Part shown: positions 1 through 64,000 of the stretch, piece by piece
How the letters are laid out: each line of letters opens with the position of its first letter
Numbering within the stretch: position 1 is the first letter of the stretch
From: Mediterraneibacter butyricigenes
Lineage (GTDB): Bacteria > Bacillota > Clostridia > Lachnospirales > Lachnospiraceae
Direction of reading: 5' to 3'
Length of the DNA: 64,000 nt
Assembly (NCBI RefSeq): GCF_003574295.1
Contig: NZ_BHGK01000001.1
Span: 1,116,001-1,180,000 of the forward strand
Translations under genes and position numbers: made by a program
Notes under the pieces: model-generated
Seen by the model: only the letters and a program-made list of their open reading frames with translations
What the model was told of the DNA's origin: nothing
Database searches by the model: none

Positions 1-694
1 CCTCGGTTTCCCATTCCTCGGAATCTTCCTCGCCATAATCATAATCGTCCAGACTGTCATTGCCCTTGGTCTTAGGCTTGTTCTTAACGAGCTTCAAGTA
101 GGCAAATACGCCACCGCCTCCCAGCAGAGCCAGCAAAAGGACCAGCGCAGCCGGGTTCAATCCGGCAGGCTTCTCCTTTTCCGGCTCCGATGTTTCTGCC
201 GGAGGTTCCGGTGCTTTGCCCGTACATTTACTCTTATCAGTTGCGCAGACCGGGCAGGCCGTATTGACCGCCCCTGCTTCACATTTTGTTGAACAGCTGC
301 ATACCGCAGGCATCTCCTCTTTGGTTTTTCCATCTTCCATCAGCGCCGCAAGGTCTGCATCGTCCACCTGATTCAGAAAGTGAACAGCAGTCTCCTTGTC
401 CTCATTCGCCCTATCAATCAAGATGTAAAAGTAATTTCCAGCTTTGGTCGTAACAGTAATAAGCTGCTTATTGCCTCCAAAATCATCCACCAATGCCGCA
501 TTCCCCTCCGGTGTAAGTGCCGGTGCCGGTTCTGTTTCTTCCACAATCACATTGCTGTCATTGGTAGAATCCTCTGCCGGTGCCGCCGGAGCCTGTTCTG
601 ACCCCTGTGCGAAAGCAGGGATTGTAAAGCCAAATGCCACAACCATTGTCAGGCAAAGGGCGGAAAGTGTTTTGCAAATTCTTTTATTCTTCAT
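1..694 (-). CDS. DUF4366 membrane-anchored ICE protein (3' end cut by window edge)
   Basis: The reading frame opens at an ATG at 692-694 and stays open to base 1, giving about 231 residues with the C-terminus missing. It begins with a signal peptide (charged start, then a hydrophobic run ending near AFA). A small cysteine cluster lies at about residues 132-156, then a proline/glutamate-rich linker, one transmembrane helix (PAALVLLLALLGGGGVFAYL) and an acidic cytoplasmic tail. This matches the DUF4366 family found downstream of DUF4315 in Tn1549-like elements. The function is unknown; a role at the mating surface is inference. Its start overlaps the end of the upstream gene by 11 bases, which suggests translational coupling. 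Confidence 0.85.
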   Translation of the reverse strand, partial: MKNKRICKTLSALCLTMVVAFGFTIPAFAQGSEQAPAAPAEDSTNDSNVIVEETEPAPALTPEGNAALVDDFGGNKQLITVTTKAGNYFYILIDRANEDKETAVHFLNQVDDADLAALMEDGKTKEEMPAVCSCSTKCEAGAVNTACPVCATDKSKCTGKAPEPPAETSEPEKEKPAGLNPAALVLLLALLGGGGVFAYLKLVKNKPKTKGNDSLDDYDYGEEDSEEWETE

Positions 695-941
695 AAGCGG
701 TAGCCTCCTGATTATTTGATTCCGACAGTGCTGTATCTCTGCCGTGGTTCATTTCACCGGAAAGCATAGCGTTCAGCTGTGCTGGAGTCATGCGTAACGC
801 ACGAACCATCTGAACGATTTCCAGATTCTCTGCCTCCGTTTTCTGTGCTTCCAAGGTCTTGAGCTTTTCCTGATATTCCGCAATCTTCTCACGGGTTTTC
901 TCAATTTCCTGGTCGATACGTTCAATTTTGTTTTTTGCCAT
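684..941 (-). CDS. DUF4315 family small coiled-coil ICE protein
   Basis: An 85-residue protein. Its first 45 residues are a charged heptad-like helix (KIERIDQEIEKTREKIAEYQ and onward), followed by a short conserved segment LRMTPAQLNAML. This is the DUF4315 family, a constant member of Tn1549-type transfer operons between the CHAP hydrolase and DUF4366. A purine-rich AAGGAG site lies before the ATG. No catalytic residues are visible, so a structural or adaptor role is the most that can be inferred. Confidence 0.85.
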   Translation of the reverse strand: MAKNKIERIDQEIEKTREKIAEYQEKLKTLEAQKTEAENLEIVQMVRALRMTPAQLNAMLSGEMNHGRDTALSESNNQEATAYEE

Positions 942-969
942 AACCGTTCACTCCTTTCCACAAAGTCTG

Positions 970-2706
970 TTACCAGTTCATCAGGCCGTAGCCCTTAATA
1001 CTTTGATAATTCAGGTCATAACTTTTGATCTTGCAGGCATCGCCGGAATTTCCCTCCACGGTATAAACACGGCTGCCATCCGTACCGATCACGATACCCA
1101 CATGGTCTGCTGTCCCATCCAAATCCCAATCAAAGAAAATTGCATCTCCGGGAGCCAGATTGTTATAGCCTCTTGCACCCCATTGTCCATGAGACTGGAA
1201 CCACGGAACGCCCTGCCACTCACAGCCTGCAAAGCGCGGTTCACTTTTTCCAGCCTGGTTATAACACCAGGATACAAAGCAGGCGCACCACTCCACGCGG
1301 CTGTCAAAGCCATACCAGCTCCAATAAGGATAGCCGCCCACATTGCCGACCTGACGCTTGGCCAGCTCCACCAGCTGCGGATTTCCGGGACGGGTTCCAT
1401 TTACGAACTGCACACCGGTCAAGTCCTCGGAATTGCTCATGTCAGGGGAACCACCGCCAAACAACAGCGGCTTATTGCCCATGGTCTGCCGGTAAACCTG
1501 ATACATTTCCATCTGCTCCGGGGTCAGTAACTCCGACGCCACAGCGGAAATGGGCTTGCTGGTGAGTTTCACATTCAAAATGTAATACTCATAGGGGACT
1601 TCTTCTGAGGTGGTCTCGCCGGTCTCCGGGTCGGTGGAGGTCTCCGTGCGGTAGCGAATCTCCACTTCCTCAGTAAGCGTCAGCTGATACTGTGCTGCAA
1701 ACACACGCGCCAGCTCTGCCTGAGCGCTCTGCTGGGTGTAACCTTGCAAGACGGCAGACAGAAATGCTGCCAGCTCATGAGGGTCATGGCCGATCATACC
1801 AAGGTCATAGCGATACTCGTCATACCCTGGGTGGCTGCTTTCAATGTTGTCGATTTCCTCCTGCAACTGGACTTCTCTGGCTGCATAATCTGCCTCCACT
1901 GCCAGCATTTCCGGGTCATCCGACGGATAGGTGGTGCCGGAGAGAACGGAACCGATGCTCTGCGCCATCATGGAGCAGGAGGACATGGTATTCATCAGCA
2001 TACAGGTAATGAGGAACAAAACCCCTGCCATCAGGAAACCCTTCTTGTGGCGCATGACGAACGCCCCTGCCTGCTGTGCCTTTTCTTTTACCGTCCTTGC
2101 GGCTTTTCCGGTTTTGGATGCAGCCTGGGCGGTATTTCCGGCAGTCTGACCGGCGTGTTTGGCGGCGGCATACTGCCTTTTGATGGCCTGCTTTTGCTGC
2201 CAGCGGGAAAGCGGATTGCTGGCAAACTGGGGATTTTCCTGCAAAGATTTCTGGTACAGAACATTTACATTTGCCTTTTCCAGTTGGCGCTCTGCCTGTG
2301 CTGCTTTGCGGTACGGCTTCAGCTTGTGGCTGCGATAGCCCTCCCGCACCAGATAAGCGCCGGTCTCCACCGCCTCCTCGGACTTGTGGGCGCTTTCCAC
2401 GCCCACATTGTCCTGCTCTGTTTCCCGGATCTCTTTGTGGAGCTTGCCCGCAACCAGATGGACGGGAGCTTGCCTGACTCCTTGAGAAACTTTGGAAGGT
2501 GGCTTTTTCTTGTCCTCAAAGGTCAGCTTCGAGGTCTTTTTCCCGGTATCTGGGTCAATGACCGTCTGCCTGACCTTTTTCTTTGGGATATTGGCCTGCG
2601 CCTTATCTGCTCTGGCCGCAGCTTTCTCCGCTTTACAGATCGGCTTTTCCAGTGCAGGGTCAGACCGTTCCTCATCAGTAAAGCGCAGACGCGGTTCCTT
2701 ATTCAA
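970..2706 (-). CDS. CHAP-domain cell-wall hydrolase of the conjugation machine (CD1108-like)
   Basis: A 578-residue protein in three parts. A basic, alanine-rich cytoplasmic N-terminus covers about residues 1-215. One transmembrane helix (KKGFLMAGVLFLITCMLM) lies near 220-240. The extracellular region ends in a CHAP amidase/endopeptidase domain: catalytic Cys in WCACFVSWC near 475, His in DHVGIVIG near 532, polar residue in VEGNSGD near 552. Proteins of this layout in Tn1549/Tn916-type ICEs are VirB1-like enzymes that open peptidoglycan for the mating channel. The first bases overlap the end of the preceding 127-residue gene. Confidence 0.88.
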   Translation of the reverse strand: MNKEPRLRFTDEERSDPALEKPICKAEKAAARADKAQANIPKKKVRQTVIDPDTGKKTSKLTFEDKKKPPSKVSQGVRQAPVHLVAGKLHKEIRETEQDNVGVESAHKSEEAVETGAYLVREGYRSHKLKPYRKAAQAERQLEKANVNVLYQKSLQENPQFASNPLSRWQQKQAIKRQYAAAKHAGQTAGNTAQAASKTGKAARTVKEKAQQAGAFVMRHKKGFLMAGVLFLITCMLMNTMSSCSMMAQSIGSVLSGTTYPSDDPEMLAVEADYAAREVQLQEEIDNIESSHPGYDEYRYDLGMIGHDPHELAAFLSAVLQGYTQQSAQAELARVFAAQYQLTLTEEVEIRYRTETSTDPETGETTSEEVPYEYYILNVKLTSKPISAVASELLTPEQMEMYQVYRQTMGNKPLLFGGGSPDMSNSEDLTGVQFVNGTRPGNPQLVELAKRQVGNVGGYPYWSWYGFDSRVEWCACFVSWCYNQAGKSEPRFAGCEWQGVPWFQSHGQWGARGYNNLAPGDAIFFDWDLDGTADHVGIVIGTDGSRVYTVEGNSGDACKIKSYDLNYQSIKGYGLMNW

Positions 2707-3082
2707 ACCATTCTCCCAGCATGAGGGAGGACATCATGTAGTGCAGCTCTGCATAAATGGCCATTCCCACCGGATCGTTGAACATACAGCCGGACAGGTA
2801 GGCATAAAACTGTGCCACCACATCGGACAGGATCTTCGCTTCGGTTCCTTCCAGAACCAGACCACCCATACCTTCCTTGGCACGGATGGTGCTCCAGACC
2901 TCTGCCAGACGGAGTAGCCCCACCTGACCGGTCTCATTCAGTTCGGCTGCCTGATCTGCCGCCGTGCGGCACTCACTTACCGCATCGGCCATGACTGTAA
3001 GCAGCTGGCTGCGCTGGGCATTTACCGCCCTGTCAAAAAACATCAGCGGATTTTTATTCAAAATGTTGGGGTTCATCATCAT
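2699..3082 (-). CDS. Conserved ICE protein between virB4 and the CHAP hydrolase, function unknown
   Basis: A 127-residue, mostly helical, soluble protein without a signal peptide or clear motif. The start region has three ATG codons in a row overlapping the virB4 stop, with GGAGG just upstream; the first is used here but the third is equally possible. Its end overlaps the CHAP gene start. A gene of this size sits at this position in related conjugative elements, so it is taken as real. The tight overlaps on both sides suggest co-translation with the mating-pair genes. Confidence 0.75.
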   Translation of the reverse strand: MMMNPNILNKNPLMFFDRAVNAQRSQLLTVMADAVSECRTAADQAAELNETGQVGLLRLAEVWSTIRAKEGMGGLVLEGTEAKILSDVVAQFYAYLSGCMFNDPVGMAIYAELHYMMSSLMLGEWFE

Positions 3083-5547
3083 TCATCCTCCTTCTTTTTC
3101 AGTTCCTGGGGTTTGGTAGTCATAATGCGGTAAAGTTCGGTGTTCTTCGGGAAGTGATCCACAAACGGCAGGATCGTGGAACCATAGAACAGCAGGCCCT
3201 CGCCCTCACCGGAGTGGGTCACATAGCTAAGCTGGTGCGTGGAAATCCCCAGTTGCTTCGCCAAAATCTGGCGGTCTCCGCCTGCCTGGTTAAGCATATA
3301 CACGAAGTCCGAGTTTTCAAAGATGTTCTCTACCTCGCGGCTGCTCAAAAGGTCTTTGACATTCTGGGTGATACCTGTCGGAATACCGCCCCATTTTCTG
3401 AATCGCTTCCAGATTTCCACCGTATAGGCGGCGGTCTGCTCCTCCTTCAAAAGCAGGTGCATCTCGTCGATGTAGTAACGGGTGGACTTGTGGGCGGCAC
3501 GGTTGATGGTAACGCGGTTCCACACCTGATCCTGTACCACCAGCATACCGATTTTTTTAAGCTGCTTGCCCAGTTCCTTGATGTCGTAGCAGACAATCCG
3601 GTTATCAATGTCCACATTGCTCTGATGATTGAACACATTCAACGAACCCGTTACATAGATTTCCAATGCCGTTGCAATGTACTGAGCTTCTTTTTCTTCC
3701 TGCTCCCGCAACAGGTTATAAAGGTCCTCCAAAATCGGCATATTCTCCGGCTTCGGGTCATTGAGATATTCGTTGTAAACCAACCGTACACAACGGTCAA
3801 TAATGGTTTTCTGCACCGGCTGCAAGCCCTCCTTACCGCCCACGATCAGCTCACACAAGCTGAGGATAAAATCAGACTTGAGTGACAGCGGGCTTTCATC
3901 ATCCGAATAGTCCAGATTCAGATCCATCGGATTGATATAGTTGGTTGAAGTAGGTGAGATCTTGATGACCTGCCCATGCAGACGCTCAACAAGAGGTGCG
4001 TACTCCGCTTCCGGGTCACAGATAATGACATCATCGCTGGTAAGCAAAAAGCAGTTGGCAATTTCTCGTTTTGCGCTGAAGGACTTACCGGAACCTGGCG
4101 TACCCAGAATCAGGCCGTTGGGGTTTTTCAGCAGCTTTCTGTCCACCATAATGAGGTTGTTTGACAGAGCATTGATGCCGTAGTACAGGGCTTCTTTCCC
4201 GTTCTGGAACAGTTCCTGCGTAGTAAAGGGCACAAAGATAGCTGTGGAACTGGTGGTCAGTCCTCGCTGAATCTCAATCTGATTGAGACCCAGAGGCAGA
4301 CAGCTCATCAGCCCTTCTTCCTGCTGGAAGTCCAGCCTGGTCAGCTGACAGTTATACTTCTGGGCAATAGAGCCTGCCTGAAAGATGTTGTTGCCAAGCT
4401 GACGGGGATTGTCCGCTGTGTTCAGCACCAGAAAGGTCAAAAGGAACATTCTCTCGTTGCGGCTCTGCAAATCCTGCAAGAGTTTTTTCGCTTCACTGCC
4501 GTAGGTAGCAAGGTCAGATGGAATGATGTCCATGTCGTATCCGGCACGGACTGCTTTTTTCTGTTCCTCGATCTTGCTGCGGTCCAGGTCGGTAATCTTT
4601 CGCTTTACCGTTTTGATGGCTTTCACCTGATCCACCGACTGAATGTGCATACTCACAATGAGCGAGCTTTCCATATCCAGAAAATCAGCCAGCAAACGGT
4701 CATTCAGTTCCGGTGCGAGAATCTGCAAAAAAGAAACAGTCCCGTATTTCTTACCCATACGGAACTGCTTGCCGGTGCGGAACTCAAAGGAGCTTGGTGC
4801 AATAAAATCCTTTGTGGACAGACCGGAAGGAGCCAGCCAGTCCCATTCAAACTGAAACGGGAGTTGTTCATCCATGTGGAATACCGCATGAAGCTGAAAA
4901 AGCCTTTCTTTACCGTCCAGCGTTCTGGCAACTACACCAAGACGCTTGAAGTTATTAAGTATATCGGTCTCAATACGCTCCAGACGGGGCTTGGCGGCTT
5001 TGATGCTGTCCGCGTCGATACCAAAGGTCAGGTATTTGGTCTTGATGAGACCGTTGTTACCTCTGGCCAGCTGATTTTGCAGCATTGTGGTGTATTCCTC
5101 GCGGATACTGTCAAAGGCGTCCCTCTGGGGCGGGATGGAAATGGAGTTAGCAAAGGTCTCCTCCGATGCCGCAAGGTTCAAAAAAGACAGCTGGAAATGA
5201 ATCGAGCTATCAAAATAATTGAGGAAATCACACCAACCCTCAAAGATTGCCGTCTTATCTTCGTTTTGGGAGAGCTGATAGTTGATGTCCTGAAACTGGA
5301 TGGTCTTTGTGTAGTGGCTGTCCGATACGCGGCAGATTCCGTCCGGCCACATCCGTTCATAAGGGATACTGTCCTGCGCAGATTTTCCTTTTTTGTCCGT
5401 GCGGTTAGCGCGGGCAATGGCCGCTTCGATCTGCTTCTTATCGGCGCGGGACAGTTTTTTCTTTGTCTTTACCGGCTGCACAGTTTTTTCCTCGGTTTTT
5501 CCGAACATCCGATGCAGCCATTTTTTTATTGCGGTGAACAATGTCAT
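3079..5547 (-). CDS. virB4: VirB4/TraE-type conjugation ATPase
   Basis: An 822-residue cytoplasmic ATPase that powers assembly and operation of the type IV secretion channel. Walker A GTPGSGKSFSAK lies near residue 481 and Walker B YYIDEMHLL near 690. The basic N-terminal segment (to about residue 60) is followed by the usual VirB4 N-terminal domain. Length and layout match the Tn1549/CTn family. The ATG at 5547 has AAGGAGG only a few bases away. The gene overlaps the end of prgI by about 110 bases, a longer overlap than usual, so either the N-terminus starts later or the prgI tail is extended. Confidence 0.95.
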   Translation of the reverse strand: MTLFTAIKKWLHRMFGKTEEKTVQPVKTKKKLSRADKKQIEAAIARANRTDKKGKSAQDSIPYERMWPDGICRVSDSHYTKTIQFQDINYQLSQNEDKTAIFEGWCDFLNYFDSSIHFQLSFLNLAASEETFANSISIPPQRDAFDSIREEYTTMLQNQLARGNNGLIKTKYLTFGIDADSIKAAKPRLERIETDILNNFKRLGVVARTLDGKERLFQLHAVFHMDEQLPFQFEWDWLAPSGLSTKDFIAPSSFEFRTGKQFRMGKKYGTVSFLQILAPELNDRLLADFLDMESSLIVSMHIQSVDQVKAIKTVKRKITDLDRSKIEEQKKAVRAGYDMDIIPSDLATYGSEAKKLLQDLQSRNERMFLLTFLVLNTADNPRQLGNNIFQAGSIAQKYNCQLTRLDFQQEEGLMSCLPLGLNQIEIQRGLTTSSTAIFVPFTTQELFQNGKEALYYGINALSNNLIMVDRKLLKNPNGLILGTPGSGKSFSAKREIANCFLLTSDDVIICDPEAEYAPLVERLHGQVIKISPTSTNYINPMDLNLDYSDDESPLSLKSDFILSLCELIVGGKEGLQPVQKTIIDRCVRLVYNEYLNDPKPENMPILEDLYNLLREQEEKEAQYIATALEIYVTGSLNVFNHQSNVDIDNRIVCYDIKELGKQLKKIGMLVVQDQVWNRVTINRAAHKSTRYYIDEMHLLLKEEQTAAYTVEIWKRFRKWGGIPTGITQNVKDLLSSREVENIFENSDFVYMLNQAGGDRQILAKQLGISTHQLSYVTHSGEGEGLLFYGSTILPFVDHFPKNTELYRIMTTKPQELKKKEDE

Positions 5548-5893
5548 ACACCTCCTTATCGAGCATTTCCTGCCGCTTTAATACGGCATAAAAGTTGTTG
5601 GTCTGGTAGGGACGCTGCTTGGGACGGATCACAGCTACTTTGAGAATGTTGCCCACGATCTTTTCCAGCGGCTGTCCATGCTTTTCGTACATAGCCAGCA
5701 TAAAGAAGGGCAGCATAACCAGCATCATACACATAGCCGCTACACTGTTTCCGGTAGGTTTTCTGAGCAAAAAGAAAAGCGGTACGCCAATAAGCGCTCC
5801 GCCCGTGAAGCAGATAAGCTGCCGCTTGGTCAGATTGAACATGACCTTTGTTTTGACTTTTGTTAAGTCCTTGGGTACGGGTACATAAGCCAA
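5438..5893 (-). CDS. prgI: PrgI family membrane protein of the conjugation channel
   Basis: About 151 residues from a TTG start at 5891-5893, chosen because GGAGG lies 8 bases upstream and the family begins AYVPVPKDLTKVKTKV. Two adjacent transmembrane helices (about residues 25-45 and 50-70) are followed by a cytoplasmic tail with the family motif RPKQRPYQTNNFYAVL. PrgI proteins are small VirB3-like partners that sit next to VirB4 in Gram-positive type IV secretion systems. The basic C-terminal extension overlaps virB4. Confidence 0.88.
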   Translation of the reverse strand: MAYVPVPKDLTKVKTKVMFNLTKRQLICFTGGALIGVPLFFLLRKPTGNSVAAMCMMLVMLPFFMLAMYEKHGQPLEKIVGNILKVAVIRPKQRPYQTNNFYAVLKRQEMLDKEVYDIVHRNKKMAASDVRKNRGKNCAAGKDKEKTVPRR

Positions 5894-5913
5894 TGTGGAA
5901 ACCTCCTTCCGTT

Positions 5914-6783
5914 TTAGTGCGCCTGAAAGACCGATTTGGCGAGACTGCCGGTTTTGAACAGCGTAAAACATAGCAGTACGGTGTAGCCCACGCAGCTCCA
6001 GATTGCCATGATGATGTCATCTTCCAGAGCAATGTTCTGCACCAGCACAGCATAAATTGCCACGCAGACTATAATGAGAAACGCCTGAAAGCCCAGTGCC
6101 AGCAGGGATCGGAGGTAATTCTGTCCCATACCGCCCCATTCTTTGCCCATCATTGCAGCCATTGGAACGGGAGCCACCGAAGTTACAAGGTAGATCTCGA
6201 TCATACGGCCATAAATAACGATAAAGATACAGATATACAACGCCCACATGGTAATGCCAATAAAGAGGGATTGGAACCACAGTCCGAACAGCGGTCCCAA
6301 ATCCATTTCCATCAGCCTCGGTTCCAGATCGGTCATAACTGAGGAAATGTCAATGGACGCATCCGAATTGATAATCCCTGCCGCCTGCGCCACCACGCTC
6401 TGCGCCATATCAAAGACGCCCATCACGATATTCCATGTGTTTGTGACAATGAGGATGGCGGCAGCTGATTTGAACACCCACTTGAAAATCATCCAGGTAT
6501 CCACATCATGCAGGTTATTCTTGTCTGCAATCATCTGGATCAGGTCTACGGTCATCACGATAGCCAGGATCACACCTGCAATCGGCACCATGATGGAGTT
6601 TGACAGATTCTCAATCATATTGAAAATACTGCCATTCCATCCCTGTGGGGTCTGTCCTACCTGTACGGATATATCCGCGACCTGTTGGTTTACGCTGTCA
6701 AACATCCCCGAAAGGTTGCTCATAATACCGCCCACCAGCATTTCTTTCAGCCAATTTGTCAGGGCTTCAAGTAAGAAATCCAT
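5914..6783 (-). CDS. TrbL/VirB6-like polytopic channel protein
   Basis: A 289-residue protein with a short amphipathic start, then a domain facing outward, then about six hydrophobic helices from residue 60 to the end. It matches the TrbL/VirB6-like proteins (often labelled CD0411-like) that follow Maff2 in Tn1549-type elements and form the inner part of the transfer channel. AGGAGG lies about 10 bases before the ATG. It is the first intact transfer gene left of the insertion in maff2, so its transcription from the normal ICE promoter is probably interrupted. Confidence 0.85.
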   Translation of the reverse strand: MDFLLEALTNWLKEMLVGGIMSNLSGMFDSVNQQVADISVQVGQTPQGWNGSIFNMIENLSNSIMVPIAGVILAIVMTVDLIQMIADKNNLHDVDTWMIFKWVFKSAAAILIVTNTWNIVMGVFDMAQSVVAQAAGIINSDASIDISSVMTDLEPRLMEMDLGPLFGLWFQSLFIGITMWALYICIFIVIYGRMIEIYLVTSVAPVPMAAMMGKEWGGMGQNYLRSLLALGFQAFLIIVCVAIYAVLVQNIALEDDIIMAIWSCVGYTVLLCFTLFKTGSLAKSVFQAH

Positions 6784-6852
6784 ACGGTGTCAACCTCCTT
6801 TCCGCCGCCCCCGCAGAACTGCGGGAGCGGCAAGGATTTCATGCAGGAACGC

Positions 6853-6940
6853 TTAGACAGAGAACAGCCCGGAGAGCAGAGGTACAAGGACCATGCCGAC
6901 TACGGCTACACCAGCACCGGCCATAAGCTGTTTCATCCCC
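6853..6940 (-). pseudogene. maff2, 3' half, separated from its 5' half by a 21.7-kb insertion
   Basis: The minus strand here reads MKQLMAGAGVAVVGMVLVPL followed by LSGLFSV and a stop at 6853-6855. This is the C-terminal half of a Maff2 family protein, a small two-helix membrane protein encoded between VirD4 and the TrbL-like protein in Tn1549-type ICEs. Its N-terminal half lies at 28596-28720. The reading frame is cut just before 6940, next to the serine recombinase of element A. Confidence 0.85.
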
Positions 6941-7030
6941 AATTAGGTGTAAAAACTCTGCTCGATGGCGGGCGGCGGCGTACAAAAAATCTATATGGTG
7001 TTGTTAAGAGAACCGTCCCGGCGGGACAGG

Positions 7031-8701
7031 TCAGGCAGTGACCTGTTCCACCTCCGGGATGGGTTTGAGATTAAAATGAATTTCGATAGAAATGTGTCTT
7101 GTTTTATCTTCGTCAATGCGCTCATGCACAACGATTTCTTTGATTAAGCGGTTGAGGGTGGCTGCGTCCAGCTCTGTGATGTTGGCGTATTCCTGAATGG
7201 CTTCCACCCATTGTTTTGCATCATTGGCAAGCTGGACTTCATCGGACAGCCGCTTTCTGCCCTCGGACACTTTTGTTTTAAGCTCCGTCTGCTCGGTCTG
7301 TGTCTTTTCCAGCATGGTGTTGAAATTCTGCTCACTGATACGCCCTGCAATCATATCCTCATAAAGCCGCATGACCATTTTGTCCAGAACCTCAATCCGT
7401 TCCTCGTCCCTTGTAAGGGAGCGTTCCATTGCTTCCCGCTGTTCCCGCTGCTCGGCTTCACAGGTATTGGTCAGGCGGTCGGCAACCGCTTCCCCGTCCA
7501 TCAGGGCAGCTCTGGCACATTCCCGGATTTTCCGCAGCACATGGCTGTAAAGGGTGTCATAATCAATCCGGTGCTGGGTGCAGTGGTTCTTTCCAAAGGC
7601 ATTGTAGGTCTTGCAGGAGTAAATCCGCTGGGGATGTTTAGCGTTTGTGTAGCGTACCGTCAGCGACTTCCCACACTCGCCGCATTTTAACAGTCCGGCA
7701 AACAGGCTGATTTCATTGGTCTGCCCCGGACGCTGGCGGGATTTCAGCTTGTTCTGCACAATGTCAAAGCTCATGCTGTCAATCAGCGGTTCATGCTGTC
7801 CCTCCACCACAATCCAGTCCTCCGGCTTCTTTTCCCCAATCGTGCCGATTTTGAAGCGGTAGTCCTTTTTCTGGGAAGCAATCGCCCCGGTGTAGACGGG
7901 ATTCATCAAAAGGTCTTTGATAACGGAGAAGTCCCACATATACCGCCCGTTTTCTGGGTCTTTCTTTTCCCATTTGGTGCGGGTATTGCGAAGCCCCCGT
8001 TCCCGGTTCCACCATGTAGGGCAGGGGATTTTTTCTTTCTCCAGCCGTCTGCGGATATAGTTCGGACCATGACCGTTCAGGGCATATCCGAAAATCAGCC
8101 GCACAATCGGGGCGGTTTCCTCGTCAATGAGCAGATGGTTTTTGTCCTCCGGGTCTTTCCGATACCCAAACGGGGCAAGACACCCGGTAAACTGTCCTTT
8201 CTGCGCTTTCAGAAGATAAGAGGAATGGACTTTCTTGGAAATATCCTTGCTGTACATCTCGTTCAGGATATTCTTGAACGGGGCAATGTCGTTGTTATCC
8301 CGCAGGGTGTCGATGCCGTCATTCATGGCGATATAGCGGACACCTTTTCTTGGGAAAAAGTCCTCAATCAAATGCCCGGTTTGCAGATAATTACGCCCCA
8401 GTCGGCTGAGGTCTTTCGTGATGACAAGGTTGATCTGCCTGCGCTCAATGGCTCTCAACATTCTCTGTAGGTCAGGACGCTCCATGTTAAGACCTGTGAA
8501 GCCATCGTCCTGATAGACTGCCACAACCTCCCATCCCTGCTTTTCGCAGTATTTTTCCAGCATATCACGCTGGTTTGCGATACTGGCACTTTCGCCTTGC
8601 AGGTCATCGTCCTTTGACAGCCTGCAATAGACCGCCGCACGATAACCCCCGGCAAGTGCCGAACCGATTGTTCTGTATTCCATTTCGTTCATCATAGCCA
8701 T
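7031..8701 (-). CDS. Large serine recombinase of element A
   Basis: A 556-residue site-specific recombinase. The N-terminal resolvase domain has the catalytic Ser in VYCRLSKDD (about residue 29) and the [14 protein letters not shown] helix near 96-109. A recombinase domain follows, then a zinc ribbon (CGECGK and a later cysteine) near 345-375, then a long coiled coil. This is the TnpX/TndX class that excises and inserts mobilizable and conjugative elements at 2-bp cores. Its 3' end lies 90 bases from the left break in maff2, so it is the best candidate for the enzyme that made that junction. The ATG overlaps the stop of the upstream small gene. Confidence 0.92.
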   Translation of the reverse strand: MAMMNEMEYRTIGSALAGGYRAAVYCRLSKDDDLQGESASIANQRDMLEKYCEKQGWEVVAVYQDDGFTGLNMERPDLQRMLRAIERRQINLVITKDLSRLGRNYLQTGHLIEDFFPRKGVRYIAMNDGIDTLRDNNDIAPFKNILNEMYSKDISKKVHSSYLLKAQKGQFTGCLAPFGYRKDPEDKNHLLIDEETAPIVRLIFGYALNGHGPNYIRRRLEKEKIPCPTWWNRERGLRNTRTKWEKKDPENGRYMWDFSVIKDLLMNPVYTGAIASQKKDYRFKIGTIGEKKPEDWIVVEGQHEPLIDSMSFDIVQNKLKSRQRPGQTNEISLFAGLLKCGECGKSLTVRYTNAKHPQRIYSCKTYNAFGKNHCTQHRIDYDTLYSHVLRKIRECARAALMDGEAVADRLTNTCEAEQREQREAMERSLTRDEERIEVLDKMVMRLYEDMIAGRISEQNFNTMLEKTQTEQTELKTKVSEGRKRLSDEVQLANDAKQWVEAIQEYANITELDAATLNRLIKEIVVHERIDEDKTRHISIEIHFNLKPIPEVEQVTA

Positions 8702-8899
8702 TTACCCACACAATCCAGACGGTATCTGGCTCTTTTGAACCTCATCTTCATTATAGCCTATATCTTTCTTTTTAGCAAGATATTCTTTTGCATTTGTCTT
8801 TCCGTATTTCTGGGAAATCAGGCTGACGAACACATCAGTGGCGTCAAGCTCCCCGTCAAATACAGTGGTCACATGAATCTCTGTTTTGTTTTTTGCCAT
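8702..8899 (-). CDS. Small conserved protein upstream of recombinase A
   Basis: A 65-residue acidic/basic protein beginning MAKNKTEIHVTTVFDGEL. GGAGG lies 10 bases before the ATG, and its stop overlaps the recombinase start (TAAATG), so the two are very likely translated together. I do not recognise a characterised family. Position and size recall the TnpW-type proteins of related elements, which also contain a V-F-G-hydrophobic stretch, but similarity is too weak to name it. A recombination accessory role is inference from position. Confidence 0.65.
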   Translation of the reverse strand: MAKNKTEIHVTTVFDGELDATDVFVSLISQKYGKTNAKEYLAKKKDIGYNEDEVQKSQIPSGLCG

Positions 8900-9140
8900 A
8901 GGCAGTTATCCTCCATACATGAAAATAGCCAGACAGAGGGTGTCGGCAACGAAGTCCGGCAACGGACTTCAAAAGACCTTGCAAACAATCTCAATCTGGC
9001 GATGGTTACTATTTATACTTTTCTTTTATTTTTTTGTTGTTTTGGTTGTTATAAGGGAGAAAAGCCCGGAAATAAGGGGTTTTTCCCGGCAACCGGCTCG
9101 GCAACGGGATAACAACAGGGGGTGCAACGGGCTGTCCTTT
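8900..9140. other. Intergenic region with hairpins upstream of the recombinase A operon
   Basis: No gene is supported. A perfect stem GAAGTCCG-gcaa-CGGACTTC lies at 8951-8970. A T-rich tract follows at about 9013-9050. Repeated GGCAAC / CCCGG motifs lie at about 9065-9105. The region probably holds the promoter of the recombinase unit and the end of the vapE transcript, but I could not fix a promoter. Confidence 0.4.
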
Positions 9141-10535
9141 TCAGAATGGAAGCTCCATCTGTTCTGTGACCTCCACAAAACCGTCCATCGTTTTTTCAGA
9201 CGGGTTGCCGGAGTCCGTTGCCGGGTTTTCACGCTCCCAGCCCTTTTGTCTGCCATATTCGGAAAACATTCTTGGGTTTGGGAAGTACCGCCAGCTGGAA
9301 ATGCACTGGTTCATAATCTCGTTGATTTCCCGGATTTCCCATTGCTTCGGCTCGTCAAAAGCATGGTTCAAGGCTTCCTTATAGAGCTGCTTGGAGCAGA
9401 CCATGCTCCCGGTGTATTTATCAAGATACGCCTGTATCATCCCGGCTTTGGTGTCCTCCGGCATAAAATCCCGCTGGTGTTCTTTGAGATACCGCTGCAT
9501 GGCGGGGCTGAAAGCCAGCTTGAACCTGCCGCTTTTATAAATCTCCATCGCTTCCGCCCACATCTGCCCGATATAGGCTCTGGAAGCGGCTTCATCCTCC
9601 AAAATGTGAACTTCCGCCTGCTCCGGGTACACCATGACCGGGATAAAGCGGCGGTTGCCGGAACGGTCAAGGGGCAGGAAATCAAGGGCATTGGAAGTGC
9701 CGCCAAACACGCACTGACGGGGGCGGTCTGCCGGGTGGGTTTCATAAGGTATCTTGTAGACCTCTTTCTGCCGGCTTAAAAATGACTTGATTTCCTCAAT
9801 GCTCTTGGCGTTGGCGGTTGCCATCATTTCCGACATTTCAATAATCCAGTGACCTTGCAGCTTGCGGTACACATTGTCATCGTCCAGCTTCCGCAAATCA
9901 TCGGAGAACCACTCGTCCCGGACTGCCAGCAGCCGGAAGAAGGTGGACTTTCCAGCCCCCTGACCGCCTACCAGACAGAGCATGATTTCAAACTTGCACC
10001 CCGGCTGAAAGGCTCGTGAGATTGCACCCAGCAGGAACAGCTTCAACGCTTCATAGGTGTAATCGTCTGCGTCAGCCCCCAGAAAGTGCCGCAGGCAGAA
10101 GCGGATTCGCTCTGTCCCGTCCCACACAAGGGTATTGAGATAGTCCCGGATGGGATGGTACTTGTTTTCATTCGCCACAATCCCGATGGCGTTATCAATC
10201 TTTTTCTCATTGGTAAGCCCGTAGGTTTCTTCCAGATAAAGAAGCAGATACTTCATGTCCGTATCGTTCAGGGCGGTGCTTTCTCTGTGAAAACCGATGG
10301 GCTTTATGATGTCCTTGCGGTCAGTCAGGATGTTGTATGCGATAGCCCCTGAAAGCAGAGGGTCACGTTGGAATACGGTCAGGCAGTTCCGTATGCTCTG
10401 ACGGACACCGCCTTTCTCGGTGGTTTCCAGCCCCGCCTTGATTTCCTCAACGCTCTGGGGCGGCTGCATGGCGTTCATAGTGTTTTTTAGTTCTTGCTGC
10501 GTCTGCGGCTGCAAGTTCTGCCATTCGCTGTTCAA
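9141..10535 (-). CDS. VapE/VirE-domain replicative helicase (element A)
   Basis: A 464-residue protein of the virulence-associated E family. Walker A GGQGAGKSTFF lies near residue 190, followed by an SF3-like core (HWIIEMSEM, then FGGTSN and NRRFIPV). Such proteins pair with CHC2 primases to replicate satellite phages and mobilizable elements. The listed start is a TTG with AAGGATG upstream; an in-frame ATG at 10478 is an alternative. The gene overlaps the end of the primase gene by 89 bases, and together they form an autonomous replication module for the excised circle. Confidence 0.85.
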   Translation of the reverse strand: MNSEWQNLQPQTQQELKNTMNAMQPPQSVEEIKAGLETTEKGGVRQSIRNCLTVFQRDPLLSGAIAYNILTDRKDIIKPIGFHRESTALNDTDMKYLLLYLEETYGLTNEKKIDNAIGIVANENKYHPIRDYLNTLVWDGTERIRFCLRHFLGADADDYTYEALKLFLLGAISRAFQPGCKFEIMLCLVGGQGAGKSTFFRLLAVRDEWFSDDLRKLDDDNVYRKLQGHWIIEMSEMMATANAKSIEEIKSFLSRQKEVYKIPYETHPADRPRQCVFGGTSNALDFLPLDRSGNRRFIPVMVYPEQAEVHILEDEAASRAYIGQMWAEAMEIYKSGRFKLAFSPAMQRYLKEHQRDFMPEDTKAGMIQAYLDKYTGSMVCSKQLYKEALNHAFDEPKQWEIREINEIMNQCISSWRYFPNPRMFSEYGRQKGWERENPATDSGNPSEKTMDGFVEVTEQMELPF

Positions 10536-11091
10536 GCTGTATCACATCCTTTCCGTAGTCCGTAATCAAATCCGCTTTTTCCTCTGTTTCCCCGAACAGC
10601 AGCACATCCAGCAGATATTCCACTTGGGCTTGCTTCTGTAAGGCTTCCACAAACCGGGGATGAAAGGCTTCCTCCGGGGAGTGCGGGGCGTAGTCCGTTC
10701 TCCATGCCATCAGCAGATGGAGATAATCGGCAAGAATACGGAAGCAGCGATTCTTTGCTTCCTGAAACTGTTCCTCCGGGGATTTCTGCCGGGTCTTGGG
10801 CTTTTTTACCTTTCCCGGCGGTTTCCAGTCCTCATAGGAAAGCCCGAAGTCCTGTGCCAGCTGTACGGCGGCTTCTTTCTTTCCCAGCCCATACAGGGCG
10901 GCGGCAAAATCAATCACATCCCCATCCGCACCGCAGCCGAAGCAATGGTAACGCCGATCCAGCTTCATGCTTGGGGTTTTATCGTTATGGAACGGGCAGC
11001 AAGCCATCCCGTTCCGACCTACATGGATTCCATAATACTCCGCAGCCTGTCTTGTTGTGACGGACTGCTTCACAGCTTCGAATACATTCAA
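10447..11091 (-). CDS. CHC2 zinc-finger primase-like protein (element A)
   Basis: A 214-residue protein with a DnaG-type zinc-binding domain at about residues 30-62: CCPFHNDKTPSM followed by YHCFGCGADGDVIDF. The catalytic TOPRIM domain of full-length primases is absent, so this is a short CHC2 protein that probably works with the VapE helicase encoded next. The start is TTG (11089-11091) with GGAGGG about 7 bases upstream. The C-terminal part is charged and helical. Confidence 0.85.
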   Translation of the reverse strand: MNVFEAVKQSVTTRQAAEYYGIHVGRNGMACCPFHNDKTPSMKLDRRYHCFGCGADGDVIDFAAALYGLGKKEAAVQLAQDFGLSYEDWKPPGKVKKPKTRQKSPEEQFQEAKNRCFRILADYLHLLMAWRTDYAPHSPEEAFHPRFVEALQKQAQVEYLLDVLLFGETEEKADLITDYGKDVIQLEQRMAELAAADAARTKKHYERHAAAPER

Positions 11092-11156
11092 ATCTATCCC
11101 TCCTTGAAAATAAGAAAAGCACCTGACATTCTCTAATTGAAAATGGCAAGTGCCTG

Positions 11157-12737
11157 TTAAAGTTCCATATCCTGTTGTCTGTGTTTCTCCTGTGCCGGGG
11201 CGGTTCTTTGTGCTTTTTTCTCGTCAGTCTTATCCTGCAAGACTTCTTTGATGGGCTGCTTCTTGGGCGGCTCTTTGCTTTCCTCTGTGCCGGGTGTGGC
11301 TTTCCGTACCCAGTAGCGGATGTCCCGCAGCTTCTTCAAATCCTCCTGTACCTCGGTCAGTGGTACTTTCAGCTCTGCGATTTCGCTGAGAAGCGTTTCC
11401 TGCTCCTGTTGCAACTCATTTTTCGTTTTATCCTTATCGTCCGGGTGCTTGGCAAGGTAGTCAGCGGCTTTCTCATACCGGGCAACCTCCGGGTGTTCCT
11501 GTTTGAATTTCCCCTTTATTTTCTTAAAAAATATCTTCTGGTACTTCTCATAGACAGCCTTACATTCCTTGCAGTCTGTCCGGCTGGCAAGAATCCCGTC
11601 AATCACTTTGCTCCGGGCTTCCTTTGGCTTCATCTGATTGCGGTAATCTGCGGCTGATTTCCCGGAAGATTCCAGAAACGCTTCTAAGTCCTCCACAGTG
11701 GAAAGCCCCTTTTGCCGGAGATAGGACAGGGCTTCGCTGACTGCCTTTAAGTCCTGTGAAGTTCCCCGGTTCTGTCCAGCCCTTGTCCAGTCCTTCCGTT
11801 CTTCCTTTCGTATCTCCATATACTTCATCAGCAGATTGGGAAGAAGTGTCGCTTCCTCCGCCGCCTTTTGTGCAAGCAGCTCCTTCCGTTTTTCTCCCAG
11901 CTCGGTAATCCAGCCTTTGAGGTTTTGGATAAGCTGCCGGATGGACTTCATCAGGCGGTTGGCGGCTCTGATTTCCCGGTTCAGGTTGCCGATATTCGTC
12001 TGGATACCTCGCTTTTCCATCTGCCGGACAGCAGTCCCCTCATGGACAGTGGGGACTATATCAAGCCCCTGTCTGGCATAGGAACGCAAGTCCACACGCT
12101 CCGGGCGGTCATTGGCGTCCAGATAGCGGTTCTGGATAACCTCCCATTCATGCCGCCAGATTTCACAATACTTCTGGTCGTTCCAGTCCACCGTATCCTC
12201 CTTGTGGCTTTTCCACCTGCCGGACGGCAGCTTTATCCGTTCCCCATTCTCGTCAAGGTCATAAACCTTGCGGCTCTTGGGAAGCCATTTTCCATGTTCA
12301 TCCATTGCCCGCATGGTCAGCAGGACATGGGCGTGGGGATTGTGTCCCGGCGGATGGGGGTCATGGATGGCAAAATCAGCAATCATGCCTTTGGAAACAA
12401 ACTGCTGTTCACAAAACTCCCGTACAAGGACAGCGTACTGGTCGGGCGGTATCTCTCTGGGAATGGTAAGCACCCACCGCCTTGCAAGCTGGGAGTTCCA
12501 TTGCTTTTCCACCGCTTCGGCGGCATTCCATAAAGTATTGCGGTCTGCATATTCCTGTGGAGCATTTGCCGGGAGCAGGATTTCATTGTGGACGATACCA
12601 CGCTTTTCCGGGTAGTGCTTTACTTGCTGGTCGTATTCACAGAACAGCTTTTCGCCGCTTTGGTAAGCAGCGGCGGCAACCGCAGACTGCCGCTGGCTGC
12701 GCTGAACAATCGTGATTTCGTTGTGTGGACAAGGCAT
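11157..12737 (-). CDS. mobA: MobA/MobL (MobQ-type) relaxase of element A
   Basis: A 526-residue relaxase. The N-terminal 230 residues hold the MobA/MobL nuclease fold, with an early conserved motif SAVAAAAYQSGEKL and the metal-binding histidines in GHNPHAHVLLTMR near residue 130. The rest is charged coiled coil. It would nick the oriT at 15861-15906 and lead the strand into a donor ICE channel. In element C the homologous relaxase lies next to its oriT; here 3.1 kb of resistance cargo separates the two. AGGAGG precedes the ATG. Confidence 0.9.
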   Translation of the reverse strand: MPCPHNEITIVQRSQRQSAVAAAAYQSGEKLFCEYDQQVKHYPEKRGIVHNEILLPANAPQEYADRNTLWNAAEAVEKQWNSQLARRWVLTIPREIPPDQYAVLVREFCEQQFVSKGMIADFAIHDPHPPGHNPHAHVLLTMRAMDEHGKWLPKSRKVYDLDENGERIKLPSGRWKSHKEDTVDWNDQKYCEIWRHEWEVIQNRYLDANDRPERVDLRSYARQGLDIVPTVHEGTAVRQMEKRGIQTNIGNLNREIRAANRLMKSIRQLIQNLKGWITELGEKRKELLAQKAAEEATLLPNLLMKYMEIRKEERKDWTRAGQNRGTSQDLKAVSEALSYLRQKGLSTVEDLEAFLESSGKSAADYRNQMKPKEARSKVIDGILASRTDCKECKAVYEKYQKIFFKKIKGKFKQEHPEVARYEKAADYLAKHPDDKDKTKNELQQEQETLLSEIAELKVPLTEVQEDLKKLRDIRYWVRKATPGTEESKEPPKKQPIKEVLQDKTDEKKAQRTAPAQEKHRQQDMEL

Positions 12738-12790
12738 TTCGTGTCCCTCCTTTCGCTAATTGGTGGATGGGGTGGCGTTTTACCACCTCA

Positions 12791-12900
12791 TTTTGGGCAG
12801 AAAAAAAGCAGGAGACCTTTTTCAGATTTCCTGCTCGGTGTGCCACTGTGTGAGCGGCGGGTATTTAGTTGTAAAAGTTCGGGACAAGTTGACCCGATGT
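12791..12900. repeat. Conserved hairpin block at the upstream edge of the resistance cargo
   Basis: The stretch contains a stem AGCAGGA...TCCTGCT (about 12805-12832). It is followed by GTGTGAGCGGCGGGTATTTA and then an inverted repeat TCGGG-acaagttga-CCCGA at 12879-12897. The first part is closely matched at 25765-25850 beside the cargo of element B. The TCGGG/CCCGA part is matched at 36895-36922 beside the cargo of element C. This looks like shared backbone sequence against which different cargos were inserted. No protein is encoded. Confidence 0.6.
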
Positions 12901-12933
12901 AAAGCTAACAAACTGGAATTGCACCAAAACAAT

Positions 12934-13479
12934 CTAAGACAACAACGCTGCCCTACTTGCGATTTTTTCTTGTACTGCGGAAACAGTTTCTTGAATGGAA
13001 TAAGTGGTCGTATCTATAACATTCGATTCATATATTCCCAGATTGCAAAATTGCTCCCACATGGTTTCTACCAATTCGATATTTGTCTTTCGGTCTAACT
13101 TTGAGCGTTCAACAGCTCGCTTCAAGGTTTCTTCCTTACTTGCCCTTAAAATAATATAATGCACCTCATAATGTTCCCGAACAAGACTTTGCCACGGCTT
13201 TAAAAACCACGGTCCGATAATACCGTCAACAATTACATCATATCCACCACGAGCATATCGCTTCGCAGCTTCTAAAAACGCTTCAATGACAATCAAATTT
13301 TGCTCATTTGATTCTGGCAAATGCGGTGGTATTGCCCCTTTACTCAAATAATGATAAAAGTCATCTGTGTGCATATGCACAGACTTTTCCAAATCTGATT
13401 CTTTTGCAACAGCAGATGCCGTTGTAGTTTTTCCTGTCCCCGGCGCACCTGTGATTACAATAATTCTACCTTGATTCAT
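12934..13479 (-). CDS. P-loop small-molecule kinase-like protein in the resistance cassette
   Basis: A 181-residue AAA/adenylate-kinase-like protein. Walker A GAPGTGKTTTAS lies at residues 10-21, an acidic substrate-side segment HTDDFYHYL near 37, VIVDGII near 83, and a lid-like region with the Arg pair in RSKLDRKT. It resembles small AAA_33 kinases, some of which phosphorylate antibiotics or metabolites, but the substrate cannot be read from sequence. The gene is AT-richer than its neighbours and lies downstream of the ABC-F gene on the same strand. GGAGG is well placed before the ATG. Confidence 0.7.
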   Translation of the reverse strand: MNQGRIIVITGAPGTGKTTTASAVAKESDLEKSVHMHTDDFYHYLSKGAIPPHLPESNEQNLIVIEAFLEAAKRYARGGYDVIVDGIIGPWFLKPWQSLVREHYEVHYIILRASKEETLKRAVERSKLDRKTNIELVETMWEQFCNLGIYESNVIDTTTYSIQETVSAVQEKIASRAALLS

Positions 13480-13580
13480 CTATATTTTACCTCCACAAAT
13501 TACGATTTTCTTAATTCTACAAACTGGAATTTGAGTCTCTGTAAAGCTGGAATTAACCCATACAATTATTTTAATTTAGA

Positions 13581-13690
13581 GGTTCTTACGCAATTATCCG
13601 TATTTTGTAATTTTTCAATACTGGAATGCCAGTGTAAATCAGCATTCTCCATTTTTATTAAAGCGAAAAACGTAAAATTGCGGAAGAACC
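13581..13690. mobile_element. 110-bp MITE with 15-bp inverted ends and 8-bp target duplication
   Basis: The left end GGTTCTTACGCAATT (13581-13595) pairs with the right end AATTGCGGAAGAACC (13676-13690) with one mismatch. The element is bounded by identical AATTTAGA octamers at 13573-13580 and 13691-13698. The interior has no coding capacity. Inverted ends beginning GG and an 8-bp duplication fit ISL3-type transposition, but no transposase is in the window. The right-hand duplication contains the stop codon of the ABC-F gene, so the insertion left the protein unchanged. Confidence 0.85.
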
Positions 13691-13693
13691 AAT

Positions 13694-15154
13694 TTAGATA
13701 TTCACAATTTTACTTGCCACAGTATCTCGAAAAACACTGTCATGTTCTACCAGGAGCATGGTCGGGGCAAACTCCGTTATGAGTTGTTCAATCTGCATAC
13801 GTGAGTACACATCAATAAAGTTGAGCGGTTCATCCCATACATACAAGTGTGCCTTTTCACAAAGGCTTTTCGCAATTAGGACTTTCTTCTTTTGCCCGCC
13901 AGAAAAGTCTTTAATATCCTTTTCAAACTGTACACGCTCAAAGTCCATTTTCCTAAGAATTGCCTTGAACAAACTTTCATCAAGGTTGTTTTCTTCTGCA
14001 AACTCGGAAAGGGTTCCACATAAATACGATGTATCCTGTGGCACATAAGAAATTACAAGCCCAGAGCCAAGTGTTACTGTACCCGTATAATCTATGGACT
14101 GCCCGACTACCAACTTTAACAGGCTACTTTTGCCACTGCCGTTCTTTCCATCAAGCACAATGCGTTCTCCCTGTCTTATTTCAAACGAAACGGGTTCACA
14201 AACTGAAATGCCATCATAATAAACTACTACATTCGATAATGATGCAAGCAAATCTGTATGGTAATTAAGCGGTTGTATCTTGAGGGCTTCTGCGGTTTCC
14301 ATATTTTTCAGCAATGCTGATTTTTGTTCGATTGTCTGTTGTTGTCTCGCTTCTATAGATTTTGAACGCTTCATCATTTTGGCGGCTTTATGACCGACAT
14401 AACCTTTATCTGCTGCCCCAATTTTGGAAGCTTCTACACGTTCAGACCATACTGCAGCGCGTTTTGCCGACTGCTGTAATCGTCTGATGTCCTTTTGCAA
14501 ACGTTCGTTCTGAGCCAGTTCAAATTCTTGCTGTCGCTCAAAATTTGACATCCATGATGAAAAGTTTCCTCTTTGCACTTCGATATTCGCTCGGTTAATC
14601 GATAGAATATAGTCAACACAATCGTCAAGAAAGCGACGATCGTGAGAAACTAAGATGAATCCCTTTTTCTTTTTCAGATATGCCGCCACACTTTTTCTCG
14701 CTTTGGCATCCAAATGGTTGGTAGGTTCATCAATCAGTAGGAAATGCCCTTCATTAAGAAAAAGAGCGGCAATCAAAACCTTTGTCTGCTCTCCGTTGGA
14801 AAGTGTTTCAAAAGGTCGCCAAAGCACATCGACATCAACATCAAGATAAGAAAGTTCTCGCATAAGTTCCCATTCTTCCGCAAGTGGGCAAATCTCCTGC
14901 AATATATCCTCTGTAATACGATTCTTATCTGAAACGGGATAAGGAAAATAATCAAACTGTACGGATGATAGGATTTTTCCACTATACTCATATTTCCCAA
15001 GCAGAAGATTCAGAAAGGTTGTTTTACCTCGTCCGTTTCTGCCCACAAAACCAAGCTTCCAATCGGTATCAACCTGGAAACTGACATTTTCAAAAACATT
15101 ATCATAACTTGTCGGATATGAAAACGTAAGGTTTTCAATTTTAATCATTGACAT
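13694..15154 (-). CDS. ABC-F ribosomal protection protein, Lsa/CplR-like
   Basis: A 486-residue protein with two ABC ATPase domains and no membrane segments. First Walker A GRNGRGKTT lies near residue 40 with signature LSNGEQTK. The linker is basic and helical. Second Walker A GKNGSGKSS is followed by signature FSGGQKKK. The overall sequence is closest to the Lsa group, whose members remove lincosamides, streptogramin A and pleuromutilins from the ribosome; the exact spectrum here is inference. The start is the ATG at 15152-15154, where GGAGG is 9 bases upstream. A leader peptide and hairpin upstream suggest drug-inducible expression. Confidence 0.88.
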   Translation of the reverse strand: MSMIKIENLTFSYPTSYDNVFENVSFQVDTDWKLGFVGRNGRGKTTFLNLLLGKYEYSGKILSSVQFDYFPYPVSDKNRITEDILQEICPLAEEWELMRELSYLDVDVDVLWRPFETLSNGEQTKVLIAALFLNEGHFLLIDEPTNHLDAKARKSVAAYLKKKKGFILVSHDRRFLDDCVDYILSINRANIEVQRGNFSSWMSNFERQQEFELAQNERLQKDIRRLQQSAKRAAVWSERVEASKIGAADKGYVGHKAAKMMKRSKSIEARQQQTIEQKSALLKNMETAEALKIQPLNYHTDLLASLSNVVVYYDGISVCEPVSFEIRQGERIVLDGKNGSGKSSLLKLVVGQSIDYTGTVTLGSGLVISYVPQDTSYLCGTLSEFAEENNLDESLFKAILRKMDFERVQFEKDIKDFSGGQKKKVLIAKSLCEKAHLYVWDEPLNFIDVYSRMQIEQLITEFAPTMLLVEHDSVFRDTVASKIVNI

Positions 15155-15190
15155 AAATATTATCCTCCTTTGCATGTCATACGATACAAA

Positions 15191-15241
15191 GTCGGTTCGG
15201 TGAATGTTTACTACGTATAGATTTCACCAAAAGGAACCGAC
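15191..15241 (-). promoter_or_regulatory. Attenuator-like hairpin before the ABC-F gene
   Basis: The arms GTCGGTTC/GAACCGAC (15191-15198 and 15234-15241) and GGTGAA/TTCACC (15199-15204 and 15223-15228) form a strong stem. The leader peptide stop codon lies in the loop. A ribosome stalled on the leader would keep the stem open. The arrangement matches known inducible ABC-F leaders, but whether it acts on transcription or translation cannot be told, since the U-tract is poor. Confidence 0.65.
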
Positions 15242-15288
15242 ACTATACGGAGTGAATCATGTGTAACTATCTGTTCTGCACTATTCAT
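15211..15288 (-). CDS. 25-residue leader peptide for the ABC-F gene
   Basis: An ATG at 15286-15288 follows GGAGGTG by 5 bases and opens a 25-codon frame (MNSAEQIVTHDSLRIVSVPF, then GEIYT, stop at 15211-15213). It ends inside the hairpin that precedes the resistance gene. Short leader ORFs of this type sense ribosome-targeting drugs by stalling and open the downstream hairpin. The coding assignment rests on the ribosome binding site and position only. Confidence 0.7.
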   Translation of the reverse strand: MNSAEQIVTHDSLRIVSVPFGEIYT

Positions 15289-15317
15289 AAAGCACCTCCA
15301 AAACAAAATAAGAGCCA

Positions 15318-15419
15318 CAAGAAAGTTTATCCTTGCAGCTCGTCATAGCATAAAATAACACCACTAAGCAAAAGTGGCAACAGCACTATATTGAGTAAGA
15401 TAGACATATAACTTTCTTG
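15318..15419. promoter_or_regulatory. Long-range inverted repeat in the ABC-F leader
   Basis: CAAGAAAGTT (15318-15327) and AACTTTCTTG (15410-15419) are perfect reverse complements 82 bases apart. They enclose the smaller stem CCACT...AGTGG near 15361-15377. They lie in the untranslated leader upstream of the leader peptide and could form an alternative fold competing with the attenuator. A TATACT box near 15452 (minus strand) is a possible -10 element. Confidence 0.5.
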
Positions 15420-15860
15420 CAATAGACACAATAATGCCAAAGTATAGCACTACCGCATATTTTGATTTTATTTGCAAGAAAAGTTAATCATCTTCCCACC
15501 TCTTTCTAAATTTCAAAATATTATACCATAAATCGCAGGCAAATACAAGTGGTTATAAAAATTTAACAAATCGCTTATAATACAATCATATAACTTTACG
15601 CATTCCTTACTGACCGTAAAATTCCGATTTATTGCTGACTTTATTATACTTTATTGCCTATCGAAAAGATAGCATATTTTATGAAACTTGTCGGCTGGGA
15701 ACAGCTTGCAACGCAAGGTGTCCCCAGATGACAAGTCCACAAAAGGGTAGCTGGCGGTAGCCAGCGCAGGGGAAGCGTAGCGTCCCCTGTATGATTTGGA
15801 GCAGACCATGACTGCGAAAAATCACAGCCCTCCGGCAAGGAGCCTTCGGAGAACGCAATG
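15420..15860. other. AT-rich to GC-rich transition, no supported gene
   Basis: Bases up to about 15680 are AT-rich and belong to the resistance cassette. From about 15680 the base composition returns to that of the mobilizable backbone, with several GC-rich short inverted repeats (for example around 15745-15790, AGCTGGCGGTAGCCAGC). The open frames here lack ribosome binding sites. This is the right-hand edge of the cargo inserted between the relaxase and oriT. Confidence 0.4.
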
Positions 15861-15906
15861 CACCAACCTTTGGGTGGTGTATAATTGCGCCCTTAGTAAA
15901 CTAAGG
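15861..15906. other. oriT of element A (MobQ/RSF1010-like nic site)
   Basis: An imperfect hairpin CACCAACC-ttt-GGGTGGTG (15861-15879) is followed directly by ATAATTGCGCCCTTA and then the stem CCTTAGTAAACTAAGG (15891-15906). The known nic region of MobQ plasmids (RSF1010, pSC101) is an inverted repeat followed by TAAGTGCGCCCT, so this is a close match with one change in the core. The same arrangement occurs at 35025-35064 in element C. The right stem overlaps the DUF3847 stop codon. Confidence 0.8.
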
Positions 15907-16197
15907 GGTTTCCGGCTTCTCACGTTCCAGCAGTTTCTTCAATAGTTCCTGCGTGTCCTGCCTGTGAAAAATGAGTGTCAACAACAGCATGACATCATCA
16001 TCTGTCAGGCGTTCCGGCTCTTGCAGAAAACTTTCCAGCATACCGCCACGAGTACAGAGCCGGTGTGTCCGTTCTTTTCGGGTAAGCTGCTTTAGCTGGT
16101 GCTGCAATGCCTTTTCATCATTGATGGCTTTCCGCAGTTTCTTTTCACTCTTTTCCAACTCTCGGTTGAGCTTTTCCAGCTTTGAGGTATCAGGCAA
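15901..16197 (-). CDS. DUF3847 family small protein (element A)
   Basis: A 98-residue helical protein. Residues 5-45 form a charged coiled coil, and a conserved segment around RLCTRGGMLESFLQEP follows. DUF3847 proteins sit beside MobQ-type relaxases in Clostridia mobilizable elements and may be relaxosome accessories; no function is proven that I know of. The start is TTG with GGAGG 9 bases upstream, overlapping the end of the RepA_N gene by 8 bases. A homologue is at 35067-35357. Confidence 0.75.
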   Translation of the reverse strand: MPDTSKLEKLNRELEKSEKKLRKAINDEKALQHQLKQLTRKERTHRLCTRGGMLESFLQEPERLTDDDVMLLLTLIFHRQDTQELLKKLLEREKPETP

Positions 16198-16531
16198 GGG
16201 CAGCGTCCTCCTTTCCCGGTATCAGCACATAAATCCTGTTTGGTTCTCCAACGCCCTGACGCACTCGCATGATCAGTCCGGCGGTTTCCAGTTCATTCAG
16301 AGAACGCTTGACCGTCATGGGGCTGCGGGACAGGACTGCGGCAATGGCTGTGACAGGGAAGCAGATAAACAGGATTCCGTTCTCGTCCTCCTGTCCGTTG
16401 GATAGCATAGCGTCCAACATCCGGCAGTACATGACCTTTGCGGTGCTGCTGACTGGAAATCCTGTCAACGCTCTGGGAAAGGGCATACAGGGCGGCAACG
16501 GTGTGCCTATCGTCATAAATTCAAAATTCAT
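16190..16531 (-). CDS. RepA N-terminal-like initiator/winged-helix protein
   Basis: A 113-residue protein. Its core matches the N-terminal DNA-binding domain of RepA_N-type initiators: a PRALTG...SSTAKVMYCRMLDA segment, then a helix-turn-helix around AAVLSRSPMTVKRSLNEL, then RIYVLIP. It lacks the long C-terminal region of plasmid initiators, so it could initiate replication of the excised circle or act as a regulator. It overlaps both neighbours by a few bases, indicating one operon with the Cys-rich gene and DUF3847. Confidence 0.75.
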   Translation of the reverse strand: MNFEFMTIGTPLPPCMPFPRALTGFPVSSTAKVMYCRMLDAMLSNGQEDENGILFICFPVTAIAAVLSRSPMTVKRSLNELETAGLIMRVRQGVGEPNRIYVLIPGKEDAALA

Positions 16532-16716
16532 TCGGTGTGTTCCTCCTTTTTCTTTGCTCTTTTGGATAAATAACGGGGGCAGTCAACCACAACCGCCCGG
16601 AAGCTCTGCTTGCACCCATGCTTGCATTTCCGGCATAATTCGTTGTAAGTGACACGCCCCCGGTCATTGAGGTAAAAAGAAAGCTCATGCTTCCTCTTTT
16701 TGCTCATTCTCGGCAT
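16528..16716 (-). CDS. Cysteine-rich zinc-ribbon-like small protein (element A)
   Basis: A 62-residue basic protein. It begins MPRMSKKRKHELSFYLNDRG and contains CRKCKHGCKQSFRA plus a later Cys, enough for one zinc site. A close relative is encoded at 23071-23265 in element B. Proteins of this kind are common in Clostridia mobilizable elements, and the function is unknown. The stop overlaps the next gene (ATGA). A good GGAGG precedes the ATG. Confidence 0.75.
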   Translation of the reverse strand: MPRMSKKRKHELSFYLNDRGRVTYNELCRKCKHGCKQSFRAVVVDCPRYLSKRAKKKEEHTE

Positions 16717-17199
16717 ATTGCGTTTCCTCCCGTTTTAGTGTATAGTTTCGGGGCGATTTTCGGCAAAATTACGGTCATAGAGCCGTCTAAAATCTCCAGA
16801 AGTATCAGCAATAGGGTAGACTATCCCCCTATCAGATTGTCGTGTTTCGGTATCATTTCGGTATCAGTTCGCCAGTTCTCCCCGGTGTCGTTCCTCCCCT
16901 GAATCTCACAGCGGCGTATTGCTCCCTTTGGTACGCTCGTTTCGGTCAGGGTTCCTCCATATCCCTGCCAAAAGTCATGGCGCTACATCGCCGGGGAAGC
17001 ATATCCCACACAGGCTGGTCATTCGATTGGAATAATCCATCGATGAACTACCTGTATCATAGAACATTTTTGTGCCCTGTGCCGTATGTCCACAAAGTAG
17101 GAATTAAGGGTAAAAATCAGAAATTTCCACGATTGCGGAAAGTATGATATAATCCAGTTAAGCGGCAGTAATGAAACCGCCGGAAAGGAGCGTGCGCCC
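16717..17199. promoter_or_regulatory. Divergent control region with XRE promoter and operator-like repeat
   Basis: The region separates the minus-strand RepA_N operon from the plus-strand XRE regulator. A plus-strand promoter reads TTTCCA (17124-17129), an 18-base spacer, then TATAAT (17148-17153). An inverted repeat TTTCC-acgattgc-GGAAA (17124-17141) covers the -35 box and spacer, which suits autorepression by the XRE protein. Toward the left, TTTCGG(G) and CGGTATCA motifs recur several times. No further gene is supported. Confidence 0.55.
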
Positions 17200-18006
17200 A
17201 TGAAAGGAGCGACAAGCATACAGGAACGCCTTTGGGAACTCCGCAAGGACAAAGGCTTAAATCTGGAAGAATTATCAGAGCTGACGGGCATTTCCAAATC
17301 AGCTCTTGGCAGTTATGAAAAAGAGGATTATAAGGAAATCAATCATGGCAACCTTATCACGCTGGCAGACTTCTATGGGGTTTCCGTTGATTATCTGCTG
17401 TGCCGGACAGAGAACCGGGAGCAGATCAACACGCCACTAACAGAGCTGCATTTGAATGATGAGATGGTGGCACTTCTGAAAGGCGGTCGGATTAACAACC
17501 GTCTGCTCTGTGAGCTTGCCACTCATAAGGACTTTATCAAGTTTCTTGCGGACATTGAGATTTATGTAGATGGGATTGCCACCATGCAGATTCAAAACCT
17601 CAACGCCCTTGTCGATACTGTCCGGCATGAAATCATTGAACGGTATCGCCCCGGCGAAGACGACCCGCATTTGAAAGTGCTGCAAGCCGCCCATATCAGC
17701 GATGATGAATATTTCAGCCACATGGTTCTTGATGACCTCAATCTCATTATCCGGGATATTCGGGAAGCCCACAAAAAGGACAGCGAGAGTGCGCCCCAGA
17801 CCACCGTTGCCGATGAATTGAAAGAAAATTTGGAAGCGGTTGAAAATTTCAAGGGCAGTCGGGATGAAAAGCTGGTTGTCCTTTACTGCAAGCAGCTCGG
17901 CATCAACTATAAAAATCTGTCAGACGAAGAATTTCGCTGGCTCATTCGGATTCTACAAAAATCAAAGAAAACAGGAACTCCTATCAGTCAAAGGAAAAAA
18001 CGGTAA
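17200..18006 (+). CDS. XRE-family regulator of element A
   Basis: A 268-residue protein. The N-terminal HTH (about residues 8-62) has the typical GLNLEELSELTGISKSALGS helix pair, followed by SVDYLL. A long helical C-terminal domain of unknown family follows. AAAGGAG precedes the ATG. It is the only plus-strand gene in this part and faces away from the replication genes, the usual position of a master repressor controlling excision or replication. A hairpin follows the gene. Confidence 0.82.
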   Translation: MKGATSIQERLWELRKDKGLNLEELSELTGISKSALGSYEKEDYKEINHGNLITLADFYGVSVDYLLCRTENREQINTPLTELHLNDEMVALLKGGRINNRLLCELATHKDFIKFLADIEIYVDGIATMQIQNLNALVDTVRHEIIERYRPGEDDPHLKVLQAAHISDDEYFSHMVLDDLNLIIRDIREAHKKDSESAPQTTVADELKENLEAVENFKGSRDEKLVVLYCKQLGINYKNLSDEEFRWLIRILQKSKKTGTPISQRKKR

Positions 18007-18011
18007 AGAAA

Positions 18012-18055
18012 AACCGCTGTTGCATGGTTGTGTTTGCTTCCATGTAGCAGCGGTT
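18012..18055 (+). terminator. Hairpin after the XRE gene
   Basis: AACCGCTGTTGCATGG (18012-18027) pairs with CCATGTAGCAGCGGTT (18040-18055) with one bulged base. The stem lies 6 bases after the XRE stop and before the convergent lincosamide gene. The downstream U-run is weak, so termination efficiency is uncertain. Confidence 0.5.
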
Positions 18056-18124
18056 GGTGCTATACTTATTCAGTTAAAATTTCAAAGCGATAAAGTGGAA
18101 TTTATCTTAGAAATTACAGCAATG

Positions 18125-18616
18125 TTATTTTGATAAACTTTCAAGAATTGAAATATCATGCTTATCTTTATCTCTTAATTCATAACCTGAATGGAAAACT
18201 CTTTGGCCTTTTAAGGATATACAAGGAATTGTTTTTCCTTCAAAAAAAGCACTACCAAAGTAATCTTTTTCAAACTCATACCAGCCACCCTCTAAATCAG
18301 CTTGTTTTGAAGTTCCGTCCTCACTTAAAACGAACGGGTGAATGTCTAAGTAACCAAGTTCATCACTATATAACTCTATTCTAACCGGTTTCCAGTCTGT
18401 ATCAATTTTATAGCCCAGATTCAAAAGCACATTTAACAATTTTTCCGTATGTTGAGCATCAAAATTTATATCTATATCTCTATGAATTCTTGTTTGTTTA
18501 CCAGCTAAAATATCTACACCCCATCCGCCATCCAACCAGTATGTAATTCCAGTATTTTCGAATAATTCTATTACTTTCATTAAATCTTCTTTTGTTGTTA
18601 TTTCTTTTCTACCCAT
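18125..18616 (-). CDS. lnu: Lnu(C)-like lincosamide nucleotidyltransferase
   Basis: A 163-residue nucleotidyltransferase. The motif TYWLDGGWGVDILAGKQTRI with HRDIDINFD (residues 25-54) carries the metal-binding acids. YLDIHPFVLS and the C-terminal FHSGYELRDKDKHDI follow the Lnu(C)/Lnu(A-C) pattern closely. Members adenylylate lincomycin and clindamycin. AAAGGAG precedes the ATG. The gene is markedly AT-rich compared with tnpV beside it, consistent with separate acquisition. With the ABC-F protein it gives a second route to lincosamide resistance in one element. Confidence 0.88.
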   Translation of the reverse strand: MGRKEITTKEDLMKVIELFENTGITYWLDGGWGVDILAGKQTRIHRDIDINFDAQHTEKLLNVLLNLGYKIDTDWKPVRIELYSDELGYLDIHPFVLSEDGTSKQADLEGGWYEFEKDYFGSAFFEGKTIPCISLKGQRVFHSGYELRDKDKHDISILESLSK

Positions 18617-18667
18617 ACAAAGTCTCCTTTACAACTTCTAATTTGTAATAATCATTCTACCATACCG

Positions 18668-19045
18668 TTATGAATAAATCATCTCATGTAAAACAATTTC
18701 TTCTGCCCGGTTGTGAATGTTATTGCAACGCTGCACCCATTCCATTTGACGGGTACGCTTCAATTCCTCGGTCACGCCCTCGGCAGCTTTCATCTGCTCC
18801 ATGATGGTGTCTAACCGTTTCTGTGCCTGTTCGTTCAGGTCTGCAAGATATGTCCACAATTCCCCGGTCAGGGTCAATGTGTGTAATCTGGCTGGGCAGA
18901 CTTCTCTTAAATATTCCCGGTGCATCCGTCCGTACTTTCCGATGGGGCGGTGTTCCTCCGGCAACTTCAAGTCCGGGATGTAGTAATCTCCAACAAGGAT
19001 ATAATCAATTCCGTTTTCTTTTATTCTTGGTTTCAATTCGCTCAT
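18668..19045 (-). CDS. tnpV: Transposon-encoded TnpV-like protein (element B)
   Basis: A 125-residue protein with the TnpV pattern: an N-terminal YILVGDYYIPDLKLPEE, a GKYGRMHREYL segment, a long helix, and a C-terminal RAEEIVLHEMIYS. TnpV is encoded just downstream of the serine recombinase in Tn4451-type elements; its role is unknown. Its start overlaps the end of the XRE gene by about 40 bases. A homologue at 41757-42110 in element C occupies the same position relative to its recombinase. Confidence 0.82.
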   Translation of the reverse strand: MSELKPRIKENGIDYILVGDYYIPDLKLPEEHRPIGKYGRMHREYLREVCPARLHTLTLTGELWTYLADLNEQAQKRLDTIMEQMKAAEGVTEELKRTRQMEWVQRCNNIHNRAEEIVLHEMIYS

Positions 19046-19277
19046 GTTCCTTACCTCCTGTGGAAGCAGGCTCGTCTGGTACTAACTCAATCACATCGGT
19101 AATCTCACAATTCAGCGTTTCGCAGATACGGGCTAATGTATCCATGCTGATGTGCTTTCCCTCTTTGCTCATGTTGGCAATCATATTTGTTGTCATACCA
19201 GCGGCAAGCCTTAAATCCTCTTTTCTCATATCACGCTCTAACAGTGTGTGCCAGAGTGGTTTATAGCTGATGTGCAT
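19005..19277 (-). CDS. Short XRE-type regulator (element B)
   Basis: A 90-residue single-domain HTH of the Cro/C1-like XRE_2 type: KPLWHTLLERDMRKEDLR, then GMTTNMIANMSKEGKHISM, then LARICETLNCEITDVIEL. The start at 19277 is chosen because GAAAGGCAGG lies upstream and the conserved domain begins there. It sits between recombinase and tnpV on the same strand and is likely to regulate recombinase expression. Confidence 0.8.
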   Translation of the reverse strand: MHISYKPLWHTLLERDMRKEDLRLAAGMTTNMIANMSKEGKHISMDTLARICETLNCEITDVIELVPDEPASTGGKEHERIETKNKRKRN

Positions 19278-19504
19278 ATTGTTTTCCTGCCTTTCTATCC
19301 ATACCACCGGAGCGGCTGCCCCGGCAGGAACTTTTCTCTTATTATAGCACCAATCTTGTGAAATCACAATTTATTCTTGTAGCCTGCCGCTGATACCGTC
19401 TGGATTGGCTTTTCCTTTCTTTTTGTTCCCTTTAATTAGCCATGAACTGCTTCATTCCCTGAGACTTTGCTTATGTGTGATAAAGAAGTAATAGAAGTGT
19501 AAAA

Positions 19505-19549
19505 AATTTTGCCGTTCCTATCCGATACTTGCCTTTGGTATCGGATAGG
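19505..19549 (-). terminator. Terminator after recombinase B
   Basis: GTATCGGATAGG (19538-19549) and CCTATCCGATAC (19517-19528) form a perfect 12-bp stem. On the minus strand it is followed within a few bases by a run of six T residues. It lies 9 bases beyond the recombinase stop, so it is a textbook intrinsic terminator for that gene. Confidence 0.85.
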
Positions 19550-19557
19550 GCGGGCGG

Positions 19558-21300
<1,743 letters not shown>

Positions 21301-21492
21301 TTAAGTCGAAAGCTGGGCTTTGTGTCCTGCGGCGGCTTCCGCCTCCAGCACTTTCATCATCTTATCGGCTGCGGTGTCGGTGGTATCTTTTTTGAAAAAG
21401 CCGGAAACGACAAGGACGGTGTTGCCCATGCGGATCTCTGTCACGCAGTCCGGGCGGCGTTCCGGGGTGGTGTTCTGCTTGTTCTCTGCCAT
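21301..21492 (-). CDS. tnpW: Transposon-encoded TnpW-like protein (element B)
   Basis: A 63-residue protein with the TnpW core TEIRMGNTVLVVSGFFKKDT followed by TAADKMMKVLEAE. The ATG at 21492 has AAAGGAG upstream. TnpW is a small protein of unknown function at the end of Tn4451-type elements opposite tnpX. Here it lies next to the recombinase, 135 bases away, and heads the replication gene cluster on the same strand. Confidence 0.82.
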   Translation of the reverse strand: MAENKQNTTPERRPDCVTEIRMGNTVLVVSGFFKKDTTDTAADKMMKVLEAEAAAGHKAQLST

Positions 21493-21504
21493 AGGCAACT
21501 CCTT

Positions 21505-22344
21505 TCATCTCATCAATTCTTTCAGCCTGTTCAGCTTGGCTTGCGCCGTTTCACGGCGGAAGTTCTCGCCTGTAAAGAGGATAGGGGCGCACATTTCCAA
21601 AAGGCGGTCATAAATCCGGGCATGAGCGGTGTCCAGCGGATTTTGCAGGCTGTCCAATGTCAGATTGGTGGTGACGATTAGGGGCTTGCGGCTGCGGTAG
21701 CGGCTGTCAATCACATTGTAGACCTGTTCTAAACCGTACTCTGTGCCGCGCTCCATTCCAAAATCATCAATGATAAGCAGAGGGAAACGGCAAAGACGCT
21801 CGATATACTCGTTGCGCCCCTCAAAGCTGGCGGTCAGGTCATTCAAAATCGCAGAAAAATTCGTCATGCGGACAGCGACTTCCTGCTCCATGAGAGCATT
21901 AGCGATACACCCGGCAAAATAGCTTTTCCCTGTGCCGACTTTGCCCCATAGCAGATAGCCGATATTTTCCTCGCGCATGGTTTCCCAATGCTCCACATAG
22001 AAGTGTGCAATCTCCATTTGCGGGCATTTCCCGTTGTCATTGGCAAAAGTCCATTCCTGCATGGTGGGATTGGTAAATCCCCCGCGTTTCAAGTCCTCCA
22101 CGGTATCAAGGTGTTTTCTGCGCTGCTCGGCGGCTTCACGTTCCAAACGCTGGGCTTTCTGGCAGTTACATTCTGCCGGGTGGCGGTCACGCCCAAACAG
22201 GGCGGCTTGCTTTTCCGGGAAGTAGGCTTCTTTCGGTGTGTGGCACTTGCCGCAGTAAAGCAGCCCGTCCTCGCCCGTGTAGTCCTCCGGCTGCGGGGTA
22301 TCAGCCGCCGTATTCAAAACTCGTTCCGTAAACAGATTACTCAT
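21505..22344 (-). CDS. DnaC/IstB-like helicase loader (element B)
   Basis: A 279-residue AAA+ protein. An N-terminal zinc-binding region (YCGKCHTPKEAYF and CNCQKAQR) precedes Walker A GKVGTGKSYFAGCIANAL near residue 125, Walker B LLIIDDFGMER and sensor LIVTTNL. The motif set is that of DnaC-type loaders that place the host replicative helicase on a phage or element origin. It overlaps the replisome organizer gene by 4 bases, so the two are a unit. The start at 22344 follows GGAGG at 10 bases. A homologue is at 30530-31393. Confidence 0.88.
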   Translation of the reverse strand: MSNLFTERVLNTAADTPQPEDYTGEDGLLYCGKCHTPKEAYFPEKQAALFGRDRHPAECNCQKAQRLEREAAEQRRKHLDTVEDLKRGGFTNPTMQEWTFANDNGKCPQMEIAHFYVEHWETMREENIGYLLWGKVGTGKSYFAGCIANALMEQEVAVRMTNFSAILNDLTASFEGRNEYIERLCRFPLLIIDDFGMERGTEYGLEQVYNVIDSRYRSRKPLIVTTNLTLDSLQNPLDTAHARIYDRLLEMCAPILFTGENFRRETAQAKLNRLKELMR

Positions 22345-23081
22345 AAGCTCTCGCCCTCCTTGCAGGTGTATTCGGGTATGCCCTGTTTCGGGGCAGCCTT
22401 TGCGGTATCGTCTGCCGCCCATCTGCGGATAGTGGCGGCGTGGTTTTTATATTTCTTGCCCGTGGACGCGATATAGCCGGAAAGACGCTCAATGTAGTAC
22501 GCCCATTTTTCGGGCAGCTCCGCTTGCAGTTCGGAAAGCTCCGTATCGGTCAGAAATACATTCTCATATCTGCCGTAGCTGCGGGCGGGGGCTTGTCCCT
22601 TTAACTCTCCCTCTTTTTCTAACTCTATATCTATCTCTTTCTTTATCTCTATCTCTGGTGGACGAATGTCGGACAAATGTCCGCCATTTGTCCGCGGCGG
22701 CAAAAGTGCCTTATTTTCAAGCCTTGCGGCTCGTTTCCGTTCCGCTTCGGTAGAGGATTGACCGATCATCAGCTCAATGTCGGTCATATAGAGCAGCCCG
22801 CAGTCAAGCTGCTCCACAAGCCCTAACTGCTGGAAGATGGATAATGCCCGTTCCACCGTCCCGATTTGGTGACGGGTCAGCGTGGCTATCATCTGGGCGG
22901 TATAGGGGATATGCTCGTCAAGCTGTAATCTGCCGCCATTTTTCAGCGATTTTAAGTACAGCTTCAAGAGAATATTGGAATACAAAATCCCGTCTTTCAT
23001 GTCCTCCAACAGCACAACGGAATCGCTGTCGAAGAAGTTTTCTTTCAGTTTGAGGTAGTAATATTTGCGGTTATCTGCCAT
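22341..23081 (-). CDS. Phage-type replisome organizer (element B)
   Basis: A 246-residue protein. Its N-terminal domain (DNRKYYYLKLKENFF through about residue 120) is the replisome-organizer family of Gram-positive phages, a winged-helix origin binder. A low-complexity acidic/basic linker (EIEIKKEIDIELEKE) and a C-terminal domain ending HAATIRRWAADDT follow. It should bind the origin and recruit the loader encoded next. The ATG at 23081 has GGGAGG upstream. DNA repeats inside the gene look like that origin (see the separate entry). Confidence 0.85.
   Translation of the reverse strand: MADNRKYYYLKLKENFFDSDSVVLLEDMKDGILYSNILLKLYLKSLKNGGRLQLDEHIPYTAQMIATLTRHQIGTVERALSIFQQLGLVEQLDCGLLYMTDIELMIGQSSTEAERKRAARLENKALLPPRTNGGHLSDIRPPEIEIKKEIDIELEKEGELKGQAPARSYGRYENVFLTDTELSELQAELPEKWAYYIERLSGYIASTGKKYKNHAATIRRWAADDTAKAAPKQGIPEYTCKEGESL
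22601..22693. other. Putative replication origin inside the replisome organizer gene (element B)
   Basis: A pyrimidine-rich CTCTTT/CTCTAT tract (about 22601-22658) abuts the palindrome-like GGACAAATGTCC (22671-22682) and its inverted partner TTTGTCC (22687-22693). The same tract and the same GGACAAATGTCC-GCC-(A/G)TTTGTCC block occur in the homologous gene at 31640-31736. Gram-positive phages such as r1t carry their origin repeats inside the organizer gene, and this matches that design. Origin function is inference. Confidence 0.5.
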
Positions 23082-23265
23082 TGGCGATGTCCTCCCTGTG
23101 TTTCCATCTCTTAGAGAAATACCGGGGGCAGAGGACGATAATCGCCCGGAAGCTCTGCTTGCAGCCGTGTGTGCAGCCCCGGCAAAGGTCATTGTAGGTG
23201 ATACGGTTTCGGTGGTTGAGGAAAAAGCTCCATTCCAACCGCCGCTTTTTGCTCATGCGCGGCAT
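23071..23265 (-). CDS. Cysteine-rich zinc-ribbon-like small protein (element B)
   Basis: A 64-residue protein from an ATG at 23265 preceded by GGAAGGAG. It begins MPRMSKKRRLEWSFFLNHRN and contains CRGCTHGCKQSFRA with a later Cys. It is clearly related to the 16528-16716 protein of element A (same start, same CxxCxxxCKQSFRA block). Its 3' end overlaps the organizer start by 11 bases, so it leads the replication operon. The function is unknown. Confidence 0.75.
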   Translation of the reverse strand: MPRMSKKRRLEWSFFLNHRNRITYNDLCRGCTHGCKQSFRAIIVLCPRYFSKRWKHREDIANGR

Positions 23266-23439
23266 TTCTCGCTCCTTCCTGCCGTTTCCGCTGGTATAAG
23301 CGGATAGGACGGTAAAAATGTAGTTTCTCGGTATCATTTTCGGGGATTTCCTGCGCTGTACGCCCAGTTTCAAGGGTGGGCAGTATTGCGGATAGGGTGC
23401 AGGGCATATCCCCGTTTTGGTATCGTTTCGGGGCGGTTT

Positions 23440-25068
23440 TTAACGCTCCTGTTCGTGCTTTTTCTCTCTGTCTTTCTCGCCTTTCAGGATTTGAGAAAGA
23501 TTGCTTTTCACGGTATGCAGCTCCCTGACACGGGCTTTTTTCTCTCGGTATTCGTTGTAATGGGCGTTCTTTTCGGCGGTAAGCTGCTCAATTTCCGCTT
23601 GCAGGGCTTTATAACTTGGCAGCTTGGAAACGCCATGCGCCCGGAAATAACGGGCGGCAGCGTCCGCTATAATAAAATCGCTTTCGTGCCGCTCCCGGTA
23701 GGTAATGCGGGCTTTCTCTGTTTTCTGCACTTTCAAACCGTCACGGGCAGGCTTAGTTTTAACATAGGCAAGCACTTGTGTCTGAAGCTCTTTTTTCTCC
23801 CGGATAGCAGCGTCCAGAGCTTTCAATTTGGCGGTGCTGTCCTGTAAATCCGCATTGGCAGATACAAGGGCTGCGTCCAGTTCCTCCGGCGAATAGCCGT
23901 ACTGCCCGTAGGCGGCAACGGTAGCCGCCATTTGTTTCAGATTGTGGACTGCCGCCCAGCGGTCATAGCCCACGCCTTTTCCCTCCGCCCGTTTTGCCGC
24001 CCGGTCAACCATGCGCTGAATGCTGTCCTTTTTCGGGGTGGTTTGGACAGCTTTTTTGCCCTGCAAACGCTCCCTTATGCTGCGGGGGTATTCGGGTACG
24101 GCTGCGGTCTGCTCGGCGGCTCTGTGGGCGTTCTGTTCCAAAAGGGCAAGAACGGCGGTGCGGTCAAAATCATCGCCCAGCTTGCGGGCGGTAATGGGCT
24201 TTGTCCTGTCCGGCGTGAGATAAGATAGCCGTCCCCGGCTCTCCTTGACGGTCACGCCCTGCTGCAAAAGAACGGCGGCGAACTCGTCATAGCTGGCGGC
24301 AGAGGACAGCGCGGCGCGTATGGTCTGCCGCAACTTTTCCTTATCCGTTTCAAACTTTGTGGACTTGGCGGGCTGTTCTCCGGCTGGCAGCGCAGCGGCT
24401 TTCTCGTCCAGCTTTGCCTGTCCTTTCCGCTGCGCCCAATACTCACGCTCGGTAATGCGGTTCTTGCTGCCATGCAAAAGGTCGATTTGATAGAGGTTTT
24501 CCCGGTGGCACAGTTCCATGACTTCGGCTTTGAAATATTCCATCGCCGCGTCTGTGCAGCGGTGTTTACACCCGACGCGGGTGTCTGCCGGTCTGTCCAT
24601 GTAGGGCAGGAACGGAACTTCCGCTATCCGCAGGGAATTGATAACGATATGCACATGGATATTGCCGCTGTGGTTGTGTCCGTCCGGGTGGGTGCAGACA
24701 ATGGCTTGGTGTCCGGGAAACTGTTTCCGGCAAAATTCTTCGCCCAACATCTGCGCCCGGTCTACGGTCAAACCGTTGTCCGCTGCGTCCCGTGGGTCAA
24801 AGCTGATAATGTAGTGGTGACTTTTTACATCTTCCCGCTTCTGGTTCTTCCCATAGCGGAGATTGGAGCGCATACAGGCAACGGCAAAATCTTCGCCGCC
24901 GCAGTTCAGCGTTGCAATTCGGTAGTCCTCCCGAAGCATGAGCCGCCCGTTTTCATCAAGGGTGGGCTTCATGGTAAACTCGTCATGTTCAAAGGTGAGG
25001 TACTGCTCGGCTGCGCCATAGTCCGCATTTTTAGAGCTGATATGTTTGAATGTTGCCAACAGCGTCAC
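23440..25068 (-). CDS. MobP-type relaxase/mobilization nuclease (element B)
   Basis: A 542-residue relaxase. It begins with ISSKNADYGAAEQYLTFEHD. The metal-binding histidines lie in SHHYIISFDP (about residue 83) and HSGNIHVHIVINSL (near 133). A conserved CKHRCTDAAMEYFK segment follows, then a long charged helical C-terminus. This is the MobP/relaxase family PF03432 type, unlike the MobQ enzymes of elements A and C. It overlaps mobC at its 5' end and would act at the repeats between 25430 and 25560. Confidence 0.88.
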   Translation of the reverse strand: MTLLATFKHISSKNADYGAAEQYLTFEHDEFTMKPTLDENGRLMLREDYRIATLNCGGEDFAVACMRSNLRYGKNQKREDVKSHHYIISFDPRDAADNGLTVDRAQMLGEEFCRKQFPGHQAIVCTHPDGHNHSGNIHVHIVINSLRIAEVPFLPYMDRPADTRVGCKHRCTDAAMEYFKAEVMELCHRENLYQIDLLHGSKNRITEREYWAQRKGQAKLDEKAAALPAGEQPAKSTKFETDKEKLRQTIRAALSSAASYDEFAAVLLQQGVTVKESRGRLSYLTPDRTKPITARKLGDDFDRTAVLALLEQNAHRAAEQTAAVPEYPRSIRERLQGKKAVQTTPKKDSIQRMVDRAAKRAEGKGVGYDRWAAVHNLKQMAATVAAYGQYGYSPEELDAALVSANADLQDSTAKLKALDAAIREKKELQTQVLAYVKTKPARDGLKVQKTEKARITYRERHESDFIIADAAARYFRAHGVSKLPSYKALQAEIEQLTAEKNAHYNEYREKKARVRELHTVKSNLSQILKGEKDREKKHEQER

Positions 25069-25429
25069 CTACCTTTCGCAAGACTTCAAACTTCAAGGCG
25101 GCAAGGTCAGAAATGGCGGTGCGGACTTCAACGGACAGGGCGTTATATGGTGTGCCGTACTCATTGAGGGCGCGGGCGATCTGATTGAGGTTGCCGCCGA
25201 TTTTTCCGTATTCAGCGGTCAGCCTGCCAACGGCGGACAGCAGTTCATCATTGACCGGGGAAACGGTAACGATGGGGCGAATAGTCGCCCGTGTGATGGC
25301 TTGCCGGATAAATTCGGCTTGGCTCATGTCATAGTGTTTCAGCCGCTCGGTAAAGTCGGCGTATTCTTCCTCGGTCATGCGAGTTTTGACCACATGACTG
25401 CGGTGGGGCGTGTTGTATTTTTTCTTCAA
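25031..25429 (-). CDS. mobC: MobC-like relaxosome accessory protein
   Basis: About 132 residues from a TTG at 25427-25429, chosen because AGGAGG lies 7 bases upstream. A ribbon-helix-helix-like N-terminal part (VVKTRMTEEEYADFTERLKH then MSQAEFIRQAI) is followed by the MobC family signature GKIGGNLNQIARALN. MobC proteins bind oriT and assist the relaxase. The gene overlaps the relaxase start by 38 bases. Confidence 0.85.
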   Translation of the reverse strand: MKKKYNTPHRSHVVKTRMTEEEYADFTERLKHYDMSQAEFIRQAITRATIRPIVTVSPVNDELLSAVGRLTAEYGKIGGNLNQIARALNEYGTPYNALSVEVRTAISDLAALKFEVLRKVGDAVGNIQTYQL

Positions 25430-25472
25430 GCATTGACCTCCTTTCTCGCCCGACAGGGCGCATGAGCAGGGT

Positions 25473-25535
25473 TTGGGGAAGGCACTCCCCAACAAGATTT
25501 ACCAAAGGGGCAAAACCGCAGATATGCGGATTTTG
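25473..25535. other. Candidate oriT of element B
   Basis: Upstream of mobC lie two nested inverted repeats: TTGGGGA-aggcac-TCCCCAA (25473-25492) and CCGCA-gata-TGCGG (25516-25529). The latter sits within an outer CCAAA...TTTTGG pair (25502-25535). The position directly before mobC-relaxase is where MobP-type transfer origins are found. I do not recognise the nick site itself. Confidence 0.5.
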
Positions 25536-25764
25536 GCACCGTGGTAGAATCTTGCTCTAAAAAGCTGCCGCTTTCCTCGGCGGCTCTGGTTTGCGGATAT
25601 ACTGGCTTGCTCCACCAATATAGCGATTGCGGCGGCGTGTTCTGCCCGCTGTTCACCACTACAACGGTGAAAAGGGTGCGTTTTGGCAAACGCAGCGGAA
25701 ATTTTTTTATTTTCCCTGTCTGCTCCCTACAACAATCCGGCGGTGTAGTTTGCCAAAGATTTTT

Positions 25765-25850
25765 GAAAATGGGCGCAAAAAAAGCAGCAAACCTTTTTCA
25801 AGATTTACTGCTTATGTGCCGCTGTGATGAGCGGCGGTATTAAATTGTTA
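25765..25850. repeat. Hairpin block homologous to 12791-12860
   Basis: The sequence repeats the order seen at 12791-12860: GGGC(G/A)..AAAAAAAGCAG, CCTTTTTCA, (T)CTGCT, GTGCC(G/A)CTGTG, GAGCGGCGG. The stem is AGCAG...CTGCT. In both places it lies between the mobilization genes and an AT-rich cargo gene. It probably marks a shared backbone next to the cargo insertion point. No protein is encoded in 25430-25869. Confidence 0.6.
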
Positions 25851-25869
25851 GCCGTTTTTCAAATGGAAT

Positions 25870-26280
25870 TTATCTGCAATCGCTTTCTTTTCGCTTTCCA
25901 ATTCCTTTTCTGTAATCTTCCATAATTCTAACACAATGATCTGCTATCTTTTGCATTCCGAGTTCTTCAAAAAAGGCAATTTGCATTTTCATCAGTTCTT
26001 CACAAACAGTCAACTTCTGCTCATCCATATTGCTAATAGCAAGCCATGGGAACGCTTTATATTTCTTAGTGTCACCAATGAGAAAATTGTAGCCTATCAA
26101 CTCATTTTCACGGAAAACGAAATAGAATTGTGGACCTGAACCCGGAACTGACTTTTCCATAATTTGTTGCATGGTTTTCACACCGCCGTATGCAGGAAAA
26201 AAACCTATTCGCTCAAGAGCATTTAATATGTCAATCCTTTTATCTGTGGGTATGTCTCTATAATTGATAATCTGTTCCAT
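25870..26280 (-). CDS. Unrecognised AT-rich cargo protein, acetyltransferase-like size
   Basis: A 136-residue protein from the ATG at 26280, which has GAGGG 8 bases upstream. I do not recognise the family with confidence. The middle contains a strand-rich stretch (PQFYFVFRENELIGYNFLIG) of the kind seen in GNAT acetyltransferases, but the acetyl-CoA binding loop is not evident. Base composition is AT-rich compared with the mobC and sigma genes on either side, so it is likely independently acquired cargo. Confidence 0.6.
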   Translation of the reverse strand: MEQIINYRDIPTDKRIDILNALERIGFFPAYGGVKTMQQIMEKSVPGSGPQFYFVFRENELIGYNFLIGDTKKYKAFPWLAISNMDEQKLTVCEELMKMQIAFFEELGMQKIADHCVRIMEDYRKGIGKRKESDCR

Positions 26281-26337
26281 TTGCTCTACCCTCATTAAAG
26301 TTTAATTTGTCAGGCTCTAATTATACAACTTTTCTGT

Positions 26338-26535
26338 TTAGCGGTCAAAGCGGAACTTCAACAAACTTTCTATCAGCCGCCCGACGATATGTTCCTGCAT
26401 ATCTGTGTTGATCTGTCCATCCATTTTCGCACAGGAGCGGATATATCCGGCATAATGAGATAGAACGGCGGCAACAGCTTCCGGGTCGCCCTCGCTTGCC
26501 TTAACGATTGTTTCATAGGGAAGTAGCTGGTTCAT
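26338..26535 (-). CDS. Small helix-turn-helix protein, Tn916 Orf8-like
   Basis: A 65-residue protein (MNQLLPYETIVKASEGDPEA and onward) that matches the short HTH proteins following a sigma-like gene in Tn916/Tn1549-type elements. It overlaps the sigma gene by 23 bases. In that setting the pair is thought to regulate element transcription. Confidence 0.75.
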   Translation of the reverse strand: MNQLLPYETIVKASEGDPEAVAAVLSHYAGYIRSCAKMDGQINTDMQEHIVGRLIESLLKFRFDR

Positions 26536-26971
26536 AGGACAAGCCCTCCAACTCTGCCCGTAGCTGCCGTAAAATCATCTGAATACGCCGCCCGGTTGTG
26601 TTGCCAGCCCGTCCATATCTCCGTCCAATCTCCCTATGCGTCAATCGTTGGAAGTAGTACAGGAAAATGATTTCCTGTTCCATCTGTGATAGTGCGGACA
26701 GCGCTGCGGCAAGCTCTGGACTTTCCAAAAGCACCATCTGACCACAGACGAAAAGCGGATAGCTGTTCATGGCAGCTTGCTCCGCAAAGTATTTATCTGT
26801 GGTGCTGAATGGATAGTGTTTTTCGTCTATCAGATATTCAAGCGAGATTTCCCGCTTGCGGCGGCTACGTATGCTCCGGGCTGCGTCTATGGCAGCGTGG
26901 CGAATAACGGTCTTGCAAAAGGCATCGTGTGTATGCCGGATATGTTCTTGATACTTTTCGTGTTCGGTCAT
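26513..26971 (-). CDS. Sigma-70-like regulator, Tn916 Orf7-like
   Basis: A 152-residue protein. The C-terminal region 4 helix-turn-helix is visible in LSQMEQEIIFLYYFQRLTHR followed by EIGRRYGRAGNTTGRRIQMIL. The N-terminal part resembles the region 2 remnant of ICE-encoded sigma-like proteins. The ATG at 26971 follows an AAAGGGGG site. It is followed by the Orf8-like HTH protein in an overlapping pair. Confidence 0.8.
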   Translation of the reverse strand: MTEHEKYQEHIRHTHDAFCKTVIRHAAIDAARSIRSRRKREISLEYLIDEKHYPFSTTDKYFAEQAAMNSYPLFVCGQMVLLESPELAAALSALSQMEQEIIFLYYFQRLTHREIGRRYGRAGNTTGRRIQMILRQLRAELEGLSYEPATSL

Positions 26972-26999
26972 GGAAAATCCCCCTTTCTGAATAATGGCA

Positions 27000-27106
27000 G
27001 AGGGCGGCAGCATTTTATGCTGTCGCCCTCTTGATTACCGAACAGCAAAGACGGGCGGGGCTGTCAACGGCGGCGCTTTTGCGCCGTTCATCTTGACCGT
27101 TGACAG
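27000..27106. terminator. Two strong hairpins between regulatory genes
   Basis: The first is GAGGGCGGCAGCAT-ttt-ATGCTGTCGCCCTC (27000-27030) with one mismatch. The second is CTGTCAACGG (27061-27070) pairing with CCGTTGACAG (27097-27106), with an inner CGGCGC-tttt-GCGCCG arm (27071-27086). They separate the anti-sigma gene end from the sigma gene start. The second has the size and branched form of a recognition site, so it may be more than a terminator. Confidence 0.55.
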
Positions 27107-27129
27107 GCTCGGCTGGGTTTGCTATCTGC

Positions 27130-27843
27130 TCACGGCAATTCACTCTCATTGATAGGAATTGCTTCAAGTTCCGTATTCAAATTGTTCCAATAAGAGCCAA
27201 TATCCGCACTTGTGAAATACTTAAAACCGCCTGCTTTTGACTTCAATTCGCCGTTTTTAACTCCATAGCAGGCGTAAATCAAATCGTAGCTTGTTCCATC
27301 TGAGAGGTTAAATCTAAAGCTGGTCACATCTGCTCCGGCAGTTTCCTCAGTTGTTTTGTCTTTTAGGGATAAGCCCTTGAACTTATCATACAGGGTCTTT
27401 ATATCATTTTCAGCAACAACTACTTTCTTTTCTGCTGATGCAGGCACTCCGTCATAGTGGTACATTTCAACGCTTTCGACATCTTCAACCTCAAATGGGA
27501 AGTCGATTTTGACAGGCTCATAAGCAATGTTTATAGGTAACAGAAAGAGAGCTGTGAAAATTGCAATGATACAAAGAGCGATGGAAACGAGAACAGCAAT
27601 CGTTATCTTTTTTCTGCCCCTCTGCTTTTCTTTTGCCTCATGGCGCATAATAACGCTTTCGCTTTCTTCATGAAGAACATCTTCGCTCGTGTGAGAAAGC
27701 AATTTCTGATAAATTGCGTTACAGTCAGCACAGGCGTTCAAATGCTCTTTTACCATCTCTGCGCTTGCTTCGCTGCAAGCACCGTCAACATACAGCGGAA
27801 GAATATCTCGAACAATATCGCATTGTTTACTCATGCTTTTCAT
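27130..27843 (-). CDS. Zinc-finger anti-sigma factor-like membrane protein
   Basis: About 237 residues. An N-terminal zf-HC2-type module has Cys in QCDIVRDILPLYVDGACSE and HLNACADC, the HxxxCxxC pattern of anti-sigma zinc fingers. One transmembrane helix lies at about 80-103. The extracellular domain of about 130 residues is of unknown family. It starts within the end of the ECF sigma gene, the normal order for a sigma/anti-sigma pair. The first ATG (27843) and the one three codons later are both possible. Confidence 0.8.
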   Translation of the reverse strand: MKSMSKQCDIVRDILPLYVDGACSEASAEMVKEHLNACADCNAIYQKLLSHTSEDVLHEESESVIMRHEAKEKQRGRKKITIAVLVSIALCIIAIFTALFLLPINIAYEPVKIDFPFEVEDVESVEMYHYDGVPASAEKKVVVAENDIKTLYDKFKGLSLKDKTTEETAGADVTSFRFNLSDGTSYDLIYACYGVKNGELKSKAGGFKYFTSADIGSYWNNLNTELEAIPINESELP

Positions 27844-28312
27844 CCATCCTTTCTTGAATTTTTAGCTTTGCACGATGATAAGTAACTCTCGCCCATGATT
27901 CTGTTTTTCCAAAAATTGCAGCAATTTGTGAAAAAGATAGTTCCCCGAATACGCGAAGCTGAAATACTTCTTTGTATGGTTCTTCCAAACGGTGAAGAAC
28001 GAGGTGTATGCGGAACGCCATGTCAGAATCTGCAACTGAGTTCTCAACATTTTCATTTGATGGCAAGTCATTGATTTCGCTCACATCAGCTACTCGCTGA
28101 CGGCTTCGCATTTCATCATGGTAAAGATTTTTTGCTATGGAGCAGAGCCATGTCAATTCATCTGACTTACCTTTGAATTGTGATGTTGTAGAAACAGCCT
28201 TATAGAATGTGTTCTGCGTGATTTCCTCTGCTATCTCACGATTTTTGGCAAGAGAAATAGTATACGAGTATACCTGTAAATAGTAGGCTTTATAGAGCTT
28301 TTCATAGTCCAT
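27827..28312 (-). CDS. ECF-type RNA polymerase sigma factor
   Basis: A 161-residue sigma factor. Region 2 reads from YEKLYKAYYLQVYSYTISLA through EEITQNTFYKA and region 4 through EVFQLRVFGELSFSQIAAIF and ARVTYHRAKLKIQE. The start at 28312 follows AAGGAGG at a proper distance. The adjoining membrane anti-sigma gene indicates extracellular-signal control. A TATACT box on the minus strand near 28497 may be its promoter -10. The target genes are not evident. Confidence 0.85.
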   Translation of the reverse strand: MDYEKLYKAYYLQVYSYTISLAKNREIAEEITQNTFYKAVSTTSQFKGKSDELTWLCSIAKNLYHDEMRSRQRVADVSEINDLPSNENVENSVADSDMAFRIHLVLHRLEEPYKEVFQLRVFGELSFSQIAAIFGKTESWARVTYHRAKLKIQERMDEKHE

Positions 28313-28595
28313 ACTTGTCATCACCTCCTTCAGCTTCATAGGTTAGACGGAGAAATCGGAATTTCGTTACAAAGAAGTTTGAAATTTTTATACCTTTACG
28401 CTACTCTTGCTTTCTGCGGACTATTGGTAGACGCGCATTAACAGCAAGCAAAGAGATTGCTGTGTCAGCTTGATATGTTCAAATGCTAATTAAGTATAGC
28501 ATACAGCTATGAATTTTTCTATTGCGTTCCCCTGACTTCGGAATAGCGGCAGGGCTGGCTATCCATGTCTTGTGCTTCTCTACCGTACATGAGCA
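28313..28595. other. Right-hand end segment of the composite insertion
   Basis: No gene is supported here. The minus strand has a possible promoter (TATACT near 28497) reading toward the sigma gene. The last stretch (about 28518-28595) gives the open frame that the broken maff2 runs into: after Pro-Gly-Ala-Asn it reads AHVR and stops. The segment does not contain a recombinase, although an element end is expected here. Confidence 0.45.
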
Positions 28596-28720
28596 TTGGC
28601 GCCAGGGTTGTCGTTGCCGTAACCTTCCAACAGGTTGATGACACCCCAGATACCAAGACCAGCGCCCAGAGCGATAACGAGAGTCTGAAGAACGGTAATT
28701 GCCTGTTCAAAAAATGCCAT
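28596..28720 (-). pseudogene. maff2, 5' half, interrupted by the composite insertion
   Basis: From the ATG at 28718-28720 the minus strand reads MAFFEQAITVLQTLVIALGA, then a GLGIWGVINLLEGYGNDNPG segment, then A-N. At that point the family continues with a Lys-Ser-Gln-Gly-like loop and second helix, but here it runs into foreign sequence with a stop after six codons. The second helix is at 6853-6940. Maff2 proteins are constant members of Tn1549-type transfer regions, so the break probably disables this gene. Confidence 0.85.
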
Positions 28721-28938
28721 ATAGTTTGTTAGCCGGAATCTGATTAAAAAATAGGTTTGTCATGTTTCATAGGCATACAAAAGCCGGAACAATCTGCCGC
28801 CCGATTTCCGGTGGCATGATTCCGGCTGTCCTCCTTTTTCATTATTTTGTTGATGATTGCCCGCTTTGTACGCCAATGGCCTCAACAGAGGCAGTTGCGG
28901 CAAATAGATACGATCACTCCTTTCTCAGCGGAACCGTA
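28721..28938. other. virD4-maff2 intergenic region
   Basis: No gene is supported. An AGCCGGAA...TTCCGGCT inverted repeat (about 28774-28829) could terminate part of the virD4 transcript. Two AAGGAG-like sites are followed only by very short frames. Confidence 0.35.
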
Positions 28939-29751
28939 TTACACGCCCTCCGTGTCTACTTCATATACATCGCAGACCTCATCAGGCTTGAGTTTTAGTC
29001 TGGCAGACAAAAATGCTTCAATATCAAAGGTATTTCGCTTGTCTGCATCAGCTGTGTATTTGAAATTAGGGTGTCTGGTAATGTCATACTTGTCTGAAAG
29101 AAACGGACGCACACCGCGCAACTGCAAGATGCACTTGCCGCCATCCATAACTGCCAGCTCGTCCTGGCTCATCAGCTCTTTTCCCAATTTCTGATAGTTA
29201 AGCGAGTGGGAGGTCTCCCGTCCCCGGCTCTCTCCGGTGTTGTAAGTGTCTATGGTCTCCTTTCCCAGAACAGCCGCCAGCTCTTTCAGCGTTGTTGGCT
29301 CTTTGCCACCCAGGAAGATGGAAGTATCCATATTGCCGATGATGGTATCGGCATTATCTTTGTAAATTGCCTTGAGCTGGCTCTGTGCCTGCAACACCAG
29401 ACAGGCAGAGATTTCACGGCTTCGGATGGTGGCCACCAGCTTTTCCAGCTTCGGAATCTGCCCGATGTTGGCGCACTCGTCAATCAAACAGCGCACATGA
29501 ACCGGAAGCCTGCCGCCATACACATCATCGGCCTTTTCACAAAGCAGGTTGAATAACTGGGTGTAGCACATGGAAATGAGAAAGTTAAAACTGTCATCCG
29601 TATCACTCATAATGAGGAACAGAGCCGTTTTTCTGTCTCCCAGCGTATCCAGTTCCAACTCATCGTAGGATGTAACCTCGCGCAGCTCCGCAATATCAAA
29701 TACGGCAAGACGCGCACCGCAGGAAATCAAAATCGACTTAGCGGTTTTGCC
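28939..29751 (-). pseudogene. virD4: virD4 coupling protein, C-terminal part, cut off by element C
   Basis: The minus strand begins at the junction with GKTAKSILISCGARL and continues for about 270 residues to the natural stop. It includes the Walker B region VRCLIDECANIGQIPKLEKL and the conserved SREISACLVLQAQSQLKAIY and NYQKLGKELMSQDELAVMDG segments of TraG/VirD4 coupling ATPases. An in-frame TGA lies just inside element C, so only an internal start such as the TTG at 29730 could be used. The Walker A half is at 44111-45127. Confidence 0.92.
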
Positions 29752-29804
29752 AGAGACAAATTGTCAAGGACTTTTTAATCAAATTCACAAAAAATCCACA
29801 AAAA

Positions 29805-29838
29805 AGGTGCCAGAAGCACCGTATGGCTCCTGACACCT
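29805..29838 (-). terminator. Terminator at the left end of element C
   Basis: On the minus strand, AGGTGTCAGGAGC pairs with GCTTCTGGCACCT (imperfect stem) and is followed by TTTTTTGTGG. It lies between the last gene of the element and the CC junction, so transcripts of the element stop before entering the virD4 remnant. Confidence 0.75.
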
Positions 29839-29849
29839 CGTTTGATAGA

Positions 29850-30215
29850 TTACATTTTTCCGTTCAGCAGGTCTTTGCAGAGATACGCATAGTCTGGCAG
29901 CTGGTTGATATATGGCTCCCAGCGCCGCTTGATTTCCGCCAATTCCAGCGGATCGGCTTTCTCCAGTGCATGATCGTTGCCTGTCATATATAAAACATCC
30001 GTAGCAACATCATCCAAACACCTGCCGCAGAGATCAGCAGCTGATTCTATCCTAATGCCAGTATCCACATAAAGCGGATTGACGCCAATCGCCAGCCAGA
30101 CATAGCCTACCTTGTCCGACCAGAGCAGTTCAAAATCAGGGCTTTGCCGCAGATGTTCCGCAAAGACCTCCTTTACTCGTTCAATTTCATGCTTCTCTTT
30201 TTCTGTGTAAAGCAT
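29850..30215 (-). CDS. Unrecognised protein at the left end of element C
   Basis: A 121-residue acidic protein beginning MLYTEKEKHEIERVKEVFAE. The ATG at 30215 follows GGAGG at 9 bases. I do not recognise the family. It contains two cysteines (DLCGRCL) and no membrane segment. It is separated from tnpW by 77 bases and is the last gene before the terminator and element end. Confidence 0.65.
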   Translation of the reverse strand: MLYTEKEKHEIERVKEVFAEHLRQSPDFELLWSDKVGYVWLAIGVNPLYVDTGIRIESAADLCGRCLDDVATDVLYMTGNDHALEKADPLELAEIKRRWEPYINQLPDYAYLCKDLLNGKM

Positions 30216-30292
30216 TTTCGTGTCCTCCTTGACAAAAATTTTGGTACGTACCATTATCAGTTTAGCACAAGGCGGCTTCGTTTATCAGTCTG

Positions 30293-30487
30293 TCACATCT
30301 GCTGAATTTCATTTTTGAGCATACGCTTGATTTTATCGCTCATGGTTTCTGTGCTGGTCTGGCTGAAATGGACATGAACCTTGTAGGTTGTCTTGCCAAT
30401 TTTCTTTACCATCGCTGGCGTGTTTTCCGGCGCTCTGGACGCAGTAACGGCGTCTGCCACCTGCATAGCATGGGGTTCTTTGTTCAT
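30293..30487 (-). CDS. tnpW: Transposon-encoded TnpW-like protein (element C)
   Basis: A 64-residue protein. Its C-terminal half, MVKKIGKTTYKVHVHFSQTS then TMSDKIKRMLKNEI, follows the TnpW pattern of a G-K/N-T-hydrophobic strand and a charged helix. AAAGGAG precedes the ATG. It ends the replication operon and lies near the element end, the place tnpW occupies in Tn4451. Confidence 0.78.
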   Translation of the reverse strand: MNKEPHAMQVADAVTASRAPENTPAMVKKIGKTTYKVHVHFSQTSTETMSDKIKRMLKNEIQQM

Positions 30488-30529
30488 GGCGCTCCTTTCT
30501 CCGAACGGGTCTGTGCCGCCGGTAAAAAA

Positions 30530-31393
30530 TCAGTCGTGCTTACTGTTTACAATGTCTTTTGCTGTCTGTCGGGTAGCACCGGCATTTTCTTCCCGGAAAT
30601 TCTTCCCGTCAAAGAGAATCGGCGCACACCGTTCCAGAATACGGTCATAGATACGGGCGTGAGCCAGATCAGGTGGGTTTTTCAACTCGGACAGTTTCAA
30701 GTTTGTTGTGATAATCATGGGTCTACGGCTGCGATAGCGGCTGTCGATGACGAAAAACATCTGCTCCATAGCATATTCGGTACTGCGCTCTACACCCAAA
30801 TCGTCAATGATAAGCAGGTCATACTCGTCAAAGCTGGCAATAAACTCCGACCTGTCCTCAGAGAACATCCCGGTCAGGCGGTTCAGAATGGTGGGGAAGT
30901 TTGTCATCAGCACCGGCACATCCCGGTCAAGCAGGGCGTTGGCAATACAACCGGCGAAAAAGGACTTGCCGGTTCCCACATCCCCGAACAACAGCAGGCC
31001 GGTGTTGTTTTTATATGCCTCCTTCCAGTTCTCCACATAGGCGCGGGCCTTGTCCATCAATGGGTTTTGGCCGTTGTCGTTGGCAAAGGTGTAGTCGTAC
31101 AGATAGCGGTCTTGCAGGCCCTGGGCCTTCCGGCGTTTGATACGCTCCATGCGGCGCTGCCGTTCCTCGGCGGCCTTGCGCCGTTCCTCGGCCTCCCGCT
31201 GACACTGGCAGATACAGCGGGGCATGAAGTAGCCAGGTTTCCCAAAGCATGGCACAACGGTCTGCCTCTGGCCGCCGCATTTCTTACAGTGGATGAGACC
31301 GTCTGACGGATCTATATACTCGTCCTCAGCCAGTTCCACACTGGCAGCTGCCTTGTCGATCAGCGCCCGGATTTCTGCGGTAATCTCAATCAT
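30530..31393 (-). CDS. DnaC/IstB-like helicase loader (element C)
   Basis: A 287-residue AAA+ protein with N-terminal zinc-binding HCKKCGGQRQ and CICQCQR motifs. A long helix rich in Arg and Glu follows, then Walker A GDVGTGKSFFAGCIANAL, Walker B LLIIDDLGVER, and SRYRSRRPMIITTNLKLSEL. It is homologous throughout to the element B loader. The start codon overlaps the organizer stop (ATGA-type junction), so the two proteins are made together and likely act together at the origin inside the organizer gene. Confidence 0.88.
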   Translation of the reverse strand: MIEITAEIRALIDKAAASVELAEDEYIDPSDGLIHCKKCGGQRQTVVPCFGKPGYFMPRCICQCQREAEERRKAAEERQRRMERIKRRKAQGLQDRYLYDYTFANDNGQNPLMDKARAYVENWKEAYKNNTGLLLFGDVGTGKSFFAGCIANALLDRDVPVLMTNFPTILNRLTGMFSEDRSEFIASFDEYDLLIIDDLGVERSTEYAMEQMFFVIDSRYRSRRPMIITTNLKLSELKNPPDLAHARIYDRILERCAPILFDGKNFREENAGATRQTAKDIVNSKHD

Positions 31394-32124
31394 ACAGTTT
31401 CATCCTCCTTTACGCTGTAATCCCGGTTGCGTGAGGGTGTGATCGTTTTTTTAGCATCCTCACCGGCCCAGCGCCGGATGGTGGCAGCATGGCTCTGATA
31501 CCGCTTGCCGGTAGAAGCCATGTACTCGGACAGCTTTTCGATGTACTGGCCCCATACAGTGGGAAAGCTGGCCTGTAAGTCTGCCAGTTCCCCGTCCGTC
31601 AGGAAAACATTCTGGTAACGGCCATAGGCGTGGGCGGGGTGTCCCTTCTCTATCTCTCTCTTTATCTCTATCTCTTTCTCTAACTCTATCTCTATCTCTG
31701 GTGGACGAATGTCGGACAAATGTCCGCCGTTTGTCCGGGGCGCAGAAAGAGCCTTATTTTGGAGCCTCGCAGCCCGCTTTCGTTCAGCCTCGGTAGAGGA
31801 CTGGCCGATTAAAAGTTCGATGTTGCTCATGTAGAATGTGCCGCTGTCCAGCACTTCCACAAGGCCCAGCTTCAAAAAGATCTGCAAGGCTCTCTCCACA
31901 GTGCCGATCTGCTGGCGGGTGATGGTGGCGATCATCTGCGCCGTGTAGGGGATGTCCTCGTCAAGCTGGAGCCGCCCGCCATGTTTCAGCGATTTCAGAT
32001 ACAGCTTGAGCAGAATGTTGGAATACAGCACACCATCCTGCATACTTTCCAGCAGCACGATGGAATCATCGTCAAAATAGTTTTCTTTGAGTTTCAGGTA
32101 ATAATATTTTCGGTTGTCTGACAT
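31390..32124 (-). CDS. Phage-type replisome organizer (element C)
   Basis: A 244-residue origin-binding protein. It has a replisome-organizer N-terminal domain (SDNRKYYYLKLKENYFDDDS onward), a conserved SSTEAERKRAARLQNKAL basic helix, an unusual Glu/Ile/Arg repeat linker (EIEIELEKEIEIKREIEK) and a C-terminal domain ending HAATIRRWAGED. It is closely related to the element B protein, with near-identical DNA around the linker. AAGGAGG precedes the ATG. Confidence 0.85.
   Translation of the reverse strand: MSDNRKYYYLKLKENYFDDDSIVLLESMQDGVLYSNILLKLYLKSLKHGGRLQLDEDIPYTAQMIATITRQQIGTVERALQIFLKLGLVEVLDSGTFYMSNIELLIGQSSTEAERKRAARLQNKALSAPRTNGGHLSDIRPPEIEIELEKEIEIKREIEKGHPAHAYGRYQNVFLTDGELADLQASFPTVWGQYIEKLSEYMASTGKRYQSHAATIRRWAGEDAKKTITPSRNRDYSVKEDETV
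31640..31736. other. Putative replication origin inside the organizer gene (element C)
   Basis: A CTCTAT/CTCTTT pyrimidine tract (about 31648-31700) is followed by GGACAAATGTCC (31714-31725) and the inverted TTTGTCC (31730-31736). The block matches 22601-22693 of element B almost base for base, although the surrounding gene has diverged more. Binding sites next to an easily melted tract inside the initiator gene is the lambda O / lactococcal r1t design. Confidence 0.5.
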
Positions 32125-32237
32125 AGGGTTCCTCCTTGGGGTTTCTCTTGGGATTCTGTACGCATTTTAAGGCCGTTTTAGGGGTCGGAGAATAAATCTA
32201 TCAGCCTGCCTTTGACACCCTCAAAAAAAGCCTTGAT

Positions 32238-32636
32238 TTACAAGGGTTTTTCAGCCCCTAAAGCGTGACATTTCTTCCGTTGTTTCCGCTTGCGCTTTGC
32301 GGCGTTGATCCGCTTCATGCGTGCAGCACATTCCGGGCAGTATTTGGCCCGGTTGGAACCGGGGGTAAACAGCGCCCCACATACGGCGCATTTCTTTGCA
32401 TTCAGCCGGTGGAACAGCGCCGTTTCCAGTTCCTTATCCTGCGGCAATACCGCCGTCCGAAACCACCTGCACAACAGGGAATAGGAAATGGACTGGACAC
32501 AGACACATTCCTCCCCATCGTCCAGGGCAATACAGTTTCCGTCGATGTAGTTACAGCACTCATGCACTAGCCTCCGCACTCTGCGGTACTGGCGGTAATC
32601 CATGACGGGGATAGGTTCAGACTTATTGTTCTTCAT
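32238..32636 (-). CDS. Cysteine-rich VLP-family protein (element C)
   Basis: A 132-residue protein. The N-terminal half (DYRQYRRVRRLVHECCNYID, then DDGEECVCVQSISYSLLCRW) and the zinc-ribbon C-terminus (CAVCGALFTPGSNRAKYCPE then CAARMKRINAAKRKRKQRK) match the cysteine-rich VLP family of mobile elements. It has no strong ribosome site of its own. GGAGG lies before a 9-codon frame (MKEIIYEEQ) whose last codons overlap the start at 32636, suggesting translational coupling to that mini-ORF. Confidence 0.75.
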   Translation of the reverse strand: MKNNKSEPIPVMDYRQYRRVRRLVHECCNYIDGNCIALDDGEECVCVQSISYSLLCRWFRTAVLPQDKELETALFHRLNAKKCAVCGALFTPGSNRAKYCPECAARMKRINAAKRKRKQRKKCHALGAEKPL

Positions 32637-32691
32637 AAATGATTTCTTTCATAAAGCCAGTAACCTCCTTGAATGAATTTATTGTTAAATA

Positions 32692-32738
32692 TTCGTGCAA
32701 AGTATTGTTTTCTTCGTGCAAATGGCATATACTATAAT
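32692..32738 (+). promoter_or_regulatory. Promoter and operator repeats of the dinJ/yafQ pair
   Basis: Two identical decamers TTCGTGCAAA (32692-32701 and 32713-32722) are spaced 21 bases apart, two helical turns on one DNA face. They are followed by the -10 box TATAAT (32733-32738). The second copy covers the -35 region. Antitoxins of this class repress their own promoter, so these are likely the antitoxin binding sites. Confidence 0.7.
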
Positions 32739-32762
32739 TGCCAGCAGAAAGGGGTTGATCGT

Positions 32763-33041
32763 ATGGCTGGAAATACCACAAACATCAGTATCCGCATGGA
32801 CGCAGATTTGAAAGCGCAAGCGGACGCACTGTTTACTGAACTTGGCATGAACCTGACTACGGCGTTTAACATCTTTGTGCGCCAGTCGCTTCGTGAAGGC
32901 GGCATTCCCTTTGAGGTGAAGCTGGAACAGCCCAACAAGGAAACGGTTGCTGCCATGCTGGAAGCGGAAAGGATTGCAAAAGACCCGTCTGTAAAGGGAT
33001 ACAATGACCTTGACGAGTTGTTTGCCGACCTGAAAAAATGA
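32763..33041 (+). CDS. dinJ: RelB/DinJ-family antitoxin
   Basis: A 92-residue antitoxin. The N-terminal ribbon-helix-helix region (TTNISIRMDADLKAQADALF, then GMNLTTAFNIFVRQSLREGG) binds DNA, and the C-terminal tail (KGYNDLDELFADLKK) is the usual toxin-wrapping part. The ATG at 32763 follows AAAGGGG. The stop overlaps the toxin start by 4 bases (ATGA). This pair is on the plus strand, opposite to most of the element. Confidence 0.9.
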   Translation: MAGNTTNISIRMDADLKAQADALFTELGMNLTTAFNIFVRQSLREGGIPFEVKLEQPNKETVAAMLEAERIAKDPSVKGYNDLDELFADLKK

Positions 33042-33328
33042 GGAAAACAAAGTACACCGTCAAGTACACGACCGCTTTCAAAAAGGACTACAAGCGGGCA
33101 ATCAAGCGCGGCCTGAAAATCGAATTGCTGGAACAGGTCGTGGCGCTGCTGTCGATGGGCGAACCGCTGCCGGATAAAAACCGCGATCACGATTTGTCCG
33201 GCGATTGGGTGGGCCATCGGGAATGTCACATTCTCCCGGACTGGCTGCTCATTTACCGTATCGAGGATGATGTGCTGGTGCTGACGCTTGCCCGCACCGG
33301 GTCGCACAGCGACTTGTTCGGCAAATAA
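33038..33328 (+). CDS. yafQ: YafQ-family mRNA interferase toxin
   Basis: A 96-residue RelE-superfamily toxin. It contains YTTAFKKDYKRAIKRG, the conserved DHDLSGDWVGHRECHILPDW (catalytic His/Asp area of YafQ) and LLIYRIEDDVLVLTLARTGSH. YafQ cleaves mRNA on the ribosome at in-frame sites. Placed directly after its antitoxin, it likely stabilises the element after integration or excision. Confidence 0.9.
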   Translation: MRKTKYTVKYTTAFKKDYKRAIKRGLKIELLEQVVALLSMGEPLPDKNRDHDLSGDWVGHRECHILPDWLLIYRIEDDVLVLTLARTGSHSDLFGK

Positions 33329-33434
33329 ACCATCTGCCGCCGTATGGGGAAACCTGTACGGCGGTTTTTCTGTGTGCAAAAGGGTGTCGTGAAACGCGAC
33401 GCACCTGAAAGGGGTCGGCAAAGCGCCGTACCCT

Positions 33435-34880
33435 TTACCGCTCCGGCCCCCGGTCGCGGGGCTTGTCCCGTTCCTGTCGGGCCAGTTGGTCGGCGGCCTT
33501 GCGGAGCCGTTCCACAGCTTTTAGCTCCTCCCGCATAGCTTTCATGTCGATGCTGTCCACCTGTTTCTGGGCGGTCAACAGGTCGATCTCACGCCGCCAT
33601 TCCTTCGGGGTGATTGCCTCGCCGCTGTCTTTCAGTTCTTTCAGATACCAGGCCGCCGCGTCATAGAGGATCAGTTCCCGGCTGTGGCGCTGCTCGAACA
33701 GTTCCCGCTTCTCCGGCTTTACCCTGGCAAGCTGCTTGTGGACAGTCTTATACTCGTTGTACTGCGCCCACATCTCCCCGCGCTCGGTGAGGACAGCGAT
33801 CCGGCGCTCAGCCTTGACGATCTTTCCCCGCAGGTCATAGTAACGGCTGTTCATATCAGCGATTTTTTCATGAAGCTGCTGCATAGACTGGATGCCGTTT
33901 GCCTGTAAAAAGCTAAATAGTGCAGCGCTTTCCTGCAAAGCCCGGATTTTACCGGTGCGGGTGCGGGGAGTGTTCAACTGCTGCTGGGCCTCCCACAAAG
34001 CAGTCAAGCTGCTTTGCTGTGTTTGTGGTTTTTCCGCTTCGTCTTTCGACCAACGATAAAGCCGGGTAATGCGGGCTTTGATTTCTTTCAGCAGCTTGTT
34101 GTCGGCAGCGATCTGCCGGTTTACTTCCCCCTTGTCGGTGCGGATGCCGCGCTTCTCCATCTGGCTGGCCGCTGGCCCCAGGTGGACAGAGGGGATTTTA
34201 TCAATGCCCTGTCGCTTGTAGCTGCGGTGGTCTACCAGGGCAGGCTGACCGGCTGCCTCCAACACCCGATTGGTGTAGGCCGCCCACGCTGCCCGCCAAA
34301 TCTCCACATTTCCTTTATCGTTCCAATCGGTTGTATCCTCACGATGATTTTTCCAGCCGCCTTTCCCATCCGGGATACGCTGTCCATTCTCGTCCAGGTC
34401 GTATGCCTTGCGGCACTTTGCGCCCCACTGTCCATTTTCTTTCAGAGGCCGGAGCGTCAGCATGATATGGACATGAGGGTTGCCGGTTCCCTTGTCATGG
34501 ATGGCGAAGTCGGCGCACATCCCCTTGTCCACAAAGTTGTCCTTCACATAGGCACGCACAAGAGCGAGCTGTTGTTCGCCGGACAGTTCGCGAGGCAGAG
34601 CTGCTTCGATCTCGCGGGCAAGCTGGCTGTCCCTTGCTTTCTCGATTTGCTCCACGCTGTTCCAGAGGGTGGAGCGGTCTGCAAATTCCGGCGAGGCGTG
34701 GGCGGGCAGCATGATCTCCGCATGGACAATGCCGCCTTTCCGGGTGTAGTCATGGGTCAGGCCGTCCCATTCATTTGTCAGCTTGGTTCCGCTTCGGTAG
34801 GCGGCTGCGGCAACAGCGGAACGGCCCTCGCTGCGCTTGATGATACTGACGGGAATATGGCAAAAATCTATGGGTGGCAC
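33435..34880 (-). CDS. mobA: MobA/MobL (MobQ-type) relaxase of element C
   Basis: About 481 residues. The nuclease domain contains RSEGRSAVAAAAYRSGTKL, the catalytic-site region KGTGNPHVHIMLTLRPL near residue 115, and DHRSYKRQGIDKIPSVHLG; the C-terminal half is coiled coil. The start is uncertain: AGGAGG lies 8 bases before an ATA (34869-34871), while an in-frame GTG (34878-34880) overlaps the Shine-Dalgarno; no ATG fits. The oriT lies about 150 bases upstream, the compact arrangement from which element A departs. Confidence 0.88.
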   Translation of the reverse strand: MPPIDFCHIPVSIIKRSEGRSAVAAAAYRSGTKLTNEWDGLTHDYTRKGGIVHAEIMLPAHASPEFADRSTLWNSVEQIEKARDSQLAREIEAALPRELSGEQQLALVRAYVKDNFVDKGMCADFAIHDKGTGNPHVHIMLTLRPLKENGQWGAKCRKAYDLDENGQRIPDGKGGWKNHREDTTDWNDKGNVEIWRAAWAAYTNRVLEAAGQPALVDHRSYKRQGIDKIPSVHLGPAASQMEKRGIRTDKGEVNRQIAADNKLLKEIKARITRLYRWSKDEAEKPQTQQSSLTALWEAQQQLNTPRTRTGKIRALQESAALFSFLQANGIQSMQQLHEKIADMNSRYYDLRGKIVKAERRIAVLTERGEMWAQYNEYKTVHKQLARVKPEKRELFEQRHSRELILYDAAAWYLKELKDSGEAITPKEWRREIDLLTAQKQVDSIDMKAMREELKAVERLRKAADQLARQERDKPRDRGPER

Positions 34881-35024
34881 CTCCTTTCGGCGGGGATATT
34901 TCAGGCTCCGTGGAGCCGAACAAACGCGAAGCGGGTGTTTGGCTGCGCGGGGCGCACAAGGGGTTTGGGGAGTGTAGCGCCCCATCGCGGACGAAGTACG
35001 CAACGCCCCCGGCAGGGCGCACAG

Positions 35025-35064
35025 CACCGGCAACGGTGTATAAGTGCGCCCTTGTAAACAAGGG
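35025..35064. other. oriT of element C (MobQ/RSF1010-like nic site)
   Basis: A perfect hairpin CACCG-gcaa-CGGTG (35025-35038) is followed by TATAAGTGCGCCCTT, containing the exact MobQ nic consensus TAAGTGCGCCCT (35041-35052). The stem CCTTG-taaa-CAAGG (35050-35063) follows. It lies between the relaxase start and DUF3847. Element A has the same order at 15861-15906. Confidence 0.88.
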
Positions 35065-35066
35065 AC

Positions 35067-35357
35067 TTATGGCGTGTCCCCGGATTTTGGCAGGTTTGCA
35101 GTCAATTCCGCAGCCCCCGGAAGATGGGACAGGGCAATCAGAAATGTTTTGACCTCCGCGCCGGAAAGGTCGGGAGCCAGCGGGAAAATCCCCTCCAAAA
35201 CGGCTCCGCGCTCAATCAGGCGGCGGGTGCGACCCCTGCGTTCTTCGTTCCGCTGCTTGTTCTCCAAAATCTTCTTTCGGTTTTCAAGCTGCCGAATCTC
35301 CTTCAGGACTTTCTCCCGTTCTTCTTTTTGGGGGTGGGCTGTAATTTTTTCGTTCAT
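35067..35357 (-). CDS. DUF3847 family small protein (element C)
   Basis: A 96-residue helical protein. A coiled coil in residues 8-50 is followed by RRTRRLIERGAVLEGIFPLA, the counterpart of the conserved block in the element A protein. The ATG at 35357 has AGAGGTG 6 bases upstream. Adjacent to oriT in both elements, it is a candidate relaxosome accessory protein. Confidence 0.75.
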   Translation of the reverse strand: MNEKITAHPQKEEREKVLKEIRQLENRKKILENKQRNEERRGRTRRLIERGAVLEGIFPLAPDLSGAEVKTFLIALSHLPGAAELTANLPKSGDTP

Positions 35358-35385
35358 GTCAGGCACCTCTTTTCTTTGGAAATAC

Positions 35386-35847
35386 TCATAGATTGACCGT
35401 CCATTTCTGACGCGCAAAGTACCGGCGCAGTCTCCGCAGTGCGGCATGGATGGATTTTCCCGCCTGTGATGGCGTGATACCCTCCATTGCGGCAATATCT
35501 TTCACTTTCATACCCAGCATATAGCGGGCGTGAACACGGCGAGCCTGCATAGGCGGCAGGGAAGAAATGGCTTCGTACAATCGCCGTATCAGTTCTTCGT
35601 ATTCGGCTAATTCTTCTTTTTCTATCAGGTAGTCCTCCGGCGATGGCTGCGCCCAGCCGATGGCGGCATTTTCGATTCCATCGTTACAGTCGAGGGAATA
35701 AAATGCCTTATACCGGAACATCTTGCGCTCTCTGGCAGCCTCGGCTCTCTTATCCAGAAGAAACGCTTCGACGATCTCATCGGACACCTCCACACAAATG
35801 TCCTCTTTGCAAAATGGATAATATTGTTTGAGATTGATGGTCTGCAT
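35386..35847 (-). CDS. Sigma-like regulator 1 of 3 (element C)
   Basis: A 153-residue protein. Its N-terminus (MQTINLKQYYPFCKEDICVE) is shared with the next gene. The C-terminal sigma region 4-like helix-turn-helix reads LPPMQARRVHARYMLGMKVK then IAAMEGITPSQAGKSIHAAL. The start at 35847 is chosen because GAGGG lies 7 bases upstream. It lacks a full region 2, so it may be a transcription factor rather than a true sigma factor. It overlaps nothing, but ends 10 bases from the start region of the second copy. Confidence 0.75.
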   Translation of the reverse strand: MQTINLKQYYPFCKEDICVEVSDEIVEAFLLDKRAEAARERKMFRYKAFYSLDCNDGIENAAIGWAQPSPEDYLIEKEELAEYEELIRRLYEAISSLPPMQARRVHARYMLGMKVKDIAAMEGITPSQAGKSIHAALRRLRRYFARQKWTVNL

Positions 35848-35857
35848 AGGCATGCCC

Positions 35858-36310
35858 TCACTCTGTTTGGAAAAGGCCATCATAGCAGCGGCGCATATTC
35901 CGCAGACCCCGGCGGATGGCAACGCTAACCTTGCTGCTGTGGACGCCCTCTATCCGAGAGATTTCCGGCTGCTTGATACCAGCAATGTAGTAGGCGTGAA
36001 CACGGCGGGCCTGTGTCGGAGTGGCATGAGCCAGAGCCGCAGGCAGAGCTGCAATCAGGCGCAGACGGGTGGTCATTTCTTCTCGTTCCACCAGAATATC
36101 CTCCGGCGATCTGCCGTGTTCCAGCGCGTAGTTCTCCGTCCAGCTATATGCGTCCAGGGAGTACCAGGCGCGGTGGTAGACCTTCCGGCGCTCATAGTTG
36201 TTCATCTCGCGCTGGGCCTGCCGCATGGCCTCCCAGACCTCGTCGCTGACCTCTACAAACTCGTCGTGCCGGTAGTGGGTATAAATCCACCGCAGATTGA
36301 TTGTTTTCAT
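35858..36310 (-). CDS. Sigma-like regulator 2 of 3 (element C)
   Basis: A 150-residue paralogue of the preceding protein. It shares the start MKTINLRWIYTHYRHDEFVE, the YHRAWYSLDAYSWTENYALE middle (compare YKAFYSLDCNDGIENAAIG) and the ATPTQARRVHAYYIAGIKQP region 4-like HTH. AGGAGG is ideally placed before the ATG at 36310. The two genes look like an old tandem duplication. Confidence 0.75.
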   Translation of the reverse strand: MKTINLRWIYTHYRHDEFVEVSDEVWEAMRQAQREMNNYERRKVYHRAWYSLDAYSWTENYALEHGRSPEDILVEREEMTTRLRLIAALPAALAHATPTQARRVHAYYIAGIKQPEISRIEGVHSSKVSVAIRRGLRNMRRCYDGLFQTE

Positions 36311-36335
36311 AGGCTTACCTCCTGAAAATGGGAGA

Positions 36336-36361
36336 GGCGGACAGCTCGTCCGCTGTCCGCC
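36336..36361 (-). terminator. Hairpin between sigma-like genes 2 and 3
   Basis: GGCGGACAG (36336-36344) pairs with CTGTCCGCC (36353-36361) around an 8-base loop. It lies upstream of sigma-like gene 2 and after gene 3, and may partly separate their transcription. No long U-run follows. Confidence 0.45.
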
Positions 36362-36413
36362 CCTCGCTGAGATAAGGGAAATGATCCCTTTCACTTGGTA
36401 GCCAGAAAACAGG

Positions 36414-36827
36414 TCATTCGTTAAGCCTGTTCTCAAAGAAATTTATAAATTTTTTTCTGACCGCCTCCACACTTTGATACACAGCCACTTTGGAGCAGCC
36501 GCACAGCACACCGATCTCTGCAAGGCTCAGCCCGTCAAGCGCATAGAGCAGGAACCGGCGGCGCTGGGCCTCGGTACAGGTGTCCAGAACAGCCATCAGC
36601 TCATGCAGCGTTTCCATGCGGCAAAGGTATTCCTCCGGCGTTTCGCCGTAGACCCCTACACCCTCGGTGGTAATGATGTACTCGTCAAACTCCCGGTCAT
36701 CCCAATGCCGCCGCTGTTCATGGAACAGGTTCTCCGTTTTATGATCGGCCCGGTCAAGAAATTCATAGACTTCCAGCGTAACCTCCACGGCCACAGCTTG
36801 TCCGTTATAATTGATGGTAACTTCCAT
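36414..36827 (-). CDS. Sigma-like regulator 3 of 3 (element C)
   Basis: A 137-residue protein with the same layout: a short beta-rich N-terminus (MEVTINYNGQAVAVEVTLEV), an acidic middle with PEEYLCRMETLHELMAVLDT, and a region 4-like HTH, RRRFLLYALDGLSLAEIGVL then GCSKVAVYQSVEAVRKKFI. It is more distant from copies 1 and 2 than they are from each other. The ATG at 36827 follows GGAGG at 8 bases. Confidence 0.72.
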   Translation of the reverse strand: MEVTINYNGQAVAVEVTLEVYEFLDRADHKTENLFHEQRRHWDDREFDEYIITTEGVGVYGETPEEYLCRMETLHELMAVLDTCTEAQRRRFLLYALDGLSLAEIGVLCGCSKVAVYQSVEAVRKKFINFFENRLNE

Positions 36828-36840
36828 CTGCCTTTCCTCC

Positions 36841-36922
36841 ATTCAGATTTTTTGGGTAAATCTGAATGGGGCGGCGGAGAACGGCACCGGGGATAAAGTT
36901 CGGGCCATGCTGACCCGATGTT
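36841..36922. repeat. Hairpin plus TCGGG/CCCGA motif shared with element A
   Basis: ATTCAGATTT and AAATCTGAAT (36841-36850, 36858-36867) form a perfect stem just upstream of sigma-like gene 3. The stretch at 36895-36922 (AAAGTTCGGG, CA, TGACCCGATGT) matches 12875-12900 of element A. Both lie at the border between backbone and cargo. No gene is supported in 36828-37104. Confidence 0.55.
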
Positions 36923-37104
36923 CCGGCTCCATAGGGACAAAAAAGCGCCCGGACGGCATAAAGCCATACGAGCGTAATAGAGTATATTTTGCTGTTTAGT
37001 TACATGGTATAGTGCATACTGCTGACCACATTGCTCCGCTGCCGGGAGCAGGCTTTTTTTAGCTGGTGCAGATCATGGATACTGTGAAAAGACGCAAACA
37101 TAGA

Positions 37105-37346
37105 CACGGCGGCATTCTCCTATATGCCGCCGTGGATTTACACGGTGTTGGGTCGTCGTTGGTTTAGGGTAGACGAAAAGAAACGGCGGCTCTGATTTCT
37201 CAAAACCGCCGCCAGGGTATCTAGAGTAAGCGCACAAAATCAACCTGCCCAGCTACGGTTTTTTTCTTTCCCCATTAGGCGGGGCAGGTTTAAAAGAATA
37301 TGAAAAGCCGATAACAGCAGTCATGTTAGCCTGCGTGTTATCGGCT
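37105..37346 (-). terminator. Three hairpins downstream of the ABC operon
   Basis: The stems are CACGGCGGCA/TGCCGCCGTG (37105-37114, 37124-37133), CGGCGG/CCGCCG (37184-37189, 37206-37211) and AGCCGATAACA/TGTTATCGGCT (37306-37316, 37336-37346). On the minus strand the last two are each followed by T-rich sequence, which fits tandem terminators for the transporter operon. The rest of 36828-37531 holds no supportable gene. Confidence 0.6.
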
Positions 37347-37531
37347 CTGCGTCTATGCGTCTGGCTCTCTAATAACGGATATATTCAGTTGCTTTACATG
37401 AATGAGCGTTTCCTGTTTACATTTTGGACAGAACAAGGGGAAATTCCTTAATTCCGTGTCAATTCGTATTTTTATTCGGGTTTTATTATGGCATATAGGA
37501 CAACTAACCCAACTTGTCTCTTTCATCAAAA

Positions 37532-38638
37532 TTACCCCGTAACTTGATGTTTCTTTGATATATTTTTTGTTAGTCTATAAAATACGAATATCAATCCAAC
37601 ATTAAGGATGATCATAAAGACCGGCTGGCTCATACCGAAATATGTTTTCATATCAGAAAATATACCGTTTGTATGAAGCATAAAAATCGGGCAAATTTCC
37701 TGCATTTTTTGTAAAACAGGAAGGCTATCATTAAAATCAAACACAACTGGCAAGAAGCAGATGACGCAAGAAGTAATAAGCGCTGTAACAGGAGAACTCA
37801 TTTGAGCACTTAAAAACAATGTAATAGTTGTCAAGGCTACAATCCCAAAAATATTCAATATTACAGAGATAAAGAACATTTGCAAAAAGGTCAAATTATA
37901 TATTGAAGAAGCATAATGTAATGAAGATTGAATGCTTACATTCCACCCCTGTAACCCATAGGTACAGCCATACAGAACTAAATTTAGCAGTAAATACAAG
38001 AGGTATGTGCCAATTACAACTTCCAAGGCCGCTATAATTTTTGAAGTTGTGAGTTTGGTTCGGCCATACCGAGCCGAATAAATAATGCTATCTGTATGAA
38101 GTGCATACTCTTCTGAGAAAACAGGAGATAGAGTGATTACAACAATTAAACATATCATTATGGACAAGATGCTCCCCATTCCAGATAATAGCTTATCCCA
38201 GCCATCACAATATCCTAAAGTCACAGTTGGACTATTTGGATATGCTGTTTCGAGTGACTTAAAACTACCATCAGAATTTGTCAAATATTCCAGAATCGCC
38301 GCTTGGTCACGATAAACATGAACAGCAGAAAAAGCAGAATTTTCATCTTGTCCAACAGTTGCTTGTTTTGCTTGGTCGATTTTTTCTTGCATAGTAAGTA
38401 ATGTATTTTGAGAGAGTTTTCCTTCAAATATTTCTGCTACTTCCTTCCGTTGTTCAATGGCTGTAAAACCGCTTGCTAATGCCATTTTTTCAAGGTCATA
38501 ATCATAGAAAACATTTTGATAATTAAATTGAAAAAAGAAAAAATAGGCAACGATAAGAACCACACCAGCTAAAAACAACATTCGTGTTTGCTTTCTCGAA
38601 CATATTTTATTTCGTTCTGCTTTTATCATTTCATTCAT
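37532..38638 (-). CDS. ABC-2-type transporter permease (element C cargo)
   Basis: A 368-residue membrane protein. One helix lies near the N-terminus (MLFLAGVVLIVAYFFFFQF), followed by an extracellular segment of about 130 residues, then five helices in the C-terminal half. This is the ABC-2 permease pattern. The ATG at 38638 overlaps the ATPase stop. The genes of this operon are AT-rich compared with the rest of the element. The substrate is unknown; peptide antibiotic export or immunity is a guess based on similar operons. Confidence 0.78.
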   Translation of the reverse strand: MNEMIKAERNKICSRKQTRMLFLAGVVLIVAYFFFFQFNYQNVFYDYDLEKMALASGFTAIEQRKEVAEIFEGKLSQNTLLTMQEKIDQAKQATVGQDENSAFSAVHVYRDQAAILEYLTNSDGSFKSLETAYPNSPTVTLGYCDGWDKLLSGMGSILSIMICLIVVITLSPVFSEEYALHTDSIIYSARYGRTKLTTSKIIAALEVVIGTYLLYLLLNLVLYGCTYGLQGWNVSIQSSLHYASSIYNLTFLQMFFISVILNIFGIVALTTITLFLSAQMSSPVTALITSCVICFLPVVFDFNDSLPVLQKMQEICPIFMLHTNGIFSDMKTYFGMSQPVFMIILNVGLIFVFYRLTKNISKKHQVTG

Positions 38639-39506
38639 GCTCGGATACCTCCGTAAAATAGTATAAATACAAATCTTCCAATGTTGGATCAACATTCCAA
38701 GCGGTTCTGCATGGTGCTTCTTGAGAAATAATCCTCAGCCGTTCTGCACCATTATTATGTTTCAGATTTGCTGTTACATAGTTCAATTCTAATTCTTCGG
38801 CCTCTTTTCGAGATACATCACATTCCCAAACACATTTTTCAATCGGCTTCAAAATTTCTTCTGGAGAACCATGTTGAATTAACTCGCCATTTTTCATAAT
38901 CAGAATCTCATTTGCGATATATTCAACATCAGAAACAATGTGAGTGGACAAAATTACAATTCTATTTTCTGCCAAAGAACTAATCAGATTTCTAAACCGC
39001 ACCCGCTCTTTCGGGTCAAGTCCAGCTGTAGGTTCATCCAAAATCAAAATACGGGGATCGTTTAGTAATGCTTGAGCAATTCCCAAGCGTTGTTTCATAC
39101 CGCCGGAAAAAGTTTTGATTTTTTCGTTTTTCTGTGTGAGCAGATCAACAACCTGCAACAGCTCCATTGTGCGATTATGGGCTTTTTTAGGCGGCAGCCC
39201 CTTTATTGCAGAGATATACATCAAAAATTTATACGCTGTAAAGTTAGGATAATAGCCAAAATTTTGTGGCAGGTAGCCTAAGATATTACGATATTTCTCG
39301 CCCAAATCATGAATGTTTTTCCCGTTAAAAAAAATGGCTCCTTTCGTTTCAGTTTGGACATCGCAAATAATTCGCATCAAAGTTGTCTTGCCCGCACCAT
39401 TTGCCCCGAGTAGACCATAAACACCATTTGTTAATTTTGCGCTGAAATGATTTACAGCTTTTTTTCTTCCATATTCTTTTGAAAGATCATTTATTGTAAG
39501 TTCCAT
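38631..39506 (-). CDS. ABC transporter ATP-binding protein (element C cargo)
   Basis: A 291-residue ATPase. Walker A is GANGAGKTTLM (about residue 37), signature FSGGMKQRLGIAQALL, Walker [20 protein letters not shown]-loop VILSTHIVSDVE. It belongs to the CcmA/BcrA-type group of bacterial drug and lantibiotic exporters. The ATG at 39506 follows GGAG at 7 bases and overlaps the end of the membrane protein gene. It is the energy partner of the permease that follows. Confidence 0.88.
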   Translation of the reverse strand: MELTINDLSKEYGRKKAVNHFSAKLTNGVYGLLGANGAGKTTLMRIICDVQTETKGAIFFNGKNIHDLGEKYRNILGYLPQNFGYYPNFTAYKFLMYISAIKGLPPKKAHNRTMELLQVVDLLTQKNEKIKTFSGGMKQRLGIAQALLNDPRILILDEPTAGLDPKERVRFRNLISSLAENRIVILSTHIVSDVEYIANEILIMKNGELIQHGSPEEILKPIEKCVWECDVSRKEAEELELNYVTANLKHNNGAERLRIISQEAPCRTAWNVDPTLEDLYLYYFTEVSEHE

Positions 39507-40264
39507 ATCAATTCTCCAATCATTTTTTCTTTTTTCAAGTACAGTTGAAGTGTTTTCCCTAATAGGATAATAGATAACACATAAAATCCAATCCATCCCC
39601 AGAACATAGACGCTTCAAATATAAATCGCTGATGGAGTACAAGAGAAAATGTTCCAGAAAGAAAAATCATACAAGCGATTAAATGATACAAGCTATCGTT
39701 CGTCCTGCTTTTCGCACATATAAAAAGATAACAAGTGCAAGAAATATTAAATGGAATCAAACCATACAACACCATTTCAATCATTGATTTCTGGTAAATA
39801 TATGCCATTGAAATTAAAATGACTGTTATTAGGAAAAGGTTGATTACTCCAATAATCAGCATACGACCTGCTACAATTTTTACCAGCGTTGTTCTACTAG
39901 ACTGTTCAATTTCCCACATACCATAGATGTTGCTTTTAGATATTTCTATTGCACCTAATAACGCAAGGAATGGAACCATAACTGCAAGGATTGTCAATGG
40001 ATAATAAAATGGAACCCTCCATTGGCCCAGGATACATGCTAATAATACTGCACATATAGTGAGTATTATTTGAACAATCCAGAAAGAAAGCGGCAGAAAT
40101 TGAAGTTGGTTCAATATAATATCTCGCATTGAATTTTTATTGAATTCAGAACTATTCATGTAACTTTTTCCGGCTACGATTACTGCTTTAATTTTAGGTT
40201 CAGATGGAGCAGGCGTTTCACAACTCTGCAACCATTCTAATACATCATTTTGTTTTTGGGTCAT
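39491..40264 (-). CDS. Six-helix membrane protein between ECF sigma and ABC genes
   Basis: A 257-residue protein. A cytoplasmic N-terminus of about 55 residues is followed by six hydrophobic helices. It has no recognised motif. It starts exactly at the sigma stop (overlap of a few bases) with GGAGG upstream. By position it could be a membrane anti-sigma factor whose N-terminal segment holds the sigma factor, or a second permease. Both are inference. Confidence 0.7.
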   Translation of the reverse strand: MTQKQNDVLEWLQSCETPAPSEPKIKAVIVAGKSYMNSSEFNKNSMRDIILNQLQFLPLSFWIVQIILTICAVLLACILGQWRVPFYYPLTILAVMVPFLALLGAIEISKSNIYGMWEIEQSSRTTLVKIVAGRMLIIGVINLFLITVILISMAYIYQKSMIEMVLYGLIPFNISCTCYLFICAKSRTNDSLYHLIACMIFLSGTFSLVLHQRFIFEASMFWGWIGFYVLSIILLGKTLQLYLKKEKMIGELIWNLQ

Positions 40265-40809
40265 ACATTATCGCCTCCTCTAAAATCAGCCAAATATCGT
40301 TCCAGTTTTTTAATCCCCTGTTGGAGCCTAGATTTTACAGTAGAAACACTAGCTTTTGTAATGGTTGCAATCTCTCGGATTTTCAAATCATAATAAAATC
40401 GTAAAATGATGACCTCTTTTTGATAGTCCGGTAATGTGTTGATTGCATATTGAATTTGCGCTTTAAGTTCGTTAAGCTCAATTTTTTCAAAGGCATTATC
40501 AGTATCTTCTATATCTTCAAGAGTTTCTAAATCCATATACAGGGGTTTTGCTTTCTTAGTATAATTGTTACAGGTATTAACAGCAATCGTTAGCAGGTAG
40601 TTTTGAAATTTCCCGATCTTTCGTACTGATTGAATATTCTCCAACAATTTCAAGAAAACATCTTGTGTAATATCTGCGGCGGTATCTGGATCGCCGTTCA
40701 ATCGCCGACAACAAAATAGATAAATTGACTGATAATATTTTCGGACAATTATCTCAAATGCATCTGTGTCACCCGACTGGATTTTTTTAATTAGTATGAA
40801 ATCTTCGAT
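40261..40809 (-). CDS. ECF sigma factor with no standard start codon
   Basis: The frame encodes about 182 residues: IEDFILIKKIQSGDTDAFEI as region 2 start, then AADITQDVFLKLLENIQSVR, and region 4 in LPDYQKEVIILRFYYDLKIR with IREIATITKASVSTVKSRLQ. The natural N-terminus falls at an ATC (40807-40809) placed properly after a GGCGGTGA site; no ATG, GTG or TTG lies there. The next usable start (TTG near 40703) would remove most of region 2. Either ATC is used or an ATG has mutated. It heads the ABC operon. Confidence 0.75.
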   Translation of the reverse strand: MEDFILIKKIQSGDTDAFEIIVRKYYQSIYLFCCRRLNGDPDTAADITQDVFLKLLENIQSVRKIGKFQNYLLTIAVNTCNNYTKKAKPLYMDLETLEDIEDTDNAFEKIELNELKAQIQYAINTLPDYQKEVIILRFYYDLKIREIATITKASVSTVKSRLQQGIKKLERYLADFRGGDNV

Positions 40810-41044
40810 ACCGTGTCACCGCCTTCCATGTGTAAAACGCCTTACACTTAATATACAACTGAGTAACCCAAAAGGATTTAACTTTAGAAATTTTTCTTTT
40901 ACTTTTTTCATTTCCCTTCTATTGTAATTCCTGTTCTTGAAAAATATAAGATGTAATATATGAATTATAAACTTCAATCAACCTGCATATAGCAACATTC
41001 CACGGGCAAAGTATGAATTATACAATGTAACAGGGTGATGCTAT

Positions 41045-41413
41045 ATGGCAAAGGTTGAAGATTGTCCCGGTTTTGAAACCTTCGGTGCAGATGTCAAAGC
41101 CGCACGAGAGGCAAGGCGTCTGGCACGAAAAACATTGGCAGAAATGGTTGGGATTGAATGGCGGTATCTTGCCAACATTGAGAATCAAGGTGCGATTCCG
41201 AGCCTGCCCGTGATGATCCAGTTGATTAAGGTCTGCGGACTTCCCGTGGAACGGTATTTTAACCCGGAGATCATGCGGGAAGAAAGCGAACAGCGGCAGC
41301 GGGTCAGCCACAAGCTGAAACTCTGCCCTGAAGAATACCTGCCGATTATCGAAGGTGCCATAGACGGGGCGCTCAAAATGGAACAGACTGCGAAGCAGAA
41401 GGAGGACGCATAA
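41045..41413 (+). CDS. XRE-family regulator (element C)
   Basis: A 122-residue protein with an N-terminal HTH: FGADVKAAREARRLARKTLA then MVGIEWRYLANIENQGAIPS and IQLIKVCGLPVERYF. A C-terminal helical extension follows. AGGGTG precedes the ATG weakly. It is transcribed away from the ECF sigma operon across a 235-base AT-rich region that should contain both promoters, and it is convergent with the tnpX-tnpV unit. Confidence 0.8.
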   Translation: MAKVEDCPGFETFGADVKAAREARRLARKTLAEMVGIEWRYLANIENQGAIPSLPVMIQLIKVCGLPVERYFNPEIMREESEQRQRVSHKLKLCPEEYLPIIEGAIDGALKMEQTAKQKEDA

Positions 41414-41440
41414 TCGCGGCCTCCTTCTGGCATTTCTATA

Positions 41441-41740
41441 TCAAGGTTCCCGGCACTTTTCCAAAAGTTCCCGACACCTCTGCTGGATTTCTCCGGTTTC
41501 TGTCACAGTCAGGTCACGGTCATTTCCAGTAATCTTATCTTCCAGAAAGTTGGCGTATGTACCCAACAAAGCGTTCCGTAAATCCTCCGGGGTTTTCTGT
41601 ATTTCAGCGCTGTACCAGTCATTCCGGTGGGGTTCCCATGCCATCAATGTATAACCGTGGCTGGTCTGAACCACCTCATACAGTGGATCATCATCCAGAT
41701 ATGCCTGAAACACTTTCAAAATCTTTTCAAAGGTCAGCAT
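41441..41740 (-). CDS. Unrecognised small protein downstream of tnpV
   Basis: A 99-residue acidic protein (MLTFEKILKVFQAYLDDDPL onward). The ATG at 41740 follows GGGAGGTG at 6 bases. It contains YTLMAWEPHRNDWYSAEIQ and a helical C-terminus, with no membrane segment. I do not recognise the family. It is the last gene of the tnpX-tnpV transcription unit. Confidence 0.65.
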   Translation of the reverse strand: MLTFEKILKVFQAYLDDDPLYEVVQTSHGYTLMAWEPHRNDWYSAEIQKTPEDLRNALLGTYANFLEDKITGNDRDLTVTETGEIQQRCRELLEKCREP

Positions 41741-41756
41741 TTCCCGCACCTCCCAT

Positions 41757-42110
41757 TCAGCTGCAAATCAGTTCCCTGATTAAAATTTCCTCAATCTGTG
41801 CCGTTAATGTGTTCATCAGCCCCACCCAACGCATAGGGTCACAGGCTTTCAGTTCTTCCGTGACCCCCGTAGTCTCCATCATGTGAGGCAACATAGTGTC
41901 CACACGCTCCTGCGCTGTCCGGTCAATCTCTATCAGGTGTGGATACAGCTTCTCGCTCATCAGCAGATGGTTGTAGAGAATGGGGCGATGTTCCTTTAGG
42001 TAGGATTTTCGCATTCTGCCGTACTTGCCGATAGAAGTTTCCGGCTGTTCAGAAAGTTTTAGGTTGGGTATATCATAATCTCCACAACGAATGTAAGTCA
42101 ACTTACTCAT
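41757..42110 (-). CDS. tnpV: Transposon-encoded TnpV-like protein (element C)
   Basis: A 117-residue TnpV homologue: YIRCGDYDIPNLKLSEQPE, GKYGRMRKSYLKEHRP, and a C-terminal AQIEEILIRELICS. The start at 42110 is preferred over the ATG two codons earlier because GGAG then stands at a workable distance. It lies directly after tnpX, as in Tn4451 and element B. Confidence 0.82.
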   Translation of the reverse strand: MSKLTYIRCGDYDIPNLKLSEQPETSIGKYGRMRKSYLKEHRPILYNHLLMSEKLYPHLIEIDRTAQERVDTMLPHMMETTGVTEELKACDPMRWVGLMNTLTAQIEEILIRELICS

Positions 42111-42136
42111 ATTCATTCTCCTTTGCTTCGTGATGA

Positions 42137-44017
42137 TTAGACTGCTGCGCTGGCTGCTATGCTGCCTTTGTGCGGTTCTTCTTTTGGTAGCTGTCCGACA
42201 GTAGAAAAAACACCTTTTTTCATATCCTCAGCCCGGATCAGGGCTTTCTTAGCGTCCATTTCCGCTTTTTTCTTCGCCTTGATTTTGTCCTCATACTGTT
42301 TCTGTGCGCCGCTGGCTTTCCGCTTCAAATAATTCTGATGAAGCCTGTCCTTGCGTTCTTCTTTTTTCCGCAGTTCTTCCTGTTCCTCCGGGGTTAAAGG
42401 AAGCGGCTGTAAGGATGGTGGGATATAGCGCCCTAAAAAATTGAAGTAGATTTCAATTTCCTGCGTGGTGTCCTGGCTGCCTTTTCGGGCGCGTTCGTGG
42501 ACAAGGATTTTCTCTACAAACTCGTTGAGCATGGTGTTTGTCAGAGTGTCAAAATTCTCATACTTATCAATTAGGGCTATAAATTTCTCTGCGGATTTCT
42601 GGCTCTGCTCATAGCCGGTAACAGCCTTTTCCAGCTCTGCAATTTCAATCTCAAGTGCATCCTGCTCTTTGGCATACTGTGCATCAAGCGCCTTATATCG
42701 TGCATCCGGCAGCTTGCCGAGGGCGTTGTCCTCATAGATTTTGCAAATCAGTTTTTCCAGTTCTCCGGCTCTCTTTTGGGCAGCAGCCAGACGCCTGCGC
42801 TTTTTCGATATATCGGCACTCTGTTGAGCAACCTGCGTCTCCTGAACAGTGTGAATAAATTCCGTCCGGTCATTTCTCGAATATTCAGCGATAGCCCGGA
42901 GCGTGTCGGAAACCAATGTCAGGACAGCACTCTCATTGATACGGTGTTGTGTAGGGCATAGTGTCCCACACGGAACTTTGGTATAATTGGAACAGGTATA
43001 TTGAGAAACCCGCTTGCCATTGTTGGTGCGGTGGACATACATCTTGCCGCCGCAATCGGCACAATAGAGCAAGCCTGTGAGGGGAGCCGCTTCGCCCCAG
43101 CCGTTTGGATAACGCCGTACATTGCTGCGGATTTTCTGCGCCAAATCAAAGGTCTGCTGGTCGATAATGGCTTCATGGGTATTCTCAAAGATCGTCCATT
43201 CGTCCTCAGAAACATAGTGGCTTTTCTTGTCCTTAAAGTGCTTGCGGGTCTTGAAATTGATGGTATGCCCTAAATACTCTCGTTTTTTCAAAATGTTCAC
43301 GATGGTAGATGATCCCCATCCATATGGGTCTTTGATCGGCTTTGAACGGTTCACACCCTCGTTGAAGCGGGCAAGGTGTACGACAGGAATTTCAATCCGG
43401 TCTGTGGATAATTTGCAGGCGATCTGGTAAGGCCCATATCCCTCCAGCGTGAGGGAGAAGATACGGCGTACCACTTCGGAAGCTTCCTCATCTACCAACC
43501 AATGCTCCCGATTTTCATCCCACAAGTAGCCGTAAATCACAGTGCCGGTCAGGTGCTTGCCACTCATGCCTTTTGACTTAAACACAGAGCGGATTTTCCG
43601 ACTGGTATCACGGGCGTAAAATTCATTCATAATGTTGCGGAACGGGGTAAAATCGTCATCGCCTTTCAGACTGTCCACACCATCGTTGATGGCAATCAGA
43701 CGAACGCCTCGCTGCCGCAAAACCTCCATAACTTGACCGACCTTCAGATAGTCGCGTCCTAACCGGCTCATGTCCTTGATGACGATTGCCTCTACACGCC
43801 CTGCCTCCACTTCCTCCATCATCGCCAAAAATCCGGGGCGGTCAAAACGGGTGCCTGAGATACCATCATCGGTAAAGTGCGTAGGGTTTGGCAGCCCATT
43901 CCGGCGGGCAAAATCCTCTAACATCCGTTTTTGGTTGGATATGGAGTTGCTCTCGCCCTGTAACTCATCGTCCCGGCTCAGGCGCTCGTACAGTGGGGTG
44001 ATTTTTTCGTTTCTCAT
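42137..44017 (-). CDS. tnpX: Large serine recombinase of element C (TnpX-like)
   Basis: A 626-residue recombinase. Catalytic Ser lies at about residue 14 in [33 protein letters not shown] near 95, a recombinase domain with GSSTIVNILKKREYLGHTI, a zinc ribbon YCADCGGKMYVHR and CSNYTKVPCG, a coiled coil, the EKILVHERA motif and a basic C-terminal tail. AGGAGG precedes the ATG. Its start lies 93 bases from the right end of the element, and it is the enzyme expected to act on the CC core sites. Confidence 0.94.
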   Translation of the reverse strand: MRNEKITPLYERLSRDDELQGESNSISNQKRMLEDFARRNGLPNPTHFTDDGISGTRFDRPGFLAMMEEVEAGRVEAIVIKDMSRLGRDYLKVGQVMEVLRQRGVRLIAINDGVDSLKGDDDFTPFRNIMNEFYARDTSRKIRSVFKSKGMSGKHLTGTVIYGYLWDENREHWLVDEEASEVVRRIFSLTLEGYGPYQIACKLSTDRIEIPVVHLARFNEGVNRSKPIKDPYGWGSSTIVNILKKREYLGHTINFKTRKHFKDKKSHYVSEDEWTIFENTHEAIIDQQTFDLAQKIRSNVRRYPNGWGEAAPLTGLLYCADCGGKMYVHRTNNGKRVSQYTCSNYTKVPCGTLCPTQHRINESAVLTLVSDTLRAIAEYSRNDRTEFIHTVQETQVAQQSADISKKRRRLAAAQKRAGELEKLICKIYEDNALGKLPDARYKALDAQYAKEQDALEIEIAELEKAVTGYEQSQKSAEKFIALIDKYENFDTLTNTMLNEFVEKILVHERARKGSQDTTQEIEIYFNFLGRYIPPSLQPLPLTPEEQEELRKKEERKDRLHQNYLKRKASGAQKQYEDKIKAKKKAEMDAKKALIRAEDMKKGVFSTVGQLPKEEPHKGSIAASAAV

Positions 44018-44040
44018 AGCTGTACCTCCTGAAACAAAAA

Positions 44041-44101
44041 TGCTCTAAGTGATTGCTTCACTAACCATGACAAAATCATGATTAAGAAGTCACTTAGAGC
44101 A
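44041..44101. other. Inverted repeat next to the right end of element C
   Basis: TGCTCTAAGTGA (44041-44052) and TCACTTAGAGCA (44090-44101) are perfect 12-bp reverse complements, 9 bases from the CC junction. Inside them is the palindrome-like CATGACAAAATCATG. The position between recombinase start and element end suggests binding sites of the recombinase or its regulator, and it also overlaps where the tnpX promoter should be. Confidence 0.7.
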
Positions 44102-44110
44102 TATATCACC

Positions 44111-45127
44111 GGCTGCCAGCTTATATTTCTTATACTGCCGCACTGCGAAGTGGTTTGGCTTTTCCGATTCCAGTGCATCAAACATCAGGTCTACAGGATT
44201 TTTGAACTCCTCGTCATCCTCCCGGACTTCCATGGCGTTGATGAACTCGATGAGGGTGGAGAAGTTTTGCTCCTCCACCGGAGCCTCATAATGGATATAT
44301 CCGATAAGGGCACAGTACAGAAGCGTTTCTGCCTTGACCCAGAAATCGTCTCCGGCCTTGCCTTCGCCTTTGGTATTAGCGATCAGCGTTGTCACCAGCT
44401 TCAAAATATCCTTTTCCGAGTGGATGTATGCAAAGGGGTTATAGTGCATGGACTTCTTGAAGTTGATGGTATTTAGGACCTTGATTCGGTACGGCTCATA
44501 AATGACCTTGCCGTGCTTATCCTTCATGGGCTTTCCGTCCTTCCCCAGCTTGGGCGCACCCCTTTGGAGCATTTTTCCGCACTCCACCAGAATTGTTCCC
44601 TTCGGGTCCGTCACAACATAGGAGCTGTGCATCTGCATCAGGTTGGGTTTCAGCCAGAATCGGGTCTTACCGGAACCGGAGCCACCGATCACCAGCACAT
44701 TTTTGTTTCTGGCGGTCTTTGGGTTCTTGGGGCGGCTGTTCATTGTCAGGCTCTCCGTTTTCGTCAGAATCACGTTGTTCTGAAATACAGGATCAACGTA
44801 AGGTGCAATATCCTCACGAGTTCCCCAGCGGGCCGAACCATATTCCAAACCATGTCGATATTTCTTGGCGTTCTTGCTTTTAAGATACACCGCCAGCCTC
44901 AGACCAACACCGCAGCACAGCCCTACCAACAAGTCCAATGGATGCAGGCTTGGCCAGAAACTTTGCAACGCCCCAGGCAGAACCGCAACCATCGAAAGAA
45001 ACTTTTCTGAAGCATCCGCCCCTTGTGCCATTCGCCATGCCTCTCCAAAATTGGTAGCAAACAGCCCCAACAGGATATACGGCATATTCAGCAAAATGAG
45101 CTTTTTGATGTCCAATGTCTTTTTCAT
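44111..45127 (-). pseudogene. virD4: virD4 coupling protein, N-terminal part, cut off by element C
   Basis: About 339 residues of a VirD4/TraG coupling protein. Two N-terminal transmembrane helices, GLEYGSARWGTREDIAPYVD, Walker A VIGGSGSGKTRFWLKP (near residue 148), and VTDPKGTILVECGKML are present. The frame then breaks at KYKLAAG, where it enters element C and stops after five more codons (D-I-C-S-K). The Walker B half is at 28939-29751. Without excision the coupling ATPase cannot be made. Confidence 0.94.
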
Positions 45128-45624
45128 CGTTCCAGCTCCTTTCGCTTGGTGCGATCCACCACAGCATTTTTAACCATCTCTTTGAACTGGTTAAGTTTTG
45201 CCAGTACGGACGGGCGCTCTGTTTTCGTTGCCTTTTTGACCTTTTTGTTGGTGTACTCTGTAAAAGCTGCTGTCAGAGCATCTGCATCACGGCCTTTGAA
45301 AAAAATCAGGTACTTTGGCGGAGAACTGCTGCGGTCCTTTTTCACCGCATAATCCACACCATATTTCCGGGCGATTTTCTCAAACTCCTTGATAGAGGGG
45401 TCTGTGATCTCAATGTTGGATATTCCCTGATTCTGCCCGACAAGCTGCTTCACAGTCTGTTTTCCATGCGGAACAACCGGCGCATCACGGCTTCTCTGTT
45501 TTTCCAGCTTCTTTTCCTTTCGATGTGCCATATACTTGCTTATGGCAGCCTTAAACATTCTGCCGGTAAACTTTGTTCCACTGACAACCAGCGTCAAAGT
45601 TCTGTTTTCCACTTCTTCCTGCAT
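45124..45624 (-). CDS. pcfB: PcfB family protein
   Basis: A 166-residue protein beginning MQEEVENRTLTLVVSGTKFT, with the family segments GRMFKAAISKYMAHRK and FEKIARKYGVDYAVKKDRS. PcfB-type proteins are encoded directly before virD4 in Gram-positive conjugation systems (pCF10 PcfB-PcfC order) and assist substrate docking. The stop overlaps the virD4 start. AAAGGAGG precedes the ATG. Confidence 0.85.
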   Translation of the reverse strand: MQEEVENRTLTLVVSGTKFTGRMFKAAISKYMAHRKEKKLEKQRSRDAPVVPHGKQTVKQLVGQNQGISNIEITDPSIKEFEKIARKYGVDYAVKKDRSSSPPKYLIFFKGRDADALTAAFTEYTNKKVKKATKTERPSVLAKLNQFKEMVKNAVVDRTKRKELER

Positions 45625-45722
45625 TTTCTCGCCTCCTTTCCACGAAGTTTGCAGGGAATCTCTTTTTTTGCTAAGGCGGAACCACCAGCCGCCGCAGAAG
45701 ATAACGCTTCATACCGCCCTCC

Positions 45723-46037
45723 TTAGCGTAACTGGTCAGAACGGTCATAGTGCAGATTGCCCTGACGTACCTTTGCGTGGCTCAAAATCTTAATCTGCCC
45801 CTTTTCCTGACTATCCAGCGCTTTTTCATAACCGGTATCCGACAGGAACAGGCGGGTTCGTTCGCCTTTCCAGCCAACAGGGGAATCGTTCGTCAGCACA
45901 TCAAAAATAATCATGTGCCGGGTGTCCTCCGCAAAACGCTGGAGATCCATATATCCATGACCGTGATAATTCTGCGCTCCTGCCTTTGCCCGCATTTCTT
46001 CCATCAGCTGCCCTATGGTCTTTCCCTCAGACATCAT
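45723..46037 (-). CDS. DUF5720-like small ICE protein (copy 1)
   Basis: A 104-residue protein. Its C-terminal half (RLFLSDTGYEKALDSQEKGQ then IKILSHAKVRQGNL) is clearly related to the 47228-47503 protein (RLFLTEDGYQAALQSQQH, IKIKRYARVIEGHI). The function is unknown; both are typical accessory genes of Tn1549-like elements. AAAGGAG precedes two adjacent ATG codons; the first is used here. Confidence 0.72.
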   Translation of the reverse strand: MMSEGKTIGQLMEEMRAKAGAQNYHGHGYMDLQRFAEDTRHMIIFDVLTNDSPVGWKGERTRLFLSDTGYEKALDSQEKGQIKILSHAKVRQGNLHYDRSDQLR

Positions 46038-46084
46038 GCTTGCTCCTTTCTCCCGGCAGTTCCGGGCAATAAAAAAGCGACCAT

Positions 46085-46945
46085 TTACCAGCCGCCATAC
46101 AGATCGTGATTTACTTGTGAGGTGTAATGATTGCTTATCGTGGTCGGTGCATTGAACAGAACGGTCAGAAGATACTGCTTCATGTTGCGAATTTCCGTGG
46201 TGTTCTTCTGTAAACAGTCCATGACAAACTCAATGTGCGAGTTATCCAGCTTCAAGAACCTGGAACGAACGATTTCATGCGGAAAATCGCTTCCTGCAAT
46301 ACGGGTGGTCTTTCGCTTTGCACAGACCGTTTCCACGATTAGCTCCACAATCTCATCCAAATCCTCCCGATAAGTTTCATACTGCTGACACAGGTATTCA
46401 TACCCGATATTCTCCTGAATCAGTTCCCGATAACTCTCTATCTCTGTGAGTGACATCGCATCCCTTCCTTTCCGTTCCGGCAGACAATCTGCCGCGCAAT
46501 CCCGGAAGGGAATGGAATCGGTACTTGATCCATAAATATTTTGTTTTTGAGTATTTGATTTCTCTATATTTAATTCTGCGGGCTTTTCCGTATCCGGTTT
46601 ATCCATATACGGGTTTTCCGTATCTGGTGAATCCGTATCCGGTTTTCTAAGCTGTGGCTGCTCGTATATGACATACTCTGTATCGCTGATGCGTCCCTGC
46701 TGGTCACGCAGCTTGTGCCGCACAATGTAACCGGCAGCCTCCAATTCCCGCAACGCAGCGCCTATGGCATCCACGCCCTCCTTACAGATCTTTGCAAGCC
46801 CACGGGTGGTGTAATTCCAGTCCTCTGGCAAAGATAACATCATGGAAAGCAGTCCCTTGGCTTTTAACGACAGGTTTGCATTTCGTAAATGATGATTGCT
46901 CATCACGGTATAATCACGGGTCCGTTCAATGCGAAAAACGGCCAT
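46085..46945 (-). CDS. Replication initiator-like protein with HTH and DUF6017-type C-terminus
   Basis: A 286-residue protein. The N-terminus (MAVFRIERTRDYTVMSNHHL, then LSLKAKGLLSMMLSLPEDWN) is the winged-helix domain of RepA/phage replication proteins. A linker made of repeated (K/S)PDTE(N/K)P units lies near residues 101-125. The C-terminal domain from about 165 matches DUF6017. The start at 46945 follows GGAAGGAG. It probably initiates autonomous replication or regulates the ICE. Confidence 0.8.
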   Translation of the reverse strand: MAVFRIERTRDYTVMSNHHLRNANLSLKAKGLLSMMLSLPEDWNYTTRGLAKICKEGVDAIGAALRELEAAGYIVRHKLRDQQGRISDTEYVIYEQPQLRKPDTDSPDTENPYMDKPDTEKPAELNIEKSNTQKQNIYGSSTDSIPFRDCAADCLPERKGRDAMSLTEIESYRELIQENIGYEYLCQQYETYREDLDEIVELIVETVCAKRKTTRIAGSDFPHEIVRSRFLKLDNSHIEFVMDCLQKNTTEIRNMKQYLLTVLFNAPTTISNHYTSQVNHDLYGGW

Positions 46946-46980
46946 CGACCTCACTCCTTCCGAATTTTGGGTACAAAAAA

Positions 46981-47011
46981 ACCGCAATCCTCATTCCAAA
47001 GAATTGCGGTG
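46981..47011 (-). terminator. Terminator upstream of the initiator gene
   Basis: On the minus strand CACCGCAATT and AATTGCGGT-type arms (CACCGCAATTC...GATTGCGGT) are followed by seven T residues. It lies immediately after the stop of the 47013-47198 gene and ends the parA-parB-side transcript. Confidence 0.8.
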
Positions 47012-47012
47012 T

Positions 47013-47198
47013 TCAACACTTTTCAAATTTTCTTGCATAGAACCAAAACAGCGGCTTTCGAGGACGCGCCTCTGTAAATGGCTCCTCCTGGGCGAAAGGA
47101 AGTGTTTGCATCACTCGGTCAATATCCGTTGATTCCATGTCATGCTGAGATTTGCAATCTTCCCGGATTGCTTCTTGAATTTCCTTTACCGTACACAT
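47013..47198 (-). CDS. Small unrecognised ICE protein
   Basis: A 61-residue protein (MCTVKEIQEAIREDCKSQHD onward, ending FWFYARKFEKC). The ATG at 47198 has AAAGGAA upstream and a clean terminator follows the stop, which supports it as a real gene. No family is recognised. Confidence 0.55.
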   Translation of the reverse strand: MCTVKEIQEAIREDCKSQHDMESTDIDRVMQTLPFAQEEPFTEARPRKPLFWFYARKFEKC

Positions 47199-47227
47199 AG
47201 TCATTCCTTTCCTTTCGTTGTATGGGT

Positions 47228-47503
47228 TTATGAGCGGCGGCGTTTCCCCGGTTTGAAATCGAGGATATGTCCCTCAATCACACGAGCGTAACGCTTGATC
47301 TTGATCTCCCGGTGCTGCTGGCTTTGCAGGGCGGCCTGATACCCGTCCTCAGTCAAAAACAGCCGCATTTCCTCTCCGGGGCTGCCGTAAGCTGTGCTGG
47401 GACGCAGGACGGAAAACTCAATCATCCAGCGGGTGTTATCCCAAAACCTCTCTACGGCGAGAATGTTGTGTCCTTTCAGCTCGCGGGCTGAAATATCTTT
47501 CAT
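47228..47503 (-). CDS. DUF5720-like small ICE protein (copy 2)
   Basis: A 91-residue basic-ended protein (MKDISARELKGHNILAVERF onward). The WMIEFSVLRP...RLFLTEDGYQAAL block is shared with the 45723-46037 protein. AAAGGAG precedes the ATG. It lies 12 bases after parB on the same strand and is likely cotranscribed. Confidence 0.72.
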   Translation of the reverse strand: MKDISARELKGHNILAVERFWDNTRWMIEFSVLRPSTAYGSPGEEMRLFLTEDGYQAALQSQQHREIKIKRYARVIEGHILDFKPGKRRRS

Positions 47504-47515
47504 AGGCGGCTCCTT

Positions 47516-48445
47516 TCATCGCTCCTGGTCTCTCTGACGTTTACGCTGCCATTGTTCCAATAGCTTGATAATGGTCTCCTGCATCCGCTGGGGCGTATAG
47601 CTTTTAGGAAAATACTTCCGCAAGGTATCAGAGGTAAATGTCACTCGGTCCAGATCGCTTTTCTTTTCCTCACCCATGATGACACGCATCATATCGAGGG
47701 TCAGATGCCCCTCCTGACTGTATTTTTTAAGCCGCTGGGCTTGAGAAAGAGAAGGGGTAGCCTGTTCGCTGTCCATCGCGTCCAACAGGTCTACCTGTTC
47801 CTCCTTTTTGAGAAAGGACAGCTCATAAGCAGGATTTAAGGCAATTTTCTTTTCATCCACCATGTCCATCAATTCAGGAATCAGCTCTGTCAGACGGATA
47901 TAGCGCTGAATTTGATTTCGACTTTGCCCCACCTGTTCAGCAAGCAACTGGTCTGATCGCTTTTGTGTCCCAACTTGGGACACATTTTCTTTACTCGGTC
48001 TGCCAGCCTGTCTTTTCATGGCATCCAGTTTCATCTTGTAAGCAAAGGCTCTTTCACTTGGGAGGAGACTTTCGCGTTGCAGATTGCTGTCAACCATAAT
48101 GATCGTGGCGGCATCATCATCTAAATCCCGAACAATGACCGGCATGGTCTCCTTTTCTGCCAGCTCACTGGCTCTGTGCCGCCTGTGTCCGGCCACCAGT
48201 TCATAACCACCCTCCGGGTCAGGGCGGGCAATCGCAGGAACCAGCACACCATACTGTTTGATACTGTCTGCGGTTTCCATCATTGCTTCGTCATCCTTGA
48301 CTTTGAATGGGTGGTTCTTAAAGGGATGCAGTTCAGACAGCGGAATCTCCTGAATCTTTTCCAGCTTTGCATCCTGACGGCCTTCTTCGGTGGAGAACAG
48401 ATCATCTACCGAGGCCAGCTCTATTTTTTTCGCGCTGCTTTTCAA
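47516..48445 (-). CDS. parB: ParB/Spo0J-like partition protein
   Basis: A 309-residue protein. The N-terminal ParB nuclease-fold domain reads SELHPFKNHPFKV, GVLVPAIARPDPEGGYELVA then GHRRHRASELA, and ends in NLQRE. It is followed by the HTH QLLAEQVGQSRNQIQRYIRL. The start lies 44 bases inside the end of parA. The pair should stabilise the circular form of the ICE or organise its DNA; candidate binding repeats are at 49483-49557. Confidence 0.9.
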   Translation of the reverse strand: MKSSAKKIELASVDDLFSTEEGRQDAKLEKIQEIPLSELHPFKNHPFKVKDDEAMMETADSIKQYGVLVPAIARPDPEGGYELVAGHRRHRASELAEKETMPVIVRDLDDDAATIIMVDSNLQRESLLPSERAFAYKMKLDAMKRQAGRPSKENVSQVGTQKRSDQLLAEQVGQSRNQIQRYIRLTELIPELMDMVDEKKIALNPAYELSFLKKEEQVDLLDAMDSEQATPSLSQAQRLKKYSQEGHLTLDMMRVIMGEEKKSDLDRVTFTSDTLRKYFPKSYTPQRMQETIIKLLEQWQRKRQRDQER

Positions 48446-49223
48446 GTTTCAACACCTCCTTCGTCAGATTTCGATACCCCTCTGCCACCTTGCCGCCAGG
48501 GTCATGGGCGAAAATACTTTTTCCCTCTGCGCTGATTTCCTTTGCACGGACAGAATGGGGGATCTCTGTGCCGAATACTTTGATCTTGCTGCCATAGGTC
48601 TCCCGCAGGAGCGCGGAAATCTCTTTGGCAAAGTTGGTTCGGCTGTCCACCATCGTCAGCAGGATACCGTCAATCTGGAGCTTGGGATTGATTTGCCTCT
48701 TTACCTTGTTTACCGTGGAGAGCAGCTGTTCCAGCCCTTTAGCGGGCAGATACTCTGCCTGAACGGGAATGATGATCCTATTCGCAGCCGCCAGCGCATT
48801 GACCGTAAGCATCCCCAACGAAGGCTGACAGTCAATCAGGATATGGGAATATTGTCCCTTCAGTGTGTCCAGGTATTGCCGTAAAATCGTTTCACGGCTC
48901 ATGGCGTTTACCAGAGAAACCTCCATACCGGAAAGCTGAATATCCGCAGGCATCAGGTCAACGCCTTCTGCATGATGCAGAATACCTTCTCCGGGGCGTA
49001 TAGGCTGATCCATCAGAATTTTGCCCATTGCATCCGACAGTGTAAATGGCAGCTTGTCTGGTTGCGGATTTCCCAAGCTGATTGTCAGGCTTCCTTGCGG
49101 GTCCCCGTCGATCAGAAGCACTTTCTTTCCGGCCTGTGCCAGACCTATTCCCAAGTTCGCACAGGTTGTTGTTTTGCCAACGCCGCCTTTCTGGTTGGCA
49201 ATGGCGATGATTTGTGTGTTCAT
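48402..49223 (-). CDS. parA: ParA/Soj-type partition ATPase
   Basis: A 273-residue Walker-type ATPase: deviant Walker A NQKGGVGKTTTCANLG at residues 10-25, LLIDGDPQGSLTISLG, and YSHILIDCQPSLGMLTVNAL. It is the first gene from the rpsI-side end of the ICE. GAGGTG precedes the ATG. Two terminator-like hairpins lie within 140 bases upstream, so its expression may be attenuated. Confidence 0.93.
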   Translation of the reverse strand: MNTQIIAIANQKGGVGKTTTCANLGIGLAQAGKKVLLIDGDPQGSLTISLGNPQPDKLPFTLSDAMGKILMDQPIRPGEGILHHAEGVDLMPADIQLSGMEVSLVNAMSRETILRQYLDTLKGQYSHILIDCQPSLGMLTVNALAAANRIIIPVQAEYLPAKGLEQLLSTVNKVKRQINPKLQIDGILLTMVDSRTNFAKEISALLRETYGSKIKVFGTEIPHSVRAKEISAEGKSIFAHDPGGKVAEGYRNLTKEVLKLEKQREKNRAGLGR

Positions 49224-49272
49224 GACTTCACCTCATTTCTGATTGTTGCTGTTGTTTCTGGAAATAGAAAAA

Positions 49273-49362
49273 GCCGCCACTTCAAAATCATAAAGTGACG
49301 GCCTTTTCTAATGCCGGAATCTCTGAAACAAAAAAAGCACCCAGTTATTTGTTACTGAGTGC
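49273..49362 (-). terminator. Tandem terminators upstream of parA
   Basis: On the minus strand the first stem GCACTCAGT/ACTGGGTGC (49354-49362 with 49337-49345) is followed by seven T residues. The second, GCCGTCACTT/AAGTGGCGGC (49293-49302 with 49273-49282), is followed by TTTTTC. They could insulate the ICE from the chromosome or attenuate parA. Confidence 0.8.
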
Positions 49363-49482
49363 CTGCATTAGAATCGTATTTAATTGTTCAGATTTGGTCA
49401 GATTATGCCAAACCCTCCAGCGAAAAATCCGGTGTCTGAGAGTGCCAAATCACCCTCAAAAATACCCCCGAAATTGCTCTCT

Positions 49483-49557
49483 GGTTGTCCTATTTTTTAA
49501 CCACTAAGGCCGTTTTTTGACCCCATTTTTGCCGGTTGTCCTATATTTAACCACTAA
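49483..49557. repeat. Direct repeats near the ICE end
   Basis: GGTTGTCCTAT-TTTTTAACCACTAA (49483-49507) and GGTTGTCCTATATTTAACCACTAA (49534-49557) differ only in the central A/T run and are offset by 51 bases. Each also has inverted GGTT...AACC ends. Repeats like this near an ICE end and upstream of parA-parB could be arm-type integrase sites or parS-like sites. Confidence 0.65.
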
Positions 49558-49599
49558 AAATTGGGTGAAAACGGCTCTCGTTTGGTCAAATCAAGTCAA

Positions 49600-49678
49600 A
49601 CTATATCAGCCCGTTTAGGTATAAGAAAACCCCGGAAAACCTTGATTTTCCGGGGTTTTTGAACCATTTTGATATAGT
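49600..49678. terminator. Bidirectional terminator flanked by inverted nonamers at the ICE-rpsI border
   Basis: AAAACCCCGGAAAA (49626-49639) and TTTTCCGGGGTTTTT (49646-49660) form a perfect terminator usable on both strands; it ends the rplM-rpsI transcript. Around it lie ACTATATCA (49600-49608) and TGATATAGT (49670-49678), inverted with respect to each other. The ICE attachment core probably lies within or next to this stretch, but its exact limits need the other junction. Confidence 0.7.
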
Positions 49679-49690
49679 CTGAGCAGTCGA

Positions 49691-50083
49691 TTATCGCTTG
49701 CTGAACTGCGGAGCGCGACGAGCTGCTTTGAGACCGTATTTCTTACGTTCTTTCATTCTCGGATCACGAGTCAGGTATCCAGCTTTCTTCAGGATCGGTC
49801 TGTACTCAGCGTCTGCCTGCAGAAGTGCTCTTGCGATACCATGACGGATTGCTCCAGCCTGTCCTGTGTATCCGCCACCCTTTACGTTAACGATCACATC
49901 GAACTTTCCAAGGGTTTCTGTTGCAACCAACGGCTGACGAACAACAACCTTCAGAGTTTCCAGTCCAAGATACTCATCGATGTCTCTCTTATTGATTGTG
50001 ATTTTGCCTGTTCCAGGTACAAGATATACTCTTGCAACTGATTTTTTTCTTCTTCCTGTTCCGTAATATTTTACACTAGCCAC
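49691..50083 (-). CDS. rpsI: 30S ribosomal protein S9
   Basis: A 130-residue protein with the full S9 pattern: [20 protein letters not shown] at the start and a basic C-terminus, [20 protein letters not shown], that contacts P-site tRNA. It follows rplM by 23 bases, the conserved bacterial order. The gene is complete. The ICE begins within about 100 bases of its stop, and the 3' end of rpsI is a known integration site for tyrosine-integrase ICEs in Firmicutes. Confidence 0.98.
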
Positions 50084-50106
50084 TGTAATATCCTCCTCTC
50101 AACCTA

Positions 50107-50535
50107 TTAAAATGTCAGTACTTCCGGTTTCTGAGCCTGATGTGCATGCTCTGCTCCGGCATATACATGAAGTTTCTTGATCATAGATCTTCCTAAAGGT
50201 CCCTTCGGAAGCATACCTTTTACAGCAAGCTCGATAACCTTCTCCGGCTTCTTAGCCATCATCTCTGCCAGAGTTGTCTCTTTCATTCCTCCAACATAAT
50301 CAGAGTGGTTATAGTATACTTTCTGAGCTAATTTCTTACCAGTAACTTTTACTTTCTCAGCGTTTACTACTACTACGTAATCACCTGTGTCAACGTGAGG
50401 TGTGAACTCCGGTTTGTTCTTTCCTCTTAATACTTTAGCGATCTCTGCTGCAAGACGTCCAAGTGTCTGTCCTTCTGCATCAACTACATACCATTTTCTT
50501 TCAATCTTATCCGGATTAGCCATATAAGTTTTCAT
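50107..50535 (-). CDS. rplM: 50S ribosomal protein L13
   Basis: A 142-residue protein ([60 protein letters not shown]), full length for L13. AGGAGG lies before the ATG at 50535, which is preferred to an upstream in-frame start. It is the first gene of the rplM-rpsI operon. Confidence 0.98.
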
Positions 50536-50911
50536 GGTTTTCCCTCCTGTATTATCAACTTGCAATTCATTAAATTTGTTCAGTCATGGAAATCATATGC
50601 TCCGGGGCTTTGGTGCATATTTTTTCCCAATTCGTCATACTGCATTATTATATTATGCTGATTTTTCAATGTCAACCTCTTTTGTCCACTTTCTCGTTTT
50701 TTCTTTGGATTTTGTATATTTTTGCACTTCTTTAGATCCTTATTACCCAGATTTCGTTTTCTTTTCCAGAATTCGCAGCTGAATCTGTGCTATAATTTTT
50801 CTTGGAAATGTTTTTTGTCTTAAATACACTTGTTCTTTTATTCGGAGCAAGACAGGCGTCATTAAGAATTTTCAATTCCAATATCATTATAAATAGAAAG
50901 CAGGTAATTTT
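50536..50911. promoter_or_regulatory. Divergent region between rplM and the GH13 gene
   Basis: This AT-rich region must hold the rplM-rpsI promoter (minus) and the glycosidase promoter (plus). For the plus strand, GCTATAATTTTT near 50790 gives a good -10 (TATAAT). An autoregulatory leader could lie upstream of rplM, as in other Firmicutes, but I could not fold a convincing one. No gene is supported. Confidence 0.45.
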
Positions 50912-52222
50912 ATGTGGGCTTATAACGAAACTTTTTATCAGATCTATCCGATCGGATTCTGCGGCGCACCGGTACAAAACGACGGTCAGTATGTCCCCCG
51001 GATCCGCAAGCTTCTGGACTGGAGCAGTTACCTGGAAAAGCTCGGTATCGGTTCCATCATCCTGAATCCGGTTTTCGAATCCGACAACCATGGTTACGAT
51101 ACCCGGGATTTCACACAGATTGACTGCCGTCTCGGCACAAACGATGATTTCCGGGAAGTCTGTCAGGATCTGCATACACACGGTATCAAAGTCATCCTGG
51201 ACGGAGTATTCAACCATGTGGGACGTGGTTTCTGGGCTTTTCGGGATGTTCAGGAAAAGAAATGGGACTCTCCCTATAAAGACTGGTTCCACATCAGTTT
51301 TGAGGGAAACAGCGCATATAATGACGGATTTTGGTACGATGGCTGGGAAGGACACTTCGAACTGGTCAAATTAAATCTGCAAAATCCACAGGTCGTGGAG
51401 TATCTGCTGGACTGCGTCCGTTTCTGGATCGATACTTTTGAGATTGACGGACTTCGTCTGGACGTTGCTTATAGTCTGGATCACAATTTTATGCGTCGTC
51501 TCCGCTCTTTCTGCGAAGAATTAAAACCAGGCTTTGCTCTGATCGGAGAAGTTCTATTCGGGGACTATAATCTGATCGTTAATGATCAGATGTTACACAG
51601 TTGTACCAATTATGAATGTTATAAAGGCATTTATTCCAGTTTTAACTCCATGAATCTTTTCGAGATCGCCCATTCTTTAAATCGTCAGTATGGCCCGGAA
51701 GACTGGTGCATTTACCGTGGAAAGCACCTGATGAATTTTGTGGACAACCATGATGTCACCCGAATTGCCAGTATTCTGACCAACCCCTCTCATTTACCTC
51801 TGGCTTATGGTCTGCTTTTTGGAATGCCTGGAATCCCCTGCATCTATTATGGCAGTGAATGGGGCGAACCAGGTGTGAAAGCTCCCGATAATGATTATGC
51901 TCTTCGCCCCTGTTTTGATGCTCCAAAGGAAAATGAACTCTCTCACTTTGTCCATCAGCTTATCCAGATCCGCAAGCACAGCGATGCTCTTTGCAATGGC
52001 TCTTACCGAAATGTCCAGATCACCAACCACCAGCTAATCTTTGAACGCCGTACCGATTCCCAGCGAATCCTGGTTGCCATCAATGCCTCTGGCGATTCTT
52101 TCTGGATGAATCACGGAGAACTTCATGGAACATTCCGGGATCTGATTACAGGAAATACCACAGAGCTTCAAGGAGCGATAGAACTCTCTGGATACAGTAT
52201 ACTATATCTGGAGCAGATCTAA
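50912..52222 (+). CDS. GH13 alpha-amylase family glycosidase
   Basis: A 436-residue cytoplasmic enzyme without signal peptide. Conserved regions: DGVFNHVGRGF (region I), GLRLDVAY with the nucleophile Asp (II), LIGEVLFGD with the acid/base Glu (III) and NFVDNHDVTRI with the stabilising Asp (IV). The compact length without an N-terminal starch-binding domain suggests a maltodextrin- or cyclomaltodextrin-type hydrolase acting on imported oligosaccharides; exact substrate is uncertain. A strong terminator follows. Confidence 0.92.
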   Translation: MWAYNETFYQIYPIGFCGAPVQNDGQYVPRIRKLLDWSSYLEKLGIGSIILNPVFESDNHGYDTRDFTQIDCRLGTNDDFREVCQDLHTHGIKVILDGVFNHVGRGFWAFRDVQEKKWDSPYKDWFHISFEGNSAYNDGFWYDGWEGHFELVKLNLQNPQVVEYLLDCVRFWIDTFEIDGLRLDVAYSLDHNFMRRLRSFCEELKPGFALIGEVLFGDYNLIVNDQMLHSCTNYECYKGIYSSFNSMNLFEIAHSLNRQYGPEDWCIYRGKHLMNFVDNHDVTRIASILTNPSHLPLAYGLLFGMPGIPCIYYGSEWGEPGVKAPDNDYALRPCFDAPKENELSHFVHQLIQIRKHSDALCNGSYRNVQITNHQLIFERRTDSQRILVAINASGDSFWMNHGELHGTFRDLITGNTTELQGAIELSGYSILYLEQI

Positions 52223-52232
52223 GCATCCTACC

Positions 52233-52289
52233 AAAACGGCAGTTCCGCCAAAGATACCTTTCATCGTACCTCACGGGAACTGCCGTTTT
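52233..52289 (+). terminator. Terminator after the GH13 gene
   Basis: AAAACGGCAGTTCC (52233-52246) pairs with GGGAACTGCCGTTTT (52275-52289). It lies 11 bases past the stop and, with A- and T-runs on both sides, can work in both directions against the convergent flavin reductase gene. Confidence 0.9.
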
Positions 52290-52379
52290 AAATCTTTTAT
52301 CGCTGTTTCTACTTATAGATTTTTCACGTGCTATATCCGTTCTTTTTCATGTCACAGTCAACGACCGTTTTATCTACAC

Positions 52380-52886
52380 TTACTCTTTCACCAGAACTTT
52401 TGTAATTTCAGCCATATACATGATGTGGTAATCTTTTCCAAGATACCATTTTCCATCATTCTCGGTCTCGTCAAAACATTCCGGTTTCATTTCCTGATGA
52501 TACTGTTTCTTGCAAACAAAAATCATGTCCGCCTCTTCAAATGCGGTCGTACCATCCACATAATAAGGCGTCAGTCCTGCTTCTTTTTCTTTCTCGCAGT
52601 CTTTACCGGATTTGGTACCGCAGATGTTTAATGCCTGACGATAGTCTTCTGAATAGAAGGAAATGGTAAAGGTGTCCTTCTGATCTACAAATTCTTTGGT
52701 ATATCTCTGTGGGCGAATGTATACGGTTGCCACATGTTTGCCCCACATTTCTCCCAGCGCACCCCAGCTTGCCGTCATGGTGTTGTGTGCGTTCTCATCT
52801 CCTGCTGTGATCAGCATCCATTCTTTTCCGATCTTGGTAAATGGATTAAACGCCAGATCTTCAATTTTCACTTCTTTAAATGCCAT
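52380..52886 (-). CDS. Flavin reductase-like (FMN-binding split barrel) protein
   Basis: A 168-residue protein of the flavin reductase-like family: an FMN-binding N-terminal part with LITAGDENAHNTMTASWGAL, VATVYIRPQRYTKEFVDQKD and FTISFYSEDY. The likely role is flavin reduction or binding in an electron-transfer step; partner unknown. It is a single gene between convergent GH13 and tyrS. Confidence 0.85.
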   Translation of the reverse strand: MAFKEVKIEDLAFNPFTKIGKEWMLITAGDENAHNTMTASWGALGEMWGKHVATVYIRPQRYTKEFVDQKDTFTISFYSEDYRQALNICGTKSGKDCEKEKEAGLTPYYVDGTTAFEEADMIFVCKKQYHQEMKPECFDETENDGKWYLGKDYHIMYMAEITKVLVKE

Positions 52887-52987
52887 CCCGTATTCCCTCT
52901 TTCTTTATATTTCTACGTTATGTTTCTGTGTTTTCGTCAGTGTCTTTTCCTGCAATCTACGCATCTTTTCAGATTTTCCAAACAGAA

Positions 52988-54211
52988 TTACTCTGCTACG
53001 ACTTTGCGGAAGTTCTTCTTACCTTTCTTCACAACCACACCGTCTCCGGCAAATACATCTTTCTCAAATATCTGGTAAATGTCTGTGACTTTTTCTCCGT
53101 CTACTGCAACTCCTCCCTGCTGTACTGCACGGCGTGCCTCAGATTTGGACGGGACCAGACCGCTCTTTAACAGAACCGTAAGGATATCAATCTTACCTTC
53201 TGTGAAATCTTCTTCTGTCAGGGCAGCTGTCGGCATGTCTGCTGCATTTCCCTTGCTGAAAAGTGCTCTTGCACTGTCCTGTGCTCTCTGAGCTTCTTCC
53301 TCACCGTGAACCATCTTGGTCAATTCAAATGCCAGGATTTCTTTTGCCTGATTCAACTGACTCCCTTCCCATTTGTCCATCTCGTCGATCTGCTCCAACG
53401 GCAGGAATGTCAGCATGCGGATACATTTCAGAACATCTGCATCTGCGACATTTCTCCAGTACTGATAGAAATCAAAGGGAGAGGTCTTATTCGGATCCAG
53501 CCATACGGCACCCGCCTGTGTTTTTCCCATTTTCTTTCCTTCGGAATTCAGCAGAAGGGTAATGGTCATTGCACTGGCATCTTTTCCCAGTTTCCGGCGG
53601 ATCAGTTCTGTACCTGCCAACATGTTGCTCCACTGGTCATCCCCACCAAACTGCAGGTTACAGCCGTATTTCTGGTATAGTGCGTAGAAGTCATACGCCT
53701 GCATGATCATGTAGTTGAATTCCAGGAAACTTAAGCCCTTTTCCATTCTCTGCTTGTAGCACTCTGCAGTCAGCATACGGTTGACACTGAAATGCGCACC
53801 GACTTCGCGGAGCACTTCCACATAATTCAAATCCAACAGCCAGTCTGCATTATTGACCATCAATGCCTTTCCTTCAGAGAAATCAATGAACCTGCTCATC
53901 TGCTCTTTGAAACAATCGCAGTTGTGCTGAATGGTTTCCGGTGTCATCATCTGGCGCATATCACTTCTTCCGGACGGATCTCCGACCATACCGGTTCCTC
54001 CACCGATCAGGGCGATCGGCTTGTTGCCTGCCATCTGCAGACGTTTCATCAGACAAAGGGCCATGAAATGTCCTACATGGAGGCTGTCTGCGGTCGGGTC
54101 AAACCCAATATAAAAGGTTGCTTTCCCATTGTTGATCAGGTCTGAGATCAGGTCTTCATCTGTCACCTGGGCGATCAGCCCTCTCGCCTTTAACTCTTCG
54201 TATAAAGTCAT
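52988..54211 (-). CDS. tyrS: Tyrosyl-tRNA synthetase
   Basis: A 407-residue class I synthetase. The HIGH-like motif is in [15 protein letters not shown] (near residue 44), the tyrosine pocket in [20 protein letters not shown] and GGDDQWSN, and the KMSKS-like loop in [14 protein letters not shown]-terminal S4 RNA-binding domain ends [20 protein letters not shown]. Expression is controlled by the T-box leader directly upstream. Confidence 0.97.
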
Positions 54212-54293
54212 TTTTTTGCTCTCCTTTTTTGAATCTTATCTTTTATTTTTCCGAGGTTTGAAATGTATGCAAGCTCAGGTGGATAATGAAAAA

Positions 54294-54610
54294 CGCCCTT
54301 AAAGTCCCAAGACTTTAAGGGCGAATGTCTCTTTCGCGGTACCACCTTAATTCACTGACTGTTTATGATCATCTGTCTCATTCTTTATGATGATCACTCA
54401 GTCTGCCTCTGTCGACAGCTATCACTGTCCTGGCTGGTATAACGTCCGCCACCACGTCGCAGCCTACTCAGAACTTCTTTCACTTCGGTACGATGCTCCG
54501 AGATGTATTCACAGATCCGAATTCCTCTACGCCTCTCACCAACCGGCAACTCTCTGTCTGGTTCTATGACCTGCTACTCTTTCTCTTCCTTGCATTTCTC
54601 AACTCTGTAC
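54294..54610 (-). promoter_or_regulatory. T-box riboswitch leader of tyrS
   Basis: On the minus strand the T-box sequence AAGGTGGTACCGCG (within 54335-54349) is followed by a strong terminator stem CGCCCTTAAAGTC/GACTTTAAGGGCG (54294-54323) and T residues. A GAATACATC segment near 54507 offers a TAC (Tyr) specifier in the expected 5' domain. Uncharged tRNA-Tyr binding would open the terminator and allow tyrS transcription. The exact 5' limit is approximate. Confidence 0.92.
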
Positions 54611-54654
54611 CCTATAGTACATGATTTCCATTTGTATTGTCAAGACCTCCGAAC

Positions 54655-55440
54655 TTATTTTCTTCCTTTGTTCTCGCCAGATTGACTGGCTGAAGTTTCC
54701 GAATCCTTATACTCAATCTCCATCAGCATCAGCCCATGCGGAGGCGCTGTCACTCCTGCGGATTTTCGATTCTTCGCTTCCAGAATCTCTTTTACCTGTT
54801 CCGGTGTATAGAAGCCCCGTCCGACTCTCAGCAGGGTTCCGACAATGATCCGCACCATATTGTAGAGAAACCCATTCCCCCGGATGCGAAACGTAATCTG
54901 ATCGCCTTTCGTCAGAACTTCCAGACTGTATACCGTCCGCACCGTATCTTCTACATTGGTCCGAATATTGCAGAAGCTGACGAAATCATGAGTTCCTTCC
55001 AGGTAGGACGCCGCTTTTCGCATTGTCTCAATATCCAGCGGATAGGACACAAAATAATTGGTCAGACGTCTGGTCGGATCCGGAATTCTGGTATGAATCA
55101 CATGATATTCATAAGTCTTGCTCACATCCTGATATCTGGGATGCCAGTCAAGAGGTACTTCATCCGAAGCCACCACCACAATATCCTCCGGAAGCCTCTG
55201 ATTCAGTGCATAGGAAAATCGTTCCGGCGGAATGGTGGATTCTGTATCAAACACTGCCACATTTCCCAGCGCATGTACACCGGAATCTGTCCGGCTTGCC
55301 CCGATCACCGCTGTTTCCACCTTCGTCAGCTTCGTGATTGCCTTATTCAATACTTCCTCGATGGTGATCCCGTTTGGCTGGATCTGCCATCCACAGTAAT
55401 TGGTGCCGTCATATGCCACCCGTAACCTGATTCGTTTCAT
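54655..55440 (-). CDS. truA: tRNA pseudouridine synthase A
   Basis: A 261-residue enzyme that makes pseudouridine at positions 38-40 of tRNA anticodon arms. The catalytic Asp is in GASRTDSGVHALG (near residue 52). RLRVAYDGTNYCGWQIQPNG at the start and FRIRGNGFLYNMVRIIVGTL later are family hallmarks. It ends about 45 bases before the tyrS T-box leader and follows the ecf genes on the same strand. Confidence 0.96.
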   Translation of the reverse strand: MKRIRLRVAYDGTNYCGWQIQPNGITIEEVLNKAITKLTKVETAVIGASRTDSGVHALGNVAVFDTESTIPPERFSYALNQRLPEDIVVVASDEVPLDWHPRYQDVSKTYEYHVIHTRIPDPTRRLTNYFVSYPLDIETMRKAASYLEGTHDFVSFCNIRTNVEDTVRTVYSLEVLTKGDQITFRIRGNGFLYNMVRIIVGTLLRVGRGFYTPEQVKEILEAKNRKSAGVTAPPHGLMLMEIEYKDSETSASQSGENKGRK

Positions 55441-55507
55441 GATTCCTTCCTTTGTATCCGATCATTCTCCGAATACTCCACCTGTATTCTTCTGTTTCTC
55501 TGTCTTC

Positions 55508-56332
55508 CTAAAAGATCCACAGATGAATCGGCAGTATCCGACCGCCTGCTGCCATCGCGATAAAAAACAAAATTGTAATCGCGTAAGCTGCCCGGTCACG
55601 CGACTCATACACCAGCGGTTTCATCTTCGTCCGACCTTCTCCTCCGCGGTAACATCTGGACTCCATCGCCATAGCCAGATCATTAGCCCGACGGAACGCC
55701 GACACGAACAACGGTACCAGAATCGGCACCATACTTTTCATTTTCTGGATCATATTTCCGGATTCCAGATCTGCTCCTCTGGCAATCTGCGCCTTCATGA
55801 TCTTATCCGTCTCTTCCAGCAGGATCGGGATAAATCGAAGGGCAATGGACATAATCATTGCGATCTCATGTACCGGAACTCTGATCTTGTTCAGCGGATT
55901 CAACAGCGTCTCAATCCCGTCTGTCAATGCATTTGGGGTAGTGGTAAATGTCATCAGCGAGGATCCTGCAATCAGATAAATCAGCCGGATCGACATATAT
56001 ACCGCGGTGCGAAGTCCTTTTTCTGTGATCGTGAAGACCCAGAAATGAGCCAGCACGGCACCGCCCTGTGTGAAAAACAGATTCATCACGCCTGTAAAAA
56101 GCAAGAGAATCAGAACCGGTTTCAGTCCTCGTATGATAAAGGATGCCGGCACTTTTGACAATGTAATCACTGCCACCAGAAAAATGGTTGCCAGCAAATA
56201 TCCGGTCACATTGTTCTGAACAAACAGCGAGATCAGGAATATCAGGGTACATACGATTTTGACCCTGGGGTCTAATTTATGCAAAATGCTGTCCACCGGA
56301 TAATACTGTCCGATTGTAATCTCTCTAACCAT
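55508..56332 (-). CDS. ecfT: Energy-coupling factor transporter transmembrane protein EcfT
   Basis: A 274-residue membrane protein with about five to six helices and the two coupling-helix motifs with A-R-(G/S): IARGADLESGNMIQKMKSMV and SRCYRGGEGRTKMKPL. It couples ATP hydrolysis by EcfA1/A2 to vitamin or metal S-components encoded elsewhere. It overlaps ecfA2 by 8 bases. Confidence 0.95.
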   Translation of the reverse strand: MVREITIGQYYPVDSILHKLDPRVKIVCTLIFLISLFVQNNVTGYLLATIFLVAVITLSKVPASFIIRGLKPVLILLLFTGVMNLFFTQGGAVLAHFWVFTITEKGLRTAVYMSIRLIYLIAGSSLMTFTTTPNALTDGIETLLNPLNKIRVPVHEIAMIMSIALRFIPILLEETDKIMKAQIARGADLESGNMIQKMKSMVPILVPLFVSAFRRANDLAMAMESRCYRGGEGRTKMKPLVYESRDRAAYAITILFFIAMAAGGRILPIHLWIF

Positions 56333-57173
56333 GAATACTCCTCATTATCTCTGTTGCTGCTTCTTCTATCGTTGTTGCATCTGTTTTTACGTTCATTCCA
56401 TGTTCCGCCAGCGCATGCATGATGTAAGTCACCTGCGGCGCCGCCAGCCCGATTTCTTCCAGTTCTTTATAATGGGCAAACACTTCCTTCGGTGTCCCGT
56501 CAAACGCCTTTTTCCCATGATCCATAACCACCAGACGATCCACATATTTTGCCACGTCTTCCATACTGTGAGAAACCAGCACGACCGTCATGCCGGTCTT
56601 TTCTTTCAGTTCTGCGATCTGATCCAGAATGTCATCCCGGCCCTTCGGATCCAATCCTGCCGTCGGCTCATCCAGAATCATCACCCTGGGCTTCATGGCC
56701 AGGATTCCGGCAATCGCTACTCTTCGTTTCTGTCCGCCGGACAGTTCAAAAGGCGAATCTTTATAGGCACTTTCCGGAAATCCTACCAGTTCCAGTGCCT
56801 CTCTTGCCCGCGCCTCGCATTCTTCCGGCGACAGCCCCTGATTCTTCGGCCCGAAACATACGTCCGTCAGCACATCCACCTCAAATAACTGATGCTCCGG
56901 ATACTGGAAAACCAGGCCCACCTGGGTACGCAGTTTTTTCATGTTGTACCCAACCTGATAAATATTTTCCCCTTCATAGTACAGCGCACCTTCCGTGGCT
57001 TTTAAAAGACCGTTCATATGCTGGATCAGCGTCGATTTCCCCGATCCGGTATGACCGATGATCCCCACGAAGGACCCCTGCGGGATCTCCAGACTCACAT
57101 CATCCAGTGCCGCCTTTTCATAGGCCGTTCCCGGACTGTATTTATAACTGATATGCTCTAATTTTATCGACAT
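56325..57173 (-). CDS. ecfA2: ECF transporter ATPase EcfA2
   Basis: A 282-residue ABC ATPase. Walker A is [19 protein letters not shown]-loop [11 protein letters not shown], signature [13 protein letters not shown], Walker [15 protein letters not shown], switch [10 protein letters not shown]. The H-T in Walker A and the EHQLFE Q-loop mark the A2 subunit. Its start overlaps the end of ecfA1. Confidence 0.95.
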
Positions 57174-58009
57174 AATGCTTCCACCAATTCTTCCGTTCTT
57201 AAGATGCCATCCGGTAATTCCAGTCCCCGCCGCTTCAATTCATAGGCAAGCATGGTCACCTGCGGCACATCCAGACGATATTTCTTCAATGTATCGACCT
57301 GACTGAAAATCTCCCGCGGCGTTCCTTCCATCACCACATGTCCCTGATCCATCACATAGATCTTATCTGCGTCCACCACTTCTTCCATATAGTGTGTGAT
57401 CAGGATCACCGTCATGTGCTTGCGCTCCCGTAAAAGCTGTACCGTCTTCAGCACTTCCTTACGTCCGTTCGGATCCAGCATGGCGGTAGGCTCATCTAGC
57501 ACAATACATTTTGGCTCCATCGCAATCACTCCCGCAATCGCTACTCTCTGCTTCTGTCCTCCAGACAGTTTGTTCGGAGATTCCTTACGATGTTCATACA
57601 TTCCCACCGCTTTCAGGCTTTCCTTCACACGATTCCAGATTTCTTTGGTGGGAACCCCCAGATTTTCCGGTCCAAATCCTACATCTTCTTCCACAATGGT
57701 TCCGATGATCTGGTTGTCGGGGTTCTGGAATACCATTCCCGCACTCTGCCGGATATTCCACAGTTCTTCCATCTGTCGGGTATCTTTTCCGTCCACCCAC
57801 ACTGCACCTTCTGTAGGGGAGAGAAGTACATTCAGATGCTTCGCGAAGGTGGATTTCCCGGAGCCATTATGCCCCAGCACAGCGATAAACTGCCCTTCCT
57901 CCGCATCAATATCCACGTGATCAATGGCGCGGTGTGTCCCAGTCACATTACCCTCTTCATCCCGTTTCACATATTCATAAACCAGATCTTCTGATTGTAC
58001 CATTTTCAT
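57164..58009 (-). CDS. ecfA1: ECF transporter ATPase EcfA1
   Basis: A 281-residue ABC ATPase. Walker A is [19 protein letters not shown]-loop [11 protein letters not shown], signature [13 protein letters not shown], Walker [17 protein letters not shown], and [11 protein letters not shown]. The PDNQ Q-loop marks the A1 subunit. The start at 58009 follows CAGGAG; the upstream in-frame extension lacks a ribosome site. It heads the ecfA1-ecfA2-ecfT-truA gene group. Confidence 0.95.
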
Positions 58010-58119
58010 GAATCGTCTGTCTCCTGTCTGTTTCTGATTCTGCCGCTCTCTTCGTATCTGCAACTTCCCTTATCTGTTTTCGCAAGGTTACATTCCTTGT
58101 TTATCTTCTCATTTTCCGA

Positions 58120-59292
58120 TTATGCTCTGGCAATTCCGGTCTCTCTTGCCTTCTTTGCGACCGCCTCTGCTACGGTCTTTGCCACACGCTCGTCAAATAC
58201 ATCCGGAATAATGTATTCTTCGTTAATTTCTTCATCTGTTACGATTTCAGACAGCGCATACACTGCCGCAATCTTCATTTCTTCTGTAATATCGGTTGCT
58301 CTCGCATCCAATGCCCCGCGGAATACGCCCGGGAATACCAGTACGTTATTAATCTGGTTTGGATAATCGGATCTTCCGGTTGCGATCACACGTGCTCCGC
58401 CTTTTTTTGCTTCTTCCGGCATAATCTCCGGGATTGGATTTGCCATAGCAAATACAACGGCATCGTCTGCCATCGTGGATACCATTTCAGCGGTCAGTAC
58501 TCCCGGTGCGGACACACCTACGAACACGTCTCTTCCCTTGATCACTTCTGCAAGGGTTCCATGGATCTGTTCCTTGTTGGTCTTTTCTGCCATCTCTGCC
58601 TGTGCTTCGTTCATCCAGTCTTCTCCCGGTGCCAGAGCTCCGTTCTTATCTACAAGAACCACATCGCCCACACCGATTTCCAGAAGCAGACGGCAAATGG
58701 AAATTCCCGCACTTCCGGCTCCGTTGATCACGACTTTTACATCCTCGATTTTCTTTCCGACACAGCGTAACGCTCCAAGAAGTCCTGCCGATACCACGAT
58801 AGCCGTTCCATGCTGGTCGTCATGGAATACCGGGATATCCAGTTCTTCTTTCAGGCGTCGTTCGATCTCAAAGCAGCGCGGTGCAGAGATATCCTCCAAG
58901 TTGATTCCGCCAAAGGTCGGGGCAATCCGTTTGACCGTCTCTACAATCTCATCTGTATCTTTGGTATCCAGACAAATCGGAAATGCATCAATCCCTGCAA
59001 ATCTCTTAAACAGGATGGATTTTCCTTCCATAACCGGCATGCCGGCTTCCGGTCCGATATCTCCCAGTCCCAGGACTGCGGTTCCATCCGTAACTACTGC
59101 TACCAAATTGCCCTTTGAAGTATATTTATACACATCGTCCCTGTTATCACGGATCTTTCTGCAAGGTTCCGCAACACCCGGAGTATACGCTATACTTAAA
59201 TCTTCTCTGGTCTCTACCTTTGCTTTTGATACAATTTCCAGTTTTCCTTTCTGTGCTTCCAACTGCTCCAGTGCAGCTTTACTGTAATCCAT
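58120..59292 (-). CDS. NAD(P)-dependent malic enzyme
   Basis: A 390-residue enzyme that decarboxylates malate to pyruvate. The N-terminal malic domain contains YTPGVAEPCRKI and TDGTAVLGLGDIGPEAGMPV, the metal site is in FHDDQHGTAIV, and the NAD-binding domain carries INGAGSAGISICRLL. Length fits the short bacterial type. The start at 59292 follows AAAGGATTGGGAG. It stands alone between the ecf group and the cyclophilin gene. Confidence 0.93.
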   Translation of the reverse strand: MDYSKAALEQLEAQKGKLEIVSKAKVETREDLSIAYTPGVAEPCRKIRDNRDDVYKYTSKGNLVAVVTDGTAVLGLGDIGPEAGMPVMEGKSILFKRFAGIDAFPICLDTKDTDEIVETVKRIAPTFGGINLEDISAPRCFEIERRLKEELDIPVFHDDQHGTAIVVSAGLLGALRCVGKKIEDVKVVINGAGSAGISICRLLLEIGVGDVVLVDKNGALAPGEDWMNEAQAEMAEKTNKEQIHGTLAEVIKGRDVFVGVSAPGVLTAEMVSTMADDAVVFAMANPIPEIMPEEAKKGGARVIATGRSDYPNQINNVLVFPGVFRGALDARATDITEEMKIAAVYALSEIVTDEEINEEYIIPDVFDERVAKTVAEAVAKKARETGIARA

Positions 59293-59445
59293 GTTTTCTC
59301 CCAATCCTTTCTGCGTCTATACAACTGTTTAGTGTTTTTCTTCTTACGCTTCCGCTCCATTTCATTTCCCCGGGTTATCCCCGCGAACGCTCCGGAGCTA
59401 TTTACGGTCGAGCTCCTTCAATCATCCCTGCGCTTTTCGCTTCTT

Positions 59446-59964
59446 CTATGCTCTCTCCGGCTCCGGATAAGTCTCTCCGAATGTCTCAACAGTCACTTTC
59501 TTCATTTTCTGTTCTTCCAACGGTCTGTCGCTGAAATCTGTACGAACTGCTGCAATCTTATTCACCACATCCATTCCTTCTGTAATCTTACCAAACGCTG
59601 CATATGCGCCATCCAGATGAGGTGCCTTTTTATGCATGATAAAGAACTGGGATCCTGCTGAATCCGGATGCATAGCGCGTGCCATGGAAAGCACCCCTTC
59701 ATCATGAGCCAGATCATTTGCAAAACCGTTCTGTGAAAATTCTCCCTTAATAGAATATCCCGGGCCACCCATTCCGTTTCCGTTCGGGCATCCTCCCTGG
59801 ATCATAAATCCCGGAATGACGCGATGGAAGATCAGTCCGTCATAGAATCCCTTATTGATCAGTGAAATAAAGTTGTTAACTGTGTTCGGAGCCAGTTCCG
59901 GATACAGTTCTGCTTTCATAACGTCGCCATTCTCCATTTCGATTGTTACTACTGGATTTGCCAT
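59446..59964 (-). CDS. Cyclophilin-type peptidyl-prolyl cis-trans isomerase
   Basis: A 172-residue cytoplasmic cyclophilin. FHRVIPGFMIQGGCPNGNGM carries the catalytic Arg and the Phe/Met/Gln pocket, SMARAMHPDSAGSQFFIM continues the active site, and LDGAYAAFGKITEGMDVV is conserved. No signal peptide. It catalyses proline isomerisation during folding. The gene appears monocistronic. Confidence 0.95.
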   Translation of the reverse strand: MANPVVTIEMENGDVMKAELYPELAPNTVNNFISLINKGFYDGLIFHRVIPGFMIQGGCPNGNGMGGPGYSIKGEFSQNGFANDLAHDEGVLSMARAMHPDSAGSQFFIMHKKAPHLDGAYAAFGKITEGMDVVNKIAAVRTDFSDRPLEEQKMKKVTVETFGETYPEPERA

Positions 59965-60019
59965 TGCTTTTTCCTCTTTTCTTCGTTTTTATTTCTTTAA
60001 ATGTTCGCTCTTTCTTATA

Positions 60020-60712
60020 TTATTTCTGCGTATTCTCAGATTCCTGTTTCTCACTTCTTTCAGAATACGCTCTGCCTTCCATTTTATCGGATTCCCTCAG
60101 ATCCGTCAATCGTATGAGACCGCCTTTTTCTTCCTGTCCGGTCTCCCACAGATCCTTTAACAGGAACTCCGTTTCTTCCCCGTAAGTCGCCACCTGGATT
60201 TTGAACCCGTCCAACGGATCTCCTCCAATTCCTTCTTCATAGCCATAGCACAGAAACCAGTGCCAGATAAAATCTTTGTAGTCCTGATTCCAGTGTCTCA
60301 GCATCAGGTAAGGAACCGGCATCCCCTGATTGATCTGCTCTCTGATAAATACAGCCGCCTCTCTCCAGGTATGATTCCCTGAGAATCCACCGGTTTCGAT
60401 GGTTTCTACCTTACAATCCTCCAGATACCGGTCAAATCCTTCCAGAAACATGGAAAGCTTCTTTACCCCCTGAATACGCGGTCGTAAATAGGGCTTCATT
60501 TTCATGGAGAATGAAATATAATCTTCTTTCGTCATCTCTTCGACATTTCCCGGATACAGTTGTTCCAGCCCTTTATATTTCGCCAGATAAATGCAACTGT
60601 CACAGGCAGTTGCCGCGGCGCATCCGCCCATATACATGACCACATTGCGGAACCACTCCTGATTGCCGCCCACGGCTCCGTCTATGGAAAAATAATTCAG
60701 TTTCCGTTTCAT
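60020..60712 (-). CDS. Unrecognised protein with papain-like Cys/His arrangement
   Basis: A 230-residue soluble protein. YMGGCAAATACDSCIYLAKY near residue 30 has a small-residue/Cys pattern seen at the nucleophile of papain-like enzymes. HWNQDYKDFIWHWFLCYGYE near 143-160 could supply the His. The tail is charged and variable. I cannot name the family, and activity is inference. It overlaps the end of the thioredoxin-reductase-like gene by 4 bases, so they are cotranscribed. Confidence 0.7.
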   Translation of the reverse strand: MKRKLNYFSIDGAVGGNQEWFRNVVMYMGGCAAATACDSCIYLAKYKGLEQLYPGNVEEMTKEDYISFSMKMKPYLRPRIQGVKKLSMFLEGFDRYLEDCKVETIETGGFSGNHTWREAAVFIREQINQGMPVPYLMLRHWNQDYKDFIWHWFLCYGYEEGIGGDPLDGFKIQVATYGEETEFLLKDLWETGQEEKGGLIRLTDLRESDKMEGRAYSERSEKQESENTQK

Positions 60713-61698
60713 GCATTTGTTCCTTTTTCTGTTTCGTTTTCCGCTGTATCTGCTGCCGCCAACACACTTTCTTCAGAGACAGCTTCCCGGTCCTGCTCCG
60801 CCAGTTCGTTGCAGGCTGCCAGTGCGGCCACGGCACCGTCTGCTGCCGCCGTCGTAAGCTGTCGGATTTCTTTGGTTCGGCAGTCTCCCGCCGCAAACAC
60901 TCCGTCTCTGGACGTCTTACAGTCTTCTCCTGCCTTGATAAATCCGGACGCATCCAACTCTACCAGTTCCGCAAATTGCTGATTCTTCGGCAGATAACCG
61001 ATTGCCACAAAAACTCCGTCCACCGGCAGTTTCGCCATCTCCTGTGTCTTCGTGTTCTGCAGCTTCAGTCCTTCCACAAACTCGGTTCCGAGCAGTTCTG
61101 TCGCGATCGTGTTGCGGATCAACTCTACATTTTCCAGGGTTTCCAGGGTATGCAGCAAACTCTGCTCTCCGCGGAATTCTTCCCGTCTGTGGATCACATA
61201 CACTTTCTTGCAGTAATTTGCCAGAAAGACTGCATCCTGAAGCGCAGTGCTTCCTCCGCCGATCACAGCCACCTCTCTGCCGCTGAAAAACATGCCGTCA
61301 CAGGTCGCGCAATAAGACACGCCCGCACCGGTCAGCTTCTTCTCGTTCGGAAGGCCCAGGAGGCGGTGCGTCACTCCCGTCGCCAGAATCACCGTTTTGC
61401 AGGAATAGGTTTCCCGCTCCGTCACAATTTCCTTATAGGCTCCCAGATCCCGGATCTCCTTTACCGCAGTCCGAAATGTTTTGGCGCCAAGGCTTTCTGC
61501 CTGATCTTTCAGATTCTCCGCAAACTCACTTCCGGTGATACTTAAGATTCCCGGATAATTTTCCACTTTACTGGACGCGACGATCTGTCCGCCGTAACTC
61601 TGAGATTCAAAGACCGCTGTCTGCTTTCCGGCTCTCTGTCCGTAAACGGCTGCCGTCAGCCCTGCGGTTCCTCCTCCCACGATTCCGATATCATACAT
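60709..61698 (-). CDS. Thioredoxin reductase-like flavoprotein
   Basis: A 329-residue FAD/NAD(P) disulfide oxidoreductase. The FAD-binding loop is GIVGGGTAGLTAAVYGQRAG, the redox-active pair is in SYCATCDG (near residues 131-136), the NAD(P)-binding loop is VIGGGSTALQDAVFLA, and the FAD-ribityl motif is GVFAAGDCRTK. A 25-residue acidic C-terminal tail is beyond the usual length. The physiological partner could be thioredoxin or another small redox protein. Confidence 0.9.
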   Translation of the reverse strand: MYDIGIVGGGTAGLTAAVYGQRAGKQTAVFESQSYGGQIVASSKVENYPGILSITGSEFAENLKDQAESLGAKTFRTAVKEIRDLGAYKEIVTERETYSCKTVILATGVTHRLLGLPNEKKLTGAGVSYCATCDGMFFSGREVAVIGGGSTALQDAVFLANYCKKVYVIHRREEFRGEQSLLHTLETLENVELIRNTIATELLGTEFVEGLKLQNTKTQEMAKLPVDGVFVAIGYLPKNQQFAELVELDASGFIKAGEDCKTSRDGVFAAGDCRTKEIRQLTTAAADGAVAALAACNELAEQDREAVSEESVLAAADTAENETEKGTNA

Positions 61699-62173
61699 CT
61701 GCGTTTCCTCCTTTTTATATCCCCGATTCTGTTCAAGAAAGTTTTCCGTTTTCTATCTTTCATTTTCCATTTCAGTTGCCGGTCTTTCTTCTGTTTCAAA
61801 GACTTCCGGTAACTTTCCCAATTTTAAATTTCATCCGTTTCTCAAGCCATTCTCTCAATTATAAAGCAGTTATAAACACGTTTCATAATTTATTAGGAAT
61901 CTCTTCATATTCCTTTTATGGTTTAAACACAGTTTTGCCACAATTTCCCTTTATAGTAGTTACTGTAATAGCTGTTACACAGTAATGGGTGCCCGACTAA
62001 AAACAAAAGCCTTTGTGCTTTTTATATAAATTTCTTTTTCATATTTTCCTAAGGAACCGTGCGTCTTGCGCGGCTCTTTTCGTTGTTATTTTTCTTACGC
62101 CGGTTTATCATCGGCGCTTTCTTGTTTTTTGCCGTTCCGTCGAATTCCCGATTTTTATTCTATTCGTTCTGTT
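61699..62173. other. Intergenic region between proC and the reductase gene
   Basis: No gene is supported. An inverted repeat TGTAA-tagctg-TTACA (61964-61979), with wider arms TTACTGT/ACAGTAA (61960-61966, 61979-61985), looks like a regulator operator upstream of the reductase. A GAACCGTGCG...TGCGCGGCTC hairpin near 62054-62077 may terminate proC transcripts or act from the plus strand. Confidence 0.45.
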
Positions 62174-62974
62174 TTACAGTTTTCCGGAAATTTCCGTGCA
62201 GGCTTTCATTGCCTCGATCACTGCGCTTCGGAATCCTTTTTCTTCCAGCACTCTCACGGCTTCAATCGTCGTTCCTGCCGGCGAGCATACCATATCTTTT
62301 AATTCTGCCGGATGTTTACCGGTCTCCAGTACCATTTTCGCACTTCCATAAACTGCCTGTGCTGCGAACTGATAAGCCTGAGCTCTCGGCATTCCGTCTG
62401 CCACGGCCGCATCTGCCATCGCTTCGATAAGCATAAATACATAGGCCGGGGAACTTCCGCTGACAGATACCACCACATCCATCAGACGTTCCGGAACCAC
62501 TTCCACTTTTCCAAACGCGGAAAGGATCGACAACGCACAGTCCAGATCTTCTTTCGTCACCTGTGCGTTCGGGCAGGCTGCAGTCATTCCTTCCCCTACC
62601 ATCGCAGGTGTATTCGGCATCGTCCGAACGATCTTTAAATCTCTTCCGAATTGTTCTTTCAGCCACTCCAGCGTTTTTCCGGGTGCAATCGTAATCAGAA
62701 GCTGATCCTCTTTTACCAGATCTTTGATCTCCACGATCACGTCCGGATAAAACTGAGGTTTCACCGACAGAATCACGATTTCTGCTTCTTCTACTACCTT
62801 TTTATTATCTTCGGTTACACAGATTCCATAAGTCTCTTTTACTTTTTTTCTGCCAGCCTCTGACTGATCCGCTCCTATGATCTCTTCCGGTTTAAAAATC
62901 CCCTGACTGATGATGCCACCCATGATAGCACCTGCCATATTTCCCGTTCCGATAAATCCCAGTTTTTTCTCCAT
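62174..62974 (-). CDS. proC: Pyrroline-5-carboxylate reductase
   Basis: A 266-residue enzyme for the last step of proline synthesis. The N-terminal Rossmann motif is GFIGTGNMAGAIMGGI. VILSVKPQFYPDV, the RTMPNTPAMVGEGMTA segment and VSGSSPAYVFMLIEAMADAA with SPAGTTIEA at the C-terminus are family hallmarks. The ATG at 62974 follows AAAGGAG; the longer frame upstream lacks one. Confidence 0.96.
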   Translation of the reverse strand: MEKKLGFIGTGNMAGAIMGGIISQGIFKPEEIIGADQSEAGRKKVKETYGICVTEDNKKVVEEAEIVILSVKPQFYPDVIVEIKDLVKEDQLLITIAPGKTLEWLKEQFGRDLKIVRTMPNTPAMVGEGMTAACPNAQVTKEDLDCALSILSAFGKVEVVPERLMDVVVSVSGSSPAYVFMLIEAMADAAVADGMPRAQAYQFAAQAVYGSAKMVLETGKHPAELKDMVCSPAGTTIEAVRVLEEKGFRSAVIEAMKACTEISGKL

Positions 62975-63017
62975 GTTCCCTGCTCCTTTCCTGTTTGTTC
63001 TGTTTTTCTCTATTTTC

Positions 63018-64000
63018 CTATCTCGGCACTTCTTTTTTATATGCCTCAAACGCTGACGGAATCGGATAAACCTTTTCCAGTTCATCCAGACCGGCAAAGA
63101 TTAGCGGCTCCGTACAGTTTTTCTCCAGTTCATCCACTCGGATCCGATAACCGGTCATGTGCCATTCCACGTGACTGAAAATGTGTTTCGTCGCCGGAAG
63201 CGGCCATACCTGGATCGGCGATAATCCGATGGACTTACTATACTCCACCACTTCATCCTGTGTCAAATGTCCCTCCAGATTCGGGAATTCGTAGAGTCCT
63301 GCCAGAAGTCCTCGCTTGGATCGTTTTCGAATAGCGATTTGTTCATTATCTTCGAACAGTAAAATGGTCTTCTTTTCGATCCTGCGCTCTTTTGCTTTCT
63401 TCTTTACCGGAATCTCCTCCGTCAGATTCTCCCGGTATGCCACGCAGTTCTCAGCAATCGGACAGCTTTCACACAGCGGTGCCCCGTTCGGCACACAGAC
63501 AATGGCACCGATTTCGATCAGTCCCTGGTTGAAATCACTGGCCGCTTCTTTCGGAATTACTTCCCGAAGTGCTTCCTCGATCCGGGTTTTGTTTTTTGCC
63601 TTCATAATATCTTCCCTGCTACCCAGATACCGCGTCAGAACACGCAATACATTGCCGTCCACTGCCGGTTCCGGGATTCCGAAGGCGAAGGACGCGATTG
63701 CGCCCGCTGTGTAGCTTCCGATTCCCTTCAATTCCCGGATCTTATCATAATCTTCCGGAAAATATCCCCCGAATTCTTCCTGTATCTGAATCGCTGCCTG
63801 TTGCATATTCCGCACCCGATTATAATAGCCCAGTCCTTCCCAAAGTTTCAGGATCGTATCCTCCGGTGCTTCCGCCAGATCTTTGATCTCCGGCAACGCT
63901 TCCAGAAACCGTTCATAGTAGCGTTTGACTGCTTCTACCCGGGTCTGTTGCAACATGATTTCCGACACCCATACATGATAGGCAGACACCTGCTCTCTCC
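63018..64000 (-). CDS. mutY: A/G-specific adenine glycosylase MutY (5' end beyond window)
   Basis: The open frame continues to the right edge, so about 20-30 N-terminal residues are missing. Visible: the catalytic Glu region YHVWVSEIMLQQTRVEAV, helix-hairpin-helix LKGIGSYTAGAIASFAFG, the catalytic Asp in PAVDGNVLRVLTRYLG, the iron-sulfur cysteines in CESCPIAENC, and a C-terminal NUDIX-like 8-oxoG recognition domain. It removes adenine mispaired with 8-oxoguanine. proC begins 43 bases downstream. Confidence 0.95.
   Translation of the reverse strand, partial: REQVSAYHVWVSEIMLQQTRVEAVKRYYERFLEALPEIKDLAEAPEDTILKLWEGLGYYNRVRNMQQAAIQIQEEFGGYFPEDYDKIRELKGIGSYTAGAIASFAFGIPEPAVDGNVLRVLTRYLGSREDIMKAKNKTRIEEALREVIPKEAASDFNQGLIEIGAIVCVPNGAPLCESCPIAENCVAYRENLTEEIPVKKKAKERRIEKKTILLFEDNEQIAIRKRSKRGLLAGLYEFPNLEGHLTQDEVVEYSKSIGLSPIQVWPLPATKHIFSHVEWHMTGYRIRVDELEKNCTEPLIFAGLDELEKVYPIPSAFEAYKKEVPR

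Follow-up and report, generated by a model that had tools for sequence, protein, structure and literature searches.

A perfect inverted repeat beside the right end of element C, a mobile element inserted in the virD4 gene, is predicted to pair in RNA as the base of a long hairpin, and the structure of this hairpin is conserved among relatives of the element. We think it moderately probable that the hairpin attenuates read-through transcription, acting like a terminator in the copy studied here, and that it is bypassed upon excision. The element lies in the window, by which we mean the whole 64-kb stretch of Mediterraneibacter butyricigenes DNA that was analysed. The hairpin, its structural conservation, the two ends of the element and the -35 and -10 hexamers that come together when those ends are joined were all computed from the DNA.

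From these results we infer the start of transcription, its termination or other damping, and the binding of the recombinase. In the integrated state, the only transcription expected at the recombinase gene tnpX would come from the virD4 operon. The read-through RNA would contain both arms of the repeat and fold into the full hairpin, leading to termination or at least hampering expression of tnpX; the termination step is tied to this copy with its T-rich tail. Excision would join the ends and thereby create a sigma-70-type promoter, with TTGACA contributed by the left end and TATGCT by the right end. Transcription from this circle promoter would start within the 5′ arm and give an RNA without the outer stem, from which tnpX could be expressed for re-integration. 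The recombinase, in turn, probably binds the motif GACTTYTTAATCA at both ends, overlapping the hairpin region.

Element C and its relatives

In 81 of 83 related loci the sequence is common up to a GG/CC core and divergent beyond it, which in the window places the right core dinucleotide, CC on the forward strand, at 44109-44110, the junction with virD4. The same CC recurs at 29750-29751, where sequence comparison places the start of the remaining part of virD4; element C is therefore the 14.36-kb segment 29750-44110. Its features are those of Tn4451/Tn6104-like elements. An intact frame for a TnpX-like large serine recombinase of 626 amino acids (42137-44017, minus strand), with Resolvase, Recombinase, Zn_ribbon_recom and DUF4368 domains, is adjoined by tnpV (41757-42116, minus strand; PF14198, E 1.8e-42). 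A MobA/MobL relaxase gene (33435-35033, minus strand; PF03389, E 1.7e-94) also lies within the element, which has a 2-bp core at both ends and is inserted within traG/virD4. The 5′ part of the interrupted gene (44111-45127, minus strand; PF02534, T4SS-DNA_transf) enters the element, and its truncated frame stops at a TGA at 44090-44092 on the minus strand, within the 5′ arm of the repeat. The same TGA ends 71 of the 72 virD4 frames found at such junctions (GDICSK-stop and variants).

Relatives of the recombinase are encoded at 395 places in the contigs scanned. The best 80 of the 395 were used, together with eight more from viral contigs, leaving out L065, L087 and L090-L092, which lack the protein start or match only distantly. 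A leader with the core and the hairpin sequence is present in 81 of the 83 loci examined, in 39 distinct forms. When the window is counted with 80 of these loci, 72 of 81 junctions have upstream a virD4 frame with the same orientation as tnpX; the other nine junctions lie outside virD4 and still have the hairpin. Loci L062 and L063, whose recombinases are 81% identical to that of element C, have neither core nor leader and seem to lie directly behind another coding frame. In L212 (G076:C49), 68% identical over 466 amino acids, TATGCT and the motif GACTTATTTATC are kept and the outer hairpin is lost.

A covariance model of the hairpin matched 11 of 291 Clostridia genomes at E 0.01, only three of which, M. 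butyricigenes itself included, reached at least 69 bits. The sequences from seven of the eight weakly matching genomes, and one more, were inspected and taken to be other hairpins beside ribosome-binding sites and not relatives. G121 gave a further weak match, which comes from the same hairpin read on its other strand.

The hairpin and its conservation

The repeat consists of perfect 12-bp arms, TGCTCTAAGTGA at 44041-44052 and TCACTTAGAGCA at 44090-44101, around a 37-base centre that includes CATGACAAAATCATG at 44066-44080. All of this is as the preliminary description had it, as is the nearness of the repeat to the CC core, the arms ending at 44101, or at 44102 when the flanking A/T pair is added to give a perfect 13-bp arm (44040-44052 and 44090-44102). 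Perfect 12-bp inverted repeats with a spacer of up to 60 bases exceed chance in the window (12 start positions, in six places, against a mean of 0.4 and a maximum of 3 in 30 first-order Markov simulations), and the repeat at 44041-44101 is not the sole case. The other perfect repeats with short spacers lie at 52233-52289, 49626-49660, 54294-54324, 36839-36870 and 19517-19550.

When read as minus-strand RNA, the sense of tnpX, the sequence folds into a long hairpin (44040-44102) with the arms as its base: a 13-bp outer stem made of the 5′ arm (44090-44102) and the 3′ arm (44040-44052), an inner stem and a small loop. The fold has a predicted energy of -33.8 kcal/mol (z -6.1), and none of 200 dinucleotide shuffles reached this stability. 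Immediately 3′ of the 3′ arm is the T-rich tail TTTTGTTTC (44031-44039, minus strand), followed by AGGAGG (44025-44030, minus strand), the ribosome-binding site of the recombinase gene, which stays outside the hairpin in the predicted fold and is thus not sequestered in read-through RNA. A known RNA family was dropped as an explanation, since the Rfam 15 covariance models had no hit in 43800-44400 at an E of 1 or less.

To the hairpin of the window we aligned L001 and 32 of the 39 distinct leaders (34 rows; L006, L019, L023, L035, L049, L069 and L077 are near-identical to others and were omitted, and L125, the start of which is doubtful, was dropped). In this alignment 98.8% of cells are paired, as compared with 97.0% in shuffles, of which none of 500 was as high; changes on both sides occur at five pairs (13 such cells), and on none of five measures did any of the 500 shuffles match the observed values. 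Shifting the partner by one to three columns brings pairing down to 31-55%. The outer helix is paired in 99.8% of cells and the inner helix in 98.0%. Of the 408 cells of the outer helix, 398 are Watson-Crick, eight are G-U (at six pairs), one is a mismatch, one is a gap and none is A-C. Compensatory changes include G-C to A-U in a clade with AAATGA/TCATTT, U-A to C-G in L089 and L001, and U-A to A-U in L074. The sense strand is more stable than the antisense strand in 35 of the 39 distinct leaders, which are related sequences and not independent. Arms that change together and tolerate G-U on the sense strand bear, to judge from the alignment, the mark of folded RNA and not of a protein-binding DNA palindrome, because G-U is preferred to A-C on one strand.

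As a terminator, the copy in the window has a score d of 6.8, where a value above 0 counts as a pass. A pass is seen in only 10 of the 43 leaders, and a clade with the tail ATTTCATG scores far below 0 (below -40), so termination by itself does not suffice as an explanation; read-through termination is the most likely effect in this copy, and other copies may damp expression by another effect of the hairpin. Scores for the antisense strand are too low, since the tails there end at the core. A scan of the tnpX-sense strand for consensus terminators listed none, perhaps owing to the limits that the scanner sets on loop and stem.

The predicted promoter of the circular form

When the two ends of element C are joined in silico, TTGACA and TATGCT come to lie 17 bp apart. 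The -35 half, TTGACA, comes from the left end (29762-29767, minus strand) and the -10 half, TATGCT, from the right end (44098-44103, minus strand), where it overlaps the base of the 5′ arm. A -35 and a -10 on opposite ends, about 17 bp apart, make a predicted circle-junction promoter of the Tn4451 type; the Tn4451 circle is reported to form a promoter (Lyras and Rood, 2000). The preliminary description had placed the repeat over the promoter of tnpX, and this holds if the promoter in question is that of the joined ends.

Both halves recur in relatives. TATGCT, which matches the -10 consensus at four of six positions, is found in 41 of 43 leaders, with TATGTT and TAAGCT in one each. The pattern of the left end, with up to three mismatches, is present in 46 of the 49 genomes searched; the -35 in 32 left ends (30 and two more) is TTGACA in 22, TTTACA in eight, and TTGACG and TTGACT in one each, always equally far from the core. 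Several of the same genomes also have a sister left end, TTGATGAAAAAGTCCTTGACTT, which in L114 likewise stands ahead of virD4 sequence and probably belongs to a related element family with the same target.

In the integrated state virD4 provides ATATAA at the position of the -35, and at a spacing of 17 bp 71 of the 81 integrated junctions match TTGACA at only two of six positions. With spacers of 16-18 bp allowed, seven of the 81 have a -35-like hexamer with four or five matches. A consensus promoter scan of the integrated junction region found no promoter.

A start 5-9 nt past the -10 would fall at 44089-44093 (minus strand), within the 5′ arm. RNA folded from such starts has none of the 13 outer pairs and keeps the inner hairpin, at about -18 to -20 kcal/mol. 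Given this predicted start, circle transcripts should lack the 5′ arm, and read-through RNA from virD4 should have both arms.

The terminal motif and putative recombinase binding

The preliminary description had proposed that the 12-bp arms bind the recombinase, and comparison of the two ends of the element led us to drop this as the primary reading. At a distance of 17 nt from the core, each end has the motif GACTTYTTAATCA, in opposite orientation: as GACTTCTTAATCA, a putative half-site inside the hairpin, at the right end (44079-44091, minus strand) and as GACTTTTTAATCA at the left end (29769-29781, plus strand). The two copies are identical at 12 of 13 positions, whereas the 17 bases between core and motif, where the arm lies, agree at only 7 of 17 and the 28 bases beyond the motif at 6 of 28. 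The shared recombinase site is thus likelier to be this motif, whose contact with the arm is confined to the arm's last two bases, and GACTTYTTAATCA is likely, on this comparison, to be a recombinase half-site. The coupled changes of the arms and the sense-strand G-U pairs in relatives likewise oppose the arms as a protein site, as does L212, which keeps the -10 and its version of the half-site yet has no hairpin. Since the half-site sits inside the hairpin just downstream of the -10, a recombinase bound to the circle could possibly repress the promoter. The idea of autorepression may in this way survive through the half-sites and not through the 12-bp arms.

Element B and other recombinases

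An analogous hairpin (21182-21234, minus strand) precedes the recombinase gene of element B, with GACAGCC starting at 21182, GGCTGTC starting at 21228 and TGGTATAAT between the arms; the 110-nt leader has a z of -3.87, and a terminator tail is missing. This repeat had been described as analogous but unrelated: its sequence is indeed unrelated, and the layout, with the promoter inside the hairpin, is the same. Among 25 relatives of the element B recombinase, eight that are at least 80% identical (L236-L243) have strong hairpins with changed 5′ arms, 16 at 45-50% identity have weaker hairpins (-8 to -22 kcal/mol) and L244 gave no frame.

A search for DUF4368 in 79 genomes, 37 of which had a match, gave 49 regions with frames of about 500 amino acids or more and no stop. 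The survey does not include element C, the family member G121:C1:96138, G090 (too near the contig start) or shorter and broken frames. L187 and L215 have too little upstream sequence, which left 47 leaders, 44 of them with distinct N-termini; L203, L205, L219 and L234, with doubtful starts, were kept. The mean z of the leaders was -2.49, as compared with -1.12 in 250 of 279 control genes (Mann-Whitney p 4.8e-6). A z of -2 or below combined with at least 18 pairs across the predicted start was seen in 16 of 44 leaders and 17 of 250 controls (Fisher p 8.7e-7), and in 15 of 23 and 5 of 41, respectively, of those with a good -10; these thresholds were chosen post hoc, several of the 44 are related, and the controls are mostly neighbouring mobile DNA, at least one being the leader of a family C member. 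Tested singly for spanning pairs, only 10 of the 44 leaders reached p 0.05, and sense and antisense strands did not clearly differ (sense favoured in 18 of 29 structured leaders, p 0.059). Among 13 recombinase leaders from plasmids and phages, z was -2 or below in five and not in eight, the TndX leader (L134, z -1.11) being among the eight. The layout of a hairpin over the start is thus common among DUF4368 leaders and not universal, because many recombinases, that of L212 included, are without a hairpin.

Two of the related recombinases, L123 on a Campylobacter coli plasmid and L127 on a Klebsiella plasmid, lie near aminoglycoside phosphotransferase genes; the leader of L123 folds into a long hairpin with no T-rich tail behind it, and that of L127 has no hairpin of note. 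The recombinase leaders of L139, from M. butyricigenes itself, and L132, on the Enterococcus faecium plasmid p5_70kb, are identical over the stretch compared, which suggests recent exchange of an element between M. butyricigenes and Enterococcus.

Discussion

Several other explanations of the repeat can be weighed against a read-through attenuator. That it is a chance or decaying palindrome without function might seem plausible from the five further places in the window with perfect 12-bp repeats, but conservation with compensatory changes and the stability of the fold make this very improbable. The palindrome might instead be a DNA operator or accessory site for the recombinase, coupling excision with autorepression. 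It adjoins the core and covers the predicted circle promoter, and the 5′ part of the hairpin holds the motif that is common to both ends (12 of 13). On the other side, the left end has no copy of the arms (7 of 17), and departures from pairing in the outer helix, eight G-U cells against no A-C, show an asymmetry that is unexpected for a DNA palindrome; L212, moreover, has the -10 and the motif without the hairpin. We consider an operator unlikely on this balance, and we are a shade more doubtful that the hairpin chiefly serves the circle transcript, with an inner stem-loop near the 5′ end that protects the mRNA or tunes its translation and outer arms that merely extend it. RNA from the predicted start does still fold, at about -19 to -20 kcal/mol, but a role in such RNA leaves unexplained why the outer helix, which it cannot form, is the better conserved of the two (99.8% against 98.0%).

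Read-through from virD4 could also act as an inducer: ribosomes at the TGA in the 5′ arm would mask that arm, and transcription would then enter tnpX. The position of the TGA as the end of 71 of 72 virD4 frames speaks for this, as does the lack of any further promoter in the scan of the integrated junction region. Against it, the frame continues past the arm in L089 and in a Kurthia relative (L124), and the nine junctions outside virD4 have the hairpin nonetheless. We give this reading only a slim chance, and the same slim chance to its consequence, namely that expression of the conjugation operon leads to excision of the element and repair of virD4. The explanation that we prefer is a read-through attenuator that resembles a terminator in element C and is disarmed by excision.

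The survey raises the wider possibility that serine-recombinase elements have repeatedly, and with unrelated sequences, set their promoter in a hairpin with the 5′ arm upstream of the start. The 5′ end of the RNA would then tell transcripts that enter from outside apart from those begun at the promoter of the element itself (in element C, the integrated from the circular state), only outside transcription would be silenced, and the arrangement would amount to a general read-through lock for large-serine-recombinase elements. We regard such generality as tentative and rather doubtful.

Elements that sit in a transcribed gene with the recombinase gene in the same direction face constant read-through. 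If our interpretation is true, a hairpin that is disarmed by a promoter made upon excision is a very compact sensor of topology, and could explain how elements widespread in gut bacteria stay put yet re-integrate once excised. It also points to the bases to omit or keep when such recombinases and their attachment sites serve as tools.

Protection from external transcription is a feature of Tn10/IS10, where read-through RNA both contains an arm that is missing from the element's own transcript and sequesters the ribosome-binding site. Element C resembles Tn10/IS10 in that, from the predicted start, the 5′ arm would be in read-through RNA only. It differs in that AGGAGG lies outside the hairpin and in that the promoter exists only upon circularisation.

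The nearest relatives by description are Tn6104, which sits in traG/virD4 of a Clostridioides difficile element and has been shown to excise to a circle, and Tn4451/Tn4453. In the consulted parts of the published accounts, these share with element C a TnpX-type serine recombinase, TnpV, MobA/MobL, a 2-bp core and a cargo of ABC transporter and sigma-like genes, and Tn6104 shares the insertion in traG/virD4 as well (PMC3158075; PMC5704250). Unlike for element C, those parts of the Tn6104 and Tn4451 accounts mention no promoter hairpin, the comparison being one of descriptions.

For the damping of read-through, the nearest measured precedent, as far as the consulted part of its description goes, is ICEKp1, a tyrosine-integrase ICE of Klebsiella, in which read-through that originates at a tRNA promoter is attenuated by stem-loops in the 5′-UTR of int, and the excised form uses a different promoter (PMC13023037). 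The likeness to element C lies in integrated-state read-through damped by leader stem-loops, with a different promoter after excision, attenuation having been measured in ICEKp1 and being predicted here. The recombinases are of different classes, and the two elements have no family relation. In the same account, the promoter of ICEKp1 comes from its 3′ end, and the stem-loops are relieved by a 15-bp stretch, whereas in element C the start of the promoter would cut off the 5′ arm. TnpX-type elements, circle-formed promoters and attenuated read-through in an ICE are thus already known. A search of an open-access library with few subscription papers gave no hairpin over a serine-recombinase promoter, and what appears new, as far as such a search can show, is a conserved hairpin whose 5′ arm is omitted from the transcript by a promoter that excision makes.
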